In this document: positions 1-64,000 of the stretch, one piece after another | Layout: each line of letters starts with the position of its first letter | Position numbering within the stretch: position 1 is the first letter of the stretch | Assembly: GCF_029263155.1 (NCBI RefSeq) | Contig: NZ_JAJCYB010000077.1 | Location: 1 to 64,000, forward strand | Source: Pseudonocardia sp. | GTDB lineage: Bacteria; Actinomycetota; Actinomycetes; Mycobacteriales; Pseudonocardiaceae | Direction: 5' to 3' | DNA length: 64,000 nt | Notes under the pieces: model-generated | Database searches by the model: none | The model's input: the letters and a program-made list of their open reading frames with translations, nothing else | What the model was told of the DNA's origin: nothing | Program-made: the position numbers and the translations under genes

Positions 1-20
1 ACCGCGTATCTTCCGCATCT

Positions 21-93
21 GATGGGTGCCCTTCCGCCCGGGACTTTGATCTCTTCGCACAGACCATTTTCCCAGCTCAGCAGGGCACCCATC
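21..93. repeat. 12-bp inverted repeat near window edge
   Basis: GATGGGTGCCCT at 21-32 is repeated exactly in inverse orientation at 82-93, with 49 bases between. No gene was found across it. It could be a long hairpin in an RNA leader, a terminator for a gene off the left edge, or two protein sites. The function is unknown. Confidence 0.45.
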
Positions 94-136
94 CTCATTT
101 CGGGGCCCGTGTCGCGCACCTACCTGCGGATTCGGG

Positions 137-274
137 TCAGAGCATCTCGGTCTTGATGATCATGCTGCATTCGGTGCACCGGTGGTGATAGCCGATCACG
201 TTCCCCTTGCCGTCCTCGATCACTTCCGCGCGGGCGGTCGAGGGATGGCGGCATGCGTTGGGTGCTGTCGGCAT
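137..274 (-). CDS. Small CxxC protein (45 aa), possible zinc knuckle
   Basis: A 45-residue reading frame starts at ATG 274 with a GGAGAAG ribosome site just upstream and stops at 137. It has Cys-Arg-His at residues 8-10 and Cys-Thr-Glu-Cys near residues 34-37, plus a second His pair, so a single zinc site is plausible. It is acidic to neutral and has no membrane segment. It is divergent from the sensor kinase gene, with 29 bases between the two start codons, so the two may share a control region. I do not recognise the family. The ribosome site and cysteine spacing favour a real gene. Confidence 0.6.
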   Translation of the reverse strand: MPTAPNACRHPSTARAEVIEDGKGNVIGYHHRCTECSMIIKTEML

Positions 275-303
275 GATGTCACTTCTCCGCAGCTAGTCTG
301 ACG

Positions 304-1545
304 ATGTCGATGAGCGTATCCGAGGCGGCCGGTGAGGGGAGTGCGGTGGACGTCGTGCAGTCGCCGGTGACGCTGGGGCTCGCCGGACTGCTCGTGCTGG
401 CGACCGGTGCCGCGGTCTTCTTCTACCTGCGCAGCCGTCGCAACGCCTTCGACAACCCGCTGCAGAAGGCCACCTTCGGCACCCTGCACGCGGTCGCGCT
501 CGCCGCCCCGGCGCTGCGGGTCGGGCTCTCCACCCAGTCGGCCTCGTTCGCGCTGCCCTACCTGCGCACCCTGCTGGAGACCTGCGCGCTGGCGATGACC
601 GACGCCCGCGGCGAGCGGCTGGGCTGGGACGGCGACTCCGACCAGCACCAGCCCGACGTCCGCACGCTGGCCGAGCTCGTCATCTCCACCGGGCGCCAGC
701 AGGTGCTCTCGCACTCGTCGCTGTCGTGCGACCACCCCGGCTGCGAGGTGCGCGGCATCGTCGTGGTGCCGCTGGAGACCGACGGCAACATCGTCGGCAC
801 CCTCGCGGCGCTGACGACCTCCACCGCCAGCCCGGTGCTGCTGCGCGCCACCGCCGAGGTGGCGCGCTACGTCTCCAGCCAGCTGGAGCTGGCCGAGCTC
901 GACGAGTCCCGGGCACGGCTCAACCGCGCCGAGGTCCGGGCCCTGCGCGCGCAGATCTCACCGCACTTCATCTACAACGCGCTCACGACCATCGCCTCGT
1001 TCATCCGCACCGACCCGGTGCGCGCCCGCGAGCTGCTGCTGGCCTTCGCCGACTTCACCCGCTACTCCTTCCGCTCGGCCGGTGAGTACACGACGCTGAA
1101 GGAGGAGCTCACCAACATCGAGCGCTACATCGAGCTGGAGAAGGCCCGGTTCTCCGACCGGCTCAACATCAAGCTCCAGATCGCGCCCGAGGTGCTCGGG
1201 GTGGTGCTGCCGTTCCTCGCACTCCAGCCGCTGGTGGAGAACGCGGTGCGGCACGGTCTGGCCGGCAAGCCCAGCGGCGGCACGATCACGCTGACGGCGG
1301 AGAACGCCGGCTCCGAGTGCGTCATCATCGTCGAGGACAACGGCGTGGGCATGGACCCCGCGCGGCTCTCCGAGGATCTCGACGACGCCCACCTCTCCGG
1401 CGCCCACGTCGGCCTGGGCAACGTCGACGACCGCATGCGTTCGGCGTTCGGTGACGACTTCGGCCTGGTGGTGGAGACGAACATCGGCGAGGGCATGAAG
1501 ATCACGCTGCGGGTGCCGAAGTTCCGGGCGAACGTCCGCGTCTGA
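304..1545 (+). CDS. LytS-like sensor histidine kinase
   Basis: This 413-aa membrane kinase has one transmembrane segment at about residues 22-43, a GAF-like sensor region (about 60-190), and a His_kinase (PF06580) dimerisation domain with the phospho-accepting His221 in SPHFIYN. A HATPase_c domain follows: N box around Asn313 in ENAVRHG, G1 box DNGVGM at 345-350, and GLGNVDDR near 371-378. It should phosphorylate the LytTR regulator two genes downstream. A Cys pair in the GAF region (CDHPGC) could bind metal or sense redox state. LytS/LytTR pairs are known to control small-acid transporters, and symporters follow here. No strong ribosome site is visible before ATG 304. Confidence 0.9.
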   Translation: MSMSVSEAAGEGSAVDVVQSPVTLGLAGLLVLATGAAVFFYLRSRRNAFDNPLQKATFGTLHAVALAAPALRVGLSTQSASFALPYLRTLLETCALAMTDARGERLGWDGDSDQHQPDVRTLAELVISTGRQQVLSHSSLSCDHPGCEVRGIVVVPLETDGNIVGTLAALTTSTASPVLLRATAEVARYVSSQLELAELDESRARLNRAEVRALRAQISPHFIYNALTTIASFIRTDPVRARELLLAFADFTRYSFRSAGEYTTLKEELTNIERYIELEKARFSDRLNIKLQIAPEVLGVVLPFLALQPLVENAVRHGLAGKPSGGTITLTAENAGSECVIIVEDNGVGMDPARLSEDLDDAHLSGAHVGLGNVDDRMRSAFGDDFGLVVETNIGEGMKITLRVPKFRANVRV

Positions 1546-1582
1546 ACGACCCCGGTCCGGTGCACGCGTAGCGTGAGACCAC

Positions 1583-2452
1583 ATGGACGGCCTGCGCATC
1601 CCGGACCTGCTCGCCTCCCGGCTCCCCGGCCGGACCGACCGACCGGTCGTGTCGGTCGTGCGCCTGCAGGGGGTGATCACGCCGACGGCCGGGCCGGTGC
1701 CCCGCGCGGTGATCAACGCGATCACGATGGAGAAGACGCTGGAGCGGGCGTTCGCGCCGGACGGGCTCGTCGCGGTGGCGCTGGCGATCAACTCGCCGGG
1801 CGGCTCGCCGACGCAGTCGGCGCTGGTGGCCGACCGGATCCGCGGGCTCGCCGAGGACAAGGGCGTGCCGGTGCTCGCGTTCTGCGAGGACGTCGCCGCC
1901 TCCGGCGGGTACTGGCTGGCCTGCGCCGCCGACGAGATCCACGCTCACGCGACCTCGCTGGTCGGGTCGATCGGGGTCGTCAGCCAGGGCTTCGGTCTCG
2001 ACGGGTTCATCGAGCGGTTCGGCGTCCAGCGGCGCCTCTACACCGCGGGAACGTCGAAGGCGCGCCTGGACCCGTTCCTGCCCGAGAAGCCCGAGGACGT
2101 CGAGTGGCTGCGCGACCTGCAGGACCAGCTGCACGAGATGTTCCGGGCGTGGGTCACCGCCCGGCGCGGTGACCGGCTGGCCACCGGTCCCGACCTGTTC
2201 ACCGGCGAGGTCTGGACCGGGGAGCGCGCCGTCGAGCTGGGACTCGTCGACGGCCTCGGCACCGCACGTGGCGTGCTCGCCGAGCGTTTCCCCGACGCCG
2301 AGCTCGTGACCGTCGAGGGTCGCAAGCCGCTGCTGGCCCGCCTGGGGCTGGCGGGGGCACCGGCGGCCGGCTCCCCGTTCGGGACGGACGGACTGCTGGG
2401 GATGGCGCAGGCGGCCGAGATCCGGGCCACCTGGGCGCGGTACGGTTTGTAG
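1583..2452 (+). CDS. S49 family (SppA/SohB-like) serine peptidase
   Basis: This 289-aa single-domain protein has a ClpP-like fold and the S49 Ser-Lys dyad. Ser107 lies in AASGGYW and Lys159 in AGTSKA, and the 52-residue spacing equals that of Bacillus SppA (Ser147/Lys199). INSPGGSP near residue 70 forms the oxyanion region. No signal peptide or membrane segment is visible, unlike classical signal-peptide peptidase A, so it probably acts in the cytoplasm or at the inner membrane face. It lies between the kinase and its regulator in the same direction. A link to processing the adjacent membrane proteins is only a guess. Confidence 0.85.
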   Translation: MDGLRIPDLLASRLPGRTDRPVVSVVRLQGVITPTAGPVPRAVINAITMEKTLERAFAPDGLVAVALAINSPGGSPTQSALVADRIRGLAEDKGVPVLAFCEDVAASGGYWLACAADEIHAHATSLVGSIGVVSQGFGLDGFIERFGVQRRLYTAGTSKARLDPFLPEKPEDVEWLRDLQDQLHEMFRAWVTARRGDRLATGPDLFTGEVWTGERAVELGLVDGLGTARGVLAERFPDAELVTVEGRKPLLARLGLAGAPAAGSPFGTDGLLGMAQAAEIRATWARYGL

Positions 2453-2479
2453 CGGCGTGTGATCGGACGGACCCGATTG

Positions 2480-2502
2480 GTGTCTGCCACTGGCACTCAC
2501 AC
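2480..2502. promoter_or_regulatory. Palindromic site upstream of the LytTR regulator
   Basis: TGCCACTGGCA at 2485-2495 is a five-base inverted repeat around one base. It is flanked by GTGT on the left and CACAC on the right, giving a roughly 22-bp interrupted palindrome in the gap before the response regulator gene. It is a candidate transcription-factor site. No factor can be assigned from the sequence. Confidence 0.3.
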
Positions 2503-2609
2503 GGATTCGCCGTCACCATGGTCCGCGGACCTCGTGATCGTCGCGAGATCCGTGGCTCAGCGGGTTCGGTTGGCGGGCAGTGTCAGGGCCGGCGCAGGAT
2601 GAGGAGATC

Positions 2610-3482
2610 GTGGACAGCATCGACAGCTCCGGTGGACTGGTCGTGCTCGCCGTGGACGACGAGCAGCCGGCACTCGAGGAACTCGCGTATCTGCTCGGTG
2701 AGGATCCGCGGGTCGGGATCGTGCTCAAGGCGGCCGACGCAACCGACGCGCTGCGCATCCTCAACAGCCGGCAGGGCGTGCGCGAGGCGGCCCCGGCCGG
2801 GCAGGCCGCCCGCGGCACCGTGAACGCGGCCACCGGCACGCGGGTGGCCGAGCGCACCGACGTCGAGGTGGTGTTCCTCGACATCCGGATGCCGGGCCTC
2901 GACGGCCTCGAGCTCGCGCGGGTCTTCTCGTCGATGGCCGTGCCGCCCTCGGTCGTGTTCGTCACCGCCCACGACGACCGCGCGGTCGACGCCTACGAGG
3001 TCGGTGCGGTGGACTACCTGCTCAAGCCGCTGCGCTCGGAGCGTCTGGCCGCCTCGATCGACCGCATCCTGGCCAGCCGCACCGCGGCCACGGCCGAGCC
3101 GGCCCGCGAGGAGAACGGCGAGGACGAGGTCATCCCCGTCGAGCTCGCCGGCACCACGAAGCTGGTGCCGCGATCCGCCGTGCGCTACGTCGAGGCGCAG
3201 GGCGACTACGCCCGCCTGCACACCGCCGAGGGCAGCCACCTCGTCCGGATCCCGCTGTCGGTGCTCGAGGACCGCTGGCGCGACGCCGGTTTCGTGCGCA
3301 TCCACCGGTCGTTCCTGGTCTCGCTGCCGCTGGTCACCGAGCTGCGCCTGTCCGGCTCCGGGTACGTCGTGCGCGTGGGGACCGGGCCCGACTGCGCCGA
3401 GCTGCCGGTGAGCCGTCGCCACACCCGCGAGCTGAAGGACCGCCTGGTCCGGGCCACCAAGCAGGCGTGGAGCCAGCGATGA
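2610..3482 (+). CDS. LytTR-family response regulator
   Basis: A 290-aa regulator with an N-terminal receiver domain (Asp16/Asp17 acidic pair, phospho-acceptor Asp91 in FLDIRMPG, Thr119, Lys139) and a C-terminal LytTR DNA-binding domain at about 175-275. It is the evident partner of the LytS-like kinase. An Ala/Gly-rich stretch of about 30 residues (53-82) is inserted before the beta-3 strand that carries Asp91, which is unusual for a receiver. GTG 2610 is preferred over GTG 2580 because GAGGAG lies just before it and nothing precedes 2580, although the SD-to-start distance is short. Target genes are probably the symporters downstream. Confidence 0.87.
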   Translation: MDSIDSSGGLVVLAVDDEQPALEELAYLLGEDPRVGIVLKAADATDALRILNSRQGVREAAPAGQAARGTVNAATGTRVAERTDVEVVFLDIRMPGLDGLELARVFSSMAVPPSVVFVTAHDDRAVDAYEVGAVDYLLKPLRSERLAASIDRILASRTAATAEPAREENGEDEVIPVELAGTTKLVPRSAVRYVEAQGDYARLHTAEGSHLVRIPLSVLEDRWRDAGFVRIHRSFLVSLPLVTELRLSGSGYVVRVGTGPDCAELPVSRRHTRELKDRLVRATKQAWSQR

Positions 3483-3508
3483 CCGCCGGCCCGGGCGCGG
3501 GTTAAGTC

Positions 3509-4948
3509 GTGAGTACAGACACCGACGGCGCGCCGTCGTCGGTGGAGGCCGGGACCGGGGAGGACGCCGAGCCCGCGCCCGAGCAGCGCCCCGGCCCGGA
3601 GCCGACGAGTGCCGGGTCGAGCTGGCTGCAGGAGGAGATGCGCCGCCGGATGGCCGAGCGCAGCGCGGGCGGCGGGGCCCGGCACGCCCGGCGCGACGGT
3701 TCCACCGAGCCACCCCGCGGCGTCGAGCACGTCCCCCGCCACTCGGTCGCTCCCGAGGCCGCCCCGCGACCCGGCCCGTACGCACCACCGGTGCCCGACG
3801 CGGCGCCGCCGCCCGAACGGCCCGCCCCCCCGCCCGTGCCGTTCGGCGGACCCTCGCTGCCCCCCGGCGGGGTGCCGGCCCGCCGCCGTCACTCCCCGGA
3901 TCCGGCGGGCGGTGGATGGTCGGGTCCCGAACCGGCCGCCCCACCCGCCCCCGCCGACCCGCCGGAGGCCGCGCCCCGGCGGGTGCCCACGGCGTTCCGT
4001 CCCGGTGCCCGGGGTGTCGCGAGCGCCGCGCCCGCCACGTTCGGCGGGCCGGGCTTCGACGCTCCGGCGACCCGCCCCGAGGCGGACCCCGCGCCGCCGG
4101 TCCACGACGCGCGGCCCGCCGTCCCGGGCGAGGCGGACCCGTCCACCCGCGATCTCACCCGCGACCCCGGCGGACCGCCCGGCGACGCCGCGCCCACCAC
4201 CGCCACCGACGGGCCGCCCGCGTCGTGGGCACCCGGACGGACCCGCTCCGCGGCTGACCCGGACGGTGCGACGGACATCCGCCCGCCGGCCCGGCCCGGC
4301 CGCCTGCTGGCCGCACCGGCCCCGCCCGCCGCACCGTCCGACGTCGAGGAGCCGGGCAGCCGCCCGGCGCCGGGCGGACCCGACGCGGCCGACCGGCTCG
4401 ACCGGCTCGACCGGCTCGACCGGCTCGACCTGACCGGCCCGGTGCAGCCCGCGCAGGATCCGACGCGGGACCCCGCCGACGACGACACCGTGCTCTGGTC
4501 GGCGAGCACCCCCGCCCTCGTCGACGGGTCGACGACGACGGCCACCCCCGCGGTCCCGGTCGAGGTGCCGAACCAGCGTGCGGCCGAGGTGGCACCGAAC
4601 CGCGTGAAGATCGTGTTCTCGGAGCGACGGGGCGGGGCCCACCCGGTGCGCACGGTCGTGGACATCCAGGAGGAGGGAGCGGTAGGCGACCTGCTGCGCA
4701 GCGACCTCATCGGGTCGCAGCTGCGGGTGGCGCTGCGGTTCGCGCTGCTCGCGGGCCTGACGCTCGGCCTGCTCCCCGTGGTGTTCGCGGTGTTCCCCGC
4801 GATCGGCCGGGTCGAGCTGCTCGGGTTCCGCCTGCCGTGGCTGTTGCTGGGCTTCGCCGTCTACCCCGTGCTGTGGGGTCTGGGCTGGTGGCACACCCGC
4901 ATGGCCGAGCGGGTGGAGCAGAACTTCGCCGACCACGTCCAGGAATGA
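3509..4948 (+). CDS. Proline-rich membrane protein with DUF485-like C-terminus
   Basis: 479 aa. About 370 N-terminal residues are rich in Pro, Ala, Gly and charged residues and are probably disordered. The last 110 residues hold two transmembrane helices (about 405-430 and 438-458) and end in a charged AERVEQNFAD tail, the same topology as the DUF485 partners of acetate permeases. The stop is one base before the next symporter start, so the two are translationally coupled. An in-frame Asp-Arg-Leu repeat lies near residues 295-306. It is likely an accessory subunit of that symporter. The long tail may bind cytoplasmic partners; its role is unknown. Confidence 0.7.
   Translation: MSTDTDGAPSSVEAGTGEDAEPAPEQRPGPEPTSAGSSWLQEEMRRRMAERSAGGGARHARRDGSTEPPRGVEHVPRHSVAPEAAPRPGPYAPPVPDAAPPPERPAPPPVPFGGPSLPPGGVPARRRHSPDPAGGGWSGPEPAAPPAPADPPEAAPRRVPTAFRPGARGVASAAPATFGGPGFDAPATRPEADPAPPVHDARPAVPGEADPSTRDLTRDPGGPPGDAAPTTATDGPPASWAPGRTRSAADPDGATDIRPPARPGRLLAAPAPPAAPSDVEEPGSRPAPGGPDAADRLDRLDRLDRLDLTGPVQPAQDPTRDPADDDTVLWSASTPALVDGSTTTATPAVPVEVPNQRAAEVAPNRVKIVFSERRGGAHPVRTVVDIQEEGAVGDLLRSDLIGSQLRVALRFALLAGLTLGLLPVVFAVFPAIGRVELLGFRLPWLLLGFAVYPVLWGLGWWHTRMAERVEQNFADHVQE
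4391..4426 (+). repeat. 9-bp tandem repeat, four copies
   Basis: Four perfect copies of GACCGGCTC lie in frame inside the proline-rich membrane protein and encode Asp-Arg-Leu units. The array could vary in copy number by slippage without shifting the frame. Confidence 0.85.
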
Positions 4949-4949
4949 C

Positions 4950-6704
4950 GTGACGATCTCCGCGCAGGTCGCGCTCATCTCCATCGCGCTGGTGGGCATC
5001 GTGTCGGCCGTCATCGGCTCGCTGGGCGTGCGCGTGGCGCGGAGCACGTCGGACTTCCTGGTGGCCTCGCGCACCGTCGGCCCGGTCGCCAACGCCAGCG
5101 CGATCTCCGGCGAGTACCTGTCGGCCGCGTCGTTCCTCGGCATCGCCGGGCTCATCCTGCGCGAAGGTGCCGACGCGCTGTGGTATCCGGTGGCGTTCGT
5201 CGCGGGCTATCTCGCGCTGGTGCTGTTCGTGGCCGCGCCGCTGCGGCGCTCGGGCGCCTACACGGTGCCCGACTTCGCCGAGGTGCGCCTGCAGTCCCCG
5301 CTGCTGCGCCGGGTCTGCACGGTGTTCGTGCTGCTGATCGGCTGGCTGTACCTGCTCCCGCAGCTGCAGGGCGCCGGGCTGGCGCTGACCATCCTCACCG
5401 CGCTGCCGGCGTGGACCGGTGTGGCGGCGGCGGGAGCGGTCGTGCTGCTCACCGTCGTGGGCGGGGGCATGCGGTCGATCACGTTCGTGCAGGCGTTCCA
5501 GTACTGGCTCAAGCTGACCGCGCTCGCGGTGCCCGCGGTGGTCGTGGCGGGCATCTTCCTGGGCGGCGCCCACACCTTCGACCGGCCCTCGGCCCCGGAC
5601 TTCCCGGCCGACACCACGGTCACCATCCGCACCGACGTGCTGCTGGAGGTCGTCGAGCCGGTACAGCTGACCGCCACCGGCGACGTCGACGGGACGCGGG
5701 TCGACGGTCCGCTGACGTGGGACCCCGGCCGGCACCAGGTACTCGCCGGCAGCAGCCTGGAGTTCACCGAGGGCACACCGGTCCCGACGGTCGCCGGCAC
5801 CCCACCGACGGACGCGGCGTGGCTGGAACCGATGTCCGGCGACGCCGAGAACCAGCTGCTGGAGATCTACTCGATCCTCATCGCCGGGTTCCTGGGCACG
5901 ATGGGCCTGCCGCACGTGCTGGTCCGCTTCTACACCAACCCCGACGGCCGGGCGGCGCGGCGCACCACGGTCGTCGTGCTCGCGATGATCGGTGGCTTCT
6001 ACGTCCTGGTCACGCTGATCGGCGCGCTGTCGCGGCTGTACACCCCGCAGCTGCTGGTCAGCGGGCAGACCGACGCGGCCGTGCTGCTGGTGCCGGTCGC
6101 CGCGCTCGGGCCGGGCTGGGTCGGCTGGCTGCTCGGCGGGCTCGTCGCCGCGGGGGCGGCGGCGGCGTTCCTGTCGACGTCCTCGGGCCTCGTCGTCAGC
6201 CTGGCCGGGGTGCTGTTCACCGACGTGCTGCGCGGCAGGCTGCACGACTTCCGGTTCGCCGCCGTGGTGTCGACGGTCCCCCCGCTGGCGTTGGCGCTGC
6301 TGGTGCCGCGGCTGGACTTCGCGCTCACCGTGCCGCTCGTGTTCGCCGTGGCGGCCTCGACGTTCTGCCCGCTGCTGGTGCTGGGCATCTGGTGGCGCGG
6401 GCTGACCGCACGCGGGGCGATCGCGGGCGTGCTGGTGGGCGGCGTGCTGTCCGGGGGGAGCACGGTCGTCAGCATGTTCGTGGACCTGCCGCCCAGCTGG
6501 GTCGAGGTGCTGCTCAACCGCCCGGCGGCCGTCACGGTGCCTGCGGCGTTCCTCACGATGGTGCTGGTCAGCCGCTGGACGCGCGCCGAGGTGCCCGCCG
6601 ACGTCGACCACGCCCTGCTGCGGCTGCACGCCCCGGAGCGACTCGGGCTCACCCACGACCGCCTCGACAGCGATCCCGAGCCGGCCCGGGACCGGTCGCT
6701 GTGA
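4950..6704 (+). CDS. Sodium:solute symporter, ActP/MctC type (copy A)
   Basis: A 584-aa polytopic membrane protein of the SSS family, close to cation:acetate/monocarboxylate symporters. Family features include DFLVASRTVGP and GEYLSAASFLGIAG after the first helix, and GLPHVLVRFYTNP after the middle helices. Between two central helices (about residues 208-303) it carries a loop of about 100 residues with alternating beta-like sequence, about twice the length of that in copies C and D of this locus. The GTG start is one base after the upstream stop. It is a close tandem paralogue of the next gene. The substrate is probably a short organic acid; this is inferred from the family. Confidence 0.85.
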   Translation: MTISAQVALISIALVGIVSAVIGSLGVRVARSTSDFLVASRTVGPVANASAISGEYLSAASFLGIAGLILREGADALWYPVAFVAGYLALVLFVAAPLRRSGAYTVPDFAEVRLQSPLLRRVCTVFVLLIGWLYLLPQLQGAGLALTILTALPAWTGVAAAGAVVLLTVVGGGMRSITFVQAFQYWLKLTALAVPAVVVAGIFLGGAHTFDRPSAPDFPADTTVTIRTDVLLEVVEPVQLTATGDVDGTRVDGPLTWDPGRHQVLAGSSLEFTEGTPVPTVAGTPPTDAAWLEPMSGDAENQLLEIYSILIAGFLGTMGLPHVLVRFYTNPDGRAARRTTVVVLAMIGGFYVLVTLIGALSRLYTPQLLVSGQTDAAVLLVPVAALGPGWVGWLLGGLVAAGAAAAFLSTSSGLVVSLAGVLFTDVLRGRLHDFRFAAVVSTVPPLALALLVPRLDFALTVPLVFAVAASTFCPLLVLGIWWRGLTARGAIAGVLVGGVLSGGSTVVSMFVDLPPSWVEVLLNRPAAVTVPAAFLTMVLVSRWTRAEVPADVDHALLRLHAPERLGLTHDRLDSDPEPARDRSL

Positions 6705-6753
6705 CGGGGTGGGGTAGTGACCGTGGACCGCACCGCTTGCCATAGTGGCGCCC

Positions 6754-8505
6754 ATGACCACGGCCGGGGTTTCCGCGCTGGTCGCGATGGCGCTGGTCGC
6801 CCTCGCGTCCGCGGTGATCGGCTCGCTCGGCGTCCGGGTGGCGCGGAGCACCTCGGACTTCCTCGTGGCCTCCCGCACGGTCGGCCCGGCGGCGAACGCG
6901 GGCGCGATCTCGGGGGAGTACCTGTCGGCGGCGTCGTTCCTCGGCGTGGCCGGGCTGATCCTGCGCGACGGTGTCGACGCGCTCTGGTACCCCGTCGGGT
7001 TCACCGCCGGGTACCTCGCGCTGGTGCTGTTCGTGGCCGCGCCGCTGCGCCGGTCCGGTGCGTACACGGTGCCCGACTTCGCCGAGGCGCGGCTGGGCTC
7101 GCCCGCGCTGCGCCGGGTGTGCACGGCGTTCGTGCTGCTCATCGGCTGGCTCTACGTCCTGCCCCAGTTCCAGGGCGCGGGCCTGACCGTCGCCACGGTC
7201 ACCGGGCTGCCGGCGTGGACGGGGATGCTCACGGCGGGTGTCGTCGTCGTCGGCACGGTGGCACTGGGCGGGATGCGGTCTATCACGTTCGTGCAGGCGT
7301 TCCAGTACTGGCTCAAGCTCACCGCGATCGCCCTGCCCGCGGTCATCGTGGTCATCTTCTTCCTCGGGGACGCCCGGGACTTCAGCCGCCCGTCGTCGCC
7401 GCAGTTCCTCGACCGCACGACCGTCGACATCCGCACCGACGTGCAACTCGAGGTGCGGGTGCCCGCGGAGCTGGTCGCCACCGGCACCGTCGACGGGATC
7501 GAGGTGTCGGGCGCCGCCCTGCGCTGGGAGCCGGGCCTGCACGCGGTGGAGGCGGGTGCGGAGCTGGAGTTCCCGGCGGGTGACCCGGTGCCGGTCGTGG
7601 CCGGCACGCCCGCGGACACCGAGGTGTGGCTCACCCCGTACCCGGACGGCCCCGAGCAGGGCCTGCTCGCCACCTATTCGCTGATCATCGCCACGTTCCT
7701 CGGCACGATGGGCCTGCCGCACGTGCTGGTCCGCTTCTACACCAACCCCGACGGCCGTACGGCCCGCCGCAGCGCCGTGGTCGTGCTGGCGCTGCTGGGT
7801 GCGTTCTATGTGACGGTGACGGTGCTCGGCGCGCTGTCGCGGCTCTACACCCCGCAGCTGCTGGTCAGCGGCGACACCGACGCCGCGGTGCTGCTCCTGC
7901 CCTCGGCCGCGCTGGGCAGCGGATGGCTCGGCGTCACGCTCGGGGCGCTGGTGGCCGCCGGCGCGTGGGCGGCGTTCCTGTCCACGTCGTCCGGCCTGAT
8001 CGTCAGCGTGGCCGGCGTGCTGTCCACGGACGTGTTCCGGAGGCGGCGGGTGCGCGACTTCCGGCTCTCCGCCGTGCTGGCCGGGATCGTGCCGCTCGGG
8101 CTCGCGCTGGGCGTCACCCGGCTCGACTTCTCCGAGGCCGTCGCGCTGGTGTTCGCGGTGGCGGCCTCCACCTTCTGCCCGCTGCTGCTGCTCGGGATCT
8201 GGTGGCGGGACCTGACCGACCGCGGCGCGGTGGCCGGGATGCTCGCGGGCGGGCTGCTGTCGACCGGCGCGGTGGCGGTGAGCCTGGCCGGCCTCGGCGA
8301 CGACGGCGTGCTCGGCGTGCTGCTCCACCGGCCCGCGATCATCAGCGTTCCGGTGGCGTTCCTGACGATGGTCGGGGTGAGCCTGCTGACGCGCGAGCGG
8401 CGCCCGGCCGACGTCGACCAGGTGCTGCTGCGGCTGCACGCCCCGGAGCGGCTGGGCCTGAGTCGCGACCGGCTGGATGAACGGAGCCGGTCGGGCGGTC
8501 GCTGA
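6754..8505 (+). CDS. Sodium:solute symporter, ActP/MctC type (copy B)
   Basis: A 583-aa SSS transporter, highly similar by eye to the preceding gene along its whole length, including the enlarged extracytoplasmic loop (about residues 203-300). The pair therefore arose by tandem duplication. ATG 6754 is preferred to GTG 6745 because a CATAGT -10-like box at 6741-6746 would start the transcript near the ATG, and no ribosome site is present. It may therefore be transcribed separately from copy A. The differences from copy A lie mostly in the loop and the C-terminus, consistent with altered substrate or regulation. Confidence 0.83.
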   Translation: MTTAGVSALVAMALVALASAVIGSLGVRVARSTSDFLVASRTVGPAANAGAISGEYLSAASFLGVAGLILRDGVDALWYPVGFTAGYLALVLFVAAPLRRSGAYTVPDFAEARLGSPALRRVCTAFVLLIGWLYVLPQFQGAGLTVATVTGLPAWTGMLTAGVVVVGTVALGGMRSITFVQAFQYWLKLTAIALPAVIVVIFFLGDARDFSRPSSPQFLDRTTVDIRTDVQLEVRVPAELVATGTVDGIEVSGAALRWEPGLHAVEAGAELEFPAGDPVPVVAGTPADTEVWLTPYPDGPEQGLLATYSLIIATFLGTMGLPHVLVRFYTNPDGRTARRSAVVVLALLGAFYVTVTVLGALSRLYTPQLLVSGDTDAAVLLLPSAALGSGWLGVTLGALVAAGAWAAFLSTSSGLIVSVAGVLSTDVFRRRRVRDFRLSAVLAGIVPLGLALGVTRLDFSEAVALVFAVAASTFCPLLLLGIWWRDLTDRGAVAGMLAGGLLSTGAVAVSLAGLGDDGVLGVLLHRPAIISVPVAFLTMVGVSLLTRERRPADVDQVLLRLHAPERLGLSRDRLDERSRSGGR

Positions 8506-8618
8506 ACGTCATCGATCCCACCCGATGGGGTCATGCGCCGTTGCGGATGCTGCTGCCCTATCGTTCGCTCCGTAGTGGCCCGGGTGGGTACGCGTGGTGA
8601 CGATCTGGGAGGCGTGCC

Positions 8619-8954
8619 GTGAGCAGCACCGGTGAACGGTCGACGAGAACCGTCTACGAAGAGGTCCAGGACACCGCGGAGTTCGCCGCACTGCGGTCGC
8701 GGCTGCGGCGCTTCGTGTTCCCGATGAGCGCGGCGTTCCTGATCTGGTACCTCGCGTACGTGCTGCTGGCGTCCTACGCGCGCGACTTCATGGCCACCCC
8801 GGTGTTCGGCAACATCAACGTCGGCCTGATCATCGGGCTGCTGCAGTTCGTCACCACGTTCGCGATCACCACGATGTACGTGCGGTACGCGAACCGACAC
8901 CTGGACCCGGCCGCCGCCCGGTTGCGGGAGCGGGTCGAGGGAGCGGTCCGCTGA
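8619..8954 (+). CDS. DUF485 small membrane protein (YjcH-like)
   Basis: A 111-aa protein with two transmembrane helices (about 33-53 and 68-90) and the DUF485 signature ending YVRYANRHLDP. DUF485 proteins (E. coli YjcH) are encoded directly before acetate permease ActP and are thought to be small subunits or partners. GTG 8619 has a good GGGAGG site at 8607-8612. Its TGA stop overlaps the presumed CTG start of the next symporter (CTGA), which implies tight translational coupling. Confidence 0.92.
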   Translation: MSSTGERSTRTVYEEVQDTAEFAALRSRLRRFVFPMSAAFLIWYLAYVLLASYARDFMATPVFGNINVGLIIGLLQFVTTFAITTMYVRYANRHLDPAAARLRERVEGAVR

Positions 8955-10597
8955 CCTCACCGGCCCGGGCGGAGCTCGACCCCACCCAGGTCGGCAACGT
9001 CGGGCTGAACATCGGCATCTTCCTGGCCTTCGTGCTGGTCACGCTGTACGTCGTCTACCGCGCCAGCCGCACCAACCGGTCCGCGTCGGACTACTACGCC
9101 GCCGGTCGTTCGTTCACCGGCCCCCAGAACGGCGTGGCCATCGCGGGTGACTACCTGTCCGCGGCGTCGTTCCTCGGCATCGCCGGGGCCATCGCGCTCA
9201 ACGGCTACGACGGTTTCCTGTACTCCGTCGGCTTCCTGGTGGCCTGGCTGGTCGCCCTGCTGCTGGTGGCGGAACTGCTGCGCAACACCGGCAAGTTCAC
9301 GATGGGCGACGTCCTGGCGTTCCGGATGCGCCAGCGCCCGGTGCGCGCGGCCGCGGCCACGTCCACGCTGGCGGTGTCGTTCTTCTACCTGCTCGCGCAG
9401 ATGGCAGGCGCAGGCGGCCTGATCGCGCTGCTGCTGCAGATCCCGAACTCCGACCGGTTCGGGCAGAGCGTCGTGATCGCCGTCGTCGGCCTCATCATGG
9501 TCGTCTACGTGCTGGTCGGCGGCATGAAGGGCACCACGTACGTCCAGATGATCAAGGCGGCGCTGCTGATCGTCAGCGCTGCGGCGATGACCGCGTGGGT
9601 GCTCGGGATCGTCGGGTTCAACCTCTCCGAGCTGCTCGGCCGGGCGGTCGAGAACAGCCCGGAGCGCGGAGCCGACCTGCTCAGCCCGGGCCTGCAGTAC
9701 ACCAACCCGGTCGACTTCATCTCCCTCGGACTCGCGCTGGTGCTCGGCACCGCGGGTCTGCCGCACATCCTGATGCGCTTCTACACCGTGCCCACCTCCA
9801 CCGAGGCACGCCGCTCGGTGGTCTGGGCGATCTGGCTGATCGGGCTGTTCTACCTGTTCACGCTGGTCCTGGGGTACGGGGCCGCGGCACTGGTGTGTCC
9901 GGAGAACATCGCCGCGGCGCCGGGTGGGGCCAACTCCGCGGCGCCGTTGCTGGCCTACCGGCTCGGCGGTGAGATCCTCCTGGGCATCATCTCGGCGGTC
10001 GCGTTCGCGACGATCCTCGCCGTGGTGGCCGGGCTGACGATCACCGCGTCCGCGTCGTTCGCCCACGACTTCTACGCCAACGTGGTCAAGCGCGGGGCGG
10101 TGTCGCCCGATGCGGAGGTGCGCGTCGCCCGGTTCACCGCGCTGGTCGTCGGATGCGTCGCGATCGCGGGCGGGATCCTGGTCAACGGCATCAACATCGC
10201 GTTCCTGGTGGCACTGGCCTTCGCCGTCGCGGCGTCGGCGAACCTGCCGACGATCCTGTACTCCCTGTTCTGGAAGCGGTTCAACACCACCGGCGCGCTG
10301 TTCAGCATCTACGGCGGCCTCACCAGCTGCGTGCTGCTCATCGTCTTCTCGCCGGTCGTGTCCGGGCCGCAGAGCGTGATGTTCCCGGACGGCGGCTGGG
10401 ACCTCTTCCCGCTGGAGAACCCCGGCATCGTGTCGATCCCGCTGTCGTTCCTGCTCGGCGTCATCGGCACGTTCGTGGGCGGGTCGAAGAACTTCGACCA
10501 CGAGAAGTACGCCGAGATGGAGGTCAGGTCCCTGACCGGTGCGGGCGCGGAGAAGGCGGTCGCGCACCGGCGGGCCCCCGGGCTCACCGGCCCCTGA
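8951..10597 (+). CDS. Cation:acetate-type symporter (copy C), probable CTG start
   Basis: An SSS transporter with the shorter central loop, closest to ActP/MctC. From the first GTG in frame (9032) the protein would lack most of transmembrane helix 1. Upstream in the same frame the codons read LTSPARAELDPTQVGNVGLN, which aligns with the N-terminus of the copy D paralogue (ASVGNPAVN). The only plausible initiator in that stretch is CTG 8951. It overlaps the DUF485 stop as CTGA, the equivalent of the common ATGA coupling. From there the protein is 548 aa. The AAGRSFTGPQNG and GDYLSAASFLGIAG segments are family-typical. Confidence 0.85.
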   Translation: MTSPARAELDPTQVGNVGLNIGIFLAFVLVTLYVVYRASRTNRSASDYYAAGRSFTGPQNGVAIAGDYLSAASFLGIAGAIALNGYDGFLYSVGFLVAWLVALLLVAELLRNTGKFTMGDVLAFRMRQRPVRAAAATSTLAVSFFYLLAQMAGAGGLIALLLQIPNSDRFGQSVVIAVVGLIMVVYVLVGGMKGTTYVQMIKAALLIVSAAAMTAWVLGIVGFNLSELLGRAVENSPERGADLLSPGLQYTNPVDFISLGLALVLGTAGLPHILMRFYTVPTSTEARRSVVWAIWLIGLFYLFTLVLGYGAAALVCPENIAAAPGGANSAAPLLAYRLGGEILLGIISAVAFATILAVVAGLTITASASFAHDFYANVVKRGAVSPDAEVRVARFTALVVGCVAIAGGILVNGINIAFLVALAFAVAASANLPTILYSLFWKRFNTTGALFSIYGGLTSCVLLIVFSPVVSGPQSVMFPDGGWDLFPLENPGIVSIPLSFLLGVIGTFVGGSKNFDHEKYAEMEVRSLTGAGAEKAVAHRRAPGLTGP

Positions 10598-10623
10598 CCG
10601 GATCCCATGGCAGGATCGCCCGC

Positions 10624-10947
10624 ATGACGGTCCCATCCCTGCCCGCCGCCGAGGTGCCCGCCGATGCGGCACTGCTCGACGTCCGCGAGGCCGACGAGTG
10701 GAACGCCGGACACGCACCCGGTGCGCGGCACCTGCCCATGTCCGAGCTCACCGTGCGCATCGGCGAGGTGCCTGCCGACGACCCGCTCTACGTCGTGTGC
10801 CGCTCCGGCGGTCGCTCGGCGCGGGTCGTGCAGTACCTCGTCGCCCAGGGCCGCCCCGCGGTGAACGTCGGCGGCGGTATGCAGCAGTGGGCCGCCGGTG
10901 GCCGCCCGCTCGTCGCCGAGGGCGGCGGGGCGCCGGAGATCATCTAG
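10624..10947 (+). CDS. Rhodanese-like domain protein
   Basis: A 107-aa single rhodanese domain with active-site Cys59 in the loop CRSGGRS (59-65) and the N-terminal LLDVREADEW motif. Such proteins carry or transfer sulfane sulfur as a Cys persulfide. A CAGGAT -10 box at 10611-10616 lies seven bases before the ATG and there is no ribosome site, so the mRNA is probably leaderless. Four bases separate its stop from the next GTG start region, so the two genes may be co-transcribed. The acceptor is unknown. Confidence 0.88.
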   Translation: MTVPSLPAAEVPADAALLDVREADEWNAGHAPGARHLPMSELTVRIGEVPADDPLYVVCRSGGRSARVVQYLVAQGRPAVNVGGGMQQWAAGGRPLVAEGGGAPEII

Positions 10948-10949
10948 CC

Positions 10950-12062
10950 GTGGCGCCCGGACCGCTGACCTGCCCGCGGTGCGGGCGCGCCTCGACACCC
11001 GACGCCGGTCCGTTCTGCCCCTTCTGCGGCCGCCACCTGGCCGCGCTGCAGTGGGTGGCCGAGCCACCGCGCCCGGGTCCGCCCGCGGCCGTGCCGGCTC
11101 CGCGCGCGCCCTACGCCGGACCGCCGCGGTACCGGGAGCGGCCGCGCGGAGGTTTCGCGCCCCGTCCGTGGCCGGCCCCGGACCGGGCGCGTCCACCGGA
11201 CGCGCCCCACGCCGCCCGCTCGACCGCCGGCACCGTCGTACCGCTGCTCTGGGCGGTCGCGGCGGTCGCGACCGTCGCCGCCGCGGCAGAGGTCTGGCGC
11301 TACGTGCTGCTGCTGGCGAGCCGGTCCGACGCGCTGGAGGCCGGGGTGGTGGCCGCCTCGGACGCACTGGTGCTGTCGGCGGGCACGATCGCGCCGATCC
11401 TGGCGCTGCTCGCGGGTGGGCTGGTCGTCCTGTGGACGGTGCGGGCCGCCGAGGCGGCGGCCACCGGCGCCGGCGTCGTGGCGTCCCGGCGGCCCCGGGA
11501 GATCGTCCTGGGCTGGCTCGTGCCGGGGGTCAACCTCACCGTCCCCGGTTCGGTGCTCGCCGAGATCGAGCACGGCGCGCTCGGCCTGCCCGCCGGTGCG
11601 CGGCCGCGACCGTCGCGGCTGGTGCTGGGCTGGTGGGCGCTGTGGGCGGCCGGGGTGGTGCTCGCCGCGGTGGTGCTGCTGTGGGGGCTCCGGACGGGCG
11701 TGCAGGCCCGCGCGGACGGGGTGCTGCTGCATGCGGTGCTCGACCTGCTCGCCGCCGTCACCGCCGGCGTCACCGCGGTGCTGATCGGGCGCCTCACCCG
11801 GCTGCTGGGCCCCGCCGTCGCCGCCCGCCGCGAACTGCTGGTCCGGACACCCCCCCCACCCCCACCCCCACCCCTGACCCACCCCACCGCGCCCCCCCGC
11901 GGCTTGCAGTGGGGTGGCTTCACTCCAGCCCGGCTGCAGCAAGGCCACCCCACTGCAACCGGGGTGTGGGCGCGGCGCGGGCGCGTCAGGCCGTCACCCG
12001 GAGCTCGCGCAGCCCGCGCATCACGAAGTCGGGGCGGCGGAGCGGTTCGGCGGTCAGGGTGA
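10950..12062 (+). CDS. Zinc-ribbon DUF4328-like membrane protein
   Basis: 370 aa. An N-terminal zinc ribbon (Cys8, Cys11, Cys23, Cys26) is followed by a proline-rich linker and four predicted membrane helices between about 90 and 290, with a WLVPGVNLTVPGS segment typical of DUF4328 proteins. After residue 290 the frame runs through a Pro run, then through a 55-base hairpin repeat, and stops 77 bases inside the antisense of the P450 gene. The last 70 residues are therefore probably recent read-through and not part of the conserved fold. The function is unknown. It follows the rhodanese gene closely. Confidence 0.72.
   Translation: MAPGPLTCPRCGRASTPDAGPFCPFCGRHLAALQWVAEPPRPGPPAAVPAPRAPYAGPPRYRERPRGGFAPRPWPAPDRARPPDAPHAARSTAGTVVPLLWAVAAVATVAAAAEVWRYVLLLASRSDALEAGVVAASDALVLSAGTIAPILALLAGGLVVLWTVRAAEAAATGAGVVASRRPREIVLGWLVPGVNLTVPGSVLAEIEHGALGLPAGARPRPSRLVLGWWALWAAGVVLAAVVLLWGLRTGVQARADGVLLHAVLDLLAAVTAGVTAVLIGRLTRLLGPAVAARRELLVRTPPPPPPPPLTHPTAPPRGLQWGGFTPARLQQGHPTATGVWARRGRVRPSPGARAARASRSRGGGAVRRSG
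11904..11958. repeat. Hairpin repeat (copy 1), likely bidirectional terminator
   Basis: A perfect 15-bp inverted repeat: TTGCAGTGGGGTGGC at 11904-11918 and its complement at 11944-11958, with a 25-base loop. It sits between convergent genes. The segment TGCAGCAAGGCCACC (11935-11949) recurs exactly in the hairpin at 55476-55530, so the two are one repeat family. It probably terminates transcription from both sides. Confidence 0.8.
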
Positions 12063-13173
12063 GCCCGGGCATGCGGGTGCGCAGGGCGTCGAGGGCGGCG
12101 GCGACCTCCAGGCGGGCGAGCGGGGCGCCGAGGCAGTAGTGCACGCCGAGGCCGAACCCCAGGTGCGGGTTGTGGGTGCGGCCGACGTCGAGCTCGTCGG
12201 GGCGGTCGAACACCTGCGGGTCCCGGGCGGCGGCCCCCAGCAGCGCGGCGATCCGGGTGCCTGCGGGGACCGGGTGCCCGGCCACCTCGGTGTCGACGAC
12301 GGCCGTGCGCTCGAACAGCTGCAGCGGCGGGTCGTAGCGGATCAGCTCCTCGACCGCGAGGGCGAGCGGCCCGGTTCCCGCGGGTAGGCCGCGCAGCCGC
12401 TCCCACTGCTCGGGGTGCCGCAGCAGGGCGAGCACCCCGTTGCCGATCACGTTGACGGTGGCCTCGTGGCCCGCCATCAGCAGCAGCGCCGCGGTGCCCA
12501 CCAGCTCGTCGGCGTCGACGCCCGCCCGCACCAGGTCGCTGACCAGGTCGTCGCCGGGGTGGCGCCTGCGGTGGTCGGCGAGCCCGCGCAGCGTGTCGAC
12601 GAACTCCGTGGCCGCCCGCTCGGCGGCCGCGCGCCGGGCGTCGCCGGAAGGACCGGACACCGTCGGCTCGTACATCGTCACGATCGCGTTCGACCACCCC
12701 CGCAACGCCGACCGCGCCGGTTCCGGTACCCCGAGCAGCTCGGCGATCACCTCGACGGGCAGGGCGGCGGCCACCGTGGCGATGACGTCGCCGCCGCGGC
12801 CCGTCCCGTCGGCCAGCTCGTCGACCAGCCGTACCGCGAGGTCGTGCACCCACGGGGCGAGCCGCGCGGTGTGGCCCCGGTTGAACGCCCCCGCGACGGT
12901 CGCGCGCAGCCGGTGGTGGGGCTCGCCCTCACGCTCCAGCAGGGAGTTGCGGTGCAGCAGGTTGAACGCGGACAACTCGGTGGCGGGCTCGGCGTCGGCC
13001 CAGATCCGCCCCAGCCCGCGGCTGCGCAGCACCGCCGCGCAGGCGGCGTGGGTGACGGCGACGGGCGTGCCGAGCAGGGGGTGGTCGTGCACCGGTGCCC
13101 AGGTCCGCAGCACCGCGAACGCCGGGTACGGGTCGTCGAGGAAGCCGGGATCGGCGGGGTCGAAAGGGGCCAC
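11986..13173 (-). CDS. Cytochrome P450
   Basis: A 395-aa soluble bacterial class I P450. It has the I-helix oxygen-binding motif AGHEAT at 234-239, the K-helix ExxR (Glu276/Arg279), and the heme loop FGLGVHYCLG with ligand Cys347. GTG 13173 is chosen because AGGAG lies seven bases upstream and the protein then starts as VAPFDPADP, the usual length for this class; the frame is open further upstream. No ferredoxin or reductase gene is adjacent, so electrons must come from elsewhere. The substrate cannot be read from the sequence. It is convergent with the zinc-ribbon gene and divergent from symporter D. Confidence 0.92.
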   Translation of the reverse strand: MAPFDPADPGFLDDPYPAFAVLRTWAPVHDHPLLGTPVAVTHAACAAVLRSRGLGRIWADAEPATELSAFNLLHRNSLLEREGEPHHRLRATVAGAFNRGHTARLAPWVHDLAVRLVDELADGTGRGGDVIATVAAALPVEVIAELLGVPEPARSALRGWSNAIVTMYEPTVSGPSGDARRAAAERAATEFVDTLRGLADHRRRHPGDDLVSDLVRAGVDADELVGTAALLLMAGHEATVNVIGNGVLALLRHPEQWERLRGLPAGTGPLALAVEELIRYDPPLQLFERTAVVDTEVAGHPVPAGTRIAALLGAAARDPQVFDRPDELDVGRTHNPHLGFGLGVHYCLGAPLARLEVAAALDALRTRMPGLTLTAEPLRRPDFVMRGLRELRVTA

Positions 13174-13270
13174 TGCGCATCTCCTGACGTGACGGATCGG
13201 TGACTTTCCGCAGCGGCGGTCGTTGGATGACACGGGCGGTCCTCGCATTCTGCCCCGGAAGGATGTTCCC

Positions 13271-14965
13271 GTGCTCCTCGCGCAACCGGCGTCGGTCGGC
13301 AACCCGGCGGTCAACATCGCGGTCTTCGGCGCCTTCGTGGTGCTGACCCTCGTGGTGGTGTTCCGCGTCAGCCGCAGCAACCAGACGGCCTCGGACTACT
13401 ACACCGGTGGGCGCGGGTTCACCGGCGGCCAGAACGGTGTGGCGCTGGCCGGTGACTACCTCTCCGCCGCCGCGTTCCTCGGGATCGCGGGCGTCGTCGC
13501 CGTCTTCGGCTACGACGGCCTGCTCTACGCGATCGGCGCCTTCGTGGGCTGGCTCGTCGCGCTGCTGCTGGTCGCCGAGTGGATGCGCAACACCGGCCGG
13601 TTCACGATGGGCGACGTCCTGAGCTTCCGCCTGCGGCAGCGACCGGTGCGTGCGGCCGCAGCCACCTCGACGCTGCTCATCTCGCTGATCTACCTGATCG
13701 CGCAGATCGCAGGCGCGGGCGGGCTGGTCGCGCTGTTGCTCGACATCCCCAGCAGCAACCGGCTCGGGCAGAGCATCGTGATCGCGGTGGTCGGGGGCCT
13801 GATGATGGTCTACGTGCTGGTGGGCGGCATGAAGGGCACCACCTGGGTACAGATCATCAAGGCCAACCTGCTCCTCGTCTGCGGGCTCGTGCTTGCCGCG
13901 TGGGTGGTCGGCAGGTACGGGTTCAACCTCTCCGCGCTGCTCGGCGCGGCTGCGGAGAACAGCCCGGAGGCCGGGGAGCAGGTGCTTGCTCCCGGGCTGC
14001 TGTACGGACAGACCGAGCTCTCGAAGATCGATTTCATCTCGCTGTCGCTGGCGGCCGTGCTCGGCCCGGCGAGCCTGCCGCACATCCTGATGCGCTTCTA
14101 CACCGTGCCGAACGCGCAGGAGGCCCGTCGATCCGTGGCCTGGGCGATCTGGTTGATCGGCGGCTTCTTCCTGATGGTGCTGGTGATCGGCTACGGCGCA
14201 ACGGCGCTCGTCGGCCCCGACACGATCCTCGCCGCACCCGGAGCGTCGAACTCCGCGGCTCCGCTGCTGGCGTTCCGGCTCGGGGGGACGCTCCTGCTGG
14301 GGATCGTGGCCGCCGTCGCCTTCGCGACGATCCTGGCCGTGGTGGCCGGCCTGACCATCGCGGCGTCGGCCTCCTTCGCCCACGACGTCTACGCCAACGT
14401 CATCAAGCGCGGGGCACCCGAAGCCGGACAGGAAGTCAGGGTGGCGCGGCGCACCGCGGTCGGCGTGGGCGTGCTCGCGATCGCCGGCGGGATCCTCGCC
14501 ATCGGGCAGAACGTCGCCGTGCTCGTCACCCTGGCCTTCGCGGTGGCGGCGTCGGCCAACATGGCGCCGCTGGTGTACTCGCTGTTCTGGAAGCGGTTCA
14601 ACACCACGGGCGCGCTCTACAGCATGTACGGCGGCATGGGCACCGCCCTGTTCCTGGTGATCGTCTCACCCGCGGTGTCGGGTTCGCCGTCCTCGATGAT
14701 CCCCGGTGCCGACTTCGCCCTGTTCCCGCTGGCCAACCCGGGCATCGTCTCGATCCCGCTGTCCTTCCTGCTCGGCGCGATCGGCACCTTCCTCGGCCCG
14801 CGCGACGAGGACGCGGACCGCCGGTTCGCCGAGATGGAGGTCCGCGCCCTGACCGGTGCCGGGGCCGAGGGCCGCCAGGCGGTCAGCGAGGCCCCGCGCG
14901 CACCGCGGCCGCAGCACGCCTTCGTCGAGGGTCCTGCCCCCCGGCCCGGCCCCCGCCCCCGCTAG
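13271..14965 (+). CDS. Cation:acetate-type symporter (copy D)
   Basis: A 564-aa SSS transporter, close paralogue of copy C and with the short central loop (GRYGFNLSALLG and GLLYGQTELSKIDFIS). GTG 13271 is preferred to TTG 13223 because GGAAGGA lies eight bases upstream and the resulting N-terminus (VLLAQPASVGNPAVN) enters the first helix directly. Family signatures GGRGFTGGQNGVALAGDYLS and LPHILMRFYTVP are present. The Pro/Arg-rich C-terminal tail is longer than in copy C. It is divergent from the P450 gene across 97 bases. Confidence 0.87.
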   Translation: MLLAQPASVGNPAVNIAVFGAFVVLTLVVVFRVSRSNQTASDYYTGGRGFTGGQNGVALAGDYLSAAAFLGIAGVVAVFGYDGLLYAIGAFVGWLVALLLVAEWMRNTGRFTMGDVLSFRLRQRPVRAAAATSTLLISLIYLIAQIAGAGGLVALLLDIPSSNRLGQSIVIAVVGGLMMVYVLVGGMKGTTWVQIIKANLLLVCGLVLAAWVVGRYGFNLSALLGAAAENSPEAGEQVLAPGLLYGQTELSKIDFISLSLAAVLGPASLPHILMRFYTVPNAQEARRSVAWAIWLIGGFFLMVLVIGYGATALVGPDTILAAPGASNSAAPLLAFRLGGTLLLGIVAAVAFATILAVVAGLTIAASASFAHDVYANVIKRGAPEAGQEVRVARRTAVGVGVLAIAGGILAIGQNVAVLVTLAFAVAASANMAPLVYSLFWKRFNTTGALYSMYGGMGTALFLVIVSPAVSGSPSSMIPGADFALFPLANPGIVSIPLSFLLGAIGTFLGPRDEDADRRFAEMEVRALTGAGAEGRQAVSEAPRAPRPQHAFVEGPAPRPGPRPR

Positions 14966-14998
14966 CCCGGCCCACCCCCGGATAGGGTCCTCGGAACC

Positions 14999-15919
14999 AT
15001 GGCGAAGAAGACACGTGTGGCAGCCCCGGCCGGGGAGAACCCGCGCCGGCCCTGCCCCTGCGGATCCGGTAAGCGCTACAAGGCCTGCCACGGAGCGGGT
15101 GACGACGTCATCGTCACCCGCCCGTTCGCCGGCCTGGCCGCGGAGTGCGACCTGGTCGCGCTTCGCGAGTTCCTCCCGTCGGCGACGGCGCCGCTGCCGC
15201 TGCGCGAGGGCACGGCCACGCTGGCGTCGGTGCTGCCCGGCGCCTCCGCGGCGGTCGTGCGCCCCGGCGGCGACATCCTGCTCGGGATGCAGGTGCAGAC
15301 CCGCTCCGGCGACCTGTCCGCCGACCTCGCCCGCGCGCTGGACTGGGCCCGGGCCGCCGAACCGGGCAGCGCGCTGCCGGTGGTGGGACCCGGGCTGACG
15401 GGCACCGAGCGGCTCCAGGACGTCCTCGACGCCGACGCGCCGCTCGAGGTCACCCTGCACGCCGACTTCGCGTGGTGGGTGGCCCCGGAGGACGGCAGCG
15501 AGCCCACCGCGGAGGTGCTGGCCACCGTCGAGCGGGCCAACGCGGTGATCATGCCGACGGAGGCCGTCACGGGAGAGGGCGTCCGGGCCGCGTACTGGGT
15601 GGACACCGGCACCAAGGCGCACCTGCGCTGGGTCCGGCCCGAGCCCGAGGAGCAGCTGATCGCGGCACTGGCCCGGCTGCAGGCCCGGGGCGAGCTCGCG
15701 CTCGGCCCGGAGACCCGCTACGCGGGGTCCTTCCGAGCGCACGGCCTGCTCGTGCCCGTCTGGGACCTCGACCGCGACCAGCACCCCAAGGAGTGGAGCG
15801 AGCCCGTCACCGCGTTCGCGAAGCGCCTGACCGAGGCCCTGGCCGACGACGCCCCGCTGACGGCAGACGAGCGCCGTGCTCGCGACGCGCTCGCCGGCAA
15901 GCAGGTCACCCTGCGGTAG
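14999..15919 (+). CDS. SEC-C motif protein (DUF5926-like)
   Basis: A 306-aa cytoplasmic protein that begins with a basic stretch and a SEC-C zinc motif, CPCGSGKRYKACHG, with Cys19, Cys21, Cys30 and His31 as ligands. The remainder matches the actinobacterial DUF5926 type, an alpha/beta protein with no membrane helix. SEC-C motifs occur at the C-terminus of SecA, but this protein lacks the SecA motor and should not be called SecA. A TAGGGT -10 box shortly before the ATG and the lack of a ribosome site suggest a leaderless or very short-leader transcript. Confidence 0.8.
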   Translation: MAKKTRVAAPAGENPRRPCPCGSGKRYKACHGAGDDVIVTRPFAGLAAECDLVALREFLPSATAPLPLREGTATLASVLPGASAAVVRPGGDILLGMQVQTRSGDLSADLARALDWARAAEPGSALPVVGPGLTGTERLQDVLDADAPLEVTLHADFAWWVAPEDGSEPTAEVLATVERANAVIMPTEAVTGEGVRAAYWVDTGTKAHLRWVRPEPEEQLIAALARLQARGELALGPETRYAGSFRAHGLLVPVWDLDRDQHPKEWSEPVTAFAKRLTEALADDAPLTADERRARDALAGKQVTLR

Positions 15920-15931
15920 CTCGGTCCCGAC

Positions 15932-15964
15932 CTACACACACCTGAGCCTGCTAACATCTACACA
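15932..15964 (+). promoter_or_regulatory. Promoter and direct repeats before vapB-like gene
   Basis: TAACAT at 15952-15957 is a good -10 box six bases before the antitoxin ATG, giving a leaderless message. CTACACA occurs at 15932-15938 and again at 15958-15964, flanking the -10, and is a candidate autoregulatory operator for the antitoxin. Confidence 0.5.
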
Positions 15965-16215
15965 TGGCTGTGTTGACCCAGCGGCTGCAGCTGTTGCTGG
16001 ACGAGGACCGCCTGGCCCGCATCACGCAGGAGGCCGAGCGTCGCGGTAGCTCGGTGGCCGCGCTCGTGCGCGAGGCCATCGATGCCTGCTACCCGCCGGA
16101 CGGCCCGAGCCGCAGCGCGGCCGGGCAGCTCCTGCTCGACGCCGAACCGCTCGATCTCGGCGACTGGGCGGATGCCAAGTCCGAGATCGAGTCGATGTAC
16201 CCGGGCGACGCGTGA
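15964..16215 (+). CDS. VapB-like ribbon-helix-helix antitoxin
   Basis: An 83-aa protein with an N-terminal ribbon-helix-helix pattern: a short strand (LTQRLQLLL), then helices separated by RRGSSVAALVREAI. An acidic C-terminus (SEIESMYPGDA) would bind the toxin. It is predicted to neutralise the downstream PIN toxin and repress its own operon. The start is supported by the -10 box six bases upstream. Its stop overlaps the toxin GTG by four bases (GTGA). Confidence 0.8.
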   Translation: MAVLTQRLQLLLDEDRLARITQEAERRGSSVAALVREAIDACYPPDGPSRSAAGQLLLDAEPLDLGDWADAKSEIESMYPGDA

Positions 16216-16736
16216 CGCGGTTCCTGTTCGACACCGCCGTCTTCCTGTACGCGCGCGGCCGGGAGCACGAGTACCGGGCCCCGTGTCGGGAGCTCGTCCG
16301 GCTCTGCCAGCACGGGTCGCTCACCGGCGAGGCCAGCGTCGAGCTCGTGCAGGAGTACGCGCACGTGTTGCGCAGGCGGGGTCTGGACGGCGCCGTGGTG
16401 CGGGACGAGGCGCTCGCGGTCGGCTCGCTGTGCCTGCTGCACGACTTCGGCGCACCCGAGCTGCGCACCGCGCTCGGGCTCGTCGCCACGAGCACCGGGC
16501 TGGGGATCCGGGACGCGGTGCACGCGGCGACGGCCCTGCGCCGGGGCATCGGCGTGATCGTCTCGCCGGACCGGGCGTTCGACGGGGTCGGCGGCCTGGA
16601 CCGGGTCGATCCGCTCGACGCCGCCCGCCTGCTGGCCACCGGCCCGCCCGCGCCACGCGAGGCCGACCGACGGCCCGGCGCCCACATCGCTCCCGGCCCC
16701 CGAATCGCTCCCGGCCGTAGCGCATCGGACCGTTGA
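16212..16736 (+). CDS. VapC-like PIN-domain toxin
   Basis: A 174-aa PIN-domain ribonuclease with the usual acidic residues: Asp7 in FLFDTAVF, Glu44, Asp101 in IRDAVHAAT and Asp120 in SPDRAFD. PIN toxins cleave specific RNAs with Mg or Mn when freed from antitoxin. The first 140 residues cover the domain. The last 35 are a low-complexity Pro/Arg tail that ends exactly where the convergent gene ends, and may have been gained by loss of an earlier stop. A four-base overlap with the antitoxin supports co-translation. Confidence 0.82.
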   Translation: MTRFLFDTAVFLYARGREHEYRAPCRELVRLCQHGSLTGEASVELVQEYAHVLRRRGLDGAVVRDEALAVGSLCLLHDFGAPELRTALGLVATSTGLGIRDAVHAATALRRGIGVIVSPDRAFDGVGGLDRVDPLDAARLLATGPPAPREADRRPGAHIAPGPRIAPGRSASDR

Positions 16737-17360
16737 TCATTCTCGGGAGCAGGCAGCGCGGAACACGTAGGCGAACGCGGTCCTGGTGTAGGCGATTCCC
16801 CGTCCCTGGCTGCGGATCCGCTCGGGGTCGGCCGCGTCCGGCCTCCTCGGGACGAGGTGGCTGTCGAGTCGCTCGGTGTCGAGGCGGTACTTGCCGTCGC
16901 GCTGGTGCACGGCGGCCACCAGTCGCAGGGCCGGGTCGAGCGCGGCGAGACTCGCGTCCCCGTGACTGGTGTTGGCCAGGAGCAGCCCCTGCGGGGCGAG
17001 GTGCTGGCGGCAGTGATCCCAGACCGGGCCGGCGTAGAGCGAAATGAGCAGGTCGAAGCCGGCCCGGGGGAGCGACAGCGGCGTGGTGTAGTCCCGGTGC
17101 AGGAACGTCACTTCCGCGCCCGCCCCGGGCAGCGTGCGCCCCTCGAGCTCGGCGGCCACGAGCGGTTCGTCGGCGAAGTAGCGTGCGGCCCGGCGGTCGG
17201 AGTCGACGTAGGTGACCGAGGGGATCGCCGTCGACGGGGACAGGTCGAGATAGCTGCCCGGGTAGAGCGCCGTCGCCGGGTTCCACCGCTCGCGCAGGGC
17301 GGCGAACAGCCCGCAACGGTCACCGATGCTGCTGCGGTAGGTCGCCCACGAGGCCTTCAC
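16737..17360 (-). CDS. Putative class I SAM-dependent methyltransferase-like protein
   Basis: A 207-aa cytoplasmic protein. The order of a YPGSYLDLSPS loop, an acidic strand end YVDSDRRA, FLHRDY, and FDLLISLYAG followed by LAPQGLLLANTS resembles a Rossmann methyltransferase, with Asp in YVDSD in the adenosine-binding position. The canonical glycine loop is degenerate (YPGSY), so binding of S-adenosylmethionine is not certain. It starts at GTG 17360. Its stop abuts the stop of the convergent toxin gene with no base between. The substrate is unknown. Confidence 0.55.
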   Translation of the reverse strand: MKASWATYRSSIGDRCGLFAALRERWNPATALYPGSYLDLSPSTAIPSVTYVDSDRRAARYFADEPLVAAELEGRTLPGAGAEVTFLHRDYTTPLSLPRAGFDLLISLYAGPVWDHCRQHLAPQGLLLANTSHGDASLAALDPALRLVAAVHQRDGKYRLDTERLDSHLVPRRPDAADPERIRSQGRGIAYTRTAFAYVFRAACSRE

Positions 17361-17523
17361 GTGCCCGGCCCGTGCGGTGTCGCAGTGCGCTGCGGTGCGG
17401 CCACCTGCTCATCGTCCCCCACCAGCGCGGCACCGCCGGACGGGCGGTGCGCGGGCGTGCTCGGTCACACGCGTGCAGTACGTCACGGCTGCGCGGTTAC
17501 CGGCGGGTCATATGCTGCTGGGC

Positions 17524-18438
17524 ATGGGACTACTGGACGGCAAGGTCGTCATCGTCACCGGCGCGGGCCGGGGGATCGGGCGCGGTGAGGCGCTGGAGTG
17601 CGCGGCACAGGGTGCCGCGATCGTCGTGGCCGAGTTCGACCCGGACACGGGCGAGTCGGTGGCCAAGGAGATCGTCGCCGCGGGTGGCCGGGCGGTGGCC
17701 GCGAGCGGCGACGTCGCCGACGCCGACGTCGCGAACGGCCTCGTCGCCACCGCGCTGGCCGAGTTCGGGCGGCTCGACGCCGTGGTCAACAACGCCGGCA
17801 TCCTGCGCGACCGGACGCTCGCCAAGCTCTCCGACGACGACTGGGACGCGGTGATCCGCGTGCACCTGCGCGGGCACTTCCTGCCCACGCGTGCCGCGGT
17901 GCAGCACTGGAAGGAGGCCAAGCAGCCCGGTCACGTCGTCCACACGGCGTCGACCTCGGGGATCCTGGGCAACTTCGGCCAGAGCAACTACGGCGCGGCC
18001 AAGGCGGGCATCGCCGCGTTCTCCACGATCGTCGCGATGGAGGGCGCCCGCGGCGGGATCACCTCCAACGCGATCGCGCCCACCGCCCTGACGGCCATGA
18101 CGCTCGACCTGATGCCGCAGGAGTTCCGGGACGACCGCGAGGCCGCCCTCGCGCGCGGCGAGTTCGACTTCTTCGCCCCCGAGAACGTCGCGCCGTTGGT
18201 GGCGTTCCTGTGCTCGGACGCGTCGAACCACATCAGCGGCAAGGTGTTCGGCGTGCAGGGTGACAGCATCGAGATCTTCCAGCCGTTCACCAGCGTCGCC
18301 GAGGTCCGCAACGACGGGAAGCGCTGGGACCCCGAGGACATCGGCGCCCGCATCGACGAGCTGTGGACGGCCAGCGGCATCACGCCCGGCGCCGAGAACA
18401 TGATGGCGAGGATGCGTTACCAGATCCTCGGCACCTGA
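17524..18438 (+). CDS. SDR family oxidoreductase (3-hydroxyacyl-CoA type)
   Basis: A 304-aa short-chain dehydrogenase with NAD(P)-binding TGAGRGIG at 12-19, NNAG at 89-92, and catalytic Ser143, Tyr156 and Lys160 (YGAAK). The length and C-terminal extension after residue 250 match the SDRs annotated as (3R)-hydroxyacyl-CoA dehydrogenase (MFE-2-like) in actinobacteria, so a role in fatty acid or steroid side-chain beta-oxidation is likely but unproven. TATGCT at 17511-17516 lies seven bases before the ATG, indicating a leaderless message. A strong terminator follows the stop. Confidence 0.85.
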   Translation: MGLLDGKVVIVTGAGRGIGRGEALECAAQGAAIVVAEFDPDTGESVAKEIVAAGGRAVAASGDVADADVANGLVATALAEFGRLDAVVNNAGILRDRTLAKLSDDDWDAVIRVHLRGHFLPTRAAVQHWKEAKQPGHVVHTASTSGILGNFGQSNYGAAKAGIAAFSTIVAMEGARGGITSNAIAPTALTAMTLDLMPQEFRDDREAALARGEFDFFAPENVAPLVAFLCSDASNHISGKVFGVQGDSIEIFQPFTSVAEVRNDGKRWDPEDIGARIDELWTASGITPGAENMMARMRYQILGT

Positions 18439-18467
18439 GCCCGATCCGCCCAGGACCCGGGAACGAC

Positions 18468-18501
18468 GCGGCCGCCGGTGGGGTGACCCACCGGCGGCCG
18501 C
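18468..18501. terminator. Strong hairpin terminator between convergent genes
   Basis: GCGGCCGCCGGTGGG at 18468-18482 pairs perfectly with 18487-18501, leaving a GTGA tetraloop. There is no T tract on either side, as is usual for GC-rich actinobacteria. It lies between the SDR gene (plus) and the lipoprotein gene (minus) and probably serves both. Confidence 0.88.
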
Positions 18502-18524
18502 CTCGTCGGACCGTGGACCGCGGC

Positions 18525-19832
18525 TCAGCCGCCCGCGGGTGGCACGACCTCACCGTCGGCGGTGAAGCCCGTGCCGTCGCCGTCCTGGTAGAGGTCCGGG
18601 CCCGTCGGCGACTCGTTGCCGCTGACGTCGGTTCCCGTCACCGTCATCGTCCCGGGAGCGGAGTTCCACAGGCCACCGCCCTGGTTGGCCGCCATGTTCC
18701 CGGTGACCGCGCCGCCGTCGAGGGTGACGGTGCCCGCGCCGGTCAGGTGCACCCCGCCGCCGTTGCCCGGGCTGTCGCCGGTCGAGTTGCCGGTCATCGT
18801 GGTCCCGGAGATCTCGGTCGTGCCGATGTTGGCCTCGATCGCCCCGCCGGCGCGGACCGAGGTGTTGCCCGAGAACGTGGTGTTCTCCACGACCAGCGTG
18901 CCGTCGTCGTTGAGCGCGCCGCCGCCGGAGCCGGCCATGCCGTCGGCGACGTTGTCGGTCACCTCGGAGTCGCGCAGGGTCAGCTCACCACCGATGGTGA
19001 ACACGCCGCCGCCGCCCATGGTGGCCTCGGCCCCGCTGGCGGTGTTGCCGCTGATGGTCGTGCCGGTGACGGTCATCGTGCTCATCGTGTCGTTCCACAG
19101 GCCGCCGCCCTCGGACGCCGCCCGGTTCCCGGTGACCATGCTGTCGGTCACGGTCACCGTGCCCGACTCGGTGATGTGCAGGCCGCCGCCGTTGCCCGGG
19201 CCGGGCCCGGCCTCGTTGTCGGACAGGGTCACCCCGGTCAGCTCGGTGGTCGACCCGGCGACGGCCTCGATGCCGCCGCCCGCGCGCACGGCGGTGTTGC
19301 CGGTGATGGTGGCGCCGTCGGCGGTCAGCTCGCCGGCGTTGCGGATCCCGCCGCCGGAGGCCGGCATCCCCTCGCCCTGCGCGGAACCGCCGGTGACGGT
19401 CACCCCGGTCAGGGTCAGCGCGCCGCCCTCGAGCACGTCCAGGGCACGGTCGACACCGGCGGCGTCGATCGTGGCCTCCGGGCCCTCGATGGTGACGGTG
19501 CTGGTGATGTCGAGGTCGCCGGTGGCGCCCTCGTCCTCGTCGATCCCGTCGATCCCGATGGTGTAGGTGCCGGCGGGCAGCGTCACGGTGCCCCCGCCCG
19601 CGGCGTTCGCCTCCTGGACCGCGGCCCGCAGCGAGCAGGCGCCGTCGGCGTCGGCACAGGTGCCGTCACCGGGCGCGGCGTCGACGGTATCGGACTCGGT
19701 GGCCACCGCCAGGCCGCCACCGGCGGCGTCGGTGGCCGGTGGGCTGCCGGTGTCGGTGCCGGACCCGCAGGCGGCGACGACTCCCACCACCAGGGCCGCG
19801 GCCGCGAGCCGGCCGATCACGGTCTTCTGCAT
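18525..19832 (-). CDS. Lipoprotein with right-handed beta-helix (CSLREA-type)
   Basis: 435 aa. A signal peptide ends in the lipobox VVAAC (Cys at about residue 22), so the protein should be lipid-anchored outside the membrane. A CSLRAAVQEAN motif (about residues 65-75) is the CSLREA marker that precedes parallel beta-helix domains. After it come many turns of G-G-G-x-x-N and T-V-T-x-T repeats typical of a right-handed beta-helix. Such proteins bind or cleave polysaccharides or act as adhesins; no catalytic residues are evident. ATG 19832 is preferred to 19862 because it gives a clean signal peptide. AGGAGGG lies about 11 bases upstream. Confidence 0.8.
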   Translation of the reverse strand: MQKTVIGRLAAAALVVGVVAACGSGTDTGSPPATDAAGGGLAVATESDTVDAAPGDGTCADADGACSLRAAVQEANAAGGGTVTLPAGTYTIGIDGIDEDEGATGDLDITSTVTIEGPEATIDAAGVDRALDVLEGGALTLTGVTVTGGSAQGEGMPASGGGIRNAGELTADGATITGNTAVRAGGGIEAVAGSTTELTGVTLSDNEAGPGPGNGGGLHITESGTVTVTDSMVTGNRAASEGGGLWNDTMSTMTVTGTTISGNTASGAEATMGGGGVFTIGGELTLRDSEVTDNVADGMAGSGGGALNDDGTLVVENTTFSGNTSVRAGGAIEANIGTTEISGTTMTGNSTGDSPGNGGGVHLTGAGTVTLDGGAVTGNMAANQGGGLWNSAPGTMTVTGTDVSGNESPTGPDLYQDGDGTGFTADGEVVPPAGG

Positions 19833-19963
19833 CAGGAGTGGATCCCTCCTCGTCGCGAACATGTCCTGAGGGGGTACGGGAGGTGACCGTGCGGGCGTTC
19901 ACCGATCGGCCCCGGATCGGGGTCACGATCACGTCACGGTCGCCGCTGCCGTGTCCCGCCGGG

Positions 19964-20746
19964 TCAGGGCAGCCAGCCCACCCGCCCGGCCAGCAGCGCG
20001 TAGCCGACGAAGGCCACCACGTCGATCAGGGCGTGCGCGCCCACGAGCATCCACAGGCGGTTGGTGCGCTGCCACACCCGCCCGAACACCAGGCCCATCA
20101 CCACGTTGCCGACGAACCCGCCGAGCCCCTGGTAGAGGTGGTACGCCCCGCGCAGCAGGGCCTGGGCCAGCAGCGAGGTGTTCTCCGACCACCCGAGCTG
20201 GCGCAGTCGCGTGATCAGATACGCCACCATGACCACCTCCTCGGCCCAGCTGTTCGCCGCCGCCGAGGCCAGGAGCACCGGAAGCTGCCACCAGGTGGCG
20301 TCGAGCGTGGTCGGCGCGATGGTGACGCTGACCCCCAGCGCCCGCGCCACCAGGTAGAGCCCGAGCCCCGGGACGCCGATCAGCGCGGCGAGCCCGGCCG
20401 AGCCGAGGGCGTCGCGGCCGGGTTGCCGCGCGTCCAGGCCCACGGCGCGCAGGGCGAACCCGGCGCGGATGAGCAGGTAGGCCCCCAGCGCTCCCCAGCC
20501 GACCAGTTGCAGCACGCGCGTGAGCTGCAGGGCGAGGTCGACGAGATCGGCCTGGGCCGCGGGGGCGTTGAGCGCCACCTGCTGCTCGTTCAGCGGCACC
20601 GGCTGCAGCAGTGCGTCGGCGAGGTTCAGCGCGCTGCGCACCGCGGAGAGCCCGAGGGTGACGGTGAGGACGACCAGCACCTCGGTGCCGATCAGCCGGC
20701 GCGCCCCGGGGTCGGTGACGACCGCGGTGGGGGAGGGCCGGGACAC
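19964..20746 (-). CDS. CPBP family intramembrane glutamic endopeptidase
   Basis: A 260-aa membrane protein with about six helices. The CPBP (CAAX protease and bacteriocin-processing, Abi) motifs are present: the EE pair in WAEEVVMVAYLITR, His in RGAYHLYQG, and HALID near the C-terminus. These enzymes cleave within the membrane; bacterial substrates are mostly unknown. GTG 20746 is chosen because TAGCGT lies eight bases upstream, giving a leaderless transcript. The promoter overlaps that of the divergent gene. Confidence 0.82.
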   Translation of the reverse strand: MSRPSPTAVVTDPGARRLIGTEVLVVLTVTLGLSAVRSALNLADALLQPVPLNEQQVALNAPAAQADLVDLALQLTRVLQLVGWGALGAYLLIRAGFALRAVGLDARQPGRDALGSAGLAALIGVPGLGLYLVARALGVSVTIAPTTLDATWWQLPVLLASAAANSWAEEVVMVAYLITRLRQLGWSENTSLLAQALLRGAYHLYQGLGGFVGNVVMGLVFGRVWQRTNRLWMLVGAHALIDVVAFVGYALLAGRVGWLP

Positions 20747-20782
20747 GATCGGCGACGCTACCCGCGGCGTAGTCTGGTCCCC
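20747..20782. promoter_or_regulatory. Back-to-back leaderless promoters
   Basis: Only 36 bases separate the divergent start codons at 20746 (minus) and 20783 (plus). TAGCGT (minus strand, 20760-20755) and TAGTCT (plus strand, 20770-20775) are -10 boxes seven to eight bases from their start codons and nine bases apart. Each -35 region must therefore fall in or beyond the opposing promoter, so the two should exclude each other. Confidence 0.6.
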
Positions 20783-21172
20783 GTGTTGCGGCTCGCGCTG
20801 TCCCCCCGCTGGCTGGTCTGGCACGCGCTCACGCTCGGCGCGATGGTCACCTGCGGGTGGCTGGCGGTCTGGCAGTGGCAGCGGGCCGGATCGGCGCTGG
20901 GCAGCGCGCTCAACGTCGGCTACGGCCTGCAGTGGCCCGTCTTCGCGATCTTCTTCGGCGTGATGTGGTGGCGGTTCCTGAGCCTGGAGGCCCGCGACCT
21001 GCCGGCCGAACCGGAACCGGCGCCCGCCGCCGGCCCGGAGCCCGCCGTCGACGACGGGCCCAGCCCGTTCACCGCCCGACCGGCCGCCGCGCCCGCGCTC
21101 ACCGTCGACGAGAACCCCCAGCTCGTCGCCTACAACCGGATGCTCCGCGAGCTCGCCGAGCGCGAGAACTGA
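20783..21172 (+). CDS. Two-helix membrane protein, unknown function
   Basis: 129 aa with two transmembrane helices (about 12-32 and 46-64) and an acidic, Pro-rich cytoplasmic tail ending in YNRMLRELAEREN. The first helix, RWLVWHALTLG...WQWQRAG, resembles the start of SURF1-type proteins, but the SURF1 domain is absent. It is followed after 13 bases by a DUF3817 gene. The same order is common in actinobacteria. The start codon is supported by the -10 box. I do not assign a function. Confidence 0.72.
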   Translation: MLRLALSPRWLVWHALTLGAMVTCGWLAVWQWQRAGSALGSALNVGYGLQWPVFAIFFGVMWWRFLSLEARDLPAEPEPAPAAGPEPAVDDGPSPFTARPAAAPALTVDENPQLVAYNRMLRELAEREN

Positions 21173-21185
21173 GAGGTACCACGAC

Positions 21186-21524
21186 GTGTCGATCCCGACC
21201 GCCCTGCGCAGCTACCGCGTCGCCGCCTGGATCACGGGCATCGGCCTGATCGTGCTGGTGTTCGTGGCGATGCCGCTGAAGTACTTCTTCGACACCCCGG
21301 GGCCGGTCGCCGTCGTCGGCGTCACCCACGGCTTCCTGTACATGATCTATATCGTCTGCACGCTGATCCTCGCCGAGCGGGTGCGGGCCAAGCCGCTGGA
21401 GGCGCTGGTGGTGCTGCTCGCGGGCACCGTGCCGATCGCGTCGTTCGTGGCCGAGCGCATGGTCACGCGTCGGGTGCGCGCCGATCTAGCGCCGTCGGAG
21501 CGGGCAGCCGACCAGCCGCTGTAG
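21186..21524 (+). CDS. DUF3817 integral membrane protein
   Basis: 112 aa with three membrane helices and the DUF3817 pattern: YRVAAWITGIGLIVLVFVAM, PLKYFF, then VGVTHGFLYMIY. AGAGG lies nine bases before GTG 21186. The C-terminal 13 codons overlap, antisense, the end of the convergent DUF2470 gene by 39 bases. The family function is unknown; it is widespread in actinobacteria. Confidence 0.85.
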   Translation: MSIPTALRSYRVAAWITGIGLIVLVFVAMPLKYFFDTPGPVAVVGVTHGFLYMIYIVCTLILAERVRAKPLEALVVLLAGTVPIASFVAERMVTRRVRADLAPSERAADQPL

Positions 21525-22328
21525 CTGCACCCGCAGCTCCTCCGGTGTCGCGATCGGGTGTTCCCATGCCAGCCGCACGTCGTGGTCCTGATCGCCGGCC
21601 TCGACGCGCAGCCGCAGCCCGCAGCGATCCACCCCCAGCGGGCGGACCCGTGCGTCCCGGACGTCGCGCAGGGGTGTCGGCAGGTGCCGGGCCAGCGCCG
21701 TGAAGACCTGCGGATGGGCCTGTTCCAGGTGCGTGAGCCACTGCTGCTCGTAGTGGCAGAACGGGTCGGGTCGGGCCGCGGCGAGGTCGACGGGGGCGAA
21801 CACCGCGCTGCCCTCCGCGTCCGACAGCACCGCCGACCCGGGTGTCAACCGCACCATCGTGGCGCCGTGGCCGAGCTCGAGCAGTGCGGGATGCGGGTGG
21901 TGGTCGGCGAGGCCGACGGCGATGCGCCGGGCTCGTTCGGGGTCGACGGACGTGAGGTGCCCGGTGATCCACAGCAGGCCCCGCACCGGCTCGCGCAGGT
22001 CGACCGGGGCCGGGTCGGCGAGCTCCAGCATCACGGCCAGCCCGCCGGCTGTGGAGGCAGGTTCCAGCCCGCCGGCTGTGGAGGCAGAAGCCGGCCCGCC
22101 GGCTGTGGAGGCGGGCCCCGGCCCACCCTGCATCCGCCGCAGCACCGGCTCGTCGTCGGCGAGCAGCAGGACCGCGGACCCGTCGGCGTGCACGTGGTGC
22201 GTCCGAGGCTGCGCGATCGGCGATCCGGTGCCGACGAGCGCGGCCACGCTGCCCGAGCGGGCCGCGACGCTGCGGGCGCGCTCGGCGGCGGTCGGGGCCG
22301 GGGGCCTGCGCAGGCGGGTGGTTCCCAA
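21486..22328 (-). CDS. DUF2470 protein, heme-iron-utilisation type
   Basis: A 280-aa protein with an N-terminal split-barrel (PNPOx-like) region and a C-terminal DUF2470 domain (HPQVFTALARHL, then RLAWEHPIATPEELR). This domain pair occurs in heme-degradation and heme-storage proteins. The start is TTG 22328, with SD GGAGGT five bases upstream. An IdeR/DtxR-type iron box lies directly upstream of the SD, so expression should rise when iron is low. A three-copy 9-residue repeat (ASTAGG) interrupts the N-terminal domain. Its exact reaction is unknown. Confidence 0.78.
   Translation of the reverse strand: MGTTRLRRPPAPTAAERARSVAARSGSVAALVGTGSPIAQPRTHHVHADGSAVLLLADDEPVLRRMQGGPGPASTAGGPASASTAGGLEPASTAGGLAVMLELADPAPVDLREPVRGLLWITGHLTSVDPERARRIAVGLADHHPHPALLELGHGATMVRLTPGSAVLSDAEGSAVFAPVDLAAARPDPFCHYEQQWLTHLEQAHPQVFTALARHLPTPLRDVRDARVRPLGVDRCGLRLRVEAGDQDHDVRLAWEHPIATPEELRVQLQRLVGCPLRRR
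22041..22112 (-). repeat. 27-bp minisatellite, three copies
   Basis: An 18-base core (CCCGCCGGCTGTGGAGGC) recurs at 22041, 22068 and 22095 with a 27-base period, in frame within the DUF2470 gene. It encodes Ala-Ser-Thr-Ala-Gly-Gly units forming a flexible insert. Confidence 0.85.
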
Positions 22329-22342
22329 GGCGCACCTCCAGT

Positions 22343-22361
22343 TTAGGTGAGCCTAAGCTAG
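22343..22361. promoter_or_regulatory. IdeR/DtxR-type iron box
   Basis: TTAGGTGAGCCTAAGCTAG matches 16 of 19 positions of the IdeR/DtxR consensus (TTAGGTTAGSCTAACCTAA) by my own comparison. It lies 15 bases before the TTG start of the DUF2470 gene, just outside its SD, where bound IdeR-Fe would block transcription. It is also 73 bases from the divergent plus-strand gene, which it might affect. Confidence 0.8.
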
Positions 22362-22434
22362 CTTCGGAGGGTGGATCTGCGCAAGCAGCAGCCCTTGTCG
22401 GGTCGCCGTGACCCACCCGTTAGCGTCTGTGGCC

Positions 22435-23307
22435 GTGACGACGGTGCCGACGGCGGGAACCCCGCCCCTGTTCGCGCAGCTCGTCGACGACACGAGCCTG
22501 CTGCGCCCCAGAGCGGCAGGCCCGCCGACCGAGACGGTCGTGGCGCGCTACCTCCGGGCGCGCGACGGGCACAACGGCGGGCTCGTCGGCCAGCTGGTGT
22601 GCCCGGTGTCGCGGCTTCCCGCGCTGGTCAAGGAGCTGGCGCGAGCCGCGCCGAGCCGCCCGGTCGACCTGTCGCTGGTCGTCGACACCGGGCTCGGGGC
22701 GGTGCCGAAGGCGCTCTCCACGGTCCTGTCGCGGCCCAACCTGCTCACCCCGCGCACGATCGAGACCGCCGCCCCTCCGGACGTCGACGCCGTCTGGCTC
22801 GACCGCGTCGCCGAGTTCGTGCCCGAGGACGTCGTGGCGGTGGTGGAGCCGCGCAGGCCGGTCGAGGGCGACCCCGGCGGCACCGGCGCCTGGCTCGACG
22901 CCGTGCGCCGCGTCGCCGACCAGGGGTGCGCGCCCCGGCTGCGCTGCGGCGGTCCGCGGCCGTCCGACGCGCCGTCCACACGGGACGTCGAGGAGTTCGT
23001 CGGCGTCGTCGTGGCTGCGGGTCGGGGGTTCACCACGCTGGGCCTGTACGAGTCGGTGCGCGTCGACGGTGCCGGGCCACGTCGCCACGGCATCGTCAAC
23101 ATGCTCGTCGCGGTGGCCCGCGCGCTGGGCGGCGGTGACGTCGACGGCGCCCTGCGCAGCACCGACGGGGCCGCGCTGGCCGCGGAGCTGGCGGCCCTGT
23201 CCGAGCGGGCCGTCGCCGGTGTCCGCGGCCTGCTGTCGCGTTGCGGCACCGATCCCGACCAGGGCCCGAACACCACCCTGGCCGGCCTGGGCCTGCTTCC
23301 CCGCTGA
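22435..23307 (+). CDS. Conserved protein, possible TIM-barrel fold, function unknown
   Basis: A 290-aa cytoplasmic protein. Alternating strand/helix spacing, an LRCGGP segment, a helix with VEEFVGVVVAAG, and RHGIVNMLVAVARAL resemble a widespread uncharacterised bacterial family with K-R-G-G and H-G-F-x-N-x-L motifs, so a barrel-like enzyme is possible. TAGCGT at 22421-22426 lies eight bases before GTG 22435, so that start is preferred over GTG 22408. It precedes pheA in the same direction. No reaction is assigned. Confidence 0.65.
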   Translation: MTTVPTAGTPPLFAQLVDDTSLLRPRAAGPPTETVVARYLRARDGHNGGLVGQLVCPVSRLPALVKELARAAPSRPVDLSLVVDTGLGAVPKALSTVLSRPNLLTPRTIETAAPPDVDAVWLDRVAEFVPEDVVAVVEPRRPVEGDPGGTGAWLDAVRRVADQGCAPRLRCGGPRPSDAPSTRDVEEFVGVVVAAGRGFTTLGLYESVRVDGAGPRRHGIVNMLVAVARALGGGDVDGALRSTDGAALAAELAALSERAVAGVRGLLSRCGTDPDQGPNTTLAGLGLLPR

Positions 23308-23372
23308 CCGGCCGGGACCGGCGGGTGTGGGCGCTCCGCGTGCCCGCGACGCCCGGCGCTAGGGTTCCGGGC

Positions 23373-24317
23373 GTGGGTCGACTGGCGTTTCTCGGACCGC
23401 ACGCCACCTTCACCGAGCAGGCGCTGCGGTCGCTCCCCGAAGCCCGTGACGCCGAGTTCGTGCCGTGTGCGGGGAGCCCGGCGGTGCTGGAGGCGGTGCG
23501 CCGCGGGGAGGTCGACGCCGGCTGCGTCCCGATCGAGAACAGCGTCGAGGGGGCGGTCGGTGCCGTGCTCGACGGGCTCGTCGGCGACCCGCCGTTGGTG
23601 ATCGTCCGCGAGGCGCTGGTGGCCGTCCGGTTCGCGGTGATGGCGCGGCCGGGCACGGTCACCGCGGACGTCCGGCGCGTGGGTTCGCACCCGCACGCCG
23701 TCGCGCAGACCCGTGGCTGGTTGTCCGCGCACCTGCCCGCCGCGGAGGTCCTGCTGACCTCGTCGACGTCCGAGGCGGCGGCGCAGGTGGCGCGCGGGGA
23801 CCTCGACGCCGCCGTCGCCGCCCCGCTGGCCGCCGAGCAGCACGGGCTCGACGTGATCGTCGACGACGTGGCCGACAACCCGGGCGCGGTCACCCGATTC
23901 GTGCTCCTGGCCCCGCCCGCGCCGCCGCCCGACCCCACCGGCCGCGACCGCACGACGTTCGCCGCCACCACCCGCAACGTGCCGGGCTCGCTGCTCGGCC
24001 TGCTCACCGAGCTCGCGATGCGGGGCATCGACCTGACCCGCATCGAATCCAGGCCGATCAAGGACAGGCACGCCGAGTACTGGTTCCACATCGACTGCAC
24101 GGGCCACGTGGCCGAGCCCGCGATGGGCGAGGCGCTGGCGGCGCTGCATCGCCGCTGCGACCGCGTGCGGTTCCTCGGCTCGTTCCCGCGAGCGGGCAAC
24201 GGGGTCCCGGCCGACGGCTCGGGCGATCCGGCCGCGCCGCTCGGCGGGAGCGGTCACGCCGAGTTCGCCGCGGCCCAGCAGTGGGTCGACGGCCTGCGCG
24301 CGGGCAGCGCCTCGTGA
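23373..24317 (+). CDS. pheA: Prephenate dehydratase
   Basis: A 314-aa monofunctional enzyme converting prephenate to phenylpyruvate in phenylalanine synthesis. The catalytic domain covers about 1-185 (VGRLAFLGPHATF, CVPIENSVEGAV, and the TRF motif with catalytic Thr near 172). A regulatory ACT domain follows, with PGSLLGLL and the Phe-binding ESRP motif. No chorismate mutase domain is fused. TAGGGT at 23360-23365 sits seven bases before GTG 23373, indicating a leaderless mRNA. The order pheA, histidine phosphatase, zincin, septum protein is the same as Rv3838c to Rv3835 in M. tuberculosis. Confidence 0.93.
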   Translation: MGRLAFLGPHATFTEQALRSLPEARDAEFVPCAGSPAVLEAVRRGEVDAGCVPIENSVEGAVGAVLDGLVGDPPLVIVREALVAVRFAVMARPGTVTADVRRVGSHPHAVAQTRGWLSAHLPAAEVLLTSSTSEAAAQVARGDLDAAVAAPLAAEQHGLDVIVDDVADNPGAVTRFVLLAPPAPPPDPTGRDRTTFAATTRNVPGSLLGLLTELAMRGIDLTRIESRPIKDRHAEYWFHIDCTGHVAEPAMGEALAALHRRCDRVRFLGSFPRAGNGVPADGSGDPAAPLGGSGHAEFAAAQQWVDGLRAGSAS

Positions 24318-24384
24318 CCGGGCAGGCGCGTTCACCGCGGCGCACCGCACGTCGCGGCCCGTCGCCGGTCGGCGGGGAGGGGGC

Positions 24385-25011
24385 ATGACGCGCCTGATCC
24401 TGGTGCGGCACGGGCAGACCGACGCCAACGTGGGTCGCGTGCTGGACTCCCGCCCGCCCGGCCCGCCGCTCAACGCGCTCGGGCTGGGGCAGGCGGCGGC
24501 GCTGGGCATGCGCCTGGCGGGGGAGCCGATCGTCGCGGTGCACGCGTCGGCGGCCACGCGGGCCCAGCAGACCGGCGCGCCCGTCGCCGCGGCCCACGGG
24601 CTGGCCGTCGGCGTGGTCGAGGGCGTGCACGAGGTCTCCTGCGGCGACCTGGAAGGCCGTGCCGACGACGACGCTCGCGAGCAGTTCGACGCCGTCTACG
24701 GCGCGTGGGCCCGCGGCGAGCTCGCCGCGCGCCTACCCGGTGGTGAGTCGGCCCTCGACCTGAACGCCCGCTTCGTCCCGGCCGTCGCGCGGATCACCCG
24801 CGACGTCACCGGCACGGTCGTGCTGGCCAGCCACGGAGCCGCGATCCGGCTGGCCGCGGCCGCTCTGCTCGGTGACCACGCCGAGACCCGGTACGTGCCC
24901 AACACCGGCCTGGTGATCCTCAACCGCAGCGGGGCGGGCTGGACCCTGGAGCACTGGGACGACGCGGTCCCCGTCCCCGGCGACGTCACCGCCGGCGGCC
25001 CCCCCGACTGA
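24385..25011 (+). CDS. Histidine phosphatase family protein
   Basis: A 208-aa enzyme of the phosphoglycerate mutase-like superfamily. RHGQTDAN near residues 8-15 holds the catalytic His9, EVSCGDLEG follows, and SHGAAIR supplies the second His. It resembles Rv3837c, the neighbour of pheA in mycobacteria. A strong GGGGAGGGGG site precedes the ATG. It is probably a phosphatase on a small metabolite and not a true glycolytic mutase, but the substrate is unknown. Confidence 0.87.
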   Translation: MTRLILVRHGQTDANVGRVLDSRPPGPPLNALGLGQAAALGMRLAGEPIVAVHASAATRAQQTGAPVAAAHGLAVGVVEGVHEVSCGDLEGRADDDAREQFDAVYGAWARGELAARLPGGESALDLNARFVPAVARITRDVTGTVVLASHGAAIRLAAAALLGDHAETRYVPNTGLVILNRSGAGWTLEHWDDAVPVPGDVTAGGPPD

Positions 25012-25165
25012 CCGACCCGCCCCTCCGCGAGTCGGGGTGTGCGTGCGCGCGAGTCGGGGTGTGCGTGTGCGCGAGTCGGGGTGTGCGTGTGCGCGAGCCG
25101 GTGCAGGCTGCGCACGGAGGGCGCGACTCGCGGGCACGGAGGGCGACTCGCGGGGTGGGGGTGCG
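25012..25165. repeat. 22-bp tandem repeats with inverted partners
   Basis: The segment GCGAGTCGGGGTGTGCGTG occurs at 25027, 25049 and 25071 with a 22-base period, and a decayed fourth copy starts near 25093. Downstream, GCGACTCGCGG occurs twice (about 25123 and 25143) and is complementary to the CCGCGAGTCG at the repeat start. The region separates convergent genes and can fold into alternative hairpins. It is a likely bidirectional terminator of unusual, array-like form. Confidence 0.75.
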
Positions 25166-25510
25166 TCAGCCCCAGCCGAGGGCGTGCAGGGTGTCCTCGT
25201 CGATGCCGAAGTGGTGGGCCACCTCGTGCACCACGGTGACGGCGACCTCGTGCACCACCTCGGCATCGGTGTGGCAGATCGACAGGATGGCGTCCTGGTA
25301 GATGCTGATGCGGTCGGGCAGGACGCCGCCGTAGGTGGAGTCGCGCTCGGTGAGCGCGACTCCCTCGTAGATCCCGAGGAGGTCGGGCTCCTCGTCGTTG
25401 CGGGCCTCCACGAGGACGACGACGTTGTCCATCGCCGCGGTGAGCTGGGCGGGGATGGTGTCCAGTGCGTCGGCGACGAGCTCCTCGAAGTGCCGCCGGG
25501 TCATCTCCAT
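25166..25510 (-). CDS. Minimal zincin metallopeptidase (MMP-like)
   Basis: A 114-aa protein of the Zincin_1 family (Rv3836-like). The HExxHxxGxxD metal motif reads HEVAHHFGID: His95, Glu96 and His99, with Asp104 the likely third ligand. It is a bare catalytic core without propeptide or signal, so cytoplasmic. ATG 25510 begins MEMTRRHFEE, the usual family start. The next gene upstream on the same strand ends 10 bases before this start codon. Natural substrates of this family are not known. Confidence 0.87.
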   Translation of the reverse strand: MEMTRRHFEELVADALDTIPAQLTAAMDNVVVLVEARNDEEPDLLGIYEGVALTERDSTYGGVLPDRISIYQDAILSICHTDAEVVHEVAVTVVHEVAHHFGIDEDTLHALGWG

Positions 25511-25520
25511 GACCCGGCGG

Positions 25521-26750
25521 TCACGCCCCGCCGACGGGCACGGGGAGCTCCGGCGGCAGGAGCGCCGGTGCCCCGTCCGCCGGGGCCTCCGGCTCGCCGG
25601 ACGGGGCACCGGGTTCGGCGGGCGAGGTGGGCGCGGTGGCCTCCGACGGGGCGGCCGGAGTGGGGGTGGGCGGGGCGGGCACCCCGGCGTCGGGGGTGTC
25701 CTCCGTCTGCGGCGCCACCTGGTCGCCGACCACGACATCGCCCTTGACCGAGCCGGTGACCGGCGCGAACCCGCTGCGGTCGGGCAGCAGGGTGGCCACG
25801 TTGCAGTTGGCGCGGCGGGTGCCGGCGGCCCAGGACTCCTCCTGGATGTTGTTCCAGTACACCGTCAGCCCCTTGTCGGCGACGACCGTGGGCCCGCCCG
25901 CGTACTGCGCGGCCAGCTCGTTGCAGCGCGGCTGCAGCAGCGCGTCCTGGTCGGCGATGGACGGGAAGGCGTCGGGGAAGTCGGCGCTCAGGTCGACGAT
26001 GCCCACGGTCTCCAGCGCGTGCGTGCCGGCGCAGTCCACGGGGTCGCCGACGCTGCGGCCGCTGATCCCCAGGCACACGCCCGGCTCCTGGACGTCGGCC
26101 TGGTCGCCGTCGGCCACCTTGCCGGTGAGCGGGTAGAGCGCGCCCGAGCGCGACGCGCTCTGCAACCCGCAGCGCAGCTCCCGGTCGCCCTGCTCCCACT
26201 TGCTCGGGGACGGCTTGAGCGCACCGATCCGGTAGCGGCCGTAGGGGTCGAAGACGTCGTTCAGGTAGGTCATGACGACCGGGCCGCAGCGCTCGTCGAC
26301 CAGCTGGCGGAAGGTGGCGTCGGTGGGCAGCTCCACCTGGTCGAGCAGCGTGACGGTGCCCGCCTGCTCGAACAGGTGCGGCTGGGCACAGTCGACGAGC
26401 GCGGTGTCGGCGGCGTCGGGGCGGGTCCAGTTCAGGCAGGTGCCGGGCACGGCGGGCGGGGCCTGCACCTCCACGACCTCGGGCTCGTCGGGTGCGGCCG
26501 GCAGCGCGGCGAACGAGCCGAGCACCGGGACCTCGGTGCCGGTGACGGTGTCGAACGCGGCGACACCGAACATCGCGAGCGCGCCGATGACGATGCCCGT
26601 GACGATCCGCCAGACCGGGTGCATCGGCGGGCCCGGCGGGGTGACGGGGAGACGCCCGCCGGCACTCGGAGACGGCGACTCGTACGGGGGAGCGTCGTCG
26701 TCTCTCACGGGCCGGGGAGCGGTGAGGGTGCGGTCCATATCGCCCGTCAT
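25521..26750 (-). CDS. Septum-formation family membrane protein (Rv3835-like)
   Basis: A 409-aa protein with a cytoplasmic Pro-rich N-terminus, one transmembrane helix at about residues 48-70, and a large extracytoplasmic part. The outer part has two related halves, each with paired cysteines around C-x-N-W and DCAQPH / DCAGTH, the signature of the septum-formation (Septum_form) domain. A Pro/Ala/Ser-rich tail of about 70 residues follows. By family and synteny it is the Rv3835 homologue and may act at the division site. Start choice among ATG 26753, 26750 and 26738 is uncertain. It lies just upstream of the zincin gene, probably as an operon. Confidence 0.78.
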   Translation of the reverse strand: MTGDMDRTLTAPRPVRDDDAPPYESPSPSAGGRLPVTPPGPPMHPVWRIVTGIVIGALAMFGVAAFDTVTGTEVPVLGSFAALPAAPDEPEVVEVQAPPAVPGTCLNWTRPDAADTALVDCAQPHLFEQAGTVTLLDQVELPTDATFRQLVDERCGPVVMTYLNDVFDPYGRYRIGALKPSPSKWEQGDRELRCGLQSASRSGALYPLTGKVADGDQADVQEPGVCLGISGRSVGDPVDCAGTHALETVGIVDLSADFPDAFPSIADQDALLQPRCNELAAQYAGGPTVVADKGLTVYWNNIQEESWAAGTRRANCNVATLLPDRSGFAPVTGSVKGDVVVGDQVAPQTEDTPDAGVPAPPTPTPAAPSEATAPTSPAEPGAPSGEPEAPADGAPALLPPELPVPVGGA

Positions 26751-26894
26751 CATGCCGTGACCTGGCGGGTGGCCCGTCGTCGCGGTCGCTCCCGCGCGAC
26801 CATCGGTCGTCGCCGTGCTGCGAGCGTCGCCGTCCGTCCCGCTCGCCGTGGCCGGTACCGTGCGCGCGCGTGTCGGATCGGTGAGGGGGCGCTC

Positions 26895-27473
26895 ATGAGC
26901 GACGAGGATCGGCCGGAACCCGGGAGTATGCGGTTCCAGGACGGCTCGACGACACCCCGCGAGCCCACCCTGGCGCAGCGGCGCGCCCGCGAGCAGGCGC
27001 GGCGCCGCCAGGAGGCCGCCGCCCGGCAGGCCGCGGACGACGAGGAGCGCTCGGCCCGCACGCGCAGGCGGGTCCTCGTCGGGGCGGGCGTGACCGTCGG
27101 CGTCGTCGCGCTCATCGCGGTCGGCTACTCCGTGGTGCGCTCCGAGGACGAGGTCGCGGCCCAGTGCGTGGACGAGGAGACCCAGGAGATCGTGGACGAC
27201 TCCAACTGCGTCACGCCCGTGGCGAACAGCGGCGGCTACGGCGGCGGCTTCTACCCGATCTTCATCGGCGGCGGCGGGCGGCAGTACCACTACAACTACG
27301 GCGGCAGCGGCACGGTCGGTCAGCGGGTGAGCGGCGGCACCACGGTGGTGCCGCCGGACGGCACCCGCGTGCGCTCGTCCTCGGGCCGCGACGTCTCGCC
27401 GCGCGCGTCGAGCAGCAGCGTGTCCCGCGGCGGGCTGGGCGTCTCCGGCGGCGGTTCCTCGAGTGGCTCGTAG
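26895..27473 (+). CDS. Gly-rich single-pass membrane protein (YjfM/YgiB-like)
   Basis: 192 aa. A charged coiled-coil-like N-terminus (about 20-58), one transmembrane helix (about 60-80), a Cys pair (about 91 and 104), then a Gly/Tyr-rich stretch (GGYGGGFYPIFIGGGG) and a Ser-rich tail with SRGGLG. The tail resembles the end of DUF1190 proteins such as YgiB and YjfM. In E. coli those genes also precede a glutathionylspermidine-synthase-like gene, as here, where the next GTG follows the stop immediately. GAGGGGG precedes ATG 26895. The function is unknown. Confidence 0.7.
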   Translation: MSDEDRPEPGSMRFQDGSTTPREPTLAQRRAREQARRRQEAAARQAADDEERSARTRRRVLVGAGVTVGVVALIAVGYSVVRSEDEVAAQCVDEETQEIVDDSNCVTPVANSGGYGGGFYPIFIGGGGRQYHYNYGGSGTVGQRVSGGTTVVPPDGTRVRSSSGRDVSPRASSSSVSRGGLGVSGGGSSSGS

Positions 27474-28637
27474 GTGGAGCGGGGCCGCGGTGAGCCGCGC
27501 GCGGGATGGGCGGACATCGTCCGCGAGCAGGGGATGGTGTTCGGCGCGCCGGGTCGTGGCCAGGGGGGCCTCGCCCGCCCGTACTGGGACGAGTCGGTGC
27601 ACTACACGTTCACGATGGACGAGGTCCTGTCGCTGGAGGCCGACGTCGAGGTGCTGCACTCGATGTGCCTGGAGGCCGTCGACCACGTCGTGACCACCGA
27701 GCGCTTCCGCGACTTCGCGATCCCCGAGTACGCCTGGGACGGCGTGGCGGCGTCGTGGCGGCGCAGCGACCCGCACGTCTACGGCCGTTTCGACCTGCGC
27801 TACGACGGCTCCGGGCCGGCGCAGCTGCTGGAGTACAACGCCGACACCCCGACGACGCTGCTGGAGGCGTCACTGCTGCAGTGGTACTGGCTGAAGGACG
27901 TCCACCCGGCCGACGACCAGTGGAACTCGCTGCACGAGAAGCTCGTGGAGCGCTGGGCCGAGCTCAGGGCCCGGCTGCCCGGCGACGACATCTACTTCAC
28001 GTGGTCGGGCGCCGACGCCAGCGGCGAGGACCACGTCACCGTCGGCTACCTGCAGGAGACCGCCGCCGAGGCCGGGCTGAACACCGTCGGGCTGGCGATC
28101 GAGGACATCGGCTGGGACTCCGCACTGGAGAGTTTCGTCGACCTCGAGGAGTCGCCGATGGCCGCGGTGTTCAAGCTCTACCCGTGGGAGTGGGTCGTCA
28201 CCGACGACTTCGGCAGGCACGTGCTCGCGAGCCTGCCCGAGACGCTGTGGGTCGAGCCGCTGTGGAAGTCGGTCCTGTCCAACAAGGCCCTGCTGGCCGT
28301 GCTGTGGGAGATGTATCCCGGCCACCCCAACCTGCTGCCCGCCTACCTCGACCAGCCCGGGATGCTCACCGAGTACGTCCGCAAGCCCCGGCTGGGCCGC
28401 GAGGGCGCCAACATCTCGATCGTCTCGCCCGGCTCCGAGCACGAGACCGGCGGTGTCTACGGCGAGGAGGGCTACGTCTACCAGCTCTTCGCCCCGCTCC
28501 CCGAGTTCGACGGCTTCCGCCCGGCGCTGGGCGCGTGGGTCGTCGGCGACACGGCGGCCGGCCTCGGCATCCGCGAGACCGTCGGTCTGGTGACCGACGA
28601 CGGCGCGGCGTTCGTCCCCCACCGCATCCCCGAATAG
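27474..28637 (+). CDS. Glutathionylspermidine synthase-like ATP-grasp ligase (YjfC/YgiC-like)
   Basis: 387 aa, the same length as E. coli YgiC/YjfC. It covers the GSP_synth (PF03738) ATP-grasp domain: YWDESVHYTFT near the start, LLEYNADTPTTLLEAS, then FKLYPWEWVV and the C-terminal EGGYVYQ-type segment. It would ligate an amine to a carboxylate with ATP. The amidase domain of the bifunctional enzyme is absent, and the acceptor is unknown, as for YgiC. The GTG start directly abuts the previous stop, and the DUF350 gene follows after 18 bases, so the three form one operon. Confidence 0.85.
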   Translation: MERGRGEPRAGWADIVREQGMVFGAPGRGQGGLARPYWDESVHYTFTMDEVLSLEADVEVLHSMCLEAVDHVVTTERFRDFAIPEYAWDGVAASWRRSDPHVYGRFDLRYDGSGPAQLLEYNADTPTTLLEASLLQWYWLKDVHPADDQWNSLHEKLVERWAELRARLPGDDIYFTWSGADASGEDHVTVGYLQETAAEAGLNTVGLAIEDIGWDSALESFVDLEESPMAAVFKLYPWEWVVTDDFGRHVLASLPETLWVEPLWKSVLSNKALLAVLWEMYPGHPNLLPAYLDQPGMLTEYVRKPRLGREGANISIVSPGSEHETGGVYGEEGYVYQLFAPLPEFDGFRPALGAWVVGDTAAGLGIRETVGLVTDDGAAFVPHRIPE

Positions 28638-28655
28638 ACCCGAAAGGCTCCCCGA

Positions 28656-29093
28656 ATGATCAACCCGGGCTTCTTCTCCGTGATCGGCATCGGCATCGGT
28701 GCGATCCTGCTCTATGCCGTGCTCGGCGTGATCCTCATGCTGCTGGGCTTCTACGCCGTGGACCTGACCACGCCCGGAAAGCTCAACGTGATGGTGCGCG
28801 AGGGCCTGCCGAACGCCGTGGTCGTCACGGCCGCGGGCATGGTCAGCATGGCGCTGATCGTCGTCACCGCGATCTACACCTCGTCGGGTCTCCTCACCGA
28901 GGGGCTGATCCAGACCGCGGTCTTCGGCATCGTCGGGATCCTCGCCCAGGTCGGGGCGGTGCGGCTGCTGGAGTGGGTGATGGGCATCGACATCGGCGCG
29001 GTGCTGGCCGCCGACCGGATGCTCCCGCAGAGCTACGTGATCGCCGCCGCGCACGTGGCACTGGGGCTCGTGGTCGCGGTCGCGATCATCTGA
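28656..29093 (+). CDS. DUF350 membrane protein (YjfL-like)
   Basis: 145 aa with four membrane helices and the DUF350 pattern (FYAVDLTTPGK, then repeated helix pairs). AAAGG precedes ATG 28656. DUF350 genes commonly neighbour glutathionylspermidine-synthase-like and DUF1190 genes, as in the E. coli yjfL-yjfM-yjfC cluster, and the same trio is present here in a different order. It may form a small channel or membrane anchor; this is not established. Confidence 0.85.
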   Translation: MINPGFFSVIGIGIGAILLYAVLGVILMLLGFYAVDLTTPGKLNVMVREGLPNAVVVTAAGMVSMALIVVTAIYTSSGLLTEGLIQTAVFGIVGILAQVGAVRLLEWVMGIDIGAVLAADRMLPQSYVIAAAHVALGLVVAVAII

Positions 29094-29110
29094 GGAGTGG
29101 CCTACACGAA

Positions 29111-29126
29111 TGCTACAGTCGTAGCA
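29111..29126. promoter_or_regulatory. Antitoxin operator overlapping promoter
   Basis: TGCTAC at 29111-29116 and GTAGCA at 29121-29126 form a perfect inverted repeat around four bases. It overlaps a TACAGT -10 box (29114-29119) and the antitoxin start codon at 29126. The position is right for autorepression by a Phd/YefM dimer. Confidence 0.65.
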
Positions 29127-29386
29127 TGAGTGAGGTGCCCAGCCGGGAGCTGCGCAACGACACCGCCGGCGTGCTGCGCCGGGTGCAGGAGGGCGAGCGG
29201 GTCACGGTCACGGTCAACGGGCGCGCGGTGGCCGAGCTGGTTCCCGTGCAACGGTCCCGTCGCGGCTGGATCGGCCGTGACGACCTCGCCGCGCGACTGC
29301 ACCGGGTGCAGGCCGATCCGGGGCTGCGGGCCGACCTCGCCCGCCTCGCCGGGGACAGCACGGACGACCTGGGCCCGATCCGGTGA
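29126..29386 (+). CDS. Phd/YefM-type antitoxin
   Basis: An 86-aa protein with the Phd/YefM fold pattern: SRELRNDTAGVLRRVQEGERVTVTVNGRAVAELVP, where a DNA-binding N-terminus leads into a short hairpin. The C-terminus (DDLAARLHRVQADPGLRADL) would wrap the toxin. A TACAGT box six bases upstream and the lack of an SD suggest a leaderless mRNA. Its stop overlaps the toxin GTG (GTGA). It is paired with a PIN toxin, a frequent actinobacterial combination. Confidence 0.83.
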   Translation: MSEVPSRELRNDTAGVLRRVQEGERVTVTVNGRAVAELVPVQRSRRGWIGRDDLAARLHRVQADPGLRADLARLAGDSTDDLGPIR

Positions 29387-29775
29387 GGGGTGTTCTCGAC
29401 ACGAGCGTCTTCATCGCAGCCGAGAGCGGGCGCCCGCTGCGCACGGACCTGCTCCCCGACGAGTCCGCGGTCTCGGTCGTGACACTGGCCGAGCTGCAGG
29501 CCGGTGTGCTGGCTGCAGCCGACGTCGAGACCCGCGCGCGACGGATGCTCACCCTCGACGCCGTCGCCGACATCGAGCTGATCGGGATCGATGAGGCCGC
29601 GGCGCACATGTGGGCCCGGATGCGCGTGCAGCTCGCCGGGTCCGGGCGGCGGGTGAACGTCAACGACCTCTGGATCGCGGCGAGCGCGGCCGCGCGGGGC
29701 CTACCCGTGGTGACCCAGGACGACGACTTCGCCCCGGTCGAGGGCATCGCCGGGCTCGAGATCGTCCGCGTGTGA
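29383..29775 (+). CDS. VapC-type PIN-domain toxin
   Basis: 130 aa, a complete PIN domain of normal length. Acidic residues are Asp6 (LDTSVF), Glu37 (TLAELQAG), Asp95 (NVNDLWIAA) and Asp113/Asp115 (TQDDDF). It is predicted to be an Mg-dependent endoribonuclease inhibited by the upstream antitoxin. It shows little similarity to the PIN protein at 16.2 kb beyond the motifs, so the two systems were probably acquired separately. Confidence 0.88.
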   Translation: MRGVLDTSVFIAAESGRPLRTDLLPDESAVSVVTLAELQAGVLAAADVETRARRMLTLDAVADIELIGIDEAAAHMWARMRVQLAGSGRRVNVNDLWIAASAAARGLPVVTQDDDFAPVEGIAGLEIVRV

Positions 29776-29782
29776 GTGGACC

Positions 29783-29797
29783 CTCGACCTGGTCGAG
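29783..29797. promoter_or_regulatory. MerR-type operator
   Basis: CTCGACC-T-GGTCGAG is a perfect 7-1-7 inverted repeat, 17 bases before the ATG of the MerR-clamp fusion. The sequence and symmetry match operators that actinobacterial MerR regulators bind within over-long promoter spacers, so autoregulation is likely. Confidence 0.65.
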
Positions 29798-29814
29798 ACG
29801 GGAGATTCGCGGGC

Positions 29815-30849
29815 ATGGAGAGCTGGCGTGGCATCGGCCGGATGGCCCGGGAGTCCGGGTTGACGGTCAGCGCGCTGCGGTTCTACGACGGCGCCGGGGT
29901 GTTCGGGCCCGCCCACGTGGACCCGCACAGCGGCTACCGCTTCTACGCGCCCGACCAGCTCGTGGTCGCCCGGCTCGTGGCGTCGCTGCGCCGGGTGGGC
30001 ATGCCGCTGGCCGGGATCCGGGAGGTGCTGGAACACCGGCACGACCCGGACGCCGTCGACGCGCTGCTCGACGGCCATCTGCGGCGCCTGGAACAGGGCG
30101 TGGCCGACGCCCGGCGCGAGCTCTCCTCCGTCCGCACGTTGCTGACCGCTCCGGAGGAGACCCCCGTGTCCACGACCGTGACCCTGCCCGCCGCCGACCT
30201 CGCTGCCGCCCTGCGGGCCGTGCGCTTCGCCGTCGGCTCCGACCCGACCTACCCCGCGCTGCGCGGAGTGCTGCTCGACGTCACGGCGGACGTCGTGACG
30301 CTCGTCGCGACCGACCGCTACCGGCTCGCCGTGTCCACGGTGCGGCGCGGCGCCGCCCCGGCCGTGGCGGCGCTGTTGCCCGCGAGGTTCGCCGACCAGC
30401 TCGCCGGGTTCGACGCCGGCGACGTTCTACTGCGGATCGACGGGTCGGCGGTGTCGGCCCGGTGCGGCGCCGCCACGGTGCAGGACCGGCTGCTCGACAA
30501 CGCGTTCCCCGACTTCCGCCGCCTGGTGCCCGCCGCGGGCAACCAGGTACCCGTCGACGCGACCGAGCTGCGTACGGCCGTCGCCGCGGCCGGGACCAGG
30601 CAGGTGCGGCGCGAGCAGGACGGTGTGGACGTCGACGTCACGGTGCTGTCGGTGGACGCGGACGGGCGGCTGCACGTCGGCACGGGACCCGAAGGCACCG
30701 GGGTCAGCGTGGAGTTCCTGCTGGAGGCGGTGGACGCCGGCGGAGCGGGACAGCTGCGGCTGGAGCTGGACGGCCCGCTGGCCCCGGTGACGATCCGGCC
30801 GTCCGGCCGGCCGGGCACGTACTCGCTGCTGATGCCGGTCCGGCTCTGA
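29815..30849 (+). CDS. MerR regulator fused to DNA polymerase III beta-clamp domains
   Basis: 344 aa. Residues 1-75 are a MerR winged helix (IGRMARESGLTVSALRFYD, then GYRFYAPDQL), followed by a dimerisation helix (about 78-110). Residues 121-344 resemble sliding-clamp domains 2 and 3: LPAADLAAALRAVRFAV, ATDRYRLA at 165-172, FPDFRRLVP at 231-239, and the C-terminus PVTIRP...YSLLMPVRL. Clamp domain 1 is absent and its place is taken by the MerR part. Similar proteins are annotated in actinobacteria, but I know of no defined function. It could read DNA and dock on clamp-binding peptides, or use the clamp fold as a ligand or dimer module. A MerR operator lies upstream. Confidence 0.8.
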   Translation: MESWRGIGRMARESGLTVSALRFYDGAGVFGPAHVDPHSGYRFYAPDQLVVARLVASLRRVGMPLAGIREVLEHRHDPDAVDALLDGHLRRLEQGVADARRELSSVRTLLTAPEETPVSTTVTLPAADLAAALRAVRFAVGSDPTYPALRGVLLDVTADVVTLVATDRYRLAVSTVRRGAAPAVAALLPARFADQLAGFDAGDVLLRIDGSAVSARCGAATVQDRLLDNAFPDFRRLVPAAGNQVPVDATELRTAVAAAGTRQVRREQDGVDVDVTVLSVDADGRLHVGTGPEGTGVSVEFLLEAVDAGGAGQLRLELDGPLAPVTIRPSGRPGTYSLLMPVRL

Positions 30850-30902
30850 CCGACCCGCCGCGACGCCGGGTCGCCAGCGGGCCGGCCCCGTACGCTGGGT
30901 CC

Positions 30903-31715
30903 GTGCAGGCTCCCCTTCTGGTCGCCACCGACGTCGACGGCACGCTGCTCGACCCGTACGACCGGGTCACGCCGCGCGCCGCGGCCGTGATCGGGCGCGC
31001 GGTGGCGGCCGGCGTGGGGTTCGTGCTGGTCACCGGCAGGCCGCCGCGGTGGATCCATCCGGTCGTCGAACAGCTCCCGCAGACCCGGCTGGCCGTGTGC
31101 GCCAACGGCGCCGTCCTCTACGACGCGGTGGACGACCGGGTGCTGTGGAGCCGGACGCTGGCCCCGGACACGCTCGGCGAGCTCGCCGCCACCGTGACGG
31201 CCGCCCTGCCGACCGGCGGGCTGGCGGTGGAGCGCGTCGGCGCGAGCGCCTTCGACGACGCCCACGGACACTTCGTCGCCGAGCCCTCCTACCGGCACGC
31301 GTGGCCCGACGCCGACGAGCACGTCGTCGACCGCGCCGAGCTCGTGTCGCGGCCCGCGGTGAAGCTGCTCGTCCGGTGCGCCGAGCTGCCCAGCGAGATC
31401 ATGATGGCGGCACTGGCCCCGGCCGTCGGCGATGTCGCCGACCTCACGTTCTCCCATCCCGGCGGGCTCGTCGAGCTCTCCCCGCCGCGGGTCACGAAGG
31501 CCACCGGGCTGGCCGAGGTGGCGCGGCGGCTCGGCGTCGCCACCGCCGACGTCGTCGCGTTCGGGGACATGCCCAACGATCTGGAGATGCTGCGCTGGGC
31601 CGGGCACGGCGTCGCGATGGGCAACGCGCACCCGGTGCTGCACGGCGTGGCCGACGAGGTCACGGGGAGCAACAGCGACGACGGGCTGGCGCTGGTGCTG
31701 GAACGCTGGTTCTGA
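30903..31715 (+). CDS. HAD family hydrolase, Cof-type (Rv3813c-like)
   Basis: A 270-aa HAD phosphatase of the Cof subfamily. Motif I is TDVDGTLLD (Asp10 nucleophile by position), motif II VTGRPPR, motif III Lys in the KLLVRC/VTKATGL region, and motif IV FGDMPNDLEML. A C2-type cap lies between. It dephosphorylates small phospho-sugars or cofactors; the substrate is unknown. TACGCT at 30891-30896 is six bases before GTG 30903. Its mycobacterial counterpart Rv3813c lies near glf and glfT2, so position beside wall genes is conserved. Confidence 0.87.
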   Translation: MQAPLLVATDVDGTLLDPYDRVTPRAAAVIGRAVAAGVGFVLVTGRPPRWIHPVVEQLPQTRLAVCANGAVLYDAVDDRVLWSRTLAPDTLGELAATVTAALPTGGLAVERVGASAFDDAHGHFVAEPSYRHAWPDADEHVVDRAELVSRPAVKLLVRCAELPSEIMMAALAPAVGDVADLTFSHPGGLVELSPPRVTKATGLAEVARRLGVATADVVAFGDMPNDLEMLRWAGHGVAMGNAHPVLHGVADEVTGSNSDDGLALVLERWF

Positions 31716-31801
31716 GCGTCCGCGTAGCATCCATCCCGATCCGATCCCTGTCGCCGATCCGCCCGCGGACTCCGATTCGCGCCGCCCTGGAGGCCCCTGT
31801 C

Positions 31802-32335
31802 GTGGCCCAGCCACCCACCGGCACCGTCCGCGCCATCGAGGTGCGCGCGCTCAGCGCCGTCCAGCGCACCGTCGGCCCACCGCCCGTGGTCCGGGTGGCG
31901 CGCGGGATGTCGCTGTTCGGCGAACACGCCGCGGGGTGGCTCGCGTTCGGTGCCGCGGGCGCGGTGCTGGACCGGCCGCGCCGCCGTGACTGGCTCGTCG
32001 CCACCGCCGGTGTGGCTCTCGCCCACGGCGTGTCGATCGGCGTCAAGCGCGTGGTGCGCCGCCCGCGGCCCGACGACCCGGCGGTGCAGGTGCGGGTCGG
32101 CACCCCCAGCAGGCTCAGCTTCCCGTCGGCCCACGCCACGTCGACGACCGCGGCGGCGGTGCTGTTCGGTGCGTTGCTGCACCGGCCGCTCGTGGCGGTG
32201 CTCGTGCCGCCGATGGCGCTGTCGCGGCTGGTGCTCGGCGTCCACTACCCGAGCGACGTCGTCGCGGGCTCCCTGCTCGGCGCCGCGGTCGCCGCCGCCG
32301 CGCGCCGCGTACCGAAGCGGAGGAAGACCCGATGA
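31802..32335 (+). CDS. PAP2 phosphatase (Rv3807c-like)
   Basis: A 177-aa membrane phosphatase with the three PAP2 motifs: KRVVRRPRP, PSAHA and SRLVLGVHYPSD, plus four to five helices. The mycobacterial gene in the same place, next to the UbiA gene, is proposed to remove the 5-phosphate from decaprenyl-phosphoribose 5-phosphate on the route to the arabinose donor. It overlaps the next gene by ATGA. The start (GTG 31802) is uncertain, since the frame is open upstream to the previous gene. Confidence 0.83.
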   Translation: MAQPPTGTVRAIEVRALSAVQRTVGPPPVVRVARGMSLFGEHAAGWLAFGAAGAVLDRPRRRDWLVATAGVALAHGVSIGVKRVVRRPRPDDPAVQVRVGTPSRLSFPSAHATSTTAAAVLFGALLHRPLVAVLVPPMALSRLVLGVHYPSDVVAGSLLGAAVAAAARRVPKRRKTR

Positions 32336-33252
32336 CCAGCACCGACGTGCCGGCCGCCGCCACCGACATGCCCCGCACGCCGGGATCGGTGGCCCGCGGC
32401 GTGCTCCGGACGATGCGCCCGCGACAGTGGGTGAAGAACGTGCTGGTGCTGGCGGCGCCGTTCGCGGCGGGCGACCTGCTGGCGCCGGGCATCGCGTTCC
32501 AGCTGGCGATGGCGTTCGTGGCGTTCTCGCTGGCCGCGTCGGGCATCTACCTGGTCAACGACGCCAACGACGTGGAGGCCGACCGGGCGCACCCGACGAA
32601 GCGCAACCGGCCAATCGCGGCCGGGATCGTGCCGCCCGCACTGGCCGTGGGGGTGGCCGTGGTGCTGCTCGCCGCCGCGGTCGCGGTCAGCCTGCTGGCC
32701 AGCATGCAGCTGGTGGCCGTGCTGGCGGTGTACGTCACCGTCCAGCTCGCGTACTGCTTCTGGCTCAAGCACCAGCCGGTCCTCGACATCTGCATCGTCG
32801 CCTCGGGGTTCCTGCTGCGCGCCATCGCGGGCGGCGCGGCCACCGGGATCGCGCTGTCGCAGTGGTTCCTGCTGGTCGCGGGGTTCGGGTCGCTGTTCAT
32901 GGTGGCCGGCAAGCGCTACGCGGAGATGATGCTGGCGGAGCGGACCGGTGCGAAGATCCGCAAGTCGCTGGAGAGCTACTCGGCGTCCTACCTGCGGTTC
33001 GTGTGGGGCCTCTCGGCCACGGTGCTGATCACCACGTACTCGCTGTGGGCCTTCGAGATCCGGGAGGCCGAGAACAACCCGATCTGGTCGGCGGTGTCGA
33101 TCGTGCCGTTCGTGGTGGCCGTGCTGCGCTACGCGGTCGACGTCGACAACGGCACCGGCGGCGAGCCCGAGGAGATCGCGCTCGGCGACCGCGTCCTGCA
33201 GGTCCTTGCCGTGCTGTGGATCGCCACCCTGACCGTCGCCGTGTACGCGTGA
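32332..33252 (+). CDS. ubiA: Decaprenyl-phosphate phosphoribosyltransferase (UbiA family)
   Basis: A 306-aa polytopic membrane prenyltransferase. The first Asp-rich motif NDANDVEAD (Asn76, Asp77, Asp80, Asp84) and GKRYAE mark the subfamily of Rv3806c/DprA-type enzymes, which move phosphoribose from PRPP onto decaprenyl phosphate. After phosphatase action and epimerisation this yields decaprenyl-phosphoryl-arabinose, used by Emb proteins such as those at 55-64 kb. It overlaps PAP2 upstream (ATGA) and rmlA downstream (GTGA), so the operon couples arabinose and rhamnose supply. Confidence 0.93.
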   Translation: MTSTDVPAAATDMPRTPGSVARGVLRTMRPRQWVKNVLVLAAPFAAGDLLAPGIAFQLAMAFVAFSLAASGIYLVNDANDVEADRAHPTKRNRPIAAGIVPPALAVGVAVVLLAAAVAVSLLASMQLVAVLAVYVTVQLAYCFWLKHQPVLDICIVASGFLLRAIAGGAATGIALSQWFLLVAGFGSLFMVAGKRYAEMMLAERTGAKIRKSLESYSASYLRFVWGLSATVLITTYSLWAFEIREAENNPIWSAVSIVPFVVAVLRYAVDVDNGTGGEPEEIALGDRVLQVLAVLWIATLTVAVYA

Positions 33253-34129
33253 AGGGCATCATCCTCGCCGGTGGGGCCGGTACGCGGCTGCACCCGATCA
33301 CGCGCGCGGTGTCCAAGCAGCTGCTGCCCGTCTACGACAAGCCGATGATCTACTACCCGCTGTCGGTGCTCATGCTGGCCGGGATCCGCGACATCCTGGT
33401 GATCACCACGCCCGAGGAGCAGTCGATGTTCCGGCGCCTGCTCGGCGACGGTGCGGAGCTGGGCCTGGCGATCTCCTACGCCGCGCAGCCCGAGCCGAAC
33501 GGCATCGCGCAGGCGTTCCTCATCGGCGCCGACCACATCGCGGGCGAGTCCTGCGCGCTGGTCCTGGGCGACAACATCTTCCACGGTCCCGGCTTCGCCG
33601 ACACGCTGCGCGGCGCGATCGCCGGGGTCGAGCGCGGGGACGACGGTGCGGTGCTGTTCGGCTACCCGGTGCGCGACCCGCAGCGCTACGGCGTCGGCGT
33701 CGCCGACGCGGGCGGGCGGCTGGTCGACATCGAGGAGAAGCCGGCGAGGCCGCGGTCCAACCGGGCCATCACCGGGCTCTACCTCTACGACGACCGGGTC
33801 GTCGACATCGCCCGCGGCCTGTCGCCGTCCGCGCGCGGCGAGCTGGAGATCACCGACGTCAACCGGGCGTACCTGGACAAGGACGCGGCCCGCCTCATCG
33901 ACCTGGGCCGCGGGTTCGCCTGGCTGGACACCGGCACCCACGACTCGCTGCTGGAGGCCGGGCAGTACGTGCAGGTGCTCGAGCACCGGCAGGGCGTGCG
34001 AATCGCGTGCCTGGAGGAGATCGCGCTGGAGCGCGGCTGGATCGACGCGGACGCCTGCCACGCGCTCGGCGCGGCGCAGGGCAAGTCCGGCTACGGGGAG
34101 TACGTCATGGCGGTCGCGGAGCGCGCACG

Positions 34130-34133
<4 letters not shown>
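33249..34133 (+). CDS. rmlA: Glucose-1-phosphate thymidylyltransferase
   Basis: 294 aa, usual length. Nucleotidyltransferase signature GGAGTRLHP near the start, followed by SKQLLPVYDKPMIYYP, GDNIFHG (metal-binding Asp) and EEKP. It makes dTDP-glucose from dTTP and glucose-1-phosphate, the first step to dTDP-rhamnose, which supplies the linker between peptidoglycan and galactan. GTG overlaps the ubiA stop, and the rmlB ATG overlaps its own stop. Confidence 0.96.
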
Positions 34134-35092
<959 letters not shown>

Positions 35093-35207
35093 GCGGTCCG
35101 CGCGGGCCGGGCCCCGGTTCGCGCGCTCGACCGGGTTCCGCGCGCCGTCGGCAGCGCGCGAGACCCGGTTCGGCGCGCGAAGCCGCTGCTCGGCCTCGGC
35201 TGCGTCG
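35093..35207. terminator. GC-rich inverted repeat region between rmlB and rmlD
   Basis: GTTCGCGCGCTCGACCGGGT near 35116 and ACCCGGTTCGGCGCGCGAA near 35171 are imperfect inverted copies, with further GCGCGC and CCGGGTT units between. No reading frame is supported. It is likely the shared terminator of the convergent genes. Confidence 0.55.
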
Positions 35208-36053
35208 CTACCCGCGCCGCACGTACTCCGCGAGACGGTCGCGCCAGTCGGGTGGCCGCACGCCGACGTGCTCGATCCGGGTCAGGTCCAGCACGCTGTT
35301 GAGGGGGCGGCGGGCGGCGTGCGGCTTGTCGGCGAAGTAGGCCTCGGTCGTGGTGTCGGTGACGCGCAGATCGGCGTGCCCGGCCAGGCCGTAGGTGGCG
35401 CGGGCGACCTCGGCCCAGGACGCGGGCTCGCCGCCGCCGGTGAGGTGGTAGGTGCCGTGCGGGGCCCCGGTGCGCAGGAGGTGCACGACGGCGTCGGCGA
35501 GGTCCGCCGCGAACGTGGGGCGCCCGATCTGGTCGGCGACCACCGTCGGCTCGATCCCGCGGGCGGCGAGTCCGAGCATGGTGCGCACGAAGTTGCGGCC
35601 GTCCCCGACGACCCAGGTGGGCCTCACCAGGTAGTGCGCGGGGGTGCAGGCGACGGCGAGGTCCCCGGCCGCCTTCGACGCGCCGTAGGCGCCCAGTGGG
35701 GCGGGCGGTGCGTCCTCCGGGACCGGACCGGGCCACGTCCCGTCGAACACGTACTCGGTGGAGAAGTGGACGAGGGTGAATCCGTGCGTGCGGGCCAGCT
35801 CCGCGAGGCGGGCGGGACCGGTGGCGTTTGTCCGCCAGGCGGCGACGCGCCCCGCGGTCTCGGCGCCGTCGACGTCGGTGTACGCGGCGGCGTTGACCAC
35901 GGCGTCGAACGCGGCCCAGTCGACCCCCGCCCGGTCGGCGCCGCCGGGATCGGTGAGGTCGAGCTGCGCCCGGGTCAGCGCCACGGCGTCGGGGAGCGCG
36001 GCGGCCAGGGCGCGCCCGACCTGCCCGCCCGCGCCGAGGACCAGGACCTTCAC
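35208..36053 (-). CDS. rmlD: dTDP-4-dehydrorhamnose reductase
   Basis: A 281-aa RmlD-type SDR. N-terminal LGAGGQVGRAL binds NADPH, followed by NAAAYTDVDGAE, STEYVFDG and the catalytic YGASK. DQIGRPTFAADLA matches the substrate side. It reduces dTDP-4-keto-rhamnose to dTDP-rhamnose. GTG 36053 overlaps the rmlC stop by four bases (GTGA), so the two are translated together. Confidence 0.94.
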   Translation of the reverse strand: MKVLVLGAGGQVGRALAAALPDAVALTRAQLDLTDPGGADRAGVDWAAFDAVVNAAAYTDVDGAETAGRVAAWRTNATGPARLAELARTHGFTLVHFSTEYVFDGTWPGPVPEDAPPAPLGAYGASKAAGDLAVACTPAHYLVRPTWVVGDGRNFVRTMLGLAARGIEPTVVADQIGRPTFAADLADAVVHLLRTGAPHGTYHLTGGGEPASWAEVARATYGLAGHADLRVTDTTTEAYFADKPHAARRPLNSVLDLTRIEHVGVRPPDWRDRLAEYVRRG

Positions 36054-36574
36054 AGCGCCGCCAGGGCCGGGTGGGCGCGGTCCTTGTCCGACCGGATCGC
36101 GGCGTCCTCGCCGATCGGCCAGTCGATGCCCAGCGCGGGGTCGAACGCCTGGACCAGCGTGTACCGCGCGTCCGGCGACCAGTGCTCGTTGACCAGGTAG
36201 GTGTAGACGACGTCCGGGGTCAGGGTCTGGTAGCTGTTGCCGCAGCCCCGGGGTACGTAGAGCGCGTTGCCCGGGTGCAGCTCGACGGTCTCGACCCGGC
36301 CGAACGTCTCGCCGGGCCGCAGGTCCACGATCGCCGCGAACGCGCGCCCGTGCGCCAGCGAGATGTACTTGTCCCACGGTTCGGCGTGGATGCCGCGCGT
36401 GACCCCCACCTCCGCGTTGAACGACACGTTGTTCTGCACCGGCTCGAACCGCGGCAGCCCGGCGTCGGCCAGCTTCGCCCGCTGGTAGGACTCCTTGAAC
36501 CAGCCGCGGCCGTCGGCGTGCACCGTCAGCTCGACGACCAGCAACCCGGGTATCGACGTCTGCACCATCTTCAC
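36050..36574 (-). CDS. rmlC: dTDP-4-dehydrorhamnose 3,5-epimerase family protein
   Basis: A 174-aa cupin of the RmlC family. The catalytic-site His63 (TRGIH) and Lys69 are present, and tyrosines 124/126 lie where the acid is expected. The second active-site His of classical RmlC (AHGF) is replaced: the segment reads PRGCGNSYQT with Asn113 at that point. I recall related sequences fused to RmlD in corynebacteria, so this is probably the working epimerase of a divergent subfamily. GTG 36574 is chosen because a GACACT -10-like box lies seven bases upstream. Confidence 0.83.
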   Translation of the reverse strand: MKMVQTSIPGLLVVELTVHADGRGWFKESYQRAKLADAGLPRFEPVQNNVSFNAEVGVTRGIHAEPWDKYISLAHGRAFAAIVDLRPGETFGRVETVELHPGNALYVPRGCGNSYQTLTPDVVYTYLVNEHWSPDARYTLVQAFDPALGIDWPIGEDAAIRSDKDRAHPALAAL

Positions 36575-36683
36575 GGCCGCGAGTGTCGCAGGCGGGGGAG
36601 CCGACGGTCCGAGGAAGGAGGATCCGGGGCGGGCAGGACGGTCCGGATGGTCGGGCCCGGGTGGTTCCCGGCACACTGGTCGG

Positions 36684-37289
36684 GTGACCGCACCCGAACC
36701 CCGCCCGGGCACCGACGCCGCCGACTACACCCAGCGCCTGGCGTCGATGGAGAGCGCAGGCTGGAAGCAGCGTCTCGACGTGCAGGCTCCCTACCGCTGG
36801 AACATCCGCCTGCTCGCACTGGGCCGCACGCTCGACGTCGGCTGCGGGCTCGGGCGCAACCTCGCCCACCTCGACGGCAACGGTGTCGGCGTCGACCACA
36901 ACCCGTCGTCGGTGGCGCTGGCCACCGAGCGCGGGTTCGAGGCCTACACACCCGACGACTTCGCCGAGAGCCCGCACGCCCGGCCCGGCGCGTTCGACAG
37001 CTTGCTGCTGGCCCACGTCGTCGAGCACATGACCGAGGACGACGCGCTCGGCCTGCTGCGCGAGTACCTGCCCCACGTCCGCAAGGGCGGCAAGGTCGTG
37101 TTCATCACGCCGCAGGAGAAGGGCTACACCACCGACGCCACCCACGTCCGGTTCTGCGGGTTCGCCGAGGTCGCGGCGCTGTGCGGGGCCGTCGGCCTGG
37201 GCGTGGACCGGCAGTACTCGTTCCCGTTCCCGCGACCGGTGGGCAAGGTCTTCCCGTACAACGAGTTCGTCACGCTCGCCCGGACGTGA
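36684..37289 (+). CDS. Class I SAM-dependent methyltransferase
   Basis: A 201-aa methyltransferase with motif I LDVGCGLGRNL, an acidic residue after GVGVDHNP, and HVVEHMTEDDA in the motif IV-V area, followed by LPHVRKGGKVVFITP. GTG 36684 follows a CACACT box by six bases. It overlaps the flippase start (TGATG). The position at the head of a glycan block suggests it methylates a sugar or lipid intermediate; the target is not known. Confidence 0.82.
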   Translation: MTAPEPRPGTDAADYTQRLASMESAGWKQRLDVQAPYRWNIRLLALGRTLDVGCGLGRNLAHLDGNGVGVDHNPSSVALATERGFEAYTPDDFAESPHARPGAFDSLLLAHVVEHMTEDDALGLLREYLPHVRKGGKVVFITPQEKGYTTDATHVRFCGFAEVAALCGAVGLGVDRQYSFPFPRPVGKVFPYNEFVTLART

Positions 37290-38581
37290 TGGGCGGGCGC
37301 GCGCGGATCGGCACCGCGCTGCACCTGGCCCTGGGCCTCGGGGTACTCGGTGCGGCGGGGTACGCGTTCGTCGCCGTCGTCGGACACGTCTTCTCCCGGC
37401 CCGACGAGGCGGGCGCGCTGAGCGCGCTGATCTCGCTGTACCTGGTCGTGAACATCGTCGGCCCGGGCATCTTCGCCGCGCTGGAACAGGAGACCAGCCG
37501 CGCGGTGAGCGCCGCCGTCGCCCGCGGTGAGCCGGTGCGACCGGTCGCGCGACACGCCGCGGTCCTGGTGCTGCGGTCGCTGGTGGTGCTGGTCGCGGTG
37601 GTGCTGGTGGCGTGGCCGCTGCTGCTGCACCGGGTGCTCGACGGGCGGGTCGGGCTGCTCGCCGCGCTGCTCGTCGCGATCGCCGGCTCGGCGGCCGTGT
37701 ACTGGGCCCGCGGCGTCCTCGGCGGGCAGCAGCGGTTCACCGCCTACGCGCGCACCCTCTACGTCGAGGGTGCGGTGCGGCTGCTGCCCGGACTCGGACT
37801 GGTGCTGCTCGCCGTGGCCGAGCCCGCCGCGTACGGGTTCGCGTTCGCGCTCGGGTCGGCGCTGGCCGCGCTGAGCGTCGCCACGACCGTCGCGACGCCC
37901 CGCGTGCCCGACGCGGCGCCCGCGGTCCCGGCCGGGATGGGCCGATCGCTGTCCTACCTGATGGTCGCCGTGGCGCTGAGCCAGCTGGTGGCCAACCTGG
38001 CACCGGTCGTGGTCACGTTCCGCTCGCCGGACGACCTGGTCTCGGCGAGCGTCTTCGCGTCCACCTTCGTGCTGGCGCGGATCCCGCTGTTCCTGTTCGC
38101 GCCGGTCCAGGCGGTGCTGCTGCCCAAGCTGACCCGCGCGGCCACGCTCGGCCACGGCGCCGAGCTGCGCAGGCGGCTGCGGCAGGTCGTCGGGGTCGTG
38201 GTCGGGGTCGGCGCGGTCGGCGTGCTCGGGTGCGTGCTGGTCGGGCCGTGGGCCGCGGAGGTGCTGTTCAACACCGCGCAGCGGCCGCCGGTGGCCACGT
38301 TGGGCCTGCTCGGGGCGGCCACGATGCTGATGCTCGTCGCGATGGTGATGCAGCCGACACTGATCGCGCTCGGCCGCCAGCAGGTGGTCACCGTGGCCTG
38401 GGTCGCGGGCACCGTGGTGTTCCTGGGCCTGCTCGTGCTGCCGCTCGACCCGATCACGGCGGCCCTGATCGCGCAGCTGGCGGGCCCCGCCGTCGTCGTC
38501 GCGCTGCTCTCCGGGGGCGCCGTGCACGCGCTGCGGGCGGGCCACCCGGACGTGGCCGCCGTCGCGCCGCGGGTAGGTTGA
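37289..38581 (+). CDS. Polysaccharide flippase-like membrane protein (MATE/Wzx type)
   Basis: 430 aa with about 12 to 14 transmembrane helices arranged as in oligosaccharide flippases (MOP superfamily): GYAFVAVVGHVFSRPDEAGALSAL near the start and QAVLLPKLTRAAT in the middle. It probably moves a lipid-linked sugar across the membrane. The ATG overlaps the methyltransferase stop. Glycosyltransferase genes follow immediately. Confidence 0.8.
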   Translation: MGGRARIGTALHLALGLGVLGAAGYAFVAVVGHVFSRPDEAGALSALISLYLVVNIVGPGIFAALEQETSRAVSAAVARGEPVRPVARHAAVLVLRSLVVLVAVVLVAWPLLLHRVLDGRVGLLAALLVAIAGSAAVYWARGVLGGQQRFTAYARTLYVEGAVRLLPGLGLVLLAVAEPAAYGFAFALGSALAALSVATTVATPRVPDAAPAVPAGMGRSLSYLMVAVALSQLVANLAPVVVTFRSPDDLVSASVFASTFVLARIPLFLFAPVQAVLLPKLTRAATLGHGAELRRRLRQVVGVVVGVGAVGVLGCVLVGPWAAEVLFNTAQRPPVATLGLLGAATMLMLVAMVMQPTLIALGRQQVVTVAWVAGTVVFLGLLVLPLDPITAALIAQLAGPAVVVALLSGGAVHALRAGHPDVAAVAPRVG

Positions 38582-38608
38582 CGTGCAGACGGCGGGAGGA
38601 GCTCGACG

Positions 38609-39307
38609 GTGACCGACCCCGGTCCGATCAACGGCGACGTCTGGGTCGTGATCCCGGTCTTCAACGAGGTGCAGGTCCTCGAGCAGGTCGTCCGTCAGAC
38701 GCTCGCGGTGTTCCCGAACGTGGTGTGCGTCGACGACGGCAGCGGCGACGGCTCGGTGCCGGCGGTGCTGCGCACCGGCGCGCACCTGGTCCGGCACCCG
38801 GTCAACCTCGGCCAGGGCGCCGCCCTGCAGACCGGCCTCACCTACGCGCGGGCCCAGCCCGGTGCGCGGTACTTCGTCATGTTCGACGCCGACGGGCAGC
38901 ACCGCCTGGAGGACGCGTCGGCGATGGTCGACCTCGCCCGCACCGGCGCCGCCGACGTGGTGCTCGGCACCCGCTTCGCCGACAACGCCGGCTCCGTGCC
39001 GCTGCTCAAGCGGATCGTGCTGCGCACGGCCGTGCTGCTGAGCCCGGCCGGTCGCAAGCTGAAGCTCACCGACGCCCACAACGGGCTGCGCGTGCTCACC
39101 CGACCGGTCGCCGACGACCTGCAGATCACCATGAACGGCATGGCACACGCCTCGGAGATCGTGTCCTACCTGGGCCGCTCGTCGTGGCGGGTGCGCGAGG
39201 TGCCCGTGACGATCCGCTACACGGAGTACTCGCGCAGCAAGGGCCAGTCGCTGCTCAACGGCGTCAACATCCTGTTCGACCTGTCGATCCGCCAGCGAGG
39301 GGGCTGA
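38609..39307 (+). CDS. Glycosyltransferase family 2 (polyprenyl-phosphate type)
   Basis: A 232-aa soluble GT-A enzyme: WVVIPVFNEVQVLEQVV, VDDGSGDGS, and the metal motif MFDADGQH. The short length without C-terminal helices is like dolichyl-phosphate sugar synthases that rely on a separate membrane partner. The following DUF2304 gene, three bases away, is such a partner. GGGAGGAG precedes GTG 38609. It would make a polyprenyl-phosphate sugar for export. Confidence 0.86.
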   Translation: MTDPGPINGDVWVVIPVFNEVQVLEQVVRQTLAVFPNVVCVDDGSGDGSVPAVLRTGAHLVRHPVNLGQGAALQTGLTYARAQPGARYFVMFDADGQHRLEDASAMVDLARTGAADVVLGTRFADNAGSVPLLKRIVLRTAVLLSPAGRKLKLTDAHNGLRVLTRPVADDLQITMNGMAHASEIVSYLGRSSWRVREVPVTIRYTEYSRSKGQSLLNGVNILFDLSIRQRGG

Positions 39308-39310
39308 GCC

Positions 39311-39718
39311 GTGCTGATCCAGATCCTGCTGGTCCTGGCCGTGCTCGGGCTGCTGTTCCTGTTCGTGCGCAGCAGCGGGGCCGTGTACGTGCAGGCGAGC
39401 AAGCGCATCGCGCTCGTGCTGTTCGCGCTGGCCAACATCTACGCCGTGATGCGCCCCGACGACCTGACGACCATCGCGCGGGTCCTCGGTGTCGGCCGCG
39501 GCACCGACCTGGTGCTCTACGCGCTGGTCGTCGCGTTCATGGCCGGCATGTTCAGCTTCTACCAGCGCTTCCGGATCGTCGACCGCCGCTACACCGAGCT
39601 GGCCCGCACCGTCGCGATCCGCGAGGCCGAGGTGGTCAACGCCGAGCGCGGCGTCACGACCCCGCCGGTCGTCTCCACCGGTGAGGGCACCCCGGTCCCG
39701 ACCGCCGACCGCACGTGA
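39311..39718 (+). CDS. DUF2304 membrane protein
   Basis: 135 aa with three helices (about 2-20, 32-48, 65-85) and RIVDRRYTELAR after the last one, the usual DUF2304 pattern. DUF2304 proteins are encoded next to polyprenyl-phosphate glycosyltransferases and probably anchor them. It is sandwiched between two glycosyltransferase genes, and its stop overlaps the next GTG (GTGA). Confidence 0.83.
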   Translation: MLIQILLVLAVLGLLFLFVRSSGAVYVQASKRIALVLFALANIYAVMRPDDLTTIARVLGVGRGTDLVLYALVVAFMAGMFSFYQRFRIVDRRYTELARTVAIREAEVVNAERGVTTPPVVSTGEGTPVPTADRT

Positions 39719-40629
39719 CCGAGCCTGCGAGGGTGATCGTCGACGTCATGCTGCCCCACTACGGGCGGCTGGACCTCGTGCAGGACACGGTGCGCAGCGT
39801 GCTCGCCCAGGACGACCCGCACTGGCGGCTCACCGTCGTCGACGACTCCGGCGAGCGGCCCGACCAGGGCCTCGCGGCGTGGCTCGACGGCCTCGACGAG
39901 CCGCGGGTGCGGTACCTGCGCAACGAGCGCAACCTGGGCATCAACCGCAACTTCCAGCGCTGCGTCGACCTCGTCGAGCACGAGCTGGCGGTGCTCATCG
40001 GGATGGACGACCTGATGCTGCCCGGCTACGTCGCCACGGTGCGGGCCGCGCACGCGGCCCACCCGGACGTGGCGATGGTGCAGCCGGGCGTGGAGGTCGT
40101 CGACGGCGACGGCCGGCCGGCGCGCACGCTGGTGGACCTGTCCAAGCGCTGGGTGTACGCGCCGCGCATCGCCGCAGCGACCGTGCTGCGTGGGGAGGAG
40201 CTGGCCACCGGGCTGATGCGCGGCAACTGGCTGTACTTCCCGTCGATCTGCTGGCGGTCCGGGCCGTTGCGGCGCACCGGGTTCCGGGACGGTCTCTCGG
40301 TGGTGCAGGACCTCGCGCTCGTCATGGACCTGGTGCTGGCGGGTGAGTCGCTGCTGGTCGAGCCGTCGACCTGCTTCCGCTACCGCCGCCACGGCGGCTC
40401 GGTCTCCTCGGCCCAGGCCGCCGACGGGCGCCGCTTCGCCGAGGAGCGCGACTTCTTCGCCGGCACCGCCGACCGGCTGGCCGCGCACGGCTGGCCGCGC
40501 GCCGCCCGCGCCGCCCGCCGGCACCTGTCGTCGCGGATCAACGCGCTGATCCGGCTCCCGGTGGCCGTCCGCCACGGCCGGACCGACGGGATGCGCACGC
40601 TGGCCCGGCACGCCTTCGGTCAGCGCTGA
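39715..40629 (+). CDS. Glycosyltransferase family 2
   Basis: A 304-aa GT-A enzyme: VIVDVMLPHYGRLDLVQDTVRSV at the start, VVDDSGER, NERNLGINRNFQRC, and GMDDLM at the metal-binding site. No membrane helix. CFRYRRHGGSVSS near the end resembles rhamnosyl- and galactosyl-type polysaccharide transferases. It is the last plus-strand gene before the opposing DUF6541 pair. Confidence 0.85.
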   Translation: MTEPARVIVDVMLPHYGRLDLVQDTVRSVLAQDDPHWRLTVVDDSGERPDQGLAAWLDGLDEPRVRYLRNERNLGINRNFQRCVDLVEHELAVLIGMDDLMLPGYVATVRAAHAAHPDVAMVQPGVEVVDGDGRPARTLVDLSKRWVYAPRIAAATVLRGEELATGLMRGNWLYFPSICWRSGPLRRTGFRDGLSVVQDLALVMDLVLAGESLLVEPSTCFRYRRHGGSVSSAQAADGRRFAEERDFFAGTADRLAAHGWPRAARAARRHLSSRINALIRLPVAVRHGRTDGMRTLARHAFGQR

Positions 40630-40639
40630 GCGCGCCGGT

Positions 40640-42610
40640 TCAGCCTGCGGCGAGCTGGTCGTCGATCTGCACCTCGTACACGATCGTCGTCGGCGAGCTG
40701 TACACGATCCGCAGGGAGTCGACCGCGTCGAGGCCGACCATCCCCGGGGCGTTGCCGGGCGCGCTGTAGACCAGACCGGCGGACACGATCGCGTGCGTGA
40801 TGTTCATCCGCCGCACCACCTCGCGCACCACGGGATCGGTGTCGATGTCGCGGAAGGAGGTGTAGAGCAGGGCCCGGTCGGGGGTGAGTCCCGCCAGGTC
40901 GAGTTGCTGGTGCAGGGGCTGGGGGAACACCGGGCGCACACCCCTCAACGCGTACATCAGCGGGGACCCGTCGTAGGGGTCGTTCATGACGAGCGAACCC
41001 GGCGGGACGATCGTGGCGAGGCGGGTGAAGGCCCGCTCCTCCGCGTAGCTCACCGCGGGGCCGTCGGTGAACCCCTCGGAGATCCGCTGGCTGTTGCGGC
41101 CGAAGTAGAGGCCGTCGCTGGCTTCGACGACACCGAACAGCAGCACGGCCAGCAGGGCGGCCGGGAGCAGCCGTCCCCGTGCGGCCGGCACGGCGTCCGG
41201 GACCCGCAGCCTGCGCAGCGCGTCGAGTGCGACGTCGCGGACGACGACCAGGCCGCTGCCGGCCAGGGGCACCAGCGCCACCACCCACAGCGCGACGAGG
41301 CGGAACCGGTCGTTCCACCACGGTCGCGACAGCACCTCGACGAGCGCGCCCTCGTAGGCGGCGGCCATCACGAACACGGCACCGAACAGCAGGGCGCTCG
41401 CCGCCAGCCAGCGCAGCTCGGGATGCCGACGCACCCCGGCCAGGCCGAGGACGACGGCGCCCGCGAGCCACCACTGCGGGTGCTCGTGCGAGTGCGCGAA
41501 CGTCAGCAGCGTGCCGACGGCCTCGGCGGAGGACATCGCCACCGGCCAGTCGAACGAGCCGCCGCCTGCGGCCCCGGCCGAGGCGATCACCAGCGGCGCG
41601 CCCAACAGCACCGTCGCGACGGCACCGACCCCGATGACGACCGCGTCGTGGGTGGACGGTCCGCGGGTCCACCACTGCTGCACCAGGTATGCGGCCCCGA
41701 GTACGGCGGCCGCGACGACCGCGCTCGGATGCAGGGCGATCAGCCCGACGGTCGCGATGGCCAGGCACACCGCCCGCGTCACCCGCCGGGGCCGGTCGGG
41801 AGCCAGCACGTCGGCCCAGAGCGCGAGAAACGCCGGCAACAGGGCCAGCGCGACGACATAGGGGAGCAGGACCCCCGCCAGGTCGTAGGGGAAGGCGGAG
41901 AACGCGCAGGTCAGCAGCGCACTCGCGACCGCGATCGACGGCCGTCCCGACACCGTGCGCACCAGCGCGGCCGTGCCGAGGGCGAACAGGCCCGGGGCGA
42001 ACGCGGTGAGCAGCTCCAGCGCGACCGTCACCGGCACGTCGGTGATCATCACCAGGGTGGCCGCGACCACGTGGAACGCGTTCGGGTAGTAGAACTCGCC
42101 CTCGGCGCCGCTCAGCGCGCCCAGCGCGGACGGTGCGGACGCGCCCGTGTCGCTGATGTAGCGAATGGCGTTGGCGTGGAACGCGGTGTCCCAGAACTGC
42201 GGGATCGCGGTGAACCCGGCGGTGCCCGTGGACATCACGCCGAAGCCGACGGCGGTGCTCACCACCACCGCGGCGGCCACCGCGGCGTGGTCGACCCGGC
42301 GCCAGGGCGCACGGGCGGCGGGCGGTCCACCCGCGGGCCGCGACCGCAGGCGGCCGAGGGTGAAGCGGGCGACCGCCACGAGACCGGCCACGACGACCGT
42401 GCCGAGAGCCAGGGTCACGGGGCTCCACCGGACCCCGAGCACCGGCAGTACCGAGGCCCCGATGCCGATCAGGCCGAAGGTGCACAGGGGACCGGTCGCG
42501 GCGAGCAGCCAGCCGCGCAGGCCGGCCGCCAGCGCGAACAGCAGACCGGGCACCGCCACCACGATCAGCATGATCAGGATCGGGGTGGTCGCGGTGCCGG
42601 GATCCGGCAT
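40640..42610 (-). CDS. DUF6541 polytopic membrane protein (GT-C-like)
   Basis: 656 aa with about 14 helices. A loop after the third helix reads FWDTAFHANAIRYI, with an acidic residue where GT-C enzymes place the catalytic Asp, and YYPNAFH follows. The C-terminal 150 residues form an extracytoplasmic domain. The pattern fits DUF6541, a family I associate with Rv3779-type wall proteins. GGAGGACAG precedes the ATG. It probably transfers a sugar from a polyprenyl-phosphate donor outside the membrane. Confidence 0.75.
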   Translation of the reverse strand: MPDPGTATTPILIMLIVVAVPGLLFALAAGLRGWLLAATGPLCTFGLIGIGASVLPVLGVRWSPVTLALGTVVVAGLVAVARFTLGRLRSRPAGGPPAARAPWRRVDHAAVAAAVVVSTAVGFGVMSTGTAGFTAIPQFWDTAFHANAIRYISDTGASAPSALGALSGAEGEFYYPNAFHVVAATLVMITDVPVTVALELLTAFAPGLFALGTAALVRTVSGRPSIAVASALLTCAFSAFPYDLAGVLLPYVVALALLPAFLALWADVLAPDRPRRVTRAVCLAIATVGLIALHPSAVVAAAVLGAAYLVQQWWTRGPSTHDAVVIGVGAVATVLLGAPLVIASAGAAGGGSFDWPVAMSSAEAVGTLLTFAHSHEHPQWWLAGAVVLGLAGVRRHPELRWLAASALLFGAVFVMAAAYEGALVEVLSRPWWNDRFRLVALWVVALVPLAGSGLVVVRDVALDALRRLRVPDAVPAARGRLLPAALLAVLLFGVVEASDGLYFGRNSQRISEGFTDGPAVSYAEERAFTRLATIVPPGSLVMNDPYDGSPLMYALRGVRPVFPQPLHQQLDLAGLTPDRALLYTSFRDIDTDPVVREVVRRMNITHAIVSAGLVYSAPGNAPGMVGLDAVDSLRIVYSSPTTIVYEVQIDDQLAAG

Positions 42611-42719
42611 CTGTCCTCCGTGCCGGACGCGGTCGGGTGTGGCTCCGGCCGCTGGTGATCTCGGCCGACGCCCACTCTAGTGGTCGGCCGGCACCGTCCC
42701 GGCCGGGGCGGTGCCCGGC

Positions 42720-44768
42720 TCAACCCGGGCGGTTCCCCGGCGCGCCGTCACAGGCGGTGAGTTCGTAGAGGGCGCTCTCGTCGGCGTCGGGGGCGGCGGC
42801 GACCAGCCGGAAGCCGCTGTCCGGTGCGGGCGCCTCCAGCCCGGGATAGCGACGCGCACGGGAGTCGCCGAGCCAGAAGTCCGCTGTGCCGGCCAGGAGG
42901 TAGCGCACGCCGAGGCGGTCCGCTGCCGCGCACACCCGCCAATCGTCCTGCACGTCGCGCAGCCTGCGGGCCAACAGCACCTGGTCCGCTGACCAGTCAC
43001 CGGTGAGGTGCGGGAACAGCACCTCGTGTCCGGTGAGCGGCCACAGCAGCGCGCTGCCGCTCCACGGGTTCTGGGCGACGACCGCACCGGGCTCGATCAG
43101 GCCGCCGATGCGTTCGTAGAACTCCGCCTCGTCCGGGTCCAGCAGGTCCGACTCGGCCTGCGGCCCGGGGTAGGAGCTCCGCACGAACTCCGCGTTGCGC
43201 GCGGAGTACATCCCGCCGGAGGCCACCAGCACGAGCAGCCCGGCGACCAGCGCCCCCGCCGCGGCGGACGGCGGCCGGGCGCGGACCGGCCAGGCTCGGG
43301 ACACCAGCAGGCCCACGGCGAGCAGTCCCAGGACCGCGAGCGGCGCCGCGGTGACCGGGAGCACCGCGGCGAGGCGGTAGGAGTCGTTGTACCAGAGGGC
43401 GGTGACGGCTGCGGCGAACTCCGTCTCCTGCGCCGAGGCCAGCACGAACAGCGCCCCGGAAAGCAGGTGCGCGGGCACGAGCCAGCGGAACGCCGGCCGC
43501 AGGCAGGCCGCCCCGAGGCCCAGCAACACCACGACGGCCAGCGCCCAGGCGGCGGGGCGGTTGTTGGTCGCCCCGAGTGCCACTTCCCCCACCGCGCGCC
43601 CGGGGTCCTGGTAGGCGGCCCAGTCGAACTCGCGGACGTCGTCGAAGACCGGGCTGGTCAGCACGAACCACACCGCGGCCGCGATCCCGGCGGCGAGGCC
43701 GAGCACCAGCCCGGCCGGGACGATCCGCTCCCCGCCGCGCAGCCGTCGCCGTGCGGCCCGCCCGAGCGCCCAGGCCACCGGGAACACCGCGAGCAACGCC
43801 AGCGAGAACAGCGCGTTCGGGTGGGCCAGGCCGAGCGTCCCCGCCCCGACGGGCAGCAGCACCGCTGCGGTGCCGCGCCCCAGATCGACGGGCGGGCCGA
43901 GTCGGCAGAGCGCGACGACGACGGCCAGCACCGCGGGCGTCAGGCACAGCCCGGTCAGGTTCGGCCACAGCACGCCGAACCCCATCAGCGACCAGGGGAA
44001 CGAGACGAACCCGACCGCGACGACCGGGGCGAGCGCCACCGCGGCGGGCACCGGTCCGCAGATCACCCACACGAGCACCAGGCAGCTCAGCGGCCAGACG
44101 ACGCAGGCCAGTGCGGTGACGGCGGCGGTGGCCGCGACCGGGACCGACGCCCCCGTGGTGAGGACGACCAGCGAGACCAGGTCGTGCCACGCGGCCGGGT
44201 AGAACGCGATGTCGGCCGTCGGCGTGGTCAACCTGCCGAGCTGGAGCGACGACGCCGTTCCGTCGCTCAGGATCTCCATGACCGCGTTGTAGTGGAACAC
44301 CGCGTCGTAGGTCTGCGACAGCCGCGACGGCGTGCCGATCGCGGACGCGACGGTGAGGGTCCCGATCGTCGCGGCGACCGCCATGCCTGCGGTCGCCGCG
44401 AGGGCGTGCCGGGCGCCGTCGGCGCCCGGTCGGGACGCCCCGCCGGCGGGACCGCCCCGCCGTCGCCGTGCGGCGGGGAGCAGGCGGGCGCCCACCGCCA
44501 GCAGGGCGAGCACCACCGCGGGCCCGACGGCCACCGCGGGCGACCACGGCAGACCCAGCTGCCCCGCCACGACCGCGCCGCCCGCGACGGAACCGATCGA
44601 GACGACCGGGGCGAGTCCCCACGCACCGATGCCGCGCAGGCCGAGCGCGTAGGTGGCGGCCAGCCCGGGCACGGTCACCCAGGCCACGGCGACCAGGAGC
44701 ACCGGAGTGGCTGCGGCCCAGGCCGGCCAGTCGATCATCGGGCGGTCCGCGACGTCGCGGTCGGGCAC
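42720..44768 (-). CDS. DUF6541 polytopic membrane protein, second copy
   Basis: 682 aa, related to the next gene downstream on the same strand: TYDAVFHYNAVMEIL and FYPAAWHDL occupy the same places as FWDTAFHANAIRYI and YYPNAFH there, and the C-terminal extracytoplasmic domain is shared (VAQNPWSGSALLWPL versus VMNDPYDGSPLMYAL). The tandem pair has clearly diverged, so they probably use different acceptors. The start could be GTG 44768 or ATG 44738. Confidence 0.73.
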   Translation of the reverse strand: MPDRDVADRPMIDWPAWAAATPVLLVAVAWVTVPGLAATYALGLRGIGAWGLAPVVSIGSVAGGAVVAGQLGLPWSPAVAVGPAVVLALLAVGARLLPAARRRRGGPAGGASRPGADGARHALAATAGMAVAATIGTLTVASAIGTPSRLSQTYDAVFHYNAVMEILSDGTASSLQLGRLTTPTADIAFYPAAWHDLVSLVVLTTGASVPVAATAAVTALACVVWPLSCLVLVWVICGPVPAAVALAPVVAVGFVSFPWSLMGFGVLWPNLTGLCLTPAVLAVVVALCRLGPPVDLGRGTAAVLLPVGAGTLGLAHPNALFSLALLAVFPVAWALGRAARRRLRGGERIVPAGLVLGLAAGIAAAVWFVLTSPVFDDVREFDWAAYQDPGRAVGEVALGATNNRPAAWALAVVVLLGLGAACLRPAFRWLVPAHLLSGALFVLASAQETEFAAAVTALWYNDSYRLAAVLPVTAAPLAVLGLLAVGLLVSRAWPVRARPPSAAAGALVAGLLVLVASGGMYSARNAEFVRSSYPGPQAESDLLDPDEAEFYERIGGLIEPGAVVAQNPWSGSALLWPLTGHEVLFPHLTGDWSADQVLLARRLRDVQDDWRVCAAADRLGVRYLLAGTADFWLGDSRARRYPGLEAPAPDSGFRLVAAAPDADESALYELTACDGAPGNRPG

Positions 44769-44873
44769 GGCGCCCGATCCACGAACCGCATCGCGACCTG
44801 CAGCATGGGCCGAGGGTAGATCCCGGGCCGCAAGCGCGGCACGGCGAGTGCGTCGGTACGTGCCCCCAGGCGT

Positions 44874-45050
44874 TCACACCGTCGCGCTCACCTCGACACG
44901 GTGTCCGGCGGTCCCGGGCATCTGGATCGGCGTCGCCACTGCGGTCGCCCGTTCCTGGCGGTGGTACCCCGCATGCCGATGGTGGCTCGGGCGATACGCT
45001 CGGCGTCGTCGAAGTGTCTGAAGACGCCGTCCCCCAACGCCCCGGAAGGT
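44874..45050 (-). pseudogene. Possible RidA-like gene remnant
   Basis: On the minus strand, RHFDDAERIARATIGM is readable in one frame. After an apparent shift near 44970, ATAVATPIQMPGTAGHRVEV continues in another frame to a stop. The two pieces in order resemble the C-terminal third of a RidA/YjgF protein. The 5' part is missing where the plus-strand glycosyltransferase gene begins. This is tentative. Confidence 0.25.
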
Positions 45051-45054
45051 CTCG

Positions 45055-46029
45055 ATGACCCCCACGAGCCCGGTCCCGCAACGGCACTCGTCCCTTGTGT
45101 CAGATCCCTCTGGTCGGTTGGTCGCCGACCGGGCCGATCAGGAGCGGGTGGACGTCACGGTCGTGCTGCCCTGCTACAACGAGCAGGACCATGTGCTCGA
45201 CGAGGTTGAGCGGATCACGAAGGCCCTCGACAACAGCTACCTGTCCTACGAGTTGCTTGTCATCGACGACAAGTCCACCGACGGCACGCTGGCGGTGTTG
45301 GAGGAGGCCCTGCCGCGCTTCCCGCACATGCGCCTGATGCCGTTCCGGCGCAACGGCGGGTCGGGCACCGCGCGCCGCATCGGCACCGCCGAGGCCGCCG
45401 GGCGGATCGTGGTGTGGACCGACGCCGACATGACCTACCCGAACGAGCGCATCCCGGAGTTCGTCGAGTATCTCCACGAGCACCTCGACGTCGACCAGGT
45501 GGTCGGGGCGCGGACCACCGAGCAGGGCACCCACAAGATCCTGCGCGTGCCGGCCAAGTGGGCGATCCGGCGGACCGCGGAATTCCTGGCGGGCACGAAG
45601 ATCCCTGACCTCAACTCCGGGCTGCGGGCGTTCCGCCGCGAGGTGTCCCTGCCCTACCTGCGGCTGCTGCCGCCCGGGTTCTCCTGCGTGACCACGCTGA
45701 CCCTGTCGTTCCTGTCCAACCAGCACCCCATCGACTACCTGGAGATCGACTACGGCAAGCGGGCCGGCACCTCGAAGTTCCACTTCGTGCGTGACGCCTA
45801 CCGCTACATCCTGCAGGTGCTGCGGATGGTCATGTATTTCAATCCGCTCAAAGTGCTGATGCCGCTGGCGTTGATCCTGCTTCTCGCGGGCATCGTCAAG
45901 GGAACCACCGACCTCTTCCGGTTCTCGCTCGCGATCACGACCAACGCCACCTTGTTGTTCGTGACCGGTCTGATCATCGCCGCTGTCGCGCTACTGGCCG
46001 ACCTGATCGTGCGGTCGCGCGGCGACTGA
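45055..46029 (+). CDS. Glycosyltransferase family 2, dolichyl-phosphate-mannose-synthase-like
   Basis: 324 aa. Cytoplasmic GT-A domain: VTVVLPCYNEQDHV, VIDDKSTDGT, and WTDADMTYPN as metal motif. Two C-terminal helices (about 262-282 and 292-315) make it self-anchored, like GtrB-type polyprenyl-phosphate transferases. GGAAGG precedes the ATG. It probably supplies a lipid-linked sugar to the neighbouring GT-C-like proteins. Its last 39 bases overlap the end of the convergent YfhO gene. Confidence 0.87.
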   Translation: MTPTSPVPQRHSSLVSDPSGRLVADRADQERVDVTVVLPCYNEQDHVLDEVERITKALDNSYLSYELLVIDDKSTDGTLAVLEEALPRFPHMRLMPFRRNGGSGTARRIGTAEAAGRIVVWTDADMTYPNERIPEFVEYLHEHLDVDQVVGARTTEQGTHKILRVPAKWAIRRTAEFLAGTKIPDLNSGLRAFRREVSLPYLRLLPPGFSCVTTLTLSFLSNQHPIDYLEIDYGKRAGTSKFHFVRDAYRYILQVLRMVMYFNPLKVLMPLALILLLAGIVKGTTDLFRFSLAITTNATLLFVTGLIIAAVALLADLIVRSRGD

Positions 46030-48867
46030 CGGCTTCGCCCGCTCCGTGTGACGGCGGGAACCCAGAAGGCCGGCCAGCACGACGACTGCGGCCATGCTGA
46101 TCCCCGTTCCGATGCCCCCTCCGGGCGCCTGGTACATCAGCCGGACCATGTGCTGCCCTGGGGGAACGTGCACCGCGACGCCGGCATGGTCGGCGGCAAC
46201 CAGTGGTGCGGAGACTCCGTCGACCGTTGCTACCCAGCCGGTCTGCAGGGCGTCGGCGACCACCAGGTGACCGGCACCGTCCGCGTCGACCCGTACCTCG
46301 ATGGCGTCGAGACCGTCCTCGACGACGTCGAACTCGGCGGCGGTTCCCGACGACGGCGCCGACGGGGTGCTCAGCACGACGACGTCCGAGGCGACCGCAC
46401 CGGTGCCGAGCATGTCGAGCCGGCGGTCCTCGTCCGGCTCGACGACGCTGCGCGGTGCCCAGCGGATCCGCGGGAGAGCCGTGAGCCGCTCGTACACGAC
46501 ACCGGAGTCGGCGAACACGAGCCGCAGACCGTCATCGGCGGCGGCGACGGTCGTCACGGTCGGCGCCCCGGAGGAGCCCTGTACCGGGAGGGCTTCGTCG
46601 GACCGCAGCACCACCGTCGCGACGAGGTCCTCGTCGGGCGCCACGGCCTCGCCCGCGACCGGGACGACGAACGGCGTCCCGTCCCCGGCACCCTCGAGAC
46701 CGCGGTCGTTGTCGGCCACCACCCGGCCCGCGGCATCACGCACAGAGATCTCCACCGTGGCGTCGTCGGCGACCGGTCCCAGCGGAACCACTCCCACGCC
46801 GCGCAGCGGACCGGCGCCGGGCAGGTCGATCCGTACGGGCTCGGACGGCCGCAAGATCGTCGTCGACCCGTCCGTCGAGCCTTCACGCAGCGAACCGAAG
46901 ACCGGTGCTTCCGGTGCGGTGACGAAGTAGCGGGTGCCGAGACGGTCGAGGGCCGGGGCGGTGGCGGACTCCACCGCGGCCGAGAAGTTGATGTACGTGG
47001 GGTAGAGGTTCTCGGTGCCCGGGACCGTGCGTACCAGCTCACCGAGGTTCGCGTCCACGAACGAGTGCCCGGTCACGGCCCGGATCCGCTGTGCGGCGTC
47101 GGCGCCCATGACCATCGCCCCCCAGGTGCCCGCGAACCGTTCGCTGCCCAGTGAGGCTGTCAGGAACTCATGCGTGGTGGTCTGGGGGTAGAAGGTGTCC
47201 CGATCGACGCGAGGCCAGTAGGGCCGGACCAGGGTGAGGGCCTGCACCACGATCAGCGTCGAGAGCAGGACGACGGCCGTCGTCGAGACCAGGGCACGAC
47301 GCGGAGCTGCCGTCGGCACCCAACGCAAGGCGGCCACACAGAGCACCGCCGCGAGGACGAAGGCCAGGCCGAGCGCCACCTGGGTGTCGAGCTGAGCCAG
47401 CCGGTCCACGCCGTCGGCAGCTCGGTCGTCGGCTGCGTCGGCGGCCCACCGGGCTCGACGCCACACGAGGAATCCGACCGCCGCAGCTCCTATCCAGACG
47501 AGTAGGCCGAACAGGGTGGGCCACGACCGGGCACGGGCCTCGTCCCGAGCACGGTAACCGCGCAGGAGCACCTCCAGACCGACCGCCGCCAGAACCGCGA
47601 CCAGGAGACCCAGCACGCTCCTGGCCCGGCCGACGAAGTTGTCGGAGAAGAGCACAGGCAGCTGCTGGAGCACCGCGAGCGGGATGCCGCCGCTCCAGAC
47701 CACCAGGATCCCGAAACCGGTGAGAGCGACGAGTACCCCCCAGGCGCCGCGCGGCAGGATGTCGCGGGCCGGCCGGGGTGACGCCACGGCGACGATCGCG
47801 AGCACCAGTGCAGCCGCCCCGACATACGACAGTGACTCGACGAAGTTCTGTTCCAGGAACCACCGTGGTGACCCGTCCGGCGCGACCCCGCCCAGCGCCC
47901 ACGGTGCGATGCCGGTGATCAGGCTCTCTGGCGCGAGATGATCCTCGGGGGTCTGGGCGCGGCCCTCGACGTACGCCGACCGCATGAACAACGCGAACGG
48001 CACCAACTGCCCGGCTGCGAGCGCGGCCCCGCCGATGACTCCTGCCGCGCCCGCCGCCAGTGTCCACATCGCCCGTACCGGCGCGCCCGAATGCTCTGCG
48101 ACGACCCGGACGACGAACCAGATGCCGGCGGCGAGCAGCGCGTAGCCGGTCACCGCCGGGAAGCCGCCTGCCAGCATCGCAGCCACCGGCAGGGCGACCA
48201 GCGCGACGTCCGCAGGGCGGCGGCGCGTGGACAGGCGTTCGACCGCCCAGAACAGGAACGGCACGACGGCCGCCACCCGTGTCTGCGGCCAGTTCGTCCA
48301 GACGACCATGAACGCGCTGGTCACGAACACCAAGCCGCCGGTGACCGCCGCAGTCCGTCCGAGTCCGAGGCGCCGGAGGAACAAGTGGCAGCCCAAGACC
48401 GCGACGACGATCTCCAGCAGCTTCACGAAGGCGGGTGCGAGCCACCCGGGGAGGAGTAGGAACGGGACCGTGATGGGGTGCAGCAGCGCGTTGGTCGGAG
48501 TGGCTCCCAGAGGTGAGCCGGCCGAGACGTAGGGGTTCCAGCTGGGGAACTCGCCTTCGCCCACGGCATCGGCGAACAGCAACGTGCTCGGGATCCCGGA
48601 GCCCCAGGTGTCGTCGAGGAAGTCGTTGCGGACCGGGGACGTGGCGAAGCCGGCGCCCTCGTACGGGGCGTTGGTGACGAGCTCGTCGGTACCGGCAAAG
48701 ACCCCGTGGCCGAACAGCGGCCCACCGATGCCGAGCACCGTGAACAGGGCCAGCGCCGCGACCGCGACGACCGTCAGGGGATCCGCGGTCCTCCGGCGCC
48801 TGGTTGCGGCCCCCGGTACCGGTTCCGGCGTCACGGCCGCCGCGGTCGTCGTCGGTGTCTCAGCCAT
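45991..48867 (-). CDS. YfhO-family membrane protein (GT-C fold)
   Basis: 958 aa. The N-terminus is cytoplasmic and basic, followed by a first helix at about 35-55, an outer loop with GTDELVTNAPYEG and FPSWNPYVSAGSPL, then about 11 more helices and a large C-terminal outer domain. The order matches YfhO (PF09586), GT-C-type enzymes that glycosylate teichoic acids in Bacillus and Listeria. Asp/Glu in GTDE sits in the first outer loop as expected for catalysis. ATG 48867 begins MAETPTTTAAAV. In this wall context it may decorate an exported glycan. Confidence 0.78.
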   Translation of the reverse strand: MAETPTTTAAAVTPEPVPGAATRRRRTADPLTVVAVAALALFTVLGIGGPLFGHGVFAGTDELVTNAPYEGAGFATSPVRNDFLDDTWGSGIPSTLLFADAVGEGEFPSWNPYVSAGSPLGATPTNALLHPITVPFLLLPGWLAPAFVKLLEIVVAVLGCHLFLRRLGLGRTAAVTGGLVFVTSAFMVVWTNWPQTRVAAVVPFLFWAVERLSTRRRPADVALVALPVAAMLAGGFPAVTGYALLAAGIWFVVRVVAEHSGAPVRAMWTLAAGAAGVIGGAALAAGQLVPFALFMRSAYVEGRAQTPEDHLAPESLITGIAPWALGGVAPDGSPRWFLEQNFVESLSYVGAAALVLAIVAVASPRPARDILPRGAWGVLVALTGFGILVVWSGGIPLAVLQQLPVLFSDNFVGRARSVLGLLVAVLAAVGLEVLLRGYRARDEARARSWPTLFGLLVWIGAAAVGFLVWRRARWAADAADDRAADGVDRLAQLDTQVALGLAFVLAAVLCVAALRWVPTAAPRRALVSTTAVVLLSTLIVVQALTLVRPYWPRVDRDTFYPQTTTHEFLTASLGSERFAGTWGAMVMGADAAQRIRAVTGHSFVDANLGELVRTVPGTENLYPTYINFSAAVESATAPALDRLGTRYFVTAPEAPVFGSLREGSTDGSTTILRPSEPVRIDLPGAGPLRGVGVVPLGPVADDATVEISVRDAAGRVVADNDRGLEGAGDGTPFVVPVAGEAVAPDEDLVATVVLRSDEALPVQGSSGAPTVTTVAAADDGLRLVFADSGVVYERLTALPRIRWAPRSVVEPDEDRRLDMLGTGAVASDVVVLSTPSAPSSGTAAEFDVVEDGLDAIEVRVDADGAGHLVVADALQTGWVATVDGVSAPLVAADHAGVAVHVPPGQHMVRLMYQAPGGGIGTGISMAAVVVLAGLLGSRRHTERAKPSVAARPHDQVGQ

Positions 48868-48997
48868 CTGGTCCCATGATCGAGAAGTCGGCGGGCTCGA
48901 CGCCGCACGTCGCGAGGATAGCCAGCACCTGCCCCACGGCGACCGCTGAGGCCCGCGGGTAGAGTGCCCGCCGCGGACGAACGGATGGGGGCCGCGC

Positions 48998-50098
48998 ATG
49001 AGGATCGCCGTGATCGGCCCCGCCCACCCGTACAAGGGCGGGGTGGCGCAGTACACCACCGAGCTCGCCCGCCGGCTGGGCGCCGCCGGTCACGAGGCCT
49101 GCATCGAGTCCTGGTCGCACCAGTACCCGGCCGCGCTGTACCCGGGTCAGCTGACGGTCACGGAACCGGAGCTACCGCTCTTCGCGCCGACACACCGACG
49201 GCTGTCCTGGCGACGTCCGGACTCGTGGTTCCGATGCGGGCGGCGCCTGCGGGGCGTCGATCTCGTCGTTCTCGTGATGGTCAACTCCGTCCAGGTCCCG
49301 GCGTACCTGGGAATCCTCGCCGGACTGGGCAGACGTCGGGACACCCGGGTCGTCGCCCAGTGCCACAACGTGCTCCCCCACGAGAAGTCGGCCCTCGACG
49401 TCGCTCTCGTGCGCGCCGTGCTCTCCCGGGTCGACGGGGTCGTCGTGCACTCGGTCTCGCAGGGTGAGCAGGCTGCCGCGCTCACCGCACGACCGGTGAC
49501 TGTCGAACACATGTCGCCGCTGGTCGTGGCGGCCGGCGGCCGACGGGGCGCCGGCGGTCCGATCCGGTCCCGGCTGCTGTTCTTCGGGATGGTCCGGCCC
49601 TACAAGGGCCTCGATGTGCTGCTGCGCGCGCTCGCCGCGGGCCCGGACGGCATCGGACTCCGGGTCGCCGGCGAGTTCTGGGGCGGAACCGCGGAGACGG
49701 ACCGGCTGATCGCGGGACTGGGTCTCGGCGATCGGGTGGAACTCCGGTCCGGCTACGTCGACAGCTCGGCCGTGCCCGAACTGTTCGCCGACGTCGATGC
49801 GCTGGTGCTGCCGTACCGTTCGGCGACGGCGTCGCTCAACGCGTTCCTGGCATTCGAGCACGGTGTCCCTGTCATCGCGACGAGGGTCGGAACGATCGAG
49901 CACGACGTGACCGACGGGGTCGACGGCGTGCTGTGCGAGCCCGACGACGTCGACTCCCTGCGTGCCGCGATCGAACGCTTCTACCGCGAGGGGGAGCCGG
50001 CGCGCCTGCGAGCGGGCGTCGGATCCGTCGACTCGGGCCCGGCCTGGGACCGCTACTGCGCTGCCCTGGTCGCAACCGTGGACGCTGCGGACGCGTGA
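48998..50098 (+). CDS. Glycosyltransferase family 4
   Basis: A 366-aa GT-B enzyme. It begins MRIAVIGPAHPYKGGVAQYT, with a donor domain containing LLFFGMVRPYKGLDVLL and the acidic patch FLAFEHGVPVIATRVGTIEHDV, in which the Glu (EHG) is the usual E of the E-x7-E motif. It is cytoplasmic, transferring a sugar from a nucleotide donor with retention. TAGAGT at 48960-48965 is a likely -10. Its stop overlaps the next gene by GTGA, and a methyltransferase follows, forming a three-gene operon. Confidence 0.87.
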   Translation: MRIAVIGPAHPYKGGVAQYTTELARRLGAAGHEACIESWSHQYPAALYPGQLTVTEPELPLFAPTHRRLSWRRPDSWFRCGRRLRGVDLVVLVMVNSVQVPAYLGILAGLGRRRDTRVVAQCHNVLPHEKSALDVALVRAVLSRVDGVVVHSVSQGEQAAALTARPVTVEHMSPLVVAAGGRRGAGGPIRSRLLFFGMVRPYKGLDVLLRALAAGPDGIGLRVAGEFWGGTAETDRLIAGLGLGDRVELRSGYVDSSAVPELFADVDALVLPYRSATASLNAFLAFEHGVPVIATRVGTIEHDVTDGVDGVLCEPDDVDSLRAAIERFYREGEPARLRAGVGSVDSGPAWDRYCAALVATVDAADA

Positions 50099-51063
50099 TT
50101 CCCCCAGCCGACGAGCCGAACGACGAGGGGCCAGCGCGTCCACGACGTGGCCTCCTGTTCTGGACCAAGATCGGGTTCGGTGTGGCCGTCCTCGTGGCAG
50201 CCACCTGGCTGGTGGTCGACAGCTGGGACGAGATCTCGGTGGCGCTCGGGAGCATCGGGTGGCTCGCGCTGGCCGGGTCACTGCCACCCGCGATCGGCGG
50301 GGTAGCTGCGGCGATGCTGGCCTGGCGGACGCTGCTGGCCGATCTCGGCTCGAAGCTCTCGGTCAGCGACGCGGGACGCGTCTACTTCACCAGCCAGCTG
50401 GGCAAGTACGTGCCGGGCTCGGTGTGGCCGTTCCTCGCGCAGATCGAGCTCGGCCGTGAGCTGAAGGTCCCACGCGCGGTGTCCTTCGCCGTGAGCATCC
50501 TGGCGATCGTGCTGTCGCTCACGGTCGGGGCCGCGGTGGCGGCCGCCACGCTGCTGGTCGGTCCCGCCGAGGCGTTGCGCTCCTTCTGGTGGATCCTGCT
50601 CGCGCTGCCGGTCCTGGCCGCCGCGCTGCACCCGGCGGTCACCGTCGGCGGCGTCAACCTCCTGCTCAGGGCCCTGCGGAGAACGCCCCTCACCGTCCGT
50701 CCGAGCTGGTCGGGTACCTGCCGCGCTGCGCTCTGGCAGACATTGAGCTGGATCCTGCTCGGGCTGCACTGCTACGTACTCGTCGCCGCGGTCGGCGCCG
50801 CGGGACCGCGGGTGGTGGCGCTGGCGATCGGGGCGTTCGCCCTGGCGTTCTGCGCGGGTGTGCTCTTCCTGCCGTCCCCGGCCGGTGCCGGCGTTCGGGA
50901 GTTCGCGCTCGCCGCGGGACTGGCCGGGGTGCTGGCCGTGCCTCAGGCGATCGCGGTGGTCCTGGTCTCCCGCTTCGCCCTGATGTTCGTCGACGCCGCG
51001 CTCGCAGCCGGGTGGTGGGTCGGACGAACCCGCGGGGACCGTAAGGTCGGTTCCCCATCGTGA
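50095..51063 (+). CDS. LPG_synthase_TM family membrane protein
   Basis: 322 aa with eight membrane helices and SQLGKYVPGSVWPF, the signature of the lysylphosphatidylglycerol synthase transmembrane region (PF03706), also seen in wall-polymer exporters or flippases. There is no aminoacyl transfer domain, so it cannot make lysyl-PG alone. GTG 50095 overlaps the GT4 stop. It probably moves or positions a lipid-linked glycan made by the flanking enzymes. Confidence 0.8.
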   Translation: MIPPADEPNDEGPARPRRGLLFWTKIGFGVAVLVAATWLVVDSWDEISVALGSIGWLALAGSLPPAIGGVAAAMLAWRTLLADLGSKLSVSDAGRVYFTSQLGKYVPGSVWPFLAQIELGRELKVPRAVSFAVSILAIVLSLTVGAAVAAATLLVGPAEALRSFWWILLALPVLAAALHPAVTVGGVNLLLRALRRTPLTVRPSWSGTCRAALWQTLSWILLGLHCYVLVAAVGAAGPRVVALAIGAFALAFCAGVLFLPSPAGAGVREFALAAGLAGVLAVPQAIAVVLVSRFALMFVDAALAAGWWVGRTRGDRKVGSPS

Positions 51064-51077
51064 GGGAGAGGGCGGAC

Positions 51078-51866
51078 GTGGCTGAGGCGAATCCACCGGG
51101 CGGGGTCGGTCTCGCAGCGGCCAAGCGCGTCGTCGAGCACGCGCTGTGGGCGCGGGTGCGTGTGCAGCGCGCACTGCCGGGGCGGGACCGCCCGGCGCCC
51201 GCGCCGATGCCTCCGACGGATGTTCTGCGCACCGCGGCTCAGTGGCGAGCCGCGGCTGCGGAGTGCCGGCGCCTGCGACTCCCGCTGCACTGGGATCGAC
51301 CCAAGAACTGGGATGCGCTGGGGGCGGTCGCCACCGTGCTCGACGTCGTCGGGCGCGACGGGTCCGTGCTCGACGCAGGAAGCGCCCGCTACTCGTCGGT
51401 CCTGCCGTGGCTGCGGCTCTACGGGCTCACGGACCTGGTGGGCAACAACCTTGAGTTCGGCGCCGAGGTCCGTCGCGACGGGGTCCGGTTCCAGTACGGG
51501 GACATCACGTCCACCGGCTTCCCCCATGGCCGATTCGATGCCGTGACCTGCATGAGCGTGATCGAGCACGGCGTACCGGTGGGTCCCTTCCTCGCCGAGA
51601 GCGCGCGGATCCTTCGTCCGGGTGGCCTCCTGGTGATCTCGACCGACTACGACCAGGATCCGCCCGACGTGTCGGGACATCGGGCTTACGGGCAGCCGGT
51701 CCGGATCTTCTCGCCCGCCGGCATCCGCGAGCTGGTCGAGATCGCCGGTACCCACGGCCTGAAGATCCGCGGTGAGCTGACGTTCGATCACTCGGAGCGT
51801 CCGGTGCACTGGAAGCGGACCGGGCTCGACTACACCTTTATCCGCCTCGCGTTCGACCGGGTCTGA
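51078..51866 (+). CDS. SAM-dependent methyltransferase
   Basis: A 262-aa class I methyltransferase with motif I VLDAGSARYSSVLP (a variant of the Gly loop), motif II around VGNNLEFG, RFDAVTCMSVIEHGV, and ARILRPGGLLVISTDY. GTG 51078 follows AGGGAGAGGG by five bases; GTG 51060, which overlaps the upstream stop, is the alternative. It closes the GT4 operon and probably modifies the same glycan. Confidence 0.82.
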   Translation: MAEANPPGGVGLAAAKRVVEHALWARVRVQRALPGRDRPAPAPMPPTDVLRTAAQWRAAAAECRRLRLPLHWDRPKNWDALGAVATVLDVVGRDGSVLDAGSARYSSVLPWLRLYGLTDLVGNNLEFGAEVRRDGVRFQYGDITSTGFPHGRFDAVTCMSVIEHGVPVGPFLAESARILRPGGLLVISTDYDQDPPDVSGHRAYGQPVRIFSPAGIRELVEIAGTHGLKIRGELTFDHSERPVHWKRTGLDYTFIRLAFDRV

Positions 51867-51976
51867 TCGACTGCCGCGATCGGCCCGAGACGGGGGTGTC
51901 GAGCACGTGGAACGGCGACCTCGGATCCGACGTCGGCGACGTGTGAAGGACTCTGACAGAACGGGTGGACCAGTAG

Positions 51977-53236
<1,260 letters not shown>

Positions 53237-53390
53237 CCGGACCCGCCGGCCCTCGATCGTCCCGGGGCGCTTGCGCACTCTTCAGTCATGTGCGCACGTC
53301 GGGACGTGCGCGGGCCGCCAGAAGGTGCGCGGGTGCCGGACGCCCCGCCGCGCCACCCGAGCCCGACCGGGGTAGCCGCCATCACGCCGC

Positions 53391-53396
53391 TACCCT
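53391..53396 (+). promoter_or_regulatory. glfT2 promoter -10
   Basis: TACCCT lies in a GCCGCTACCCTCG block identical to that of glf. Here the start codon is 47 bases downstream with GAGGAC before it, so the mRNA has a leader with a ribosome site. Confidence 0.5.
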
Positions 53397-53443
53397 CGAC
53401 AACCGGACCGGTACCCCCTGACGACCATCCCGAGGACAGCGTT

Positions 53444-55426
53444 GTGACGACGACCGCCGCACCCGCCCCCGCAGCCGCCCCGACGACGGGCGGCGGCACC
53501 GGCGGCCTGCTGCAGCGGGTGATCCTGCCCCGCTCCGGCGACCCGATGAGCGTGCGCTCGCTGTACCTGGACGAGCGGACCGGGGTGCGGCTGACGACGC
53601 CGCCGCCCCTGCCGGGCTCACCGCTGCGCGAGGTCAACCTGATCGGTACGGCCGCCACCGCGCGGCGGCTGCGGGTGGTCTCCCGGACCTCGGCGCTGGT
53701 CCCCGAGCAGAGCGAGGTGTCCTTCGGGGCTTACTTCAACGCGTTCGCCGCGGGCTACTGGCGGCACTGGTCGGCGCTCACCGAGGTGCACCTGAGGCTC
53801 GCGCTGTCGGGCTCAGGGCGCGTCGACGTCTACCGCACCAAGGCCGACGGCTCGCAGATCTTCGTGGGTGGCGAGGTCGTGGACGGCCGGCTGGACCTCG
53901 ACATGGCGCTGGACCTGCGGCCCTTCGAGGACGGTGGCTGGTACTGGTTCGACCTCACCACCGACTCCGGCGAGCTGACGCTGCACTCCGGGGGCTGGTT
54001 CGCCGCGCAGGAGTCGGCGACGCGCGCAGCCGTGACGATCGGGATGCCCACGTTCAACCGTCCCGCCGACTGCGTGGCCACGCTCAACGCGATCGCCGAG
54101 GACCCGCTGGTGCTCGACACGGTCGTCACGGTGATCATCCCCGACCAGGGCACGAAGAAGGTGCGCGACGAGCCGGGGTTCGCCGAGGTCGCCGCGCTGC
54201 TCGGCGACAAGCTGCGGATCATCGACCAGCCCAACCTGGGCGGCTCCGGCGGCTACGCGCGGATCATGTACGAGGCGCTCGGGTCCACCGACTGCGAGCA
54301 GATCCTCTACATGGACGACGACATCCTGCTCGAGCCCGACTCGGTGCTGCGCGCCGTCGCGTTCTCCCGCTACAGCCGCGAGCCGATGCTGGTCGGCGGG
54401 CAGATGCTGTCGCTGCAGGCACGTTCCCAGCTGTCCACGATGGGCGAGGTCGTCGACCGCAACGCCTTCCTGTGGCGCAACGCCCCCGGCACCGAGCCGC
54501 ACCACGACCTCGCCGAGAAGACGCTGCGGCAGACGCCGTGGCTGCACCGGCGCACCGACGTCGACTACAACGCGTGGTGGATGTGCCTGATCCCACGCGC
54601 CGTCGCGGAGGACCTGGGCCTGCCGCTGCCGCTGTTCATCAAGTGGGACGACGCCGAGTACGGCCTGCGCGCCCGCTCGCGCGGCTACCGCACGGCCACC
54701 GTGCCCGGCATCGCGATCTGGCACATGTCGTTCCTGGAGAAGGACGACACCAGCGACTGGCAGGCCTACTTCCACTACCGCAACCGGTTCGTCGCGGCGG
54801 CGCTGCACGGGCCGGACAACCCGCGCGCGCTGCTCGTGGACACGGTGAAGCGCTCGCTGCGGCACCTGATGCTGATGGAGTACTCGGCGATGGCGCTGCA
54901 GGAGATGGCGCTGCGCGACTTCTTGGCCGGGCCCGAGCAGCTGTTCCCGAAGCTGCCTTCTGCGCTGGGGGAGATCCGGGCCATCAGGGCCGAGTTCGAC
55001 GACGGTCGCCCGCTCGACTCGGCCACGCAGGTGCCGCACTCCGACCTGGACGCGCTGGCCGCGCAGGTGTTCCCGGAGCCGCCGACGAGGAAGCTGGCGA
55101 TCGTGAAGGGGCTGGCGCGCAGCGTGCTGCACAACCTGCGCGCGGTGGACCCCGCCCACCAGGTCGTGCCGCAGCGCAACGTGCCGTCGAAGCAGGCGCA
55201 GTGGTTCGTGCTCTCCCGCCTGGACTCGGCCACCGTCTCCACACCGGACGGCCGCGGCGTCACGTTCCGCCGCCGCGACCCCGCGCTGTTCCGGTCGATG
55301 ATGCGGACCTCGGTGACGCAGCTGCGCGAGATCGGGCGGGCCTGGCCGCAGCTGCGGGAGCGCTACCGCGCGGCGGTCCCGGAGCTGACGGGCCGCGAGG
55401 GCTGGAAGCGCATCTTCGACGCATGA
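53444..55426 (+). CDS. glfT2: Galactofuranosyltransferase GlfT2
   Basis: 660 aa (Mtb GlfT2 is 637). An N-terminal beta-barrel region (RVILPRSGDP, VSFGAYFNAFAAGYW) is followed by a GT-A domain: TIGMPTFNRPADC, metal triad Asp291-Asp293 in YMDDDI, paired Trp378-379, WDDAEYGLRARS (Asp402/403, probable base) and His427 in WHMSF. A helical C-terminus mediates tetramers in the homologue. It polymerises the galactan with alternating beta-1,5 and beta-1,6 galactofuranose at the membrane. The Ala/Pro/Thr-rich N-terminal tail is extra. A hairpin repeat follows the stop. Confidence 0.95.
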   Translation: MTTTAAPAPAAAPTTGGGTGGLLQRVILPRSGDPMSVRSLYLDERTGVRLTTPPPLPGSPLREVNLIGTAATARRLRVVSRTSALVPEQSEVSFGAYFNAFAAGYWRHWSALTEVHLRLALSGSGRVDVYRTKADGSQIFVGGEVVDGRLDLDMALDLRPFEDGGWYWFDLTTDSGELTLHSGGWFAAQESATRAAVTIGMPTFNRPADCVATLNAIAEDPLVLDTVVTVIIPDQGTKKVRDEPGFAEVAALLGDKLRIIDQPNLGGSGGYARIMYEALGSTDCEQILYMDDDILLEPDSVLRAVAFSRYSREPMLVGGQMLSLQARSQLSTMGEVVDRNAFLWRNAPGTEPHHDLAEKTLRQTPWLHRRTDVDYNAWWMCLIPRAVAEDLGLPLPLFIKWDDAEYGLRARSRGYRTATVPGIAIWHMSFLEKDDTSDWQAYFHYRNRFVAAALHGPDNPRALLVDTVKRSLRHLMLMEYSAMALQEMALRDFLAGPEQLFPKLPSALGEIRAIRAEFDDGRPLDSATQVPHSDLDALAAQVFPEPPTRKLAIVKGLARSVLHNLRAVDPAHQVVPQRNVPSKQAQWFVLSRLDSATVSTPDGRGVTFRRRDPALFRSMMRTSVTQLREIGRAWPQLRERYRAAVPELTGREGWKRIFDA

Positions 55427-55475
55427 ACGACGGCCCGCGCGACGGCGGTGCGGCCCTCGCTCCGTGGGCCGCGGA

Positions 55476-55530
55476 TTGCAGCAAGGCCACCTTGCCGCAA
55501 CGGGGCTGCGTGAAGGTGGCCTTGCTGCAA
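55476..55530. repeat. Hairpin repeat (copy 2), likely terminator after glfT2
   Basis: TTGCAGCAAGGCCACCTT at 55476-55493 pairs perfectly with 55513-55530 across a 19-base loop. It shares TGCAGCAAGGCCACC and CTGCAACCGG with the hairpin at 11904-11958. It begins 49 bases after the glfT2 stop and lies before the emb start, so the two genes are probably separate transcripts. Confidence 0.82.
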
Positions 55531-55589
55531 CCGGTGCTGGGGCGGCCACGGGTGGTGGGGCGGCCACCGGTGCTGGGGCGCTCCCGGCC

Positions 55590-58500
55590 GTGCTGACCGA
55601 CACCCGGCCGGTGCCCCGGCGGGCCGTCCCGGCCCGGCCCGCGCGGCCGTCCTGGCTGCCGGTCGTCGTGCTGGCCCTGCTGACCGGGCTGCTCGGCGTG
55701 GCCGCGGTGCTCGCCCCCGTCGACGCCGACGAACCGGTGCTGACCTGGCCCCGCGCGGGCGAGGCGCCGACGTCCACGGTCGTGCCGCTGGCGCCCTACC
55801 GCCCGCTGGAGCTGCGGGCGCAGATCCCGTGCGCCACGCTGCGCGCCGTCGACGGCGAGGTGTTGCGGACGCTGCCCGCCGACGTCGACGCGACCCTCGG
55901 TTCCGGGCTGGTCGTGGCCTCCGCCGGGGGCACCGTCACGATCGACTCCTCGGGGCAGCGGCTGGTCACCGAACCGCTCGCCGCGGGGTGCGCCGCCTAC
56001 ACCGTCGAGGCGGACGGTGCGGGCACCCGGGTGCTGCGCGACGGCACCCTCGTCGCCGAACGGCCCGGGTTGCTCACCCCGCAGGTCGCCCAGCTGGAGA
56101 CGGGCGCGCAGGGCCGCCCGGAGGCCGCGGGGCTCGCGGTGGAGATCCACACCGACGCGCGGTACCAGTCGGTGCCCTCGCCCCTGAAGACCGCGCTGCT
56201 CATCGGGCACGGCCTCGCGCTGGTCGCGCTGCTGGTGGTGGCGTGGCGCGCCTGGCCGGGGCGCGGGCCCGGCCTGCGGCTGCCCCGGCCCGGCGTCCCG
56301 GACGTGCTGGTGCTGGCCGTCTCGGCGGTGTGGGCCGTCATCGGGCCGGTCAACGTCGACGACGCCTGGTACTCGCTGATGGCGCGGGGCGCGGCGGCGT
56401 CGGGCTACGTCGGCAACCACGTCTACCAGTTCAACGTCACCGAGAACCCGTTCGTGCTGGCGCAGTACGCGATGCAGGCCTGGGGCGGGATCGGCGGCTG
56501 GAGCCTGCTGTGGCTGCGCGTGCTCCCGCTGGTCTACGGCCTCGTGACCTACCTGCTGTTGCGCGTGCTGCTGGCCACCGCGCTGGGCCGGGTCGGGCGG
56601 GGACGCCCCGGGCGCCGTGCCGCATGGGCGCTCGCGGCGGCACACCTGGTGTGGTTCCTGCCCTACGGCATGACGCTGCGGCCCGAACCGCTGATCGTCG
56701 TGCTGACCGCCGGGGTGCTCGTGCTGGTCGAGCTGGCGCGGCGCCGGCGCTCGGTGGGGGCGCTCGTCGCGGCGACGGCGCTGGCCGCGCTCGCGATGAC
56801 GGTGTCCCCGACGGCCCTGGTGGCCGTCGTCCCGCTGCTGCTGGCCCTGACCTGGCTGGGCCGCTGGTGGCGGGGCGCCGCGCGGGGCACCCGGGTCGCC
56901 GCCGTGCTCGCGGCGGTCGCGGCCACCTCGGTGGTGGTGCCCGTCGGGTTCGCCGACGCGTCGCTGGGCGACGTGCTCGAGTCCGTCGCCGTGCACCGCT
57001 GGTACTACCGCCAGTACGCCTGGTACGACGAGTACGTCCACTACGCGGCGCTGCTCGCCCCGGCCGACACCGGCTCGTGGGGCAAGCGGCTCCCGGTGCT
57101 GCTGACGATCGCGGTGCTCGTGCTCGGGCTGCTGTCGGTCGGGCGCAGGCGGGGCACCCGCGGCCCGACCGGGCGGCTGCTCGCGGTCGCGACCGTGCTG
57201 ACCGGCCTGGCGCTGGTGTCGCTGGTGTTCACGCCCACCAAGTGGGTCAACCATTTCGGGGCCGTCGCCGCGCCCGCCACCGTGCTGCTCACCGCCGCCC
57301 TGCTGCGCTCGCCGGTGCCGCGCCGCCCGGGCGCGGCGGTGCTGGCCTTCGCGACCGCGACCGCCGTCGTCGCGGCGGCCGTGAGCTTCGCCGGTCCGAA
57401 CCTGTGGCGGCCCTACGCCGACTGGGGGCAGTCGTTCGGCAACCACGCCGACCTCTCCACGCCCTACCTGCTCAGCCTCCTGCTGCCCCAGGTCGGCCCG
57501 ATCGCGCTGCGGAACCCGCTGCTGTGGCTGGCGGTCGCGGCGCTCGCCTGGATCGTGGTCCGCCGGGTGCGCACGCCCCTGGGCCTGACGCCGGACCGGG
57601 CCGTGCTCGCCGTCGCTGTCGCCGGCGGGCTGGCGCTGCTGCTGGCGGTGTTCACGCTGGCGCCCGTGCGCCAGGCGCCGGGCGCGTCGGTCGCGGGCAT
57701 GAACCTCGCCACGCTGCGCGGTGCCGGCTGCGGGTTCGCGGGGGCGGTCAGCGTCCTGGACGGCGACCGGCTCGGCGCGGCTGCGGACGGTGCCGAGCTC
57801 GGCGGCGACATGGTCGCGGGCCGCCCGCCCGACCGGGACCCGATCCCGGCCGCGCCCGACGTCGCCACGTGGCACGACGACGTCCCGGGCGGCTCCGGCA
57901 CGGGCACGCTGAGCACGCCGTGGTACCCGGTCCCGCCCGGCGACCCGTCCGACACGGTGGTCGTCTCCGCAGCGGGTGACCTGCGGGAGCCCCAGGACGT
58001 GACGGTCGAGTTCCGGTCCGGCGCGGGGATGTCCGCCGTCGCCTTCGGGCCGGAGGGTCGGCCCGAGGGATGGGTGGACCTGCTCGTCCGCCTCGGCGAC
58101 CTGGACCCGGCGGCGGAGCGGCCCACGCAGGTCCGGGTGGTCGCGAACGACACGCTCGCCGGGGACGACACCTGGCTGGCGGTGACGGCCCCGCGCCTGG
58201 CCACCGCCCGCGGGGTGCCCGAGCTGACCGGCGGGGCGCCGGTGTTCGCCGACCAGGTCTCCGCCGTGTTCTGGCCCTGCGTCGACCAGATCGAGATACG
58301 CCACGGCCTGGCCGAGGCGCCCGCGTACCGGCTGCGCGCGGGAGACGGGCTCGAGGACGAGATCGAGGAGAACGCGACGTTCCCCGACAACGGCGGCACG
58401 CTGGCCCAGATCGACCGCACCGCACGGTTCGTCGAGCTCCCGTCGACGCTGGACCCGGCGGCCGGGGCCGAGACGCTGGCCTGGGGGCACGTCGACCGGG

Positions 58501-58622
58501 TGGTGTACGACCACCCGCCCGGCGCCTACGACGTGACGGTCACCGAGACCCGCCGCGCCGGCTGGACGCGCCTGCCCTCGCTGGTCGGTGAGGACTACAC
58601 CGGCCGCGTCTTCATCGGCTAG
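55590..58622 (+). CDS. Emb-family arabinosyltransferase (copy 1)
   Basis: A 1010-aa GT-C membrane enzyme. One N-terminal helix, an extracytoplasmic jelly-roll (about 50-200), then some 13 helices. Catalytic Asp257-Asp258 lie in VNVDDAWYSL, followed by GYVGNHVYQFNVTENPF; TPTKWVNHFGA is the second conserved Emb loop. A carbohydrate-binding C-terminal domain covers about 700-1010. It adds arabinofuranose from decaprenyl-phosphoryl-arabinose to galactan. GTG 55590 is chosen because the frame further upstream runs through the hairpin repeat. Which of EmbA, B or C it replaces cannot be told. Confidence 0.9.
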   Translation: MLTDTRPVPRRAVPARPARPSWLPVVVLALLTGLLGVAAVLAPVDADEPVLTWPRAGEAPTSTVVPLAPYRPLELRAQIPCATLRAVDGEVLRTLPADVDATLGSGLVVASAGGTVTIDSSGQRLVTEPLAAGCAAYTVEADGAGTRVLRDGTLVAERPGLLTPQVAQLETGAQGRPEAAGLAVEIHTDARYQSVPSPLKTALLIGHGLALVALLVVAWRAWPGRGPGLRLPRPGVPDVLVLAVSAVWAVIGPVNVDDAWYSLMARGAAASGYVGNHVYQFNVTENPFVLAQYAMQAWGGIGGWSLLWLRVLPLVYGLVTYLLLRVLLATALGRVGRGRPGRRAAWALAAAHLVWFLPYGMTLRPEPLIVVLTAGVLVLVELARRRRSVGALVAATALAALAMTVSPTALVAVVPLLLALTWLGRWWRGAARGTRVAAVLAAVAATSVVVPVGFADASLGDVLESVAVHRWYYRQYAWYDEYVHYAALLAPADTGSWGKRLPVLLTIAVLVLGLLSVGRRRGTRGPTGRLLAVATVLTGLALVSLVFTPTKWVNHFGAVAAPATVLLTAALLRSPVPRRPGAAVLAFATATAVVAAAVSFAGPNLWRPYADWGQSFGNHADLSTPYLLSLLLPQVGPIALRNPLLWLAVAALAWIVVRRVRTPLGLTPDRAVLAVAVAGGLALLLAVFTLAPVRQAPGASVAGMNLATLRGAGCGFAGAVSVLDGDRLGAAADGAELGGDMVAGRPPDRDPIPAAPDVATWHDDVPGGSGTGTLSTPWYPVPPGDPSDTVVVSAAGDLREPQDVTVEFRSGAGMSAVAFGPEGRPEGWVDLLVRLGDLDPAAERPTQVRVVANDTLAGDDTWLAVTAPRLATARGVPELTGGAPVFADQVSAVFWPCVDQIEIRHGLAEAPAYRLRAGDGLEDEIEENATFPDNGGTLAQIDRTARFVELPSTLDPAAGAETLAWGHVDRVVYDHPPGAYDVTVTETRRAGWTRLPSLVGEDYTGRVFIG

Positions 58623-60535
58623 TGCCGTTGCTCGGGGTCCAGGCCGTACAGGCGGGCCCAGTTCGCGCGGCTGGTCAGCGCGGGCATCGCCGCGCGGTAG
58701 CGCGCCGCCACCGCGGGGCCCTCCCGCACGACGCGGCGCAGCGTGCGCGCCCCCCGCCCGGCCAGCTCCAGGGCCAGGCCGCGGTCGCGCGTGCGGACCC
58801 GGTAGCCGTGCTCGCCCATGTCGGCGACGACCGCGCGCTCGAACGTCGACACGTGCCACCAGTGCGCGTCACCGGCGGGGACGAACCCGGTGCGGTGCGG
58901 CGCCCGGTCGGTGACCAGGTAGGCCACGCGCTTGAGCCAGGTGAGTCGCTGCTTGGTCGGGGTGCCGGCGTCGCGGACGACCTGCACCTCGCGGAAGTCG
59001 TCGGTCAGGTCGGCCATCGGGTGCAGGACGGTCTCCGGGTAGGCCGAGCGGATCCGCCGGATCTCCGCCGCCGCGTCGGCCGACCCGTCCCGCAGGATGT
59101 CCGGCCCGTCCAGGAAGTCCTCGACCGCGGTGAGCAGCGTGACCGCGAGGCCGTAGTGCATCGCGACCAGGTTCTGCGCCAGGGTCTTCCCGAGCTGGCG
59201 CACCACCCGCTTGGTGGAGAAGCCGGTGTGCAGCGCGGCGGTGATGAGCCCGTTGCGCAGGTTGAAGTACCGGTGCCACTCGTCCCAGTCCTTCCACCCG
59301 AAGTCGGCGTGCCAGACCCCGGCGCCGGGCAGGGCGACGGTGGGGAAGCCGTGGGCGCGGGCGCGGTAGCCGAACTCGATGTCGTCCCACTGGAAGAACA
59401 GCGGCAGCGGGTAGCCGATCTCCCGCACGATCGCGGCCGGGATCAGGCAGGACCACCAGCCGTTGTACTCGGTGTCGACGCGCCGTTCCTGGTTGATCGG
59501 CAGGTCGTGCTCGTCGAGCCCGAGCAGGTTCGCCTCGGCCAGCGCGCCCGGCACCGGCAGGCCCACGGTGAGGATCTCCGGGTCGGCGTACTCCGCGGAG
59601 ATGTGCAGGTGGGTGGGGTGCAGCAGGTTGAGCATCTGTCCGCCGACGATCGTCGGGTGCCGGGTGCAGGCCGCGAACGCGGTGAGCCGCACCAGGATCT
59701 CCGGCTCCAGGAGCACGTCGTCGTCCATCAGCAGGACGTCGGAGTGCCCGTCGGGAGCGCCTGCGGTGGCGTCGAAGATGCCCCGGGTGAAGCCGCCCGC
59801 CCCGCCCAGGTTGGGCTGGCGGACGTAGCGCAGCCGGGCCCCCAGCGCCGCGGACACCTCGACGAAGCGCGGGCGTGCCTCGAGCGGGTCGCTGCCCTGG
59901 TCCACCACCTGCACCGTGCCGACGGTCTCCAGCGCGCGCGGGTCGTCGGCGAGGGCCCGGAGCGTGTCGAGGCAGTCGTCGGCGCGGTTGTAGGTGCAGA
60001 TGACGACGTCGGTGCGCGCCATCCGCGGCGGCGCGGCGACGCTCCACTCGACCCCCGACACCGTCATCTCGCCGGTCTCGGTCGACAGCTCCAGCCACAG
60101 GCCGCCGCCGTCGAGGAAGCGGTCGATGCGCGCGGACAGGGTGACGACCCGCTCCGGCGCGTCGTCGACGCGCTCCGCGGCCACGATCCGCCACACCTTG
60201 TTCGTGTCCGAGGCCAGCACCCGCACCCGCCCGGTGCCCGATACCGTCAGCCGCACCTGCACCGACTCGGCGGTGGTCCAGCGCTGCCAGTAGGTGGCGT
60301 GGACGCGGCCGAAGTAGGTGTTGGTGGACACGCGCGTGCCTGGGGTCAGGTGGACGCCGTGGCGCTCGCGGCGGGCGGCGCCGGAGCCCACCACCGAGTA
60401 GAGGTCCTCGGGAACCAGGGCCGACGGCCCGAAGAACAGCCCGCGCTGGACCAGCAGCCGCGGCGGCGGCGGCTCGGCGGGTGCGACGTCGGACGTGGCC
60501 GCCACGGAGTCGGTGTCCTCCGGTGTGCGCAGCAT
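58619..60535 (-). CDS. GlfT2-like galactofuranosyltransferase paralogue
   Basis: 638 aa with the full GlfT2 architecture: an N-terminal barrel (VSTNTYFGRVHATYWQRW), TDVVICTYNRADDC, metal motif LLMDDDV, GWWSCLIP, WDDIEFGYRARAHG, VWHADF and a helical C-terminus. All catalytic positions seen in glfT2 are kept. It is much less like Mtb GlfT2 than the gene at 53.4 kb, so it is a distinct clade, possibly with a different acceptor or linkage or a priming role like GlfT1. Its stop codon shares CTAG with the convergent emb stop. Confidence 0.88.
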   Translation of the reverse strand: MLRTPEDTDSVAATSDVAPAEPPPPRLLVQRGLFFGPSALVPEDLYSVVGSGAARRERHGVHLTPGTRVSTNTYFGRVHATYWQRWTTAESVQVRLTVSGTGRVRVLASDTNKVWRIVAAERVDDAPERVVTLSARIDRFLDGGGLWLELSTETGEMTVSGVEWSVAAPPRMARTDVVICTYNRADDCLDTLRALADDPRALETVGTVQVVDQGSDPLEARPRFVEVSAALGARLRYVRQPNLGGAGGFTRGIFDATAGAPDGHSDVLLMDDDVLLEPEILVRLTAFAACTRHPTIVGGQMLNLLHPTHLHISAEYADPEILTVGLPVPGALAEANLLGLDEHDLPINQERRVDTEYNGWWSCLIPAAIVREIGYPLPLFFQWDDIEFGYRARAHGFPTVALPGAGVWHADFGWKDWDEWHRYFNLRNGLITAALHTGFSTKRVVRQLGKTLAQNLVAMHYGLAVTLLTAVEDFLDGPDILRDGSADAAAEIRRIRSAYPETVLHPMADLTDDFREVQVVRDAGTPTKQRLTWLKRVAYLVTDRAPHRTGFVPAGDAHWWHVSTFERAVVADMGEHGYRVRTRDRGLALELAGRGARTLRRVVREGPAVAARYRAAMPALTSRANWARLYGLDPEQRH

Positions 60536-60597
60536 GGCGTGGGGGTCCTCCGGTTCGGGTCAGGGATCCGGCCAATTGTGGTGGCGGGCGCACGTGC

Positions 60598-60629
60598 GGA
60601 CGACCGCGGGGCCCGTCCCGCCGTCGTCC
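60598..60629 (-). terminator. Hairpin terminator after emb copy 2
   Basis: GGACGACCGCGGG at 60598-60610 and CCCGCCGTCGTCC at 60617-60629 pair over 13 bases with one mismatch and a six-base loop. It lies 28 bases after the emb stop and before the GlfT2-paralogue start, which has its own GGAGGACC site. Confidence 0.7.
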
Positions 60630-60656
60630 GCCGGCCGGCGGGGCGCCGACCTCCGC

Positions 60657-63600
60657 TCAGCGGCTCGCTCCGGCGGTGCCGGCCGGGGGCTCGCCCTGCG
60701 GTCCGGGGGAGTACCAGCCCCAGCGCGTCTGCGTGCCGGTGATCCGCTCCGGTGAGCCCGCGCCCGGCTCGTAGAGGTCTATGCGGCGCAGCTCGCCCCA
60801 GTCGCGGTCGGGCTCGCCCGCGAGGTAGCTGGGCACGGGTTCCTGGTCCCCGATCAGCTCGACCCAGGCCAGCGGGCCACCCGCCGCCGCCGCGGACCAG
60901 ATGTCGCCCAGCGGCCTGAGCTGCTCGTCGGCGAGCAGGCGGTGGGTGGGCACCTCGGCCACGCCGTCGACCACCGCGAACGGTCGCACGCACGGGTTGG
61001 CGAAGGGGACCGGCCAGTCGACCAGCACCGGGGAGTCGCCGAGCACCTCGGTGAGCGTGGCCTGCTCGGGAACCCGGGGCGGGGTGACGGCCAGCCAGCC
61101 GCCGGGACCCACGGCCCGGTCCTCGGCGATCACCCGGACCACGTCGGCGCCGTCGACGACCGGGGTGCGCAGGTCGCGCCAGCCCGGCTCGCCGGTGCGC
61201 TCGTCGGACACGTCGACGGTGGTGAGCACCTCGGTGCCCAGGGCCGTGGAGCGCCCGAACTCGACGGCCACGCTCGTGCCGCCGGAGGTGCGCCCGGCCA
61301 CGCTCACCGCGAGCGGGGTGCCGCCGCCGTCGGGGGGCAGCGCGAACCAGCCGGACCGGAACGTCGCGGGGCCGCCGTCGGGCCGGAAGCTGCCCACGAC
61401 CGGCGCGATGCCGCTCGGCTGGGCGTAGGTCTCCTCGGTGCCGCCGGTGCTGCCGCCGTCCGGGGGCACCCCCCCGACGGCGAACCCGTCGGTGACCGGC
61501 GGCTCGTCCCCGGGGCGCGGGTCGGACGCGGGGAGCACGCCCGCGTCGGTGTCGACGAGCACGCGGTCCGCGAGGCCGCACCCGGCACCACCGGTGGCGA
61601 GGACGTCCCCGCCGACGGAGTAGCTCCCGCGCTGCTCGAGCATCGCCTTGCCCATCGACCCGACCTGCAGCGCCACCAGCGCCCCGCACACCACGACCAG
61701 CGGTCCGGCCCCCAGGCGCAGGGCCAGCCCGGGCGGTTGCACCCGCTCCCGCCCGCCGCGCAGGTTGCCGACACCGGCCACGGCCAGGCAGCCGACGGCG
61801 GCGAGGAGCAGCACCTGGTAGATCTCGATCCCGCCGATCACCGGTGGGCGGTCGAACCACGGGACGCCCCAGTTCGACACGTACATCCAGGCGTTGGGTC
61901 CGGTGAACGCGATGGCCGCGACACCCAGCACGGCGGCGAGGAACACGGTGCGGTTGCGCCCCGAGCGCAGCACCGGCGCGCTGGTGGCCAGTGCGGCCAG
62001 CGCCCCCACCCCGCCGCCGATCGCGGCGAACGCGCCGAAGTGGTGGGTCCACTTCGTCGGCGTCAGCAGCAGCACGAGGAACCCGAGCAGGGTCACCGCG
62101 ATCAGCCGCCTGCTCGGGCCCAGCGCCGCACCGGGGATGGCGCCGCGGCGCAGGATGACCACCGCGCAGACCCCGATGCACAGTACGAGCAGCAGCACCG
62201 GGAACCGGCGCGCCAGCGCGCCGTCCTGGTTGGGGGCGAACAGGTCGACGTACCGGGCGATCTCGTTGTACCAGGGCACGTTCGGCCCGATGCCGGTCCG
62301 GACTCGGGTGGCCTCCAGCACCGTCGCGACCGTCTGGTCACCGAAGACGGCCACCAGCACGATCAGCCCGGCGCCCAGTATCGGCGCGAGCACCGCGGCC
62401 CAGCCGTCGACGGCCGCGCGCTCGCGGAACATCCCCAGCAGGGGGCGGGCCGCGGCGACGAACGGCGCCACCGCCAGCAGCCCGGTCGGCGTCGCGCCCA
62501 CCGCGAACGCCGCCGCGACGAGCCCGATCGCCACCGGGACCAGCCGGCGCACCACCAGCGCCCGCTCCAGCGCCACGTAGGCCACCAGCGCCCCGAGCAC
62601 GACGACCGGCTCCGGCCGCAGCCCCGAGAGGAAGGGCAGCCAGAAGCAGAGGAACACCGTGGCCGCGGCCCATCCCGCTGCGCGGCTCTGCCGCACCTGG
62701 CGGCCCAGCCGGGGGAGCAGCCCGCGGCTCAGCAACAGCCACGACAACACGCCCATGATCAGCGAGGGCAGGCGTAGCCACAGCACGGAGTCACTGACCC
62801 GGGCCCACGGCGCGTACAGCTCGTAGAACCAGCCGAACGGTGCCTCGGGGACGTCGAACCAGCGGTAGTAGTTGCCGACGTAGCCGGTGTCGCTCGCCGC
62901 ACGCACCATCGTGAGGATGTAGCCGTCGTCGGCGGTGACGGCGCCGAACGCCAGCCACACCACGAGCGTGCCGATCACCACCGTGTCCCGGACGGGATCG
63001 GTGCGTCGCCGGCGGCCGGCGCGGGCCCGGCGCGGCAGCCGCCTGCCGTGGCGGGCGTCGAGGCCGTGCAGCACCGCCAGAGCGCCGAGCAGCGCGAGCA
63101 CCGCGAGCACCCCGACGGCCACCTTGAGCGGTGTGGGGGTCGAGTCGTACCGGTTGTCGACGGTGATCACGACGGACGCGCCCGCGCCCTGCGCGTCGGA
63201 CAGGTCGGAGTACACGCCGACGACCTCGGGGCGCAGGTCGTCGGTGGAGTCGACGAGCGTCTGCCCGCCCAGCACGACCGTGGTCGCCGCCGCGTCGGTG
63301 CTGATCGAGAGCGCACACCCGGGGGTGGTGGGCACCGGCGTGGCGGCGAGCACCTCGCCGTCGCCGATCACGCTGACGGTGCCCGCGTCGACGGTGACCG
63401 CGAGCCCGACGGCCGCACCACCGGGGGCGTCGGCGGGGGTCGTCGAGAACGCGGTGCCGGTGCCCAGCCCGGCCAACGTGGTGCACGGCAGTTCGGCGGT
63501 GAGGCGCTCGGGTCGGATCGCGACCAGCGGGGCGGTGACCGGTGCGGTGCCGTTCTCGGCGGTGGGCCAGCGCAGCTGCAGCGTGTCCTGCTCGACCGGC

Positions 63601-63725
63601 AGGAACGGGAAGGCCACGGCGAGCACCGCGGCCAGCAGGCCCAGCACGGCCGCCACCGCGGTCCGGCCCGGGGGCCGGGGGCCCGCCGTGCCGGTGAGCA
63701 GGGGCGGGCGGTCGAGCGTGAGCAT
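60657..63725 (-). CDS. Emb-family arabinosyltransferase (copy 2)
   Basis: 1022 aa. The same layout as copy 1: one helix, jelly-roll, catalytic Asp266-Asp267 in VTADDGYILTMVRA, then GYVGNYYRWFDVPEAPFGWF and PTKWTHHFGAF, and a C-terminal carbohydrate-binding domain. The DDGYI loop and WLRLPSLIMGVLSWLLLSR resemble mycobacterial EmbB more than copy 1 does. ATG 63725 is preceded by TAATCT with a seven-base gap, so the mRNA is leaderless. It probably forms arabinan together with copy 1; pairing as a heterodimer like EmbA-EmbB is plausible. Confidence 0.9.
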   Translation of the reverse strand: MLTLDRPPLLTGTAGPRPPGRTAVAAVLGLLAAVLAVAFPFLPVEQDTLQLRWPTAENGTAPVTAPLVAIRPERLTAELPCTTLAGLGTGTAFSTTPADAPGGAAVGLAVTVDAGTVSVIGDGEVLAATPVPTTPGCALSISTDAAATTVVLGGQTLVDSTDDLRPEVVGVYSDLSDAQGAGASVVITVDNRYDSTPTPLKVAVGVLAVLALLGALAVLHGLDARHGRRLPRRARAGRRRRTDPVRDTVVIGTLVVWLAFGAVTADDGYILTMVRAASDTGYVGNYYRWFDVPEAPFGWFYELYAPWARVSDSVLWLRLPSLIMGVLSWLLLSRGLLPRLGRQVRQSRAAGWAAATVFLCFWLPFLSGLRPEPVVVLGALVAYVALERALVVRRLVPVAIGLVAAAFAVGATPTGLLAVAPFVAAARPLLGMFRERAAVDGWAAVLAPILGAGLIVLVAVFGDQTVATVLEATRVRTGIGPNVPWYNEIARYVDLFAPNQDGALARRFPVLLLVLCIGVCAVVILRRGAIPGAALGPSRRLIAVTLLGFLVLLLTPTKWTHHFGAFAAIGGGVGALAALATSAPVLRSGRNRTVFLAAVLGVAAIAFTGPNAWMYVSNWGVPWFDRPPVIGGIEIYQVLLLAAVGCLAVAGVGNLRGGRERVQPPGLALRLGAGPLVVVCGALVALQVGSMGKAMLEQRGSYSVGGDVLATGGAGCGLADRVLVDTDAGVLPASDPRPGDEPPVTDGFAVGGVPPDGGSTGGTEETYAQPSGIAPVVGSFRPDGGPATFRSGWFALPPDGGGTPLAVSVAGRTSGGTSVAVEFGRSTALGTEVLTTVDVSDERTGEPGWRDLRTPVVDGADVVRVIAEDRAVGPGGWLAVTPPRVPEQATLTEVLGDSPVLVDWPVPFANPCVRPFAVVDGVAEVPTHRLLADEQLRPLGDIWSAAAAGGPLAWVELIGDQEPVPSYLAGEPDRDWGELRRIDLYEPGAGSPERITGTQTRWGWYSPGPQGEPPAGTAGASR

Positions 63726-63732
63726 CGCGTCG

Positions 63733-63738
63733 AGATTA
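63733..63738 (-). promoter_or_regulatory. emb copy 2 promoter -10
   Basis: TAATCT on the minus strand, seven bases before the ATG, is the best -10 box in the window and indicates leaderless transcription. Confidence 0.55.
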
Positions 63739-63811
63739 GACAACCGGGTCCCGGGGCCCGGGGTCACCTCCCCGCTGGTCCTCGACGGGGAGGGCATCGC
63801 ATGATCGGGGC

Positions 63812-64000
63812 ATGACGCTCCCACTCGGCCCCGACGAGCTGCTGACGACCACCCGGTCGGTGCGCAAGCGCCTCGACCTCGACCGGCCGGTGCCCCTCGC
63901 CCTCGTCCGGGAGAGCCTCGAGGTGGCGGTGCAGGCGCCCAGCGGCGGCAACCAGCAGGGCTGGCACTGGATGGTCGTCACCGATCCGGAGCTGCGCGCG
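63812..64000 (+). CDS. Nitroreductase family protein (partial, cut by window end)
   Basis: The first 63 codons are present: TRSVRKRLDLDRPVP, where SVRK(R) is the FMN-phosphate-binding segment, then EVAVQAPSGGNQQGWHWMVV, the second FMN contact typical of nitroreductases (SGGNQQ). It would be a flavin-dependent NAD(P)H reductase. It is divergent from emb copy 2 over 86 bases. CATGAT at 63800-63805 is a possible -10 for leaderless initiation at ATG 63812. Confidence 0.82.
   Translation, partial: MTLPLGPDELLTTTRSVRKRLDLDRPVPLALVRESLEVAVQAPSGGNQQGWHWMVVTDPELRA

Follow-up and report, generated by a model that had tools for sequence, protein, structure and literature searches.

The window analysed here, a 64,000-nucleotide stretch of DNA (C77:1-64000 of a 5.8 Mb assembly), encodes two proteins of the GlfT2 type, and the question raised by this locus is what the second of them, which is clearly divergent, contributes to galactan synthesis. 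The mycolyl-arabinogalactan wall is built on a galactan backbone, and GlfT2 has been studied as a drug target. Mycobacterial galactan synthesis begins with GlfT1, which adds two Galf residues; GlfT2 adds the alternating remainder, and Wzm-Wzt exports the polymer (PMC10951656). The two GlfT2-type proteins of the window are referred to below as B and C.

Gene content and layout of the locus

On the forward strand, glf (52034..53236) encodes the UDP-galactopyranose mutase that makes UDP-Galf (TIGR00031, 333.1 bits against a cut-off of 303.75; PF03275, 272.5 bits), and it is followed by the gene for B (53444..55426), a canonical-class GlfT2 and galactan polymerase (GlfT2_domain3, 259.4 bits; Glft2_N, 161.4 bits). 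The reading frame of B is open from 53288, and the GTG at 53444 was favoured as its start because GAGGA lies 7 bases upstream of it. The gene emb1 (55464..58622, forward strand), which lies between B and C, encodes a divergent Emb-type arabinosyltransferase. C (58619..60535, reverse strand) is a GlfT2-like protein of a second class and a putative galactofuranosyltransferase (Glft2_N, 67.1 bits; GlfT2_domain3, 76.4 bits); its ATG start is preceded by GGAGGA. The Emb-type arabinosyltransferase gene emb2 (60657..63824, reverse strand) shares the strand of C and lies 121 bp upstream of it.

A sequence-only reading of the window had described two glfT2-emb pairs in a mirrored arrangement. All of the genes proved to be real at their coordinates and the layout is convergent, but the genes follow one another as B, emb1, C and emb2, which is not a true mirror. 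The same reading correctly placed the end of emb1 against the end of the GlfT2 paralogue: the stop codons of the two genes overlap (emb1 at 58622, C at 58619).

All three Emb domains were found above cut-off by Pfam search in both emb1 (PF04602, 204.2 bits; PF14896, 83.9 bits; PF17689, 54.7 bits) and emb2 (PF04602, 589.1 bits; PF14896, 218.3 bits; PF17689, 102.4 bits), and by these domains the two predicted proteins resemble the arabinosyltransferases EmbA, EmbB and EmbC. The best PDB match of emb1 is EmbB (161.5 bits), with an Asp-Asp pair aligned; judged by the PF04602 scores, however, emb1 is a weak and divergent member of the family. Beyond the window, the same contig carries an acyltransferase-domain gene, a short-chain dehydrogenase and then an FAD/ALO-domain oxidase, the latter two of which we take from their domains to be DprE2-like and DprE1-like, respectively. 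By its gene content, the locus is part of a galactan/arabinogalactan cluster of a Pseudonocardia-type actinobacterium, since glf, GlfT2-type, Emb and DprE2/DprE1-like genes occur together. The genus assignment agrees with small contigs from two genomes of the same genus: one matched a Pseudonocardia plasmid record at 90.2% over 70% of the query, with 3% matched by the other records listed, and for the second, 8 of 9 matching records are from Pseudonocardia.

Relationship of C to canonical GlfT2

Both B and C contain Glft2_N, a GT2 domain and GlfT2_domain3, each above its Pfam cut-off. B matched M. tuberculosis GlfT2 (4fix) with 676.9 bits and 9oa3/9dtp with 728.5 bits, 9dtp being the GlfT2 of N. 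brasiliensis; it has the canonical architecture, falls within the clade of M. tuberculosis GlfT2, and keeps W309, K369 and H413. C matched 4fix with 346.3 bits, is 35% identical to B, and is 31-33% identical to the solved GlfT2 structures (M. tuberculosis 4FIX; Nocardia brasiliensis 9DTP, 9NJ0 and 9NJ1). An AF2 model of C (pLDDT 80.0, pTM 0.81) was aligned with the GlfT2 structures using VIA-align, and gave Z values of 38-40 over 586-598 residues, with the next family at Z 15. C thus shares the three-domain architecture and, as predicted by the model, the fold of canonical GlfT2.

Residues were compared in an alignment of 56 C rows and 30 canonical rows, using the numbering of M. tuberculosis GlfT2. 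R171, Q200, N229, D256-D258, W348, D371, D372 and H396 are retained in all 56 C rows, and W347 and E300 in 55 of them; in the window's own C, the DDD metal motif, Asp371/Asp372, His396 and Trp347/Trp348 are all present. The claim that the paralogue keeps all catalytic positions therefore stands for the metal, donor and catalytic residues, which C shares with canonical GlfT2, and fails on the acceptor side, where W309, K369 and H413 are replaced by V, Q and N. H413 is a position that we presume to have a role on the acceptor side of GlfT2. These three residues are nearly invariant in the canonical rows (W309 in 29/30, K369 in 30/30, H413 in 29/30). Among the C rows, W309 is lost in 56/56; K369 is replaced by Q in 54/56, the exceptions being the two C genes of a Mycobacterium-genus genome (G165), which have K and T; and H413 is lost in 54 and retained in two. 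The sequence around position 309 is variable, and the position itself is aligned mostly with P, V, A or H in the 56 rows and with G in a set of 80 C loci, so that the absence of Trp is all that is claimed there. In those loci, the best 80 of 502 found, H413 is replaced by N in 80/80 and K369 by Q in 80/80; the latter count is not independent evidence, because one of the two patterns used for fetching contains that Q, and the 56 rows were chosen without this motif. Positions 397 and 399 were excluded as evidence, as the 56-row and 80-locus alignments disagree there by a one-residue gap. In a docking study, Y236, D256, W309, W348, K369, D372, W399 and Q409 contacted the natural substrate, the contacts of W309 and K369 thus deriving from docking and not from mutants (PMC6863818).

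A tree was built by a quick method from 87 sequences, comprising the 56 C-type and 30 canonical proteins and M. tuberculosis GlfT2. One branch with an SH-aLRT of 100 splits the C-type sequences from all others; B groups with M. tuberculosis GlfT2, and C falls outside that clade. Nine long end branches were flagged by the tree program, all of them in C, with a warning that two Corynebacterium C sequences may have been joined falsely to the rest. The C clade spans three families. In this tree, C and canonical GlfT2 are sister clades separated by a deep and ancient split, and the earlier description of the paralogue as clearly divergent was right and even understated, as C represents a separate clade in three families and not a local paralogue. 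Recent duplication as the origin of C was rejected because the clade is old and C has only 35% identity to B.

Distribution and gene neighbourhood of C

Pseudonocardiaceae proteins were assigned to classes at 45% identity to C, a threshold which separated observed values of at least 47% from values of at most 39%. Among 110 Pseudonocardiaceae genomes, 38 carry C without canonical GlfT2 (12 of these with two C genes), 37 carry canonical GlfT2 only, 24 carry both, and 11 carry neither. GlfT1 was found in 107 of the 110, including all 99 genomes with either GlfT2 class and 8 of the 11 with neither. No Emb (PF04602) was found in 8/38 C-only genomes, 6/24 with both classes, and 13/37 canonical-only genomes, and some of them may therefore make a galactan that lacks Emb-made arabinan.

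Within the genus Pseudonocardia, C was found in 55 of 62 genomes, always together with a canonical-type gene; four of the 55 are fragmentary (G506, G513, G018 and G514). Of the seven genomes without C, five have a different canonical type (68-100% identical to the protein of G027), and in the other two B lies at the end of a contig. One contig carries both B and C in 51 genomes, and the two genes converge in 51/51; the facing arrangement is therefore no accident of this assembly. The gap between them is less than 1.1 kb in 31 genomes and at least 3 kb in 20, and an emb1-like gene fills it in the six wide-gap genomes that were fetched in addition to the window (G001, G002, G005, G012, G013 and G026).

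A further 79 Mycobacteriaceae genomes, picked for a Glft2_N match, all carry canonical GlfT2, and the contribution of C itself is inseparable there for that reason. With each genus name resting on one member, C was present in Nocardia (9/9), Rhodococcus(oides) (4/4) and three other genera (4/4), and was found in 1/41 Mycobacterium, 2/9 Corynebacterium and 0/12 genomes of four further genera.

The neighbourhood of C was surveyed in the best 80 of the 502 loci found, a sample biased to the query and drawn from Rhodococcus, Rhodococcoides, Amycolatopsis, Lentzea, Saccharothrix, Prauserella and other genera. The fetched stretch around C contains GlfT1 in 69/80 of these loci (some of the 11 others being stretches ended early by contig ends), each of the ABC partners in 68/80, glf in 39/80, and an Emb in 8/80. 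GlfT1 is also near C in 2/3 further loci from Nocardia, 2/2 from Corynebacterium, and 3/7 from f16 (Blastococcus-type). In Pseudonocardia G002, G003, G223 and G475, the coordinates place GlfT1 and C on one contig, about 15-20 kb apart. C therefore appears to belong to galactan synthesis, since GlfT1 accompanies it at 69 of the 80 loci, and it shares with canonical GlfT2 the company of glf, GlfT1 and Wzm-Wzt.

The observation that no short GlfT1 is present was accurate for the window and does not extend to the genome, in which a search found a single orthodox GlfT1 above the NCBIfam cut-off (C102:572-1456, 479.8 bits against 330) on a different contig from C. It adjoins an ABC ATPase and an ABC-2 permease, which we read as Wzt and Wzm. 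Contamination was considered as the source of this match (assembly contamination is 5.98%) and was judged unlikely, the gene being single-copy and four other genomes of the genus having one each.

Candidate roles of C in galactan synthesis

Our preferred reading, which we consider fairly probable from the comparisons above, makes C an alternative galactofuranosyltransferase of galactan synthesis whose specificity for acceptor or linkage has changed. It probably serves as an independent galactofuranosyl elongation enzyme, because 38 of the 110 Pseudonocardiaceae genomes have C and no canonical GlfT2, and the near fixation of acceptor-side changes across the C clade suggests a different acceptor register or linkage. 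The lipid-linked galactan would be primed by the GlfT1 encoded elsewhere in the genome and elongated by B as by canonical GlfT2. C would work on the same lipid-linked galactan, using the same kind of donor site and the same catalytic machinery with changed acceptor recognition, and would most likely elongate it with a different or a single linkage pattern; we infer UDP-Galf as its donor, the identity of its acceptor, and its cooperation with B. In Amycolatopsis-type genomes it would act without canonical GlfT2, and in Pseudonocardia, Nocardia and Rhodococcus alongside B or a canonical GlfT2; the Emb proteins, where present, would then add arabinan. It is possible that C builds a second galactofuranose chain; an alternative elongation enzyme is favoured over this because of the same 38 genomes with C and no canonical GlfT2.

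According to chemotaxonomy, Amycolatopsis-type walls contain galactan. In the open-licence literature searched, no report was found of galactan in genera with C and no canonical GlfT2, nor any description of the C class, of a GlfT3, or of GlfT2 in Pseudonocardia or Nocardia brasiliensis. The N. nova galactan is described as having a (1->5)-linked backbone in which every second residue bears beta-Glc at O6, and the mycobacterial one as alternating 5/6 (PMC12794489); the galactan of R. equi is described as a mixture of (1->3), (1->5) and (1->6) linkages (PMC6889329, citing Daffe 1993). At the genus level, and in two genera, the presence of C weakly tracks a non-mycobacterial galactan, with C present in Nocardia and Rhodococcus and mostly absent from Mycobacterium; this correlation perhaps reflects one origin, because the Nocardia and Rhodococcus C proteins fall in one clade. 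C-type genes are sometimes carried by Corynebacterium (2/9) and Mycobacterium (1/41), which counts against the correlation. The open-licence literature consulted names no gene for the linkage difference of the Nocardia and Rhodococcus galactans, and C is a concrete gene to test for it. As a widespread sister class with a changed acceptor side, C also offers, next to GlfT2, a natural contrast for linkage choice by one active site, and it is a possible genome marker of wall structure.

A wider proposal, advanced tentatively and at somewhat less than even confidence, is that C represents an undescribed third class of galactofuranosyltransferase ("GlfT3") with a linkage unlike that of GlfT2, and that the mix of GlfT2 and GlfT3 sets galactan structure across the Mycobacteriales. 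If true, the proposal would account for the departure of the Rhodococcus and Nocardia galactans from the mycobacterial pattern, and non-mycobacterial galactans would be predicted in Amycolatopsis, in Pseudonocardia, and in those few species of Mycobacterium and Corynebacterium in which C occurs. A precedent for variants of a UDP-Galf transferase setting galactan linkage is found in Kingella kingae, in which the PamC1 and PamC2 alleles decide between a beta(1-5)-only and a beta(1-3)/beta(1-6) galactan (PMC12269835); that galactan is, however, the LPS-linked polymer of a Gram-negative bacterium, and the likeness to C is by description.

An unlikely alternative is that C is a redundant GlfT2, kept for regulation or dosage, whose product is again the alternating beta(1-5)/beta(1-6) galactan. 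The shared predicted fold and catalytic residues are consistent with this, and canonical-only genomes (37/110) and C-only genomes (38/110) are about equally common, as expected if either class suffices. Acceptor-side changes nearly fixed across the C clade speak against redundancy, however, as does the keeping of both classes in 24/110 Pseudonocardiaceae, 55/62 Pseudonocardia and 9/9 Nocardia genomes. In Pseudonocardia, moreover, the B type of canonical gene goes with C, and the other canonical type occurs without C in 5/5 genomes. Full redundancy of B and C is argued against by the sequence data, since the acceptor-side residues are changed and the two genes regularly co-occur in Pseudonocardia.

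It is less probable still that C, instead of extending the backbone, attaches another sugar to the galactan as a decoration or branch, such as the beta-Glc at O6 in Nocardia. Nocardia has both C and a Glc-branched galactan, and the changed residues of C are acceptor-side by docking; nevertheless, the donor-site residues match those of GlfT2, and C is the sole GlfT2-type class, always with GlfT1, in the 38 C-only genomes. The galactan of R. equi is described by its Galf linkages (PMC6889329), and a GT2 plus DUF2142 membrane protein that adjoins C in a Nocardia genome is another candidate for the Glc branch.

The alternative elongation enzyme remains the preferred reading, and its relation to GlfT1 can be defined by comparison with the GlfT1 model (NF050113): both are GT2-type proteins, with C placed by its sequence as a galactofuranosyltransferase of the same pathway and commonly a neighbour of GlfT1, but C is about twice as long and GlfT1 is present separately. 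The earlier suggestion that C replaces GlfT1 as the priming enzyme is unsupported and highly improbable, since C matches that model weakly, at 28.6 bits and far under the cut-off of 330, and an orthodox GlfT1 is present both in the window's own genome and in all 99 Pseudonocardiaceae genomes with either GlfT2 class.

Arrangement of the two GlfT2-type genes

The distance between the canonical-class GlfT2 gene (B, 53444-55426, plus strand) and the divergent, second-class GlfT2-like gene (C, 58619-60535, minus strand) was below 1.1 kb in 31 of 51 Pseudonocardia genomes. In those species with a wide gap whose loci were fetched, the interval between B and C was occupied by a gene resembling emb1, the divergent Emb-type arabinosyltransferase gene, which lies at 55464-58622 in the window. 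In one compared genome (G274, loci L099 and L100), the canonical GlfT2 gene adjoins glf, the UDP-galactopyranose mutase gene, and a B-like GlfT2 gene is located at a separate site directly beside a C gene, an arrangement that looks as if B and C move as a pair.

Genomes without a GlfT2 or Emb match

The priming galactofuranosyltransferase GlfT1 was present, and neither GlfT2 class was found at the threshold used, in eight Pseudonocardiaceae genomes (G431, G118, G444, G060, G453, G185, G324, and G392). An Emb match was absent from 27 of the 99 Pseudonocardiaceae genomes carrying a GlfT2-type gene, including that of Lentzea xinjiangensis (G258, locus L096), where glf, C, canonical GlfT2, and GlfT1 occur together and galactan is perhaps produced without Emb-made arabinan.

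C-type genes in Mycobacterium and Corynebacterium

C was detected in a single genome of the 41 Mycobacterium genomes examined (G165), which carries two C-type genes in tandem (contig C2, 2273279-2276974) with K and T at position 369 (M. tuberculosis GlfT2 numbering) versus the usual Q. C-type genes were also found in two of nine Corynebacterium genomes (G281, contig C5, locus L148; G304, contig C4, locus L147); these are strongly divergent, and GlfT1 is close by.

Neighboring membrane protein genes

In a Nocardia genome (G055, L056:4625-7344), C adjoins genes for a GT2 protein and a DUF2142 membrane protein. As a pair, these two proteins could act as a donor-lipid synthase and a membrane transferase that add the beta-Glc branch to galactan in Nocardia. 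The window itself encodes two tandem DUF6541 membrane proteins (40640-44768, minus strand), perhaps membrane glycosyltransferases, with GT2-type genes alongside.
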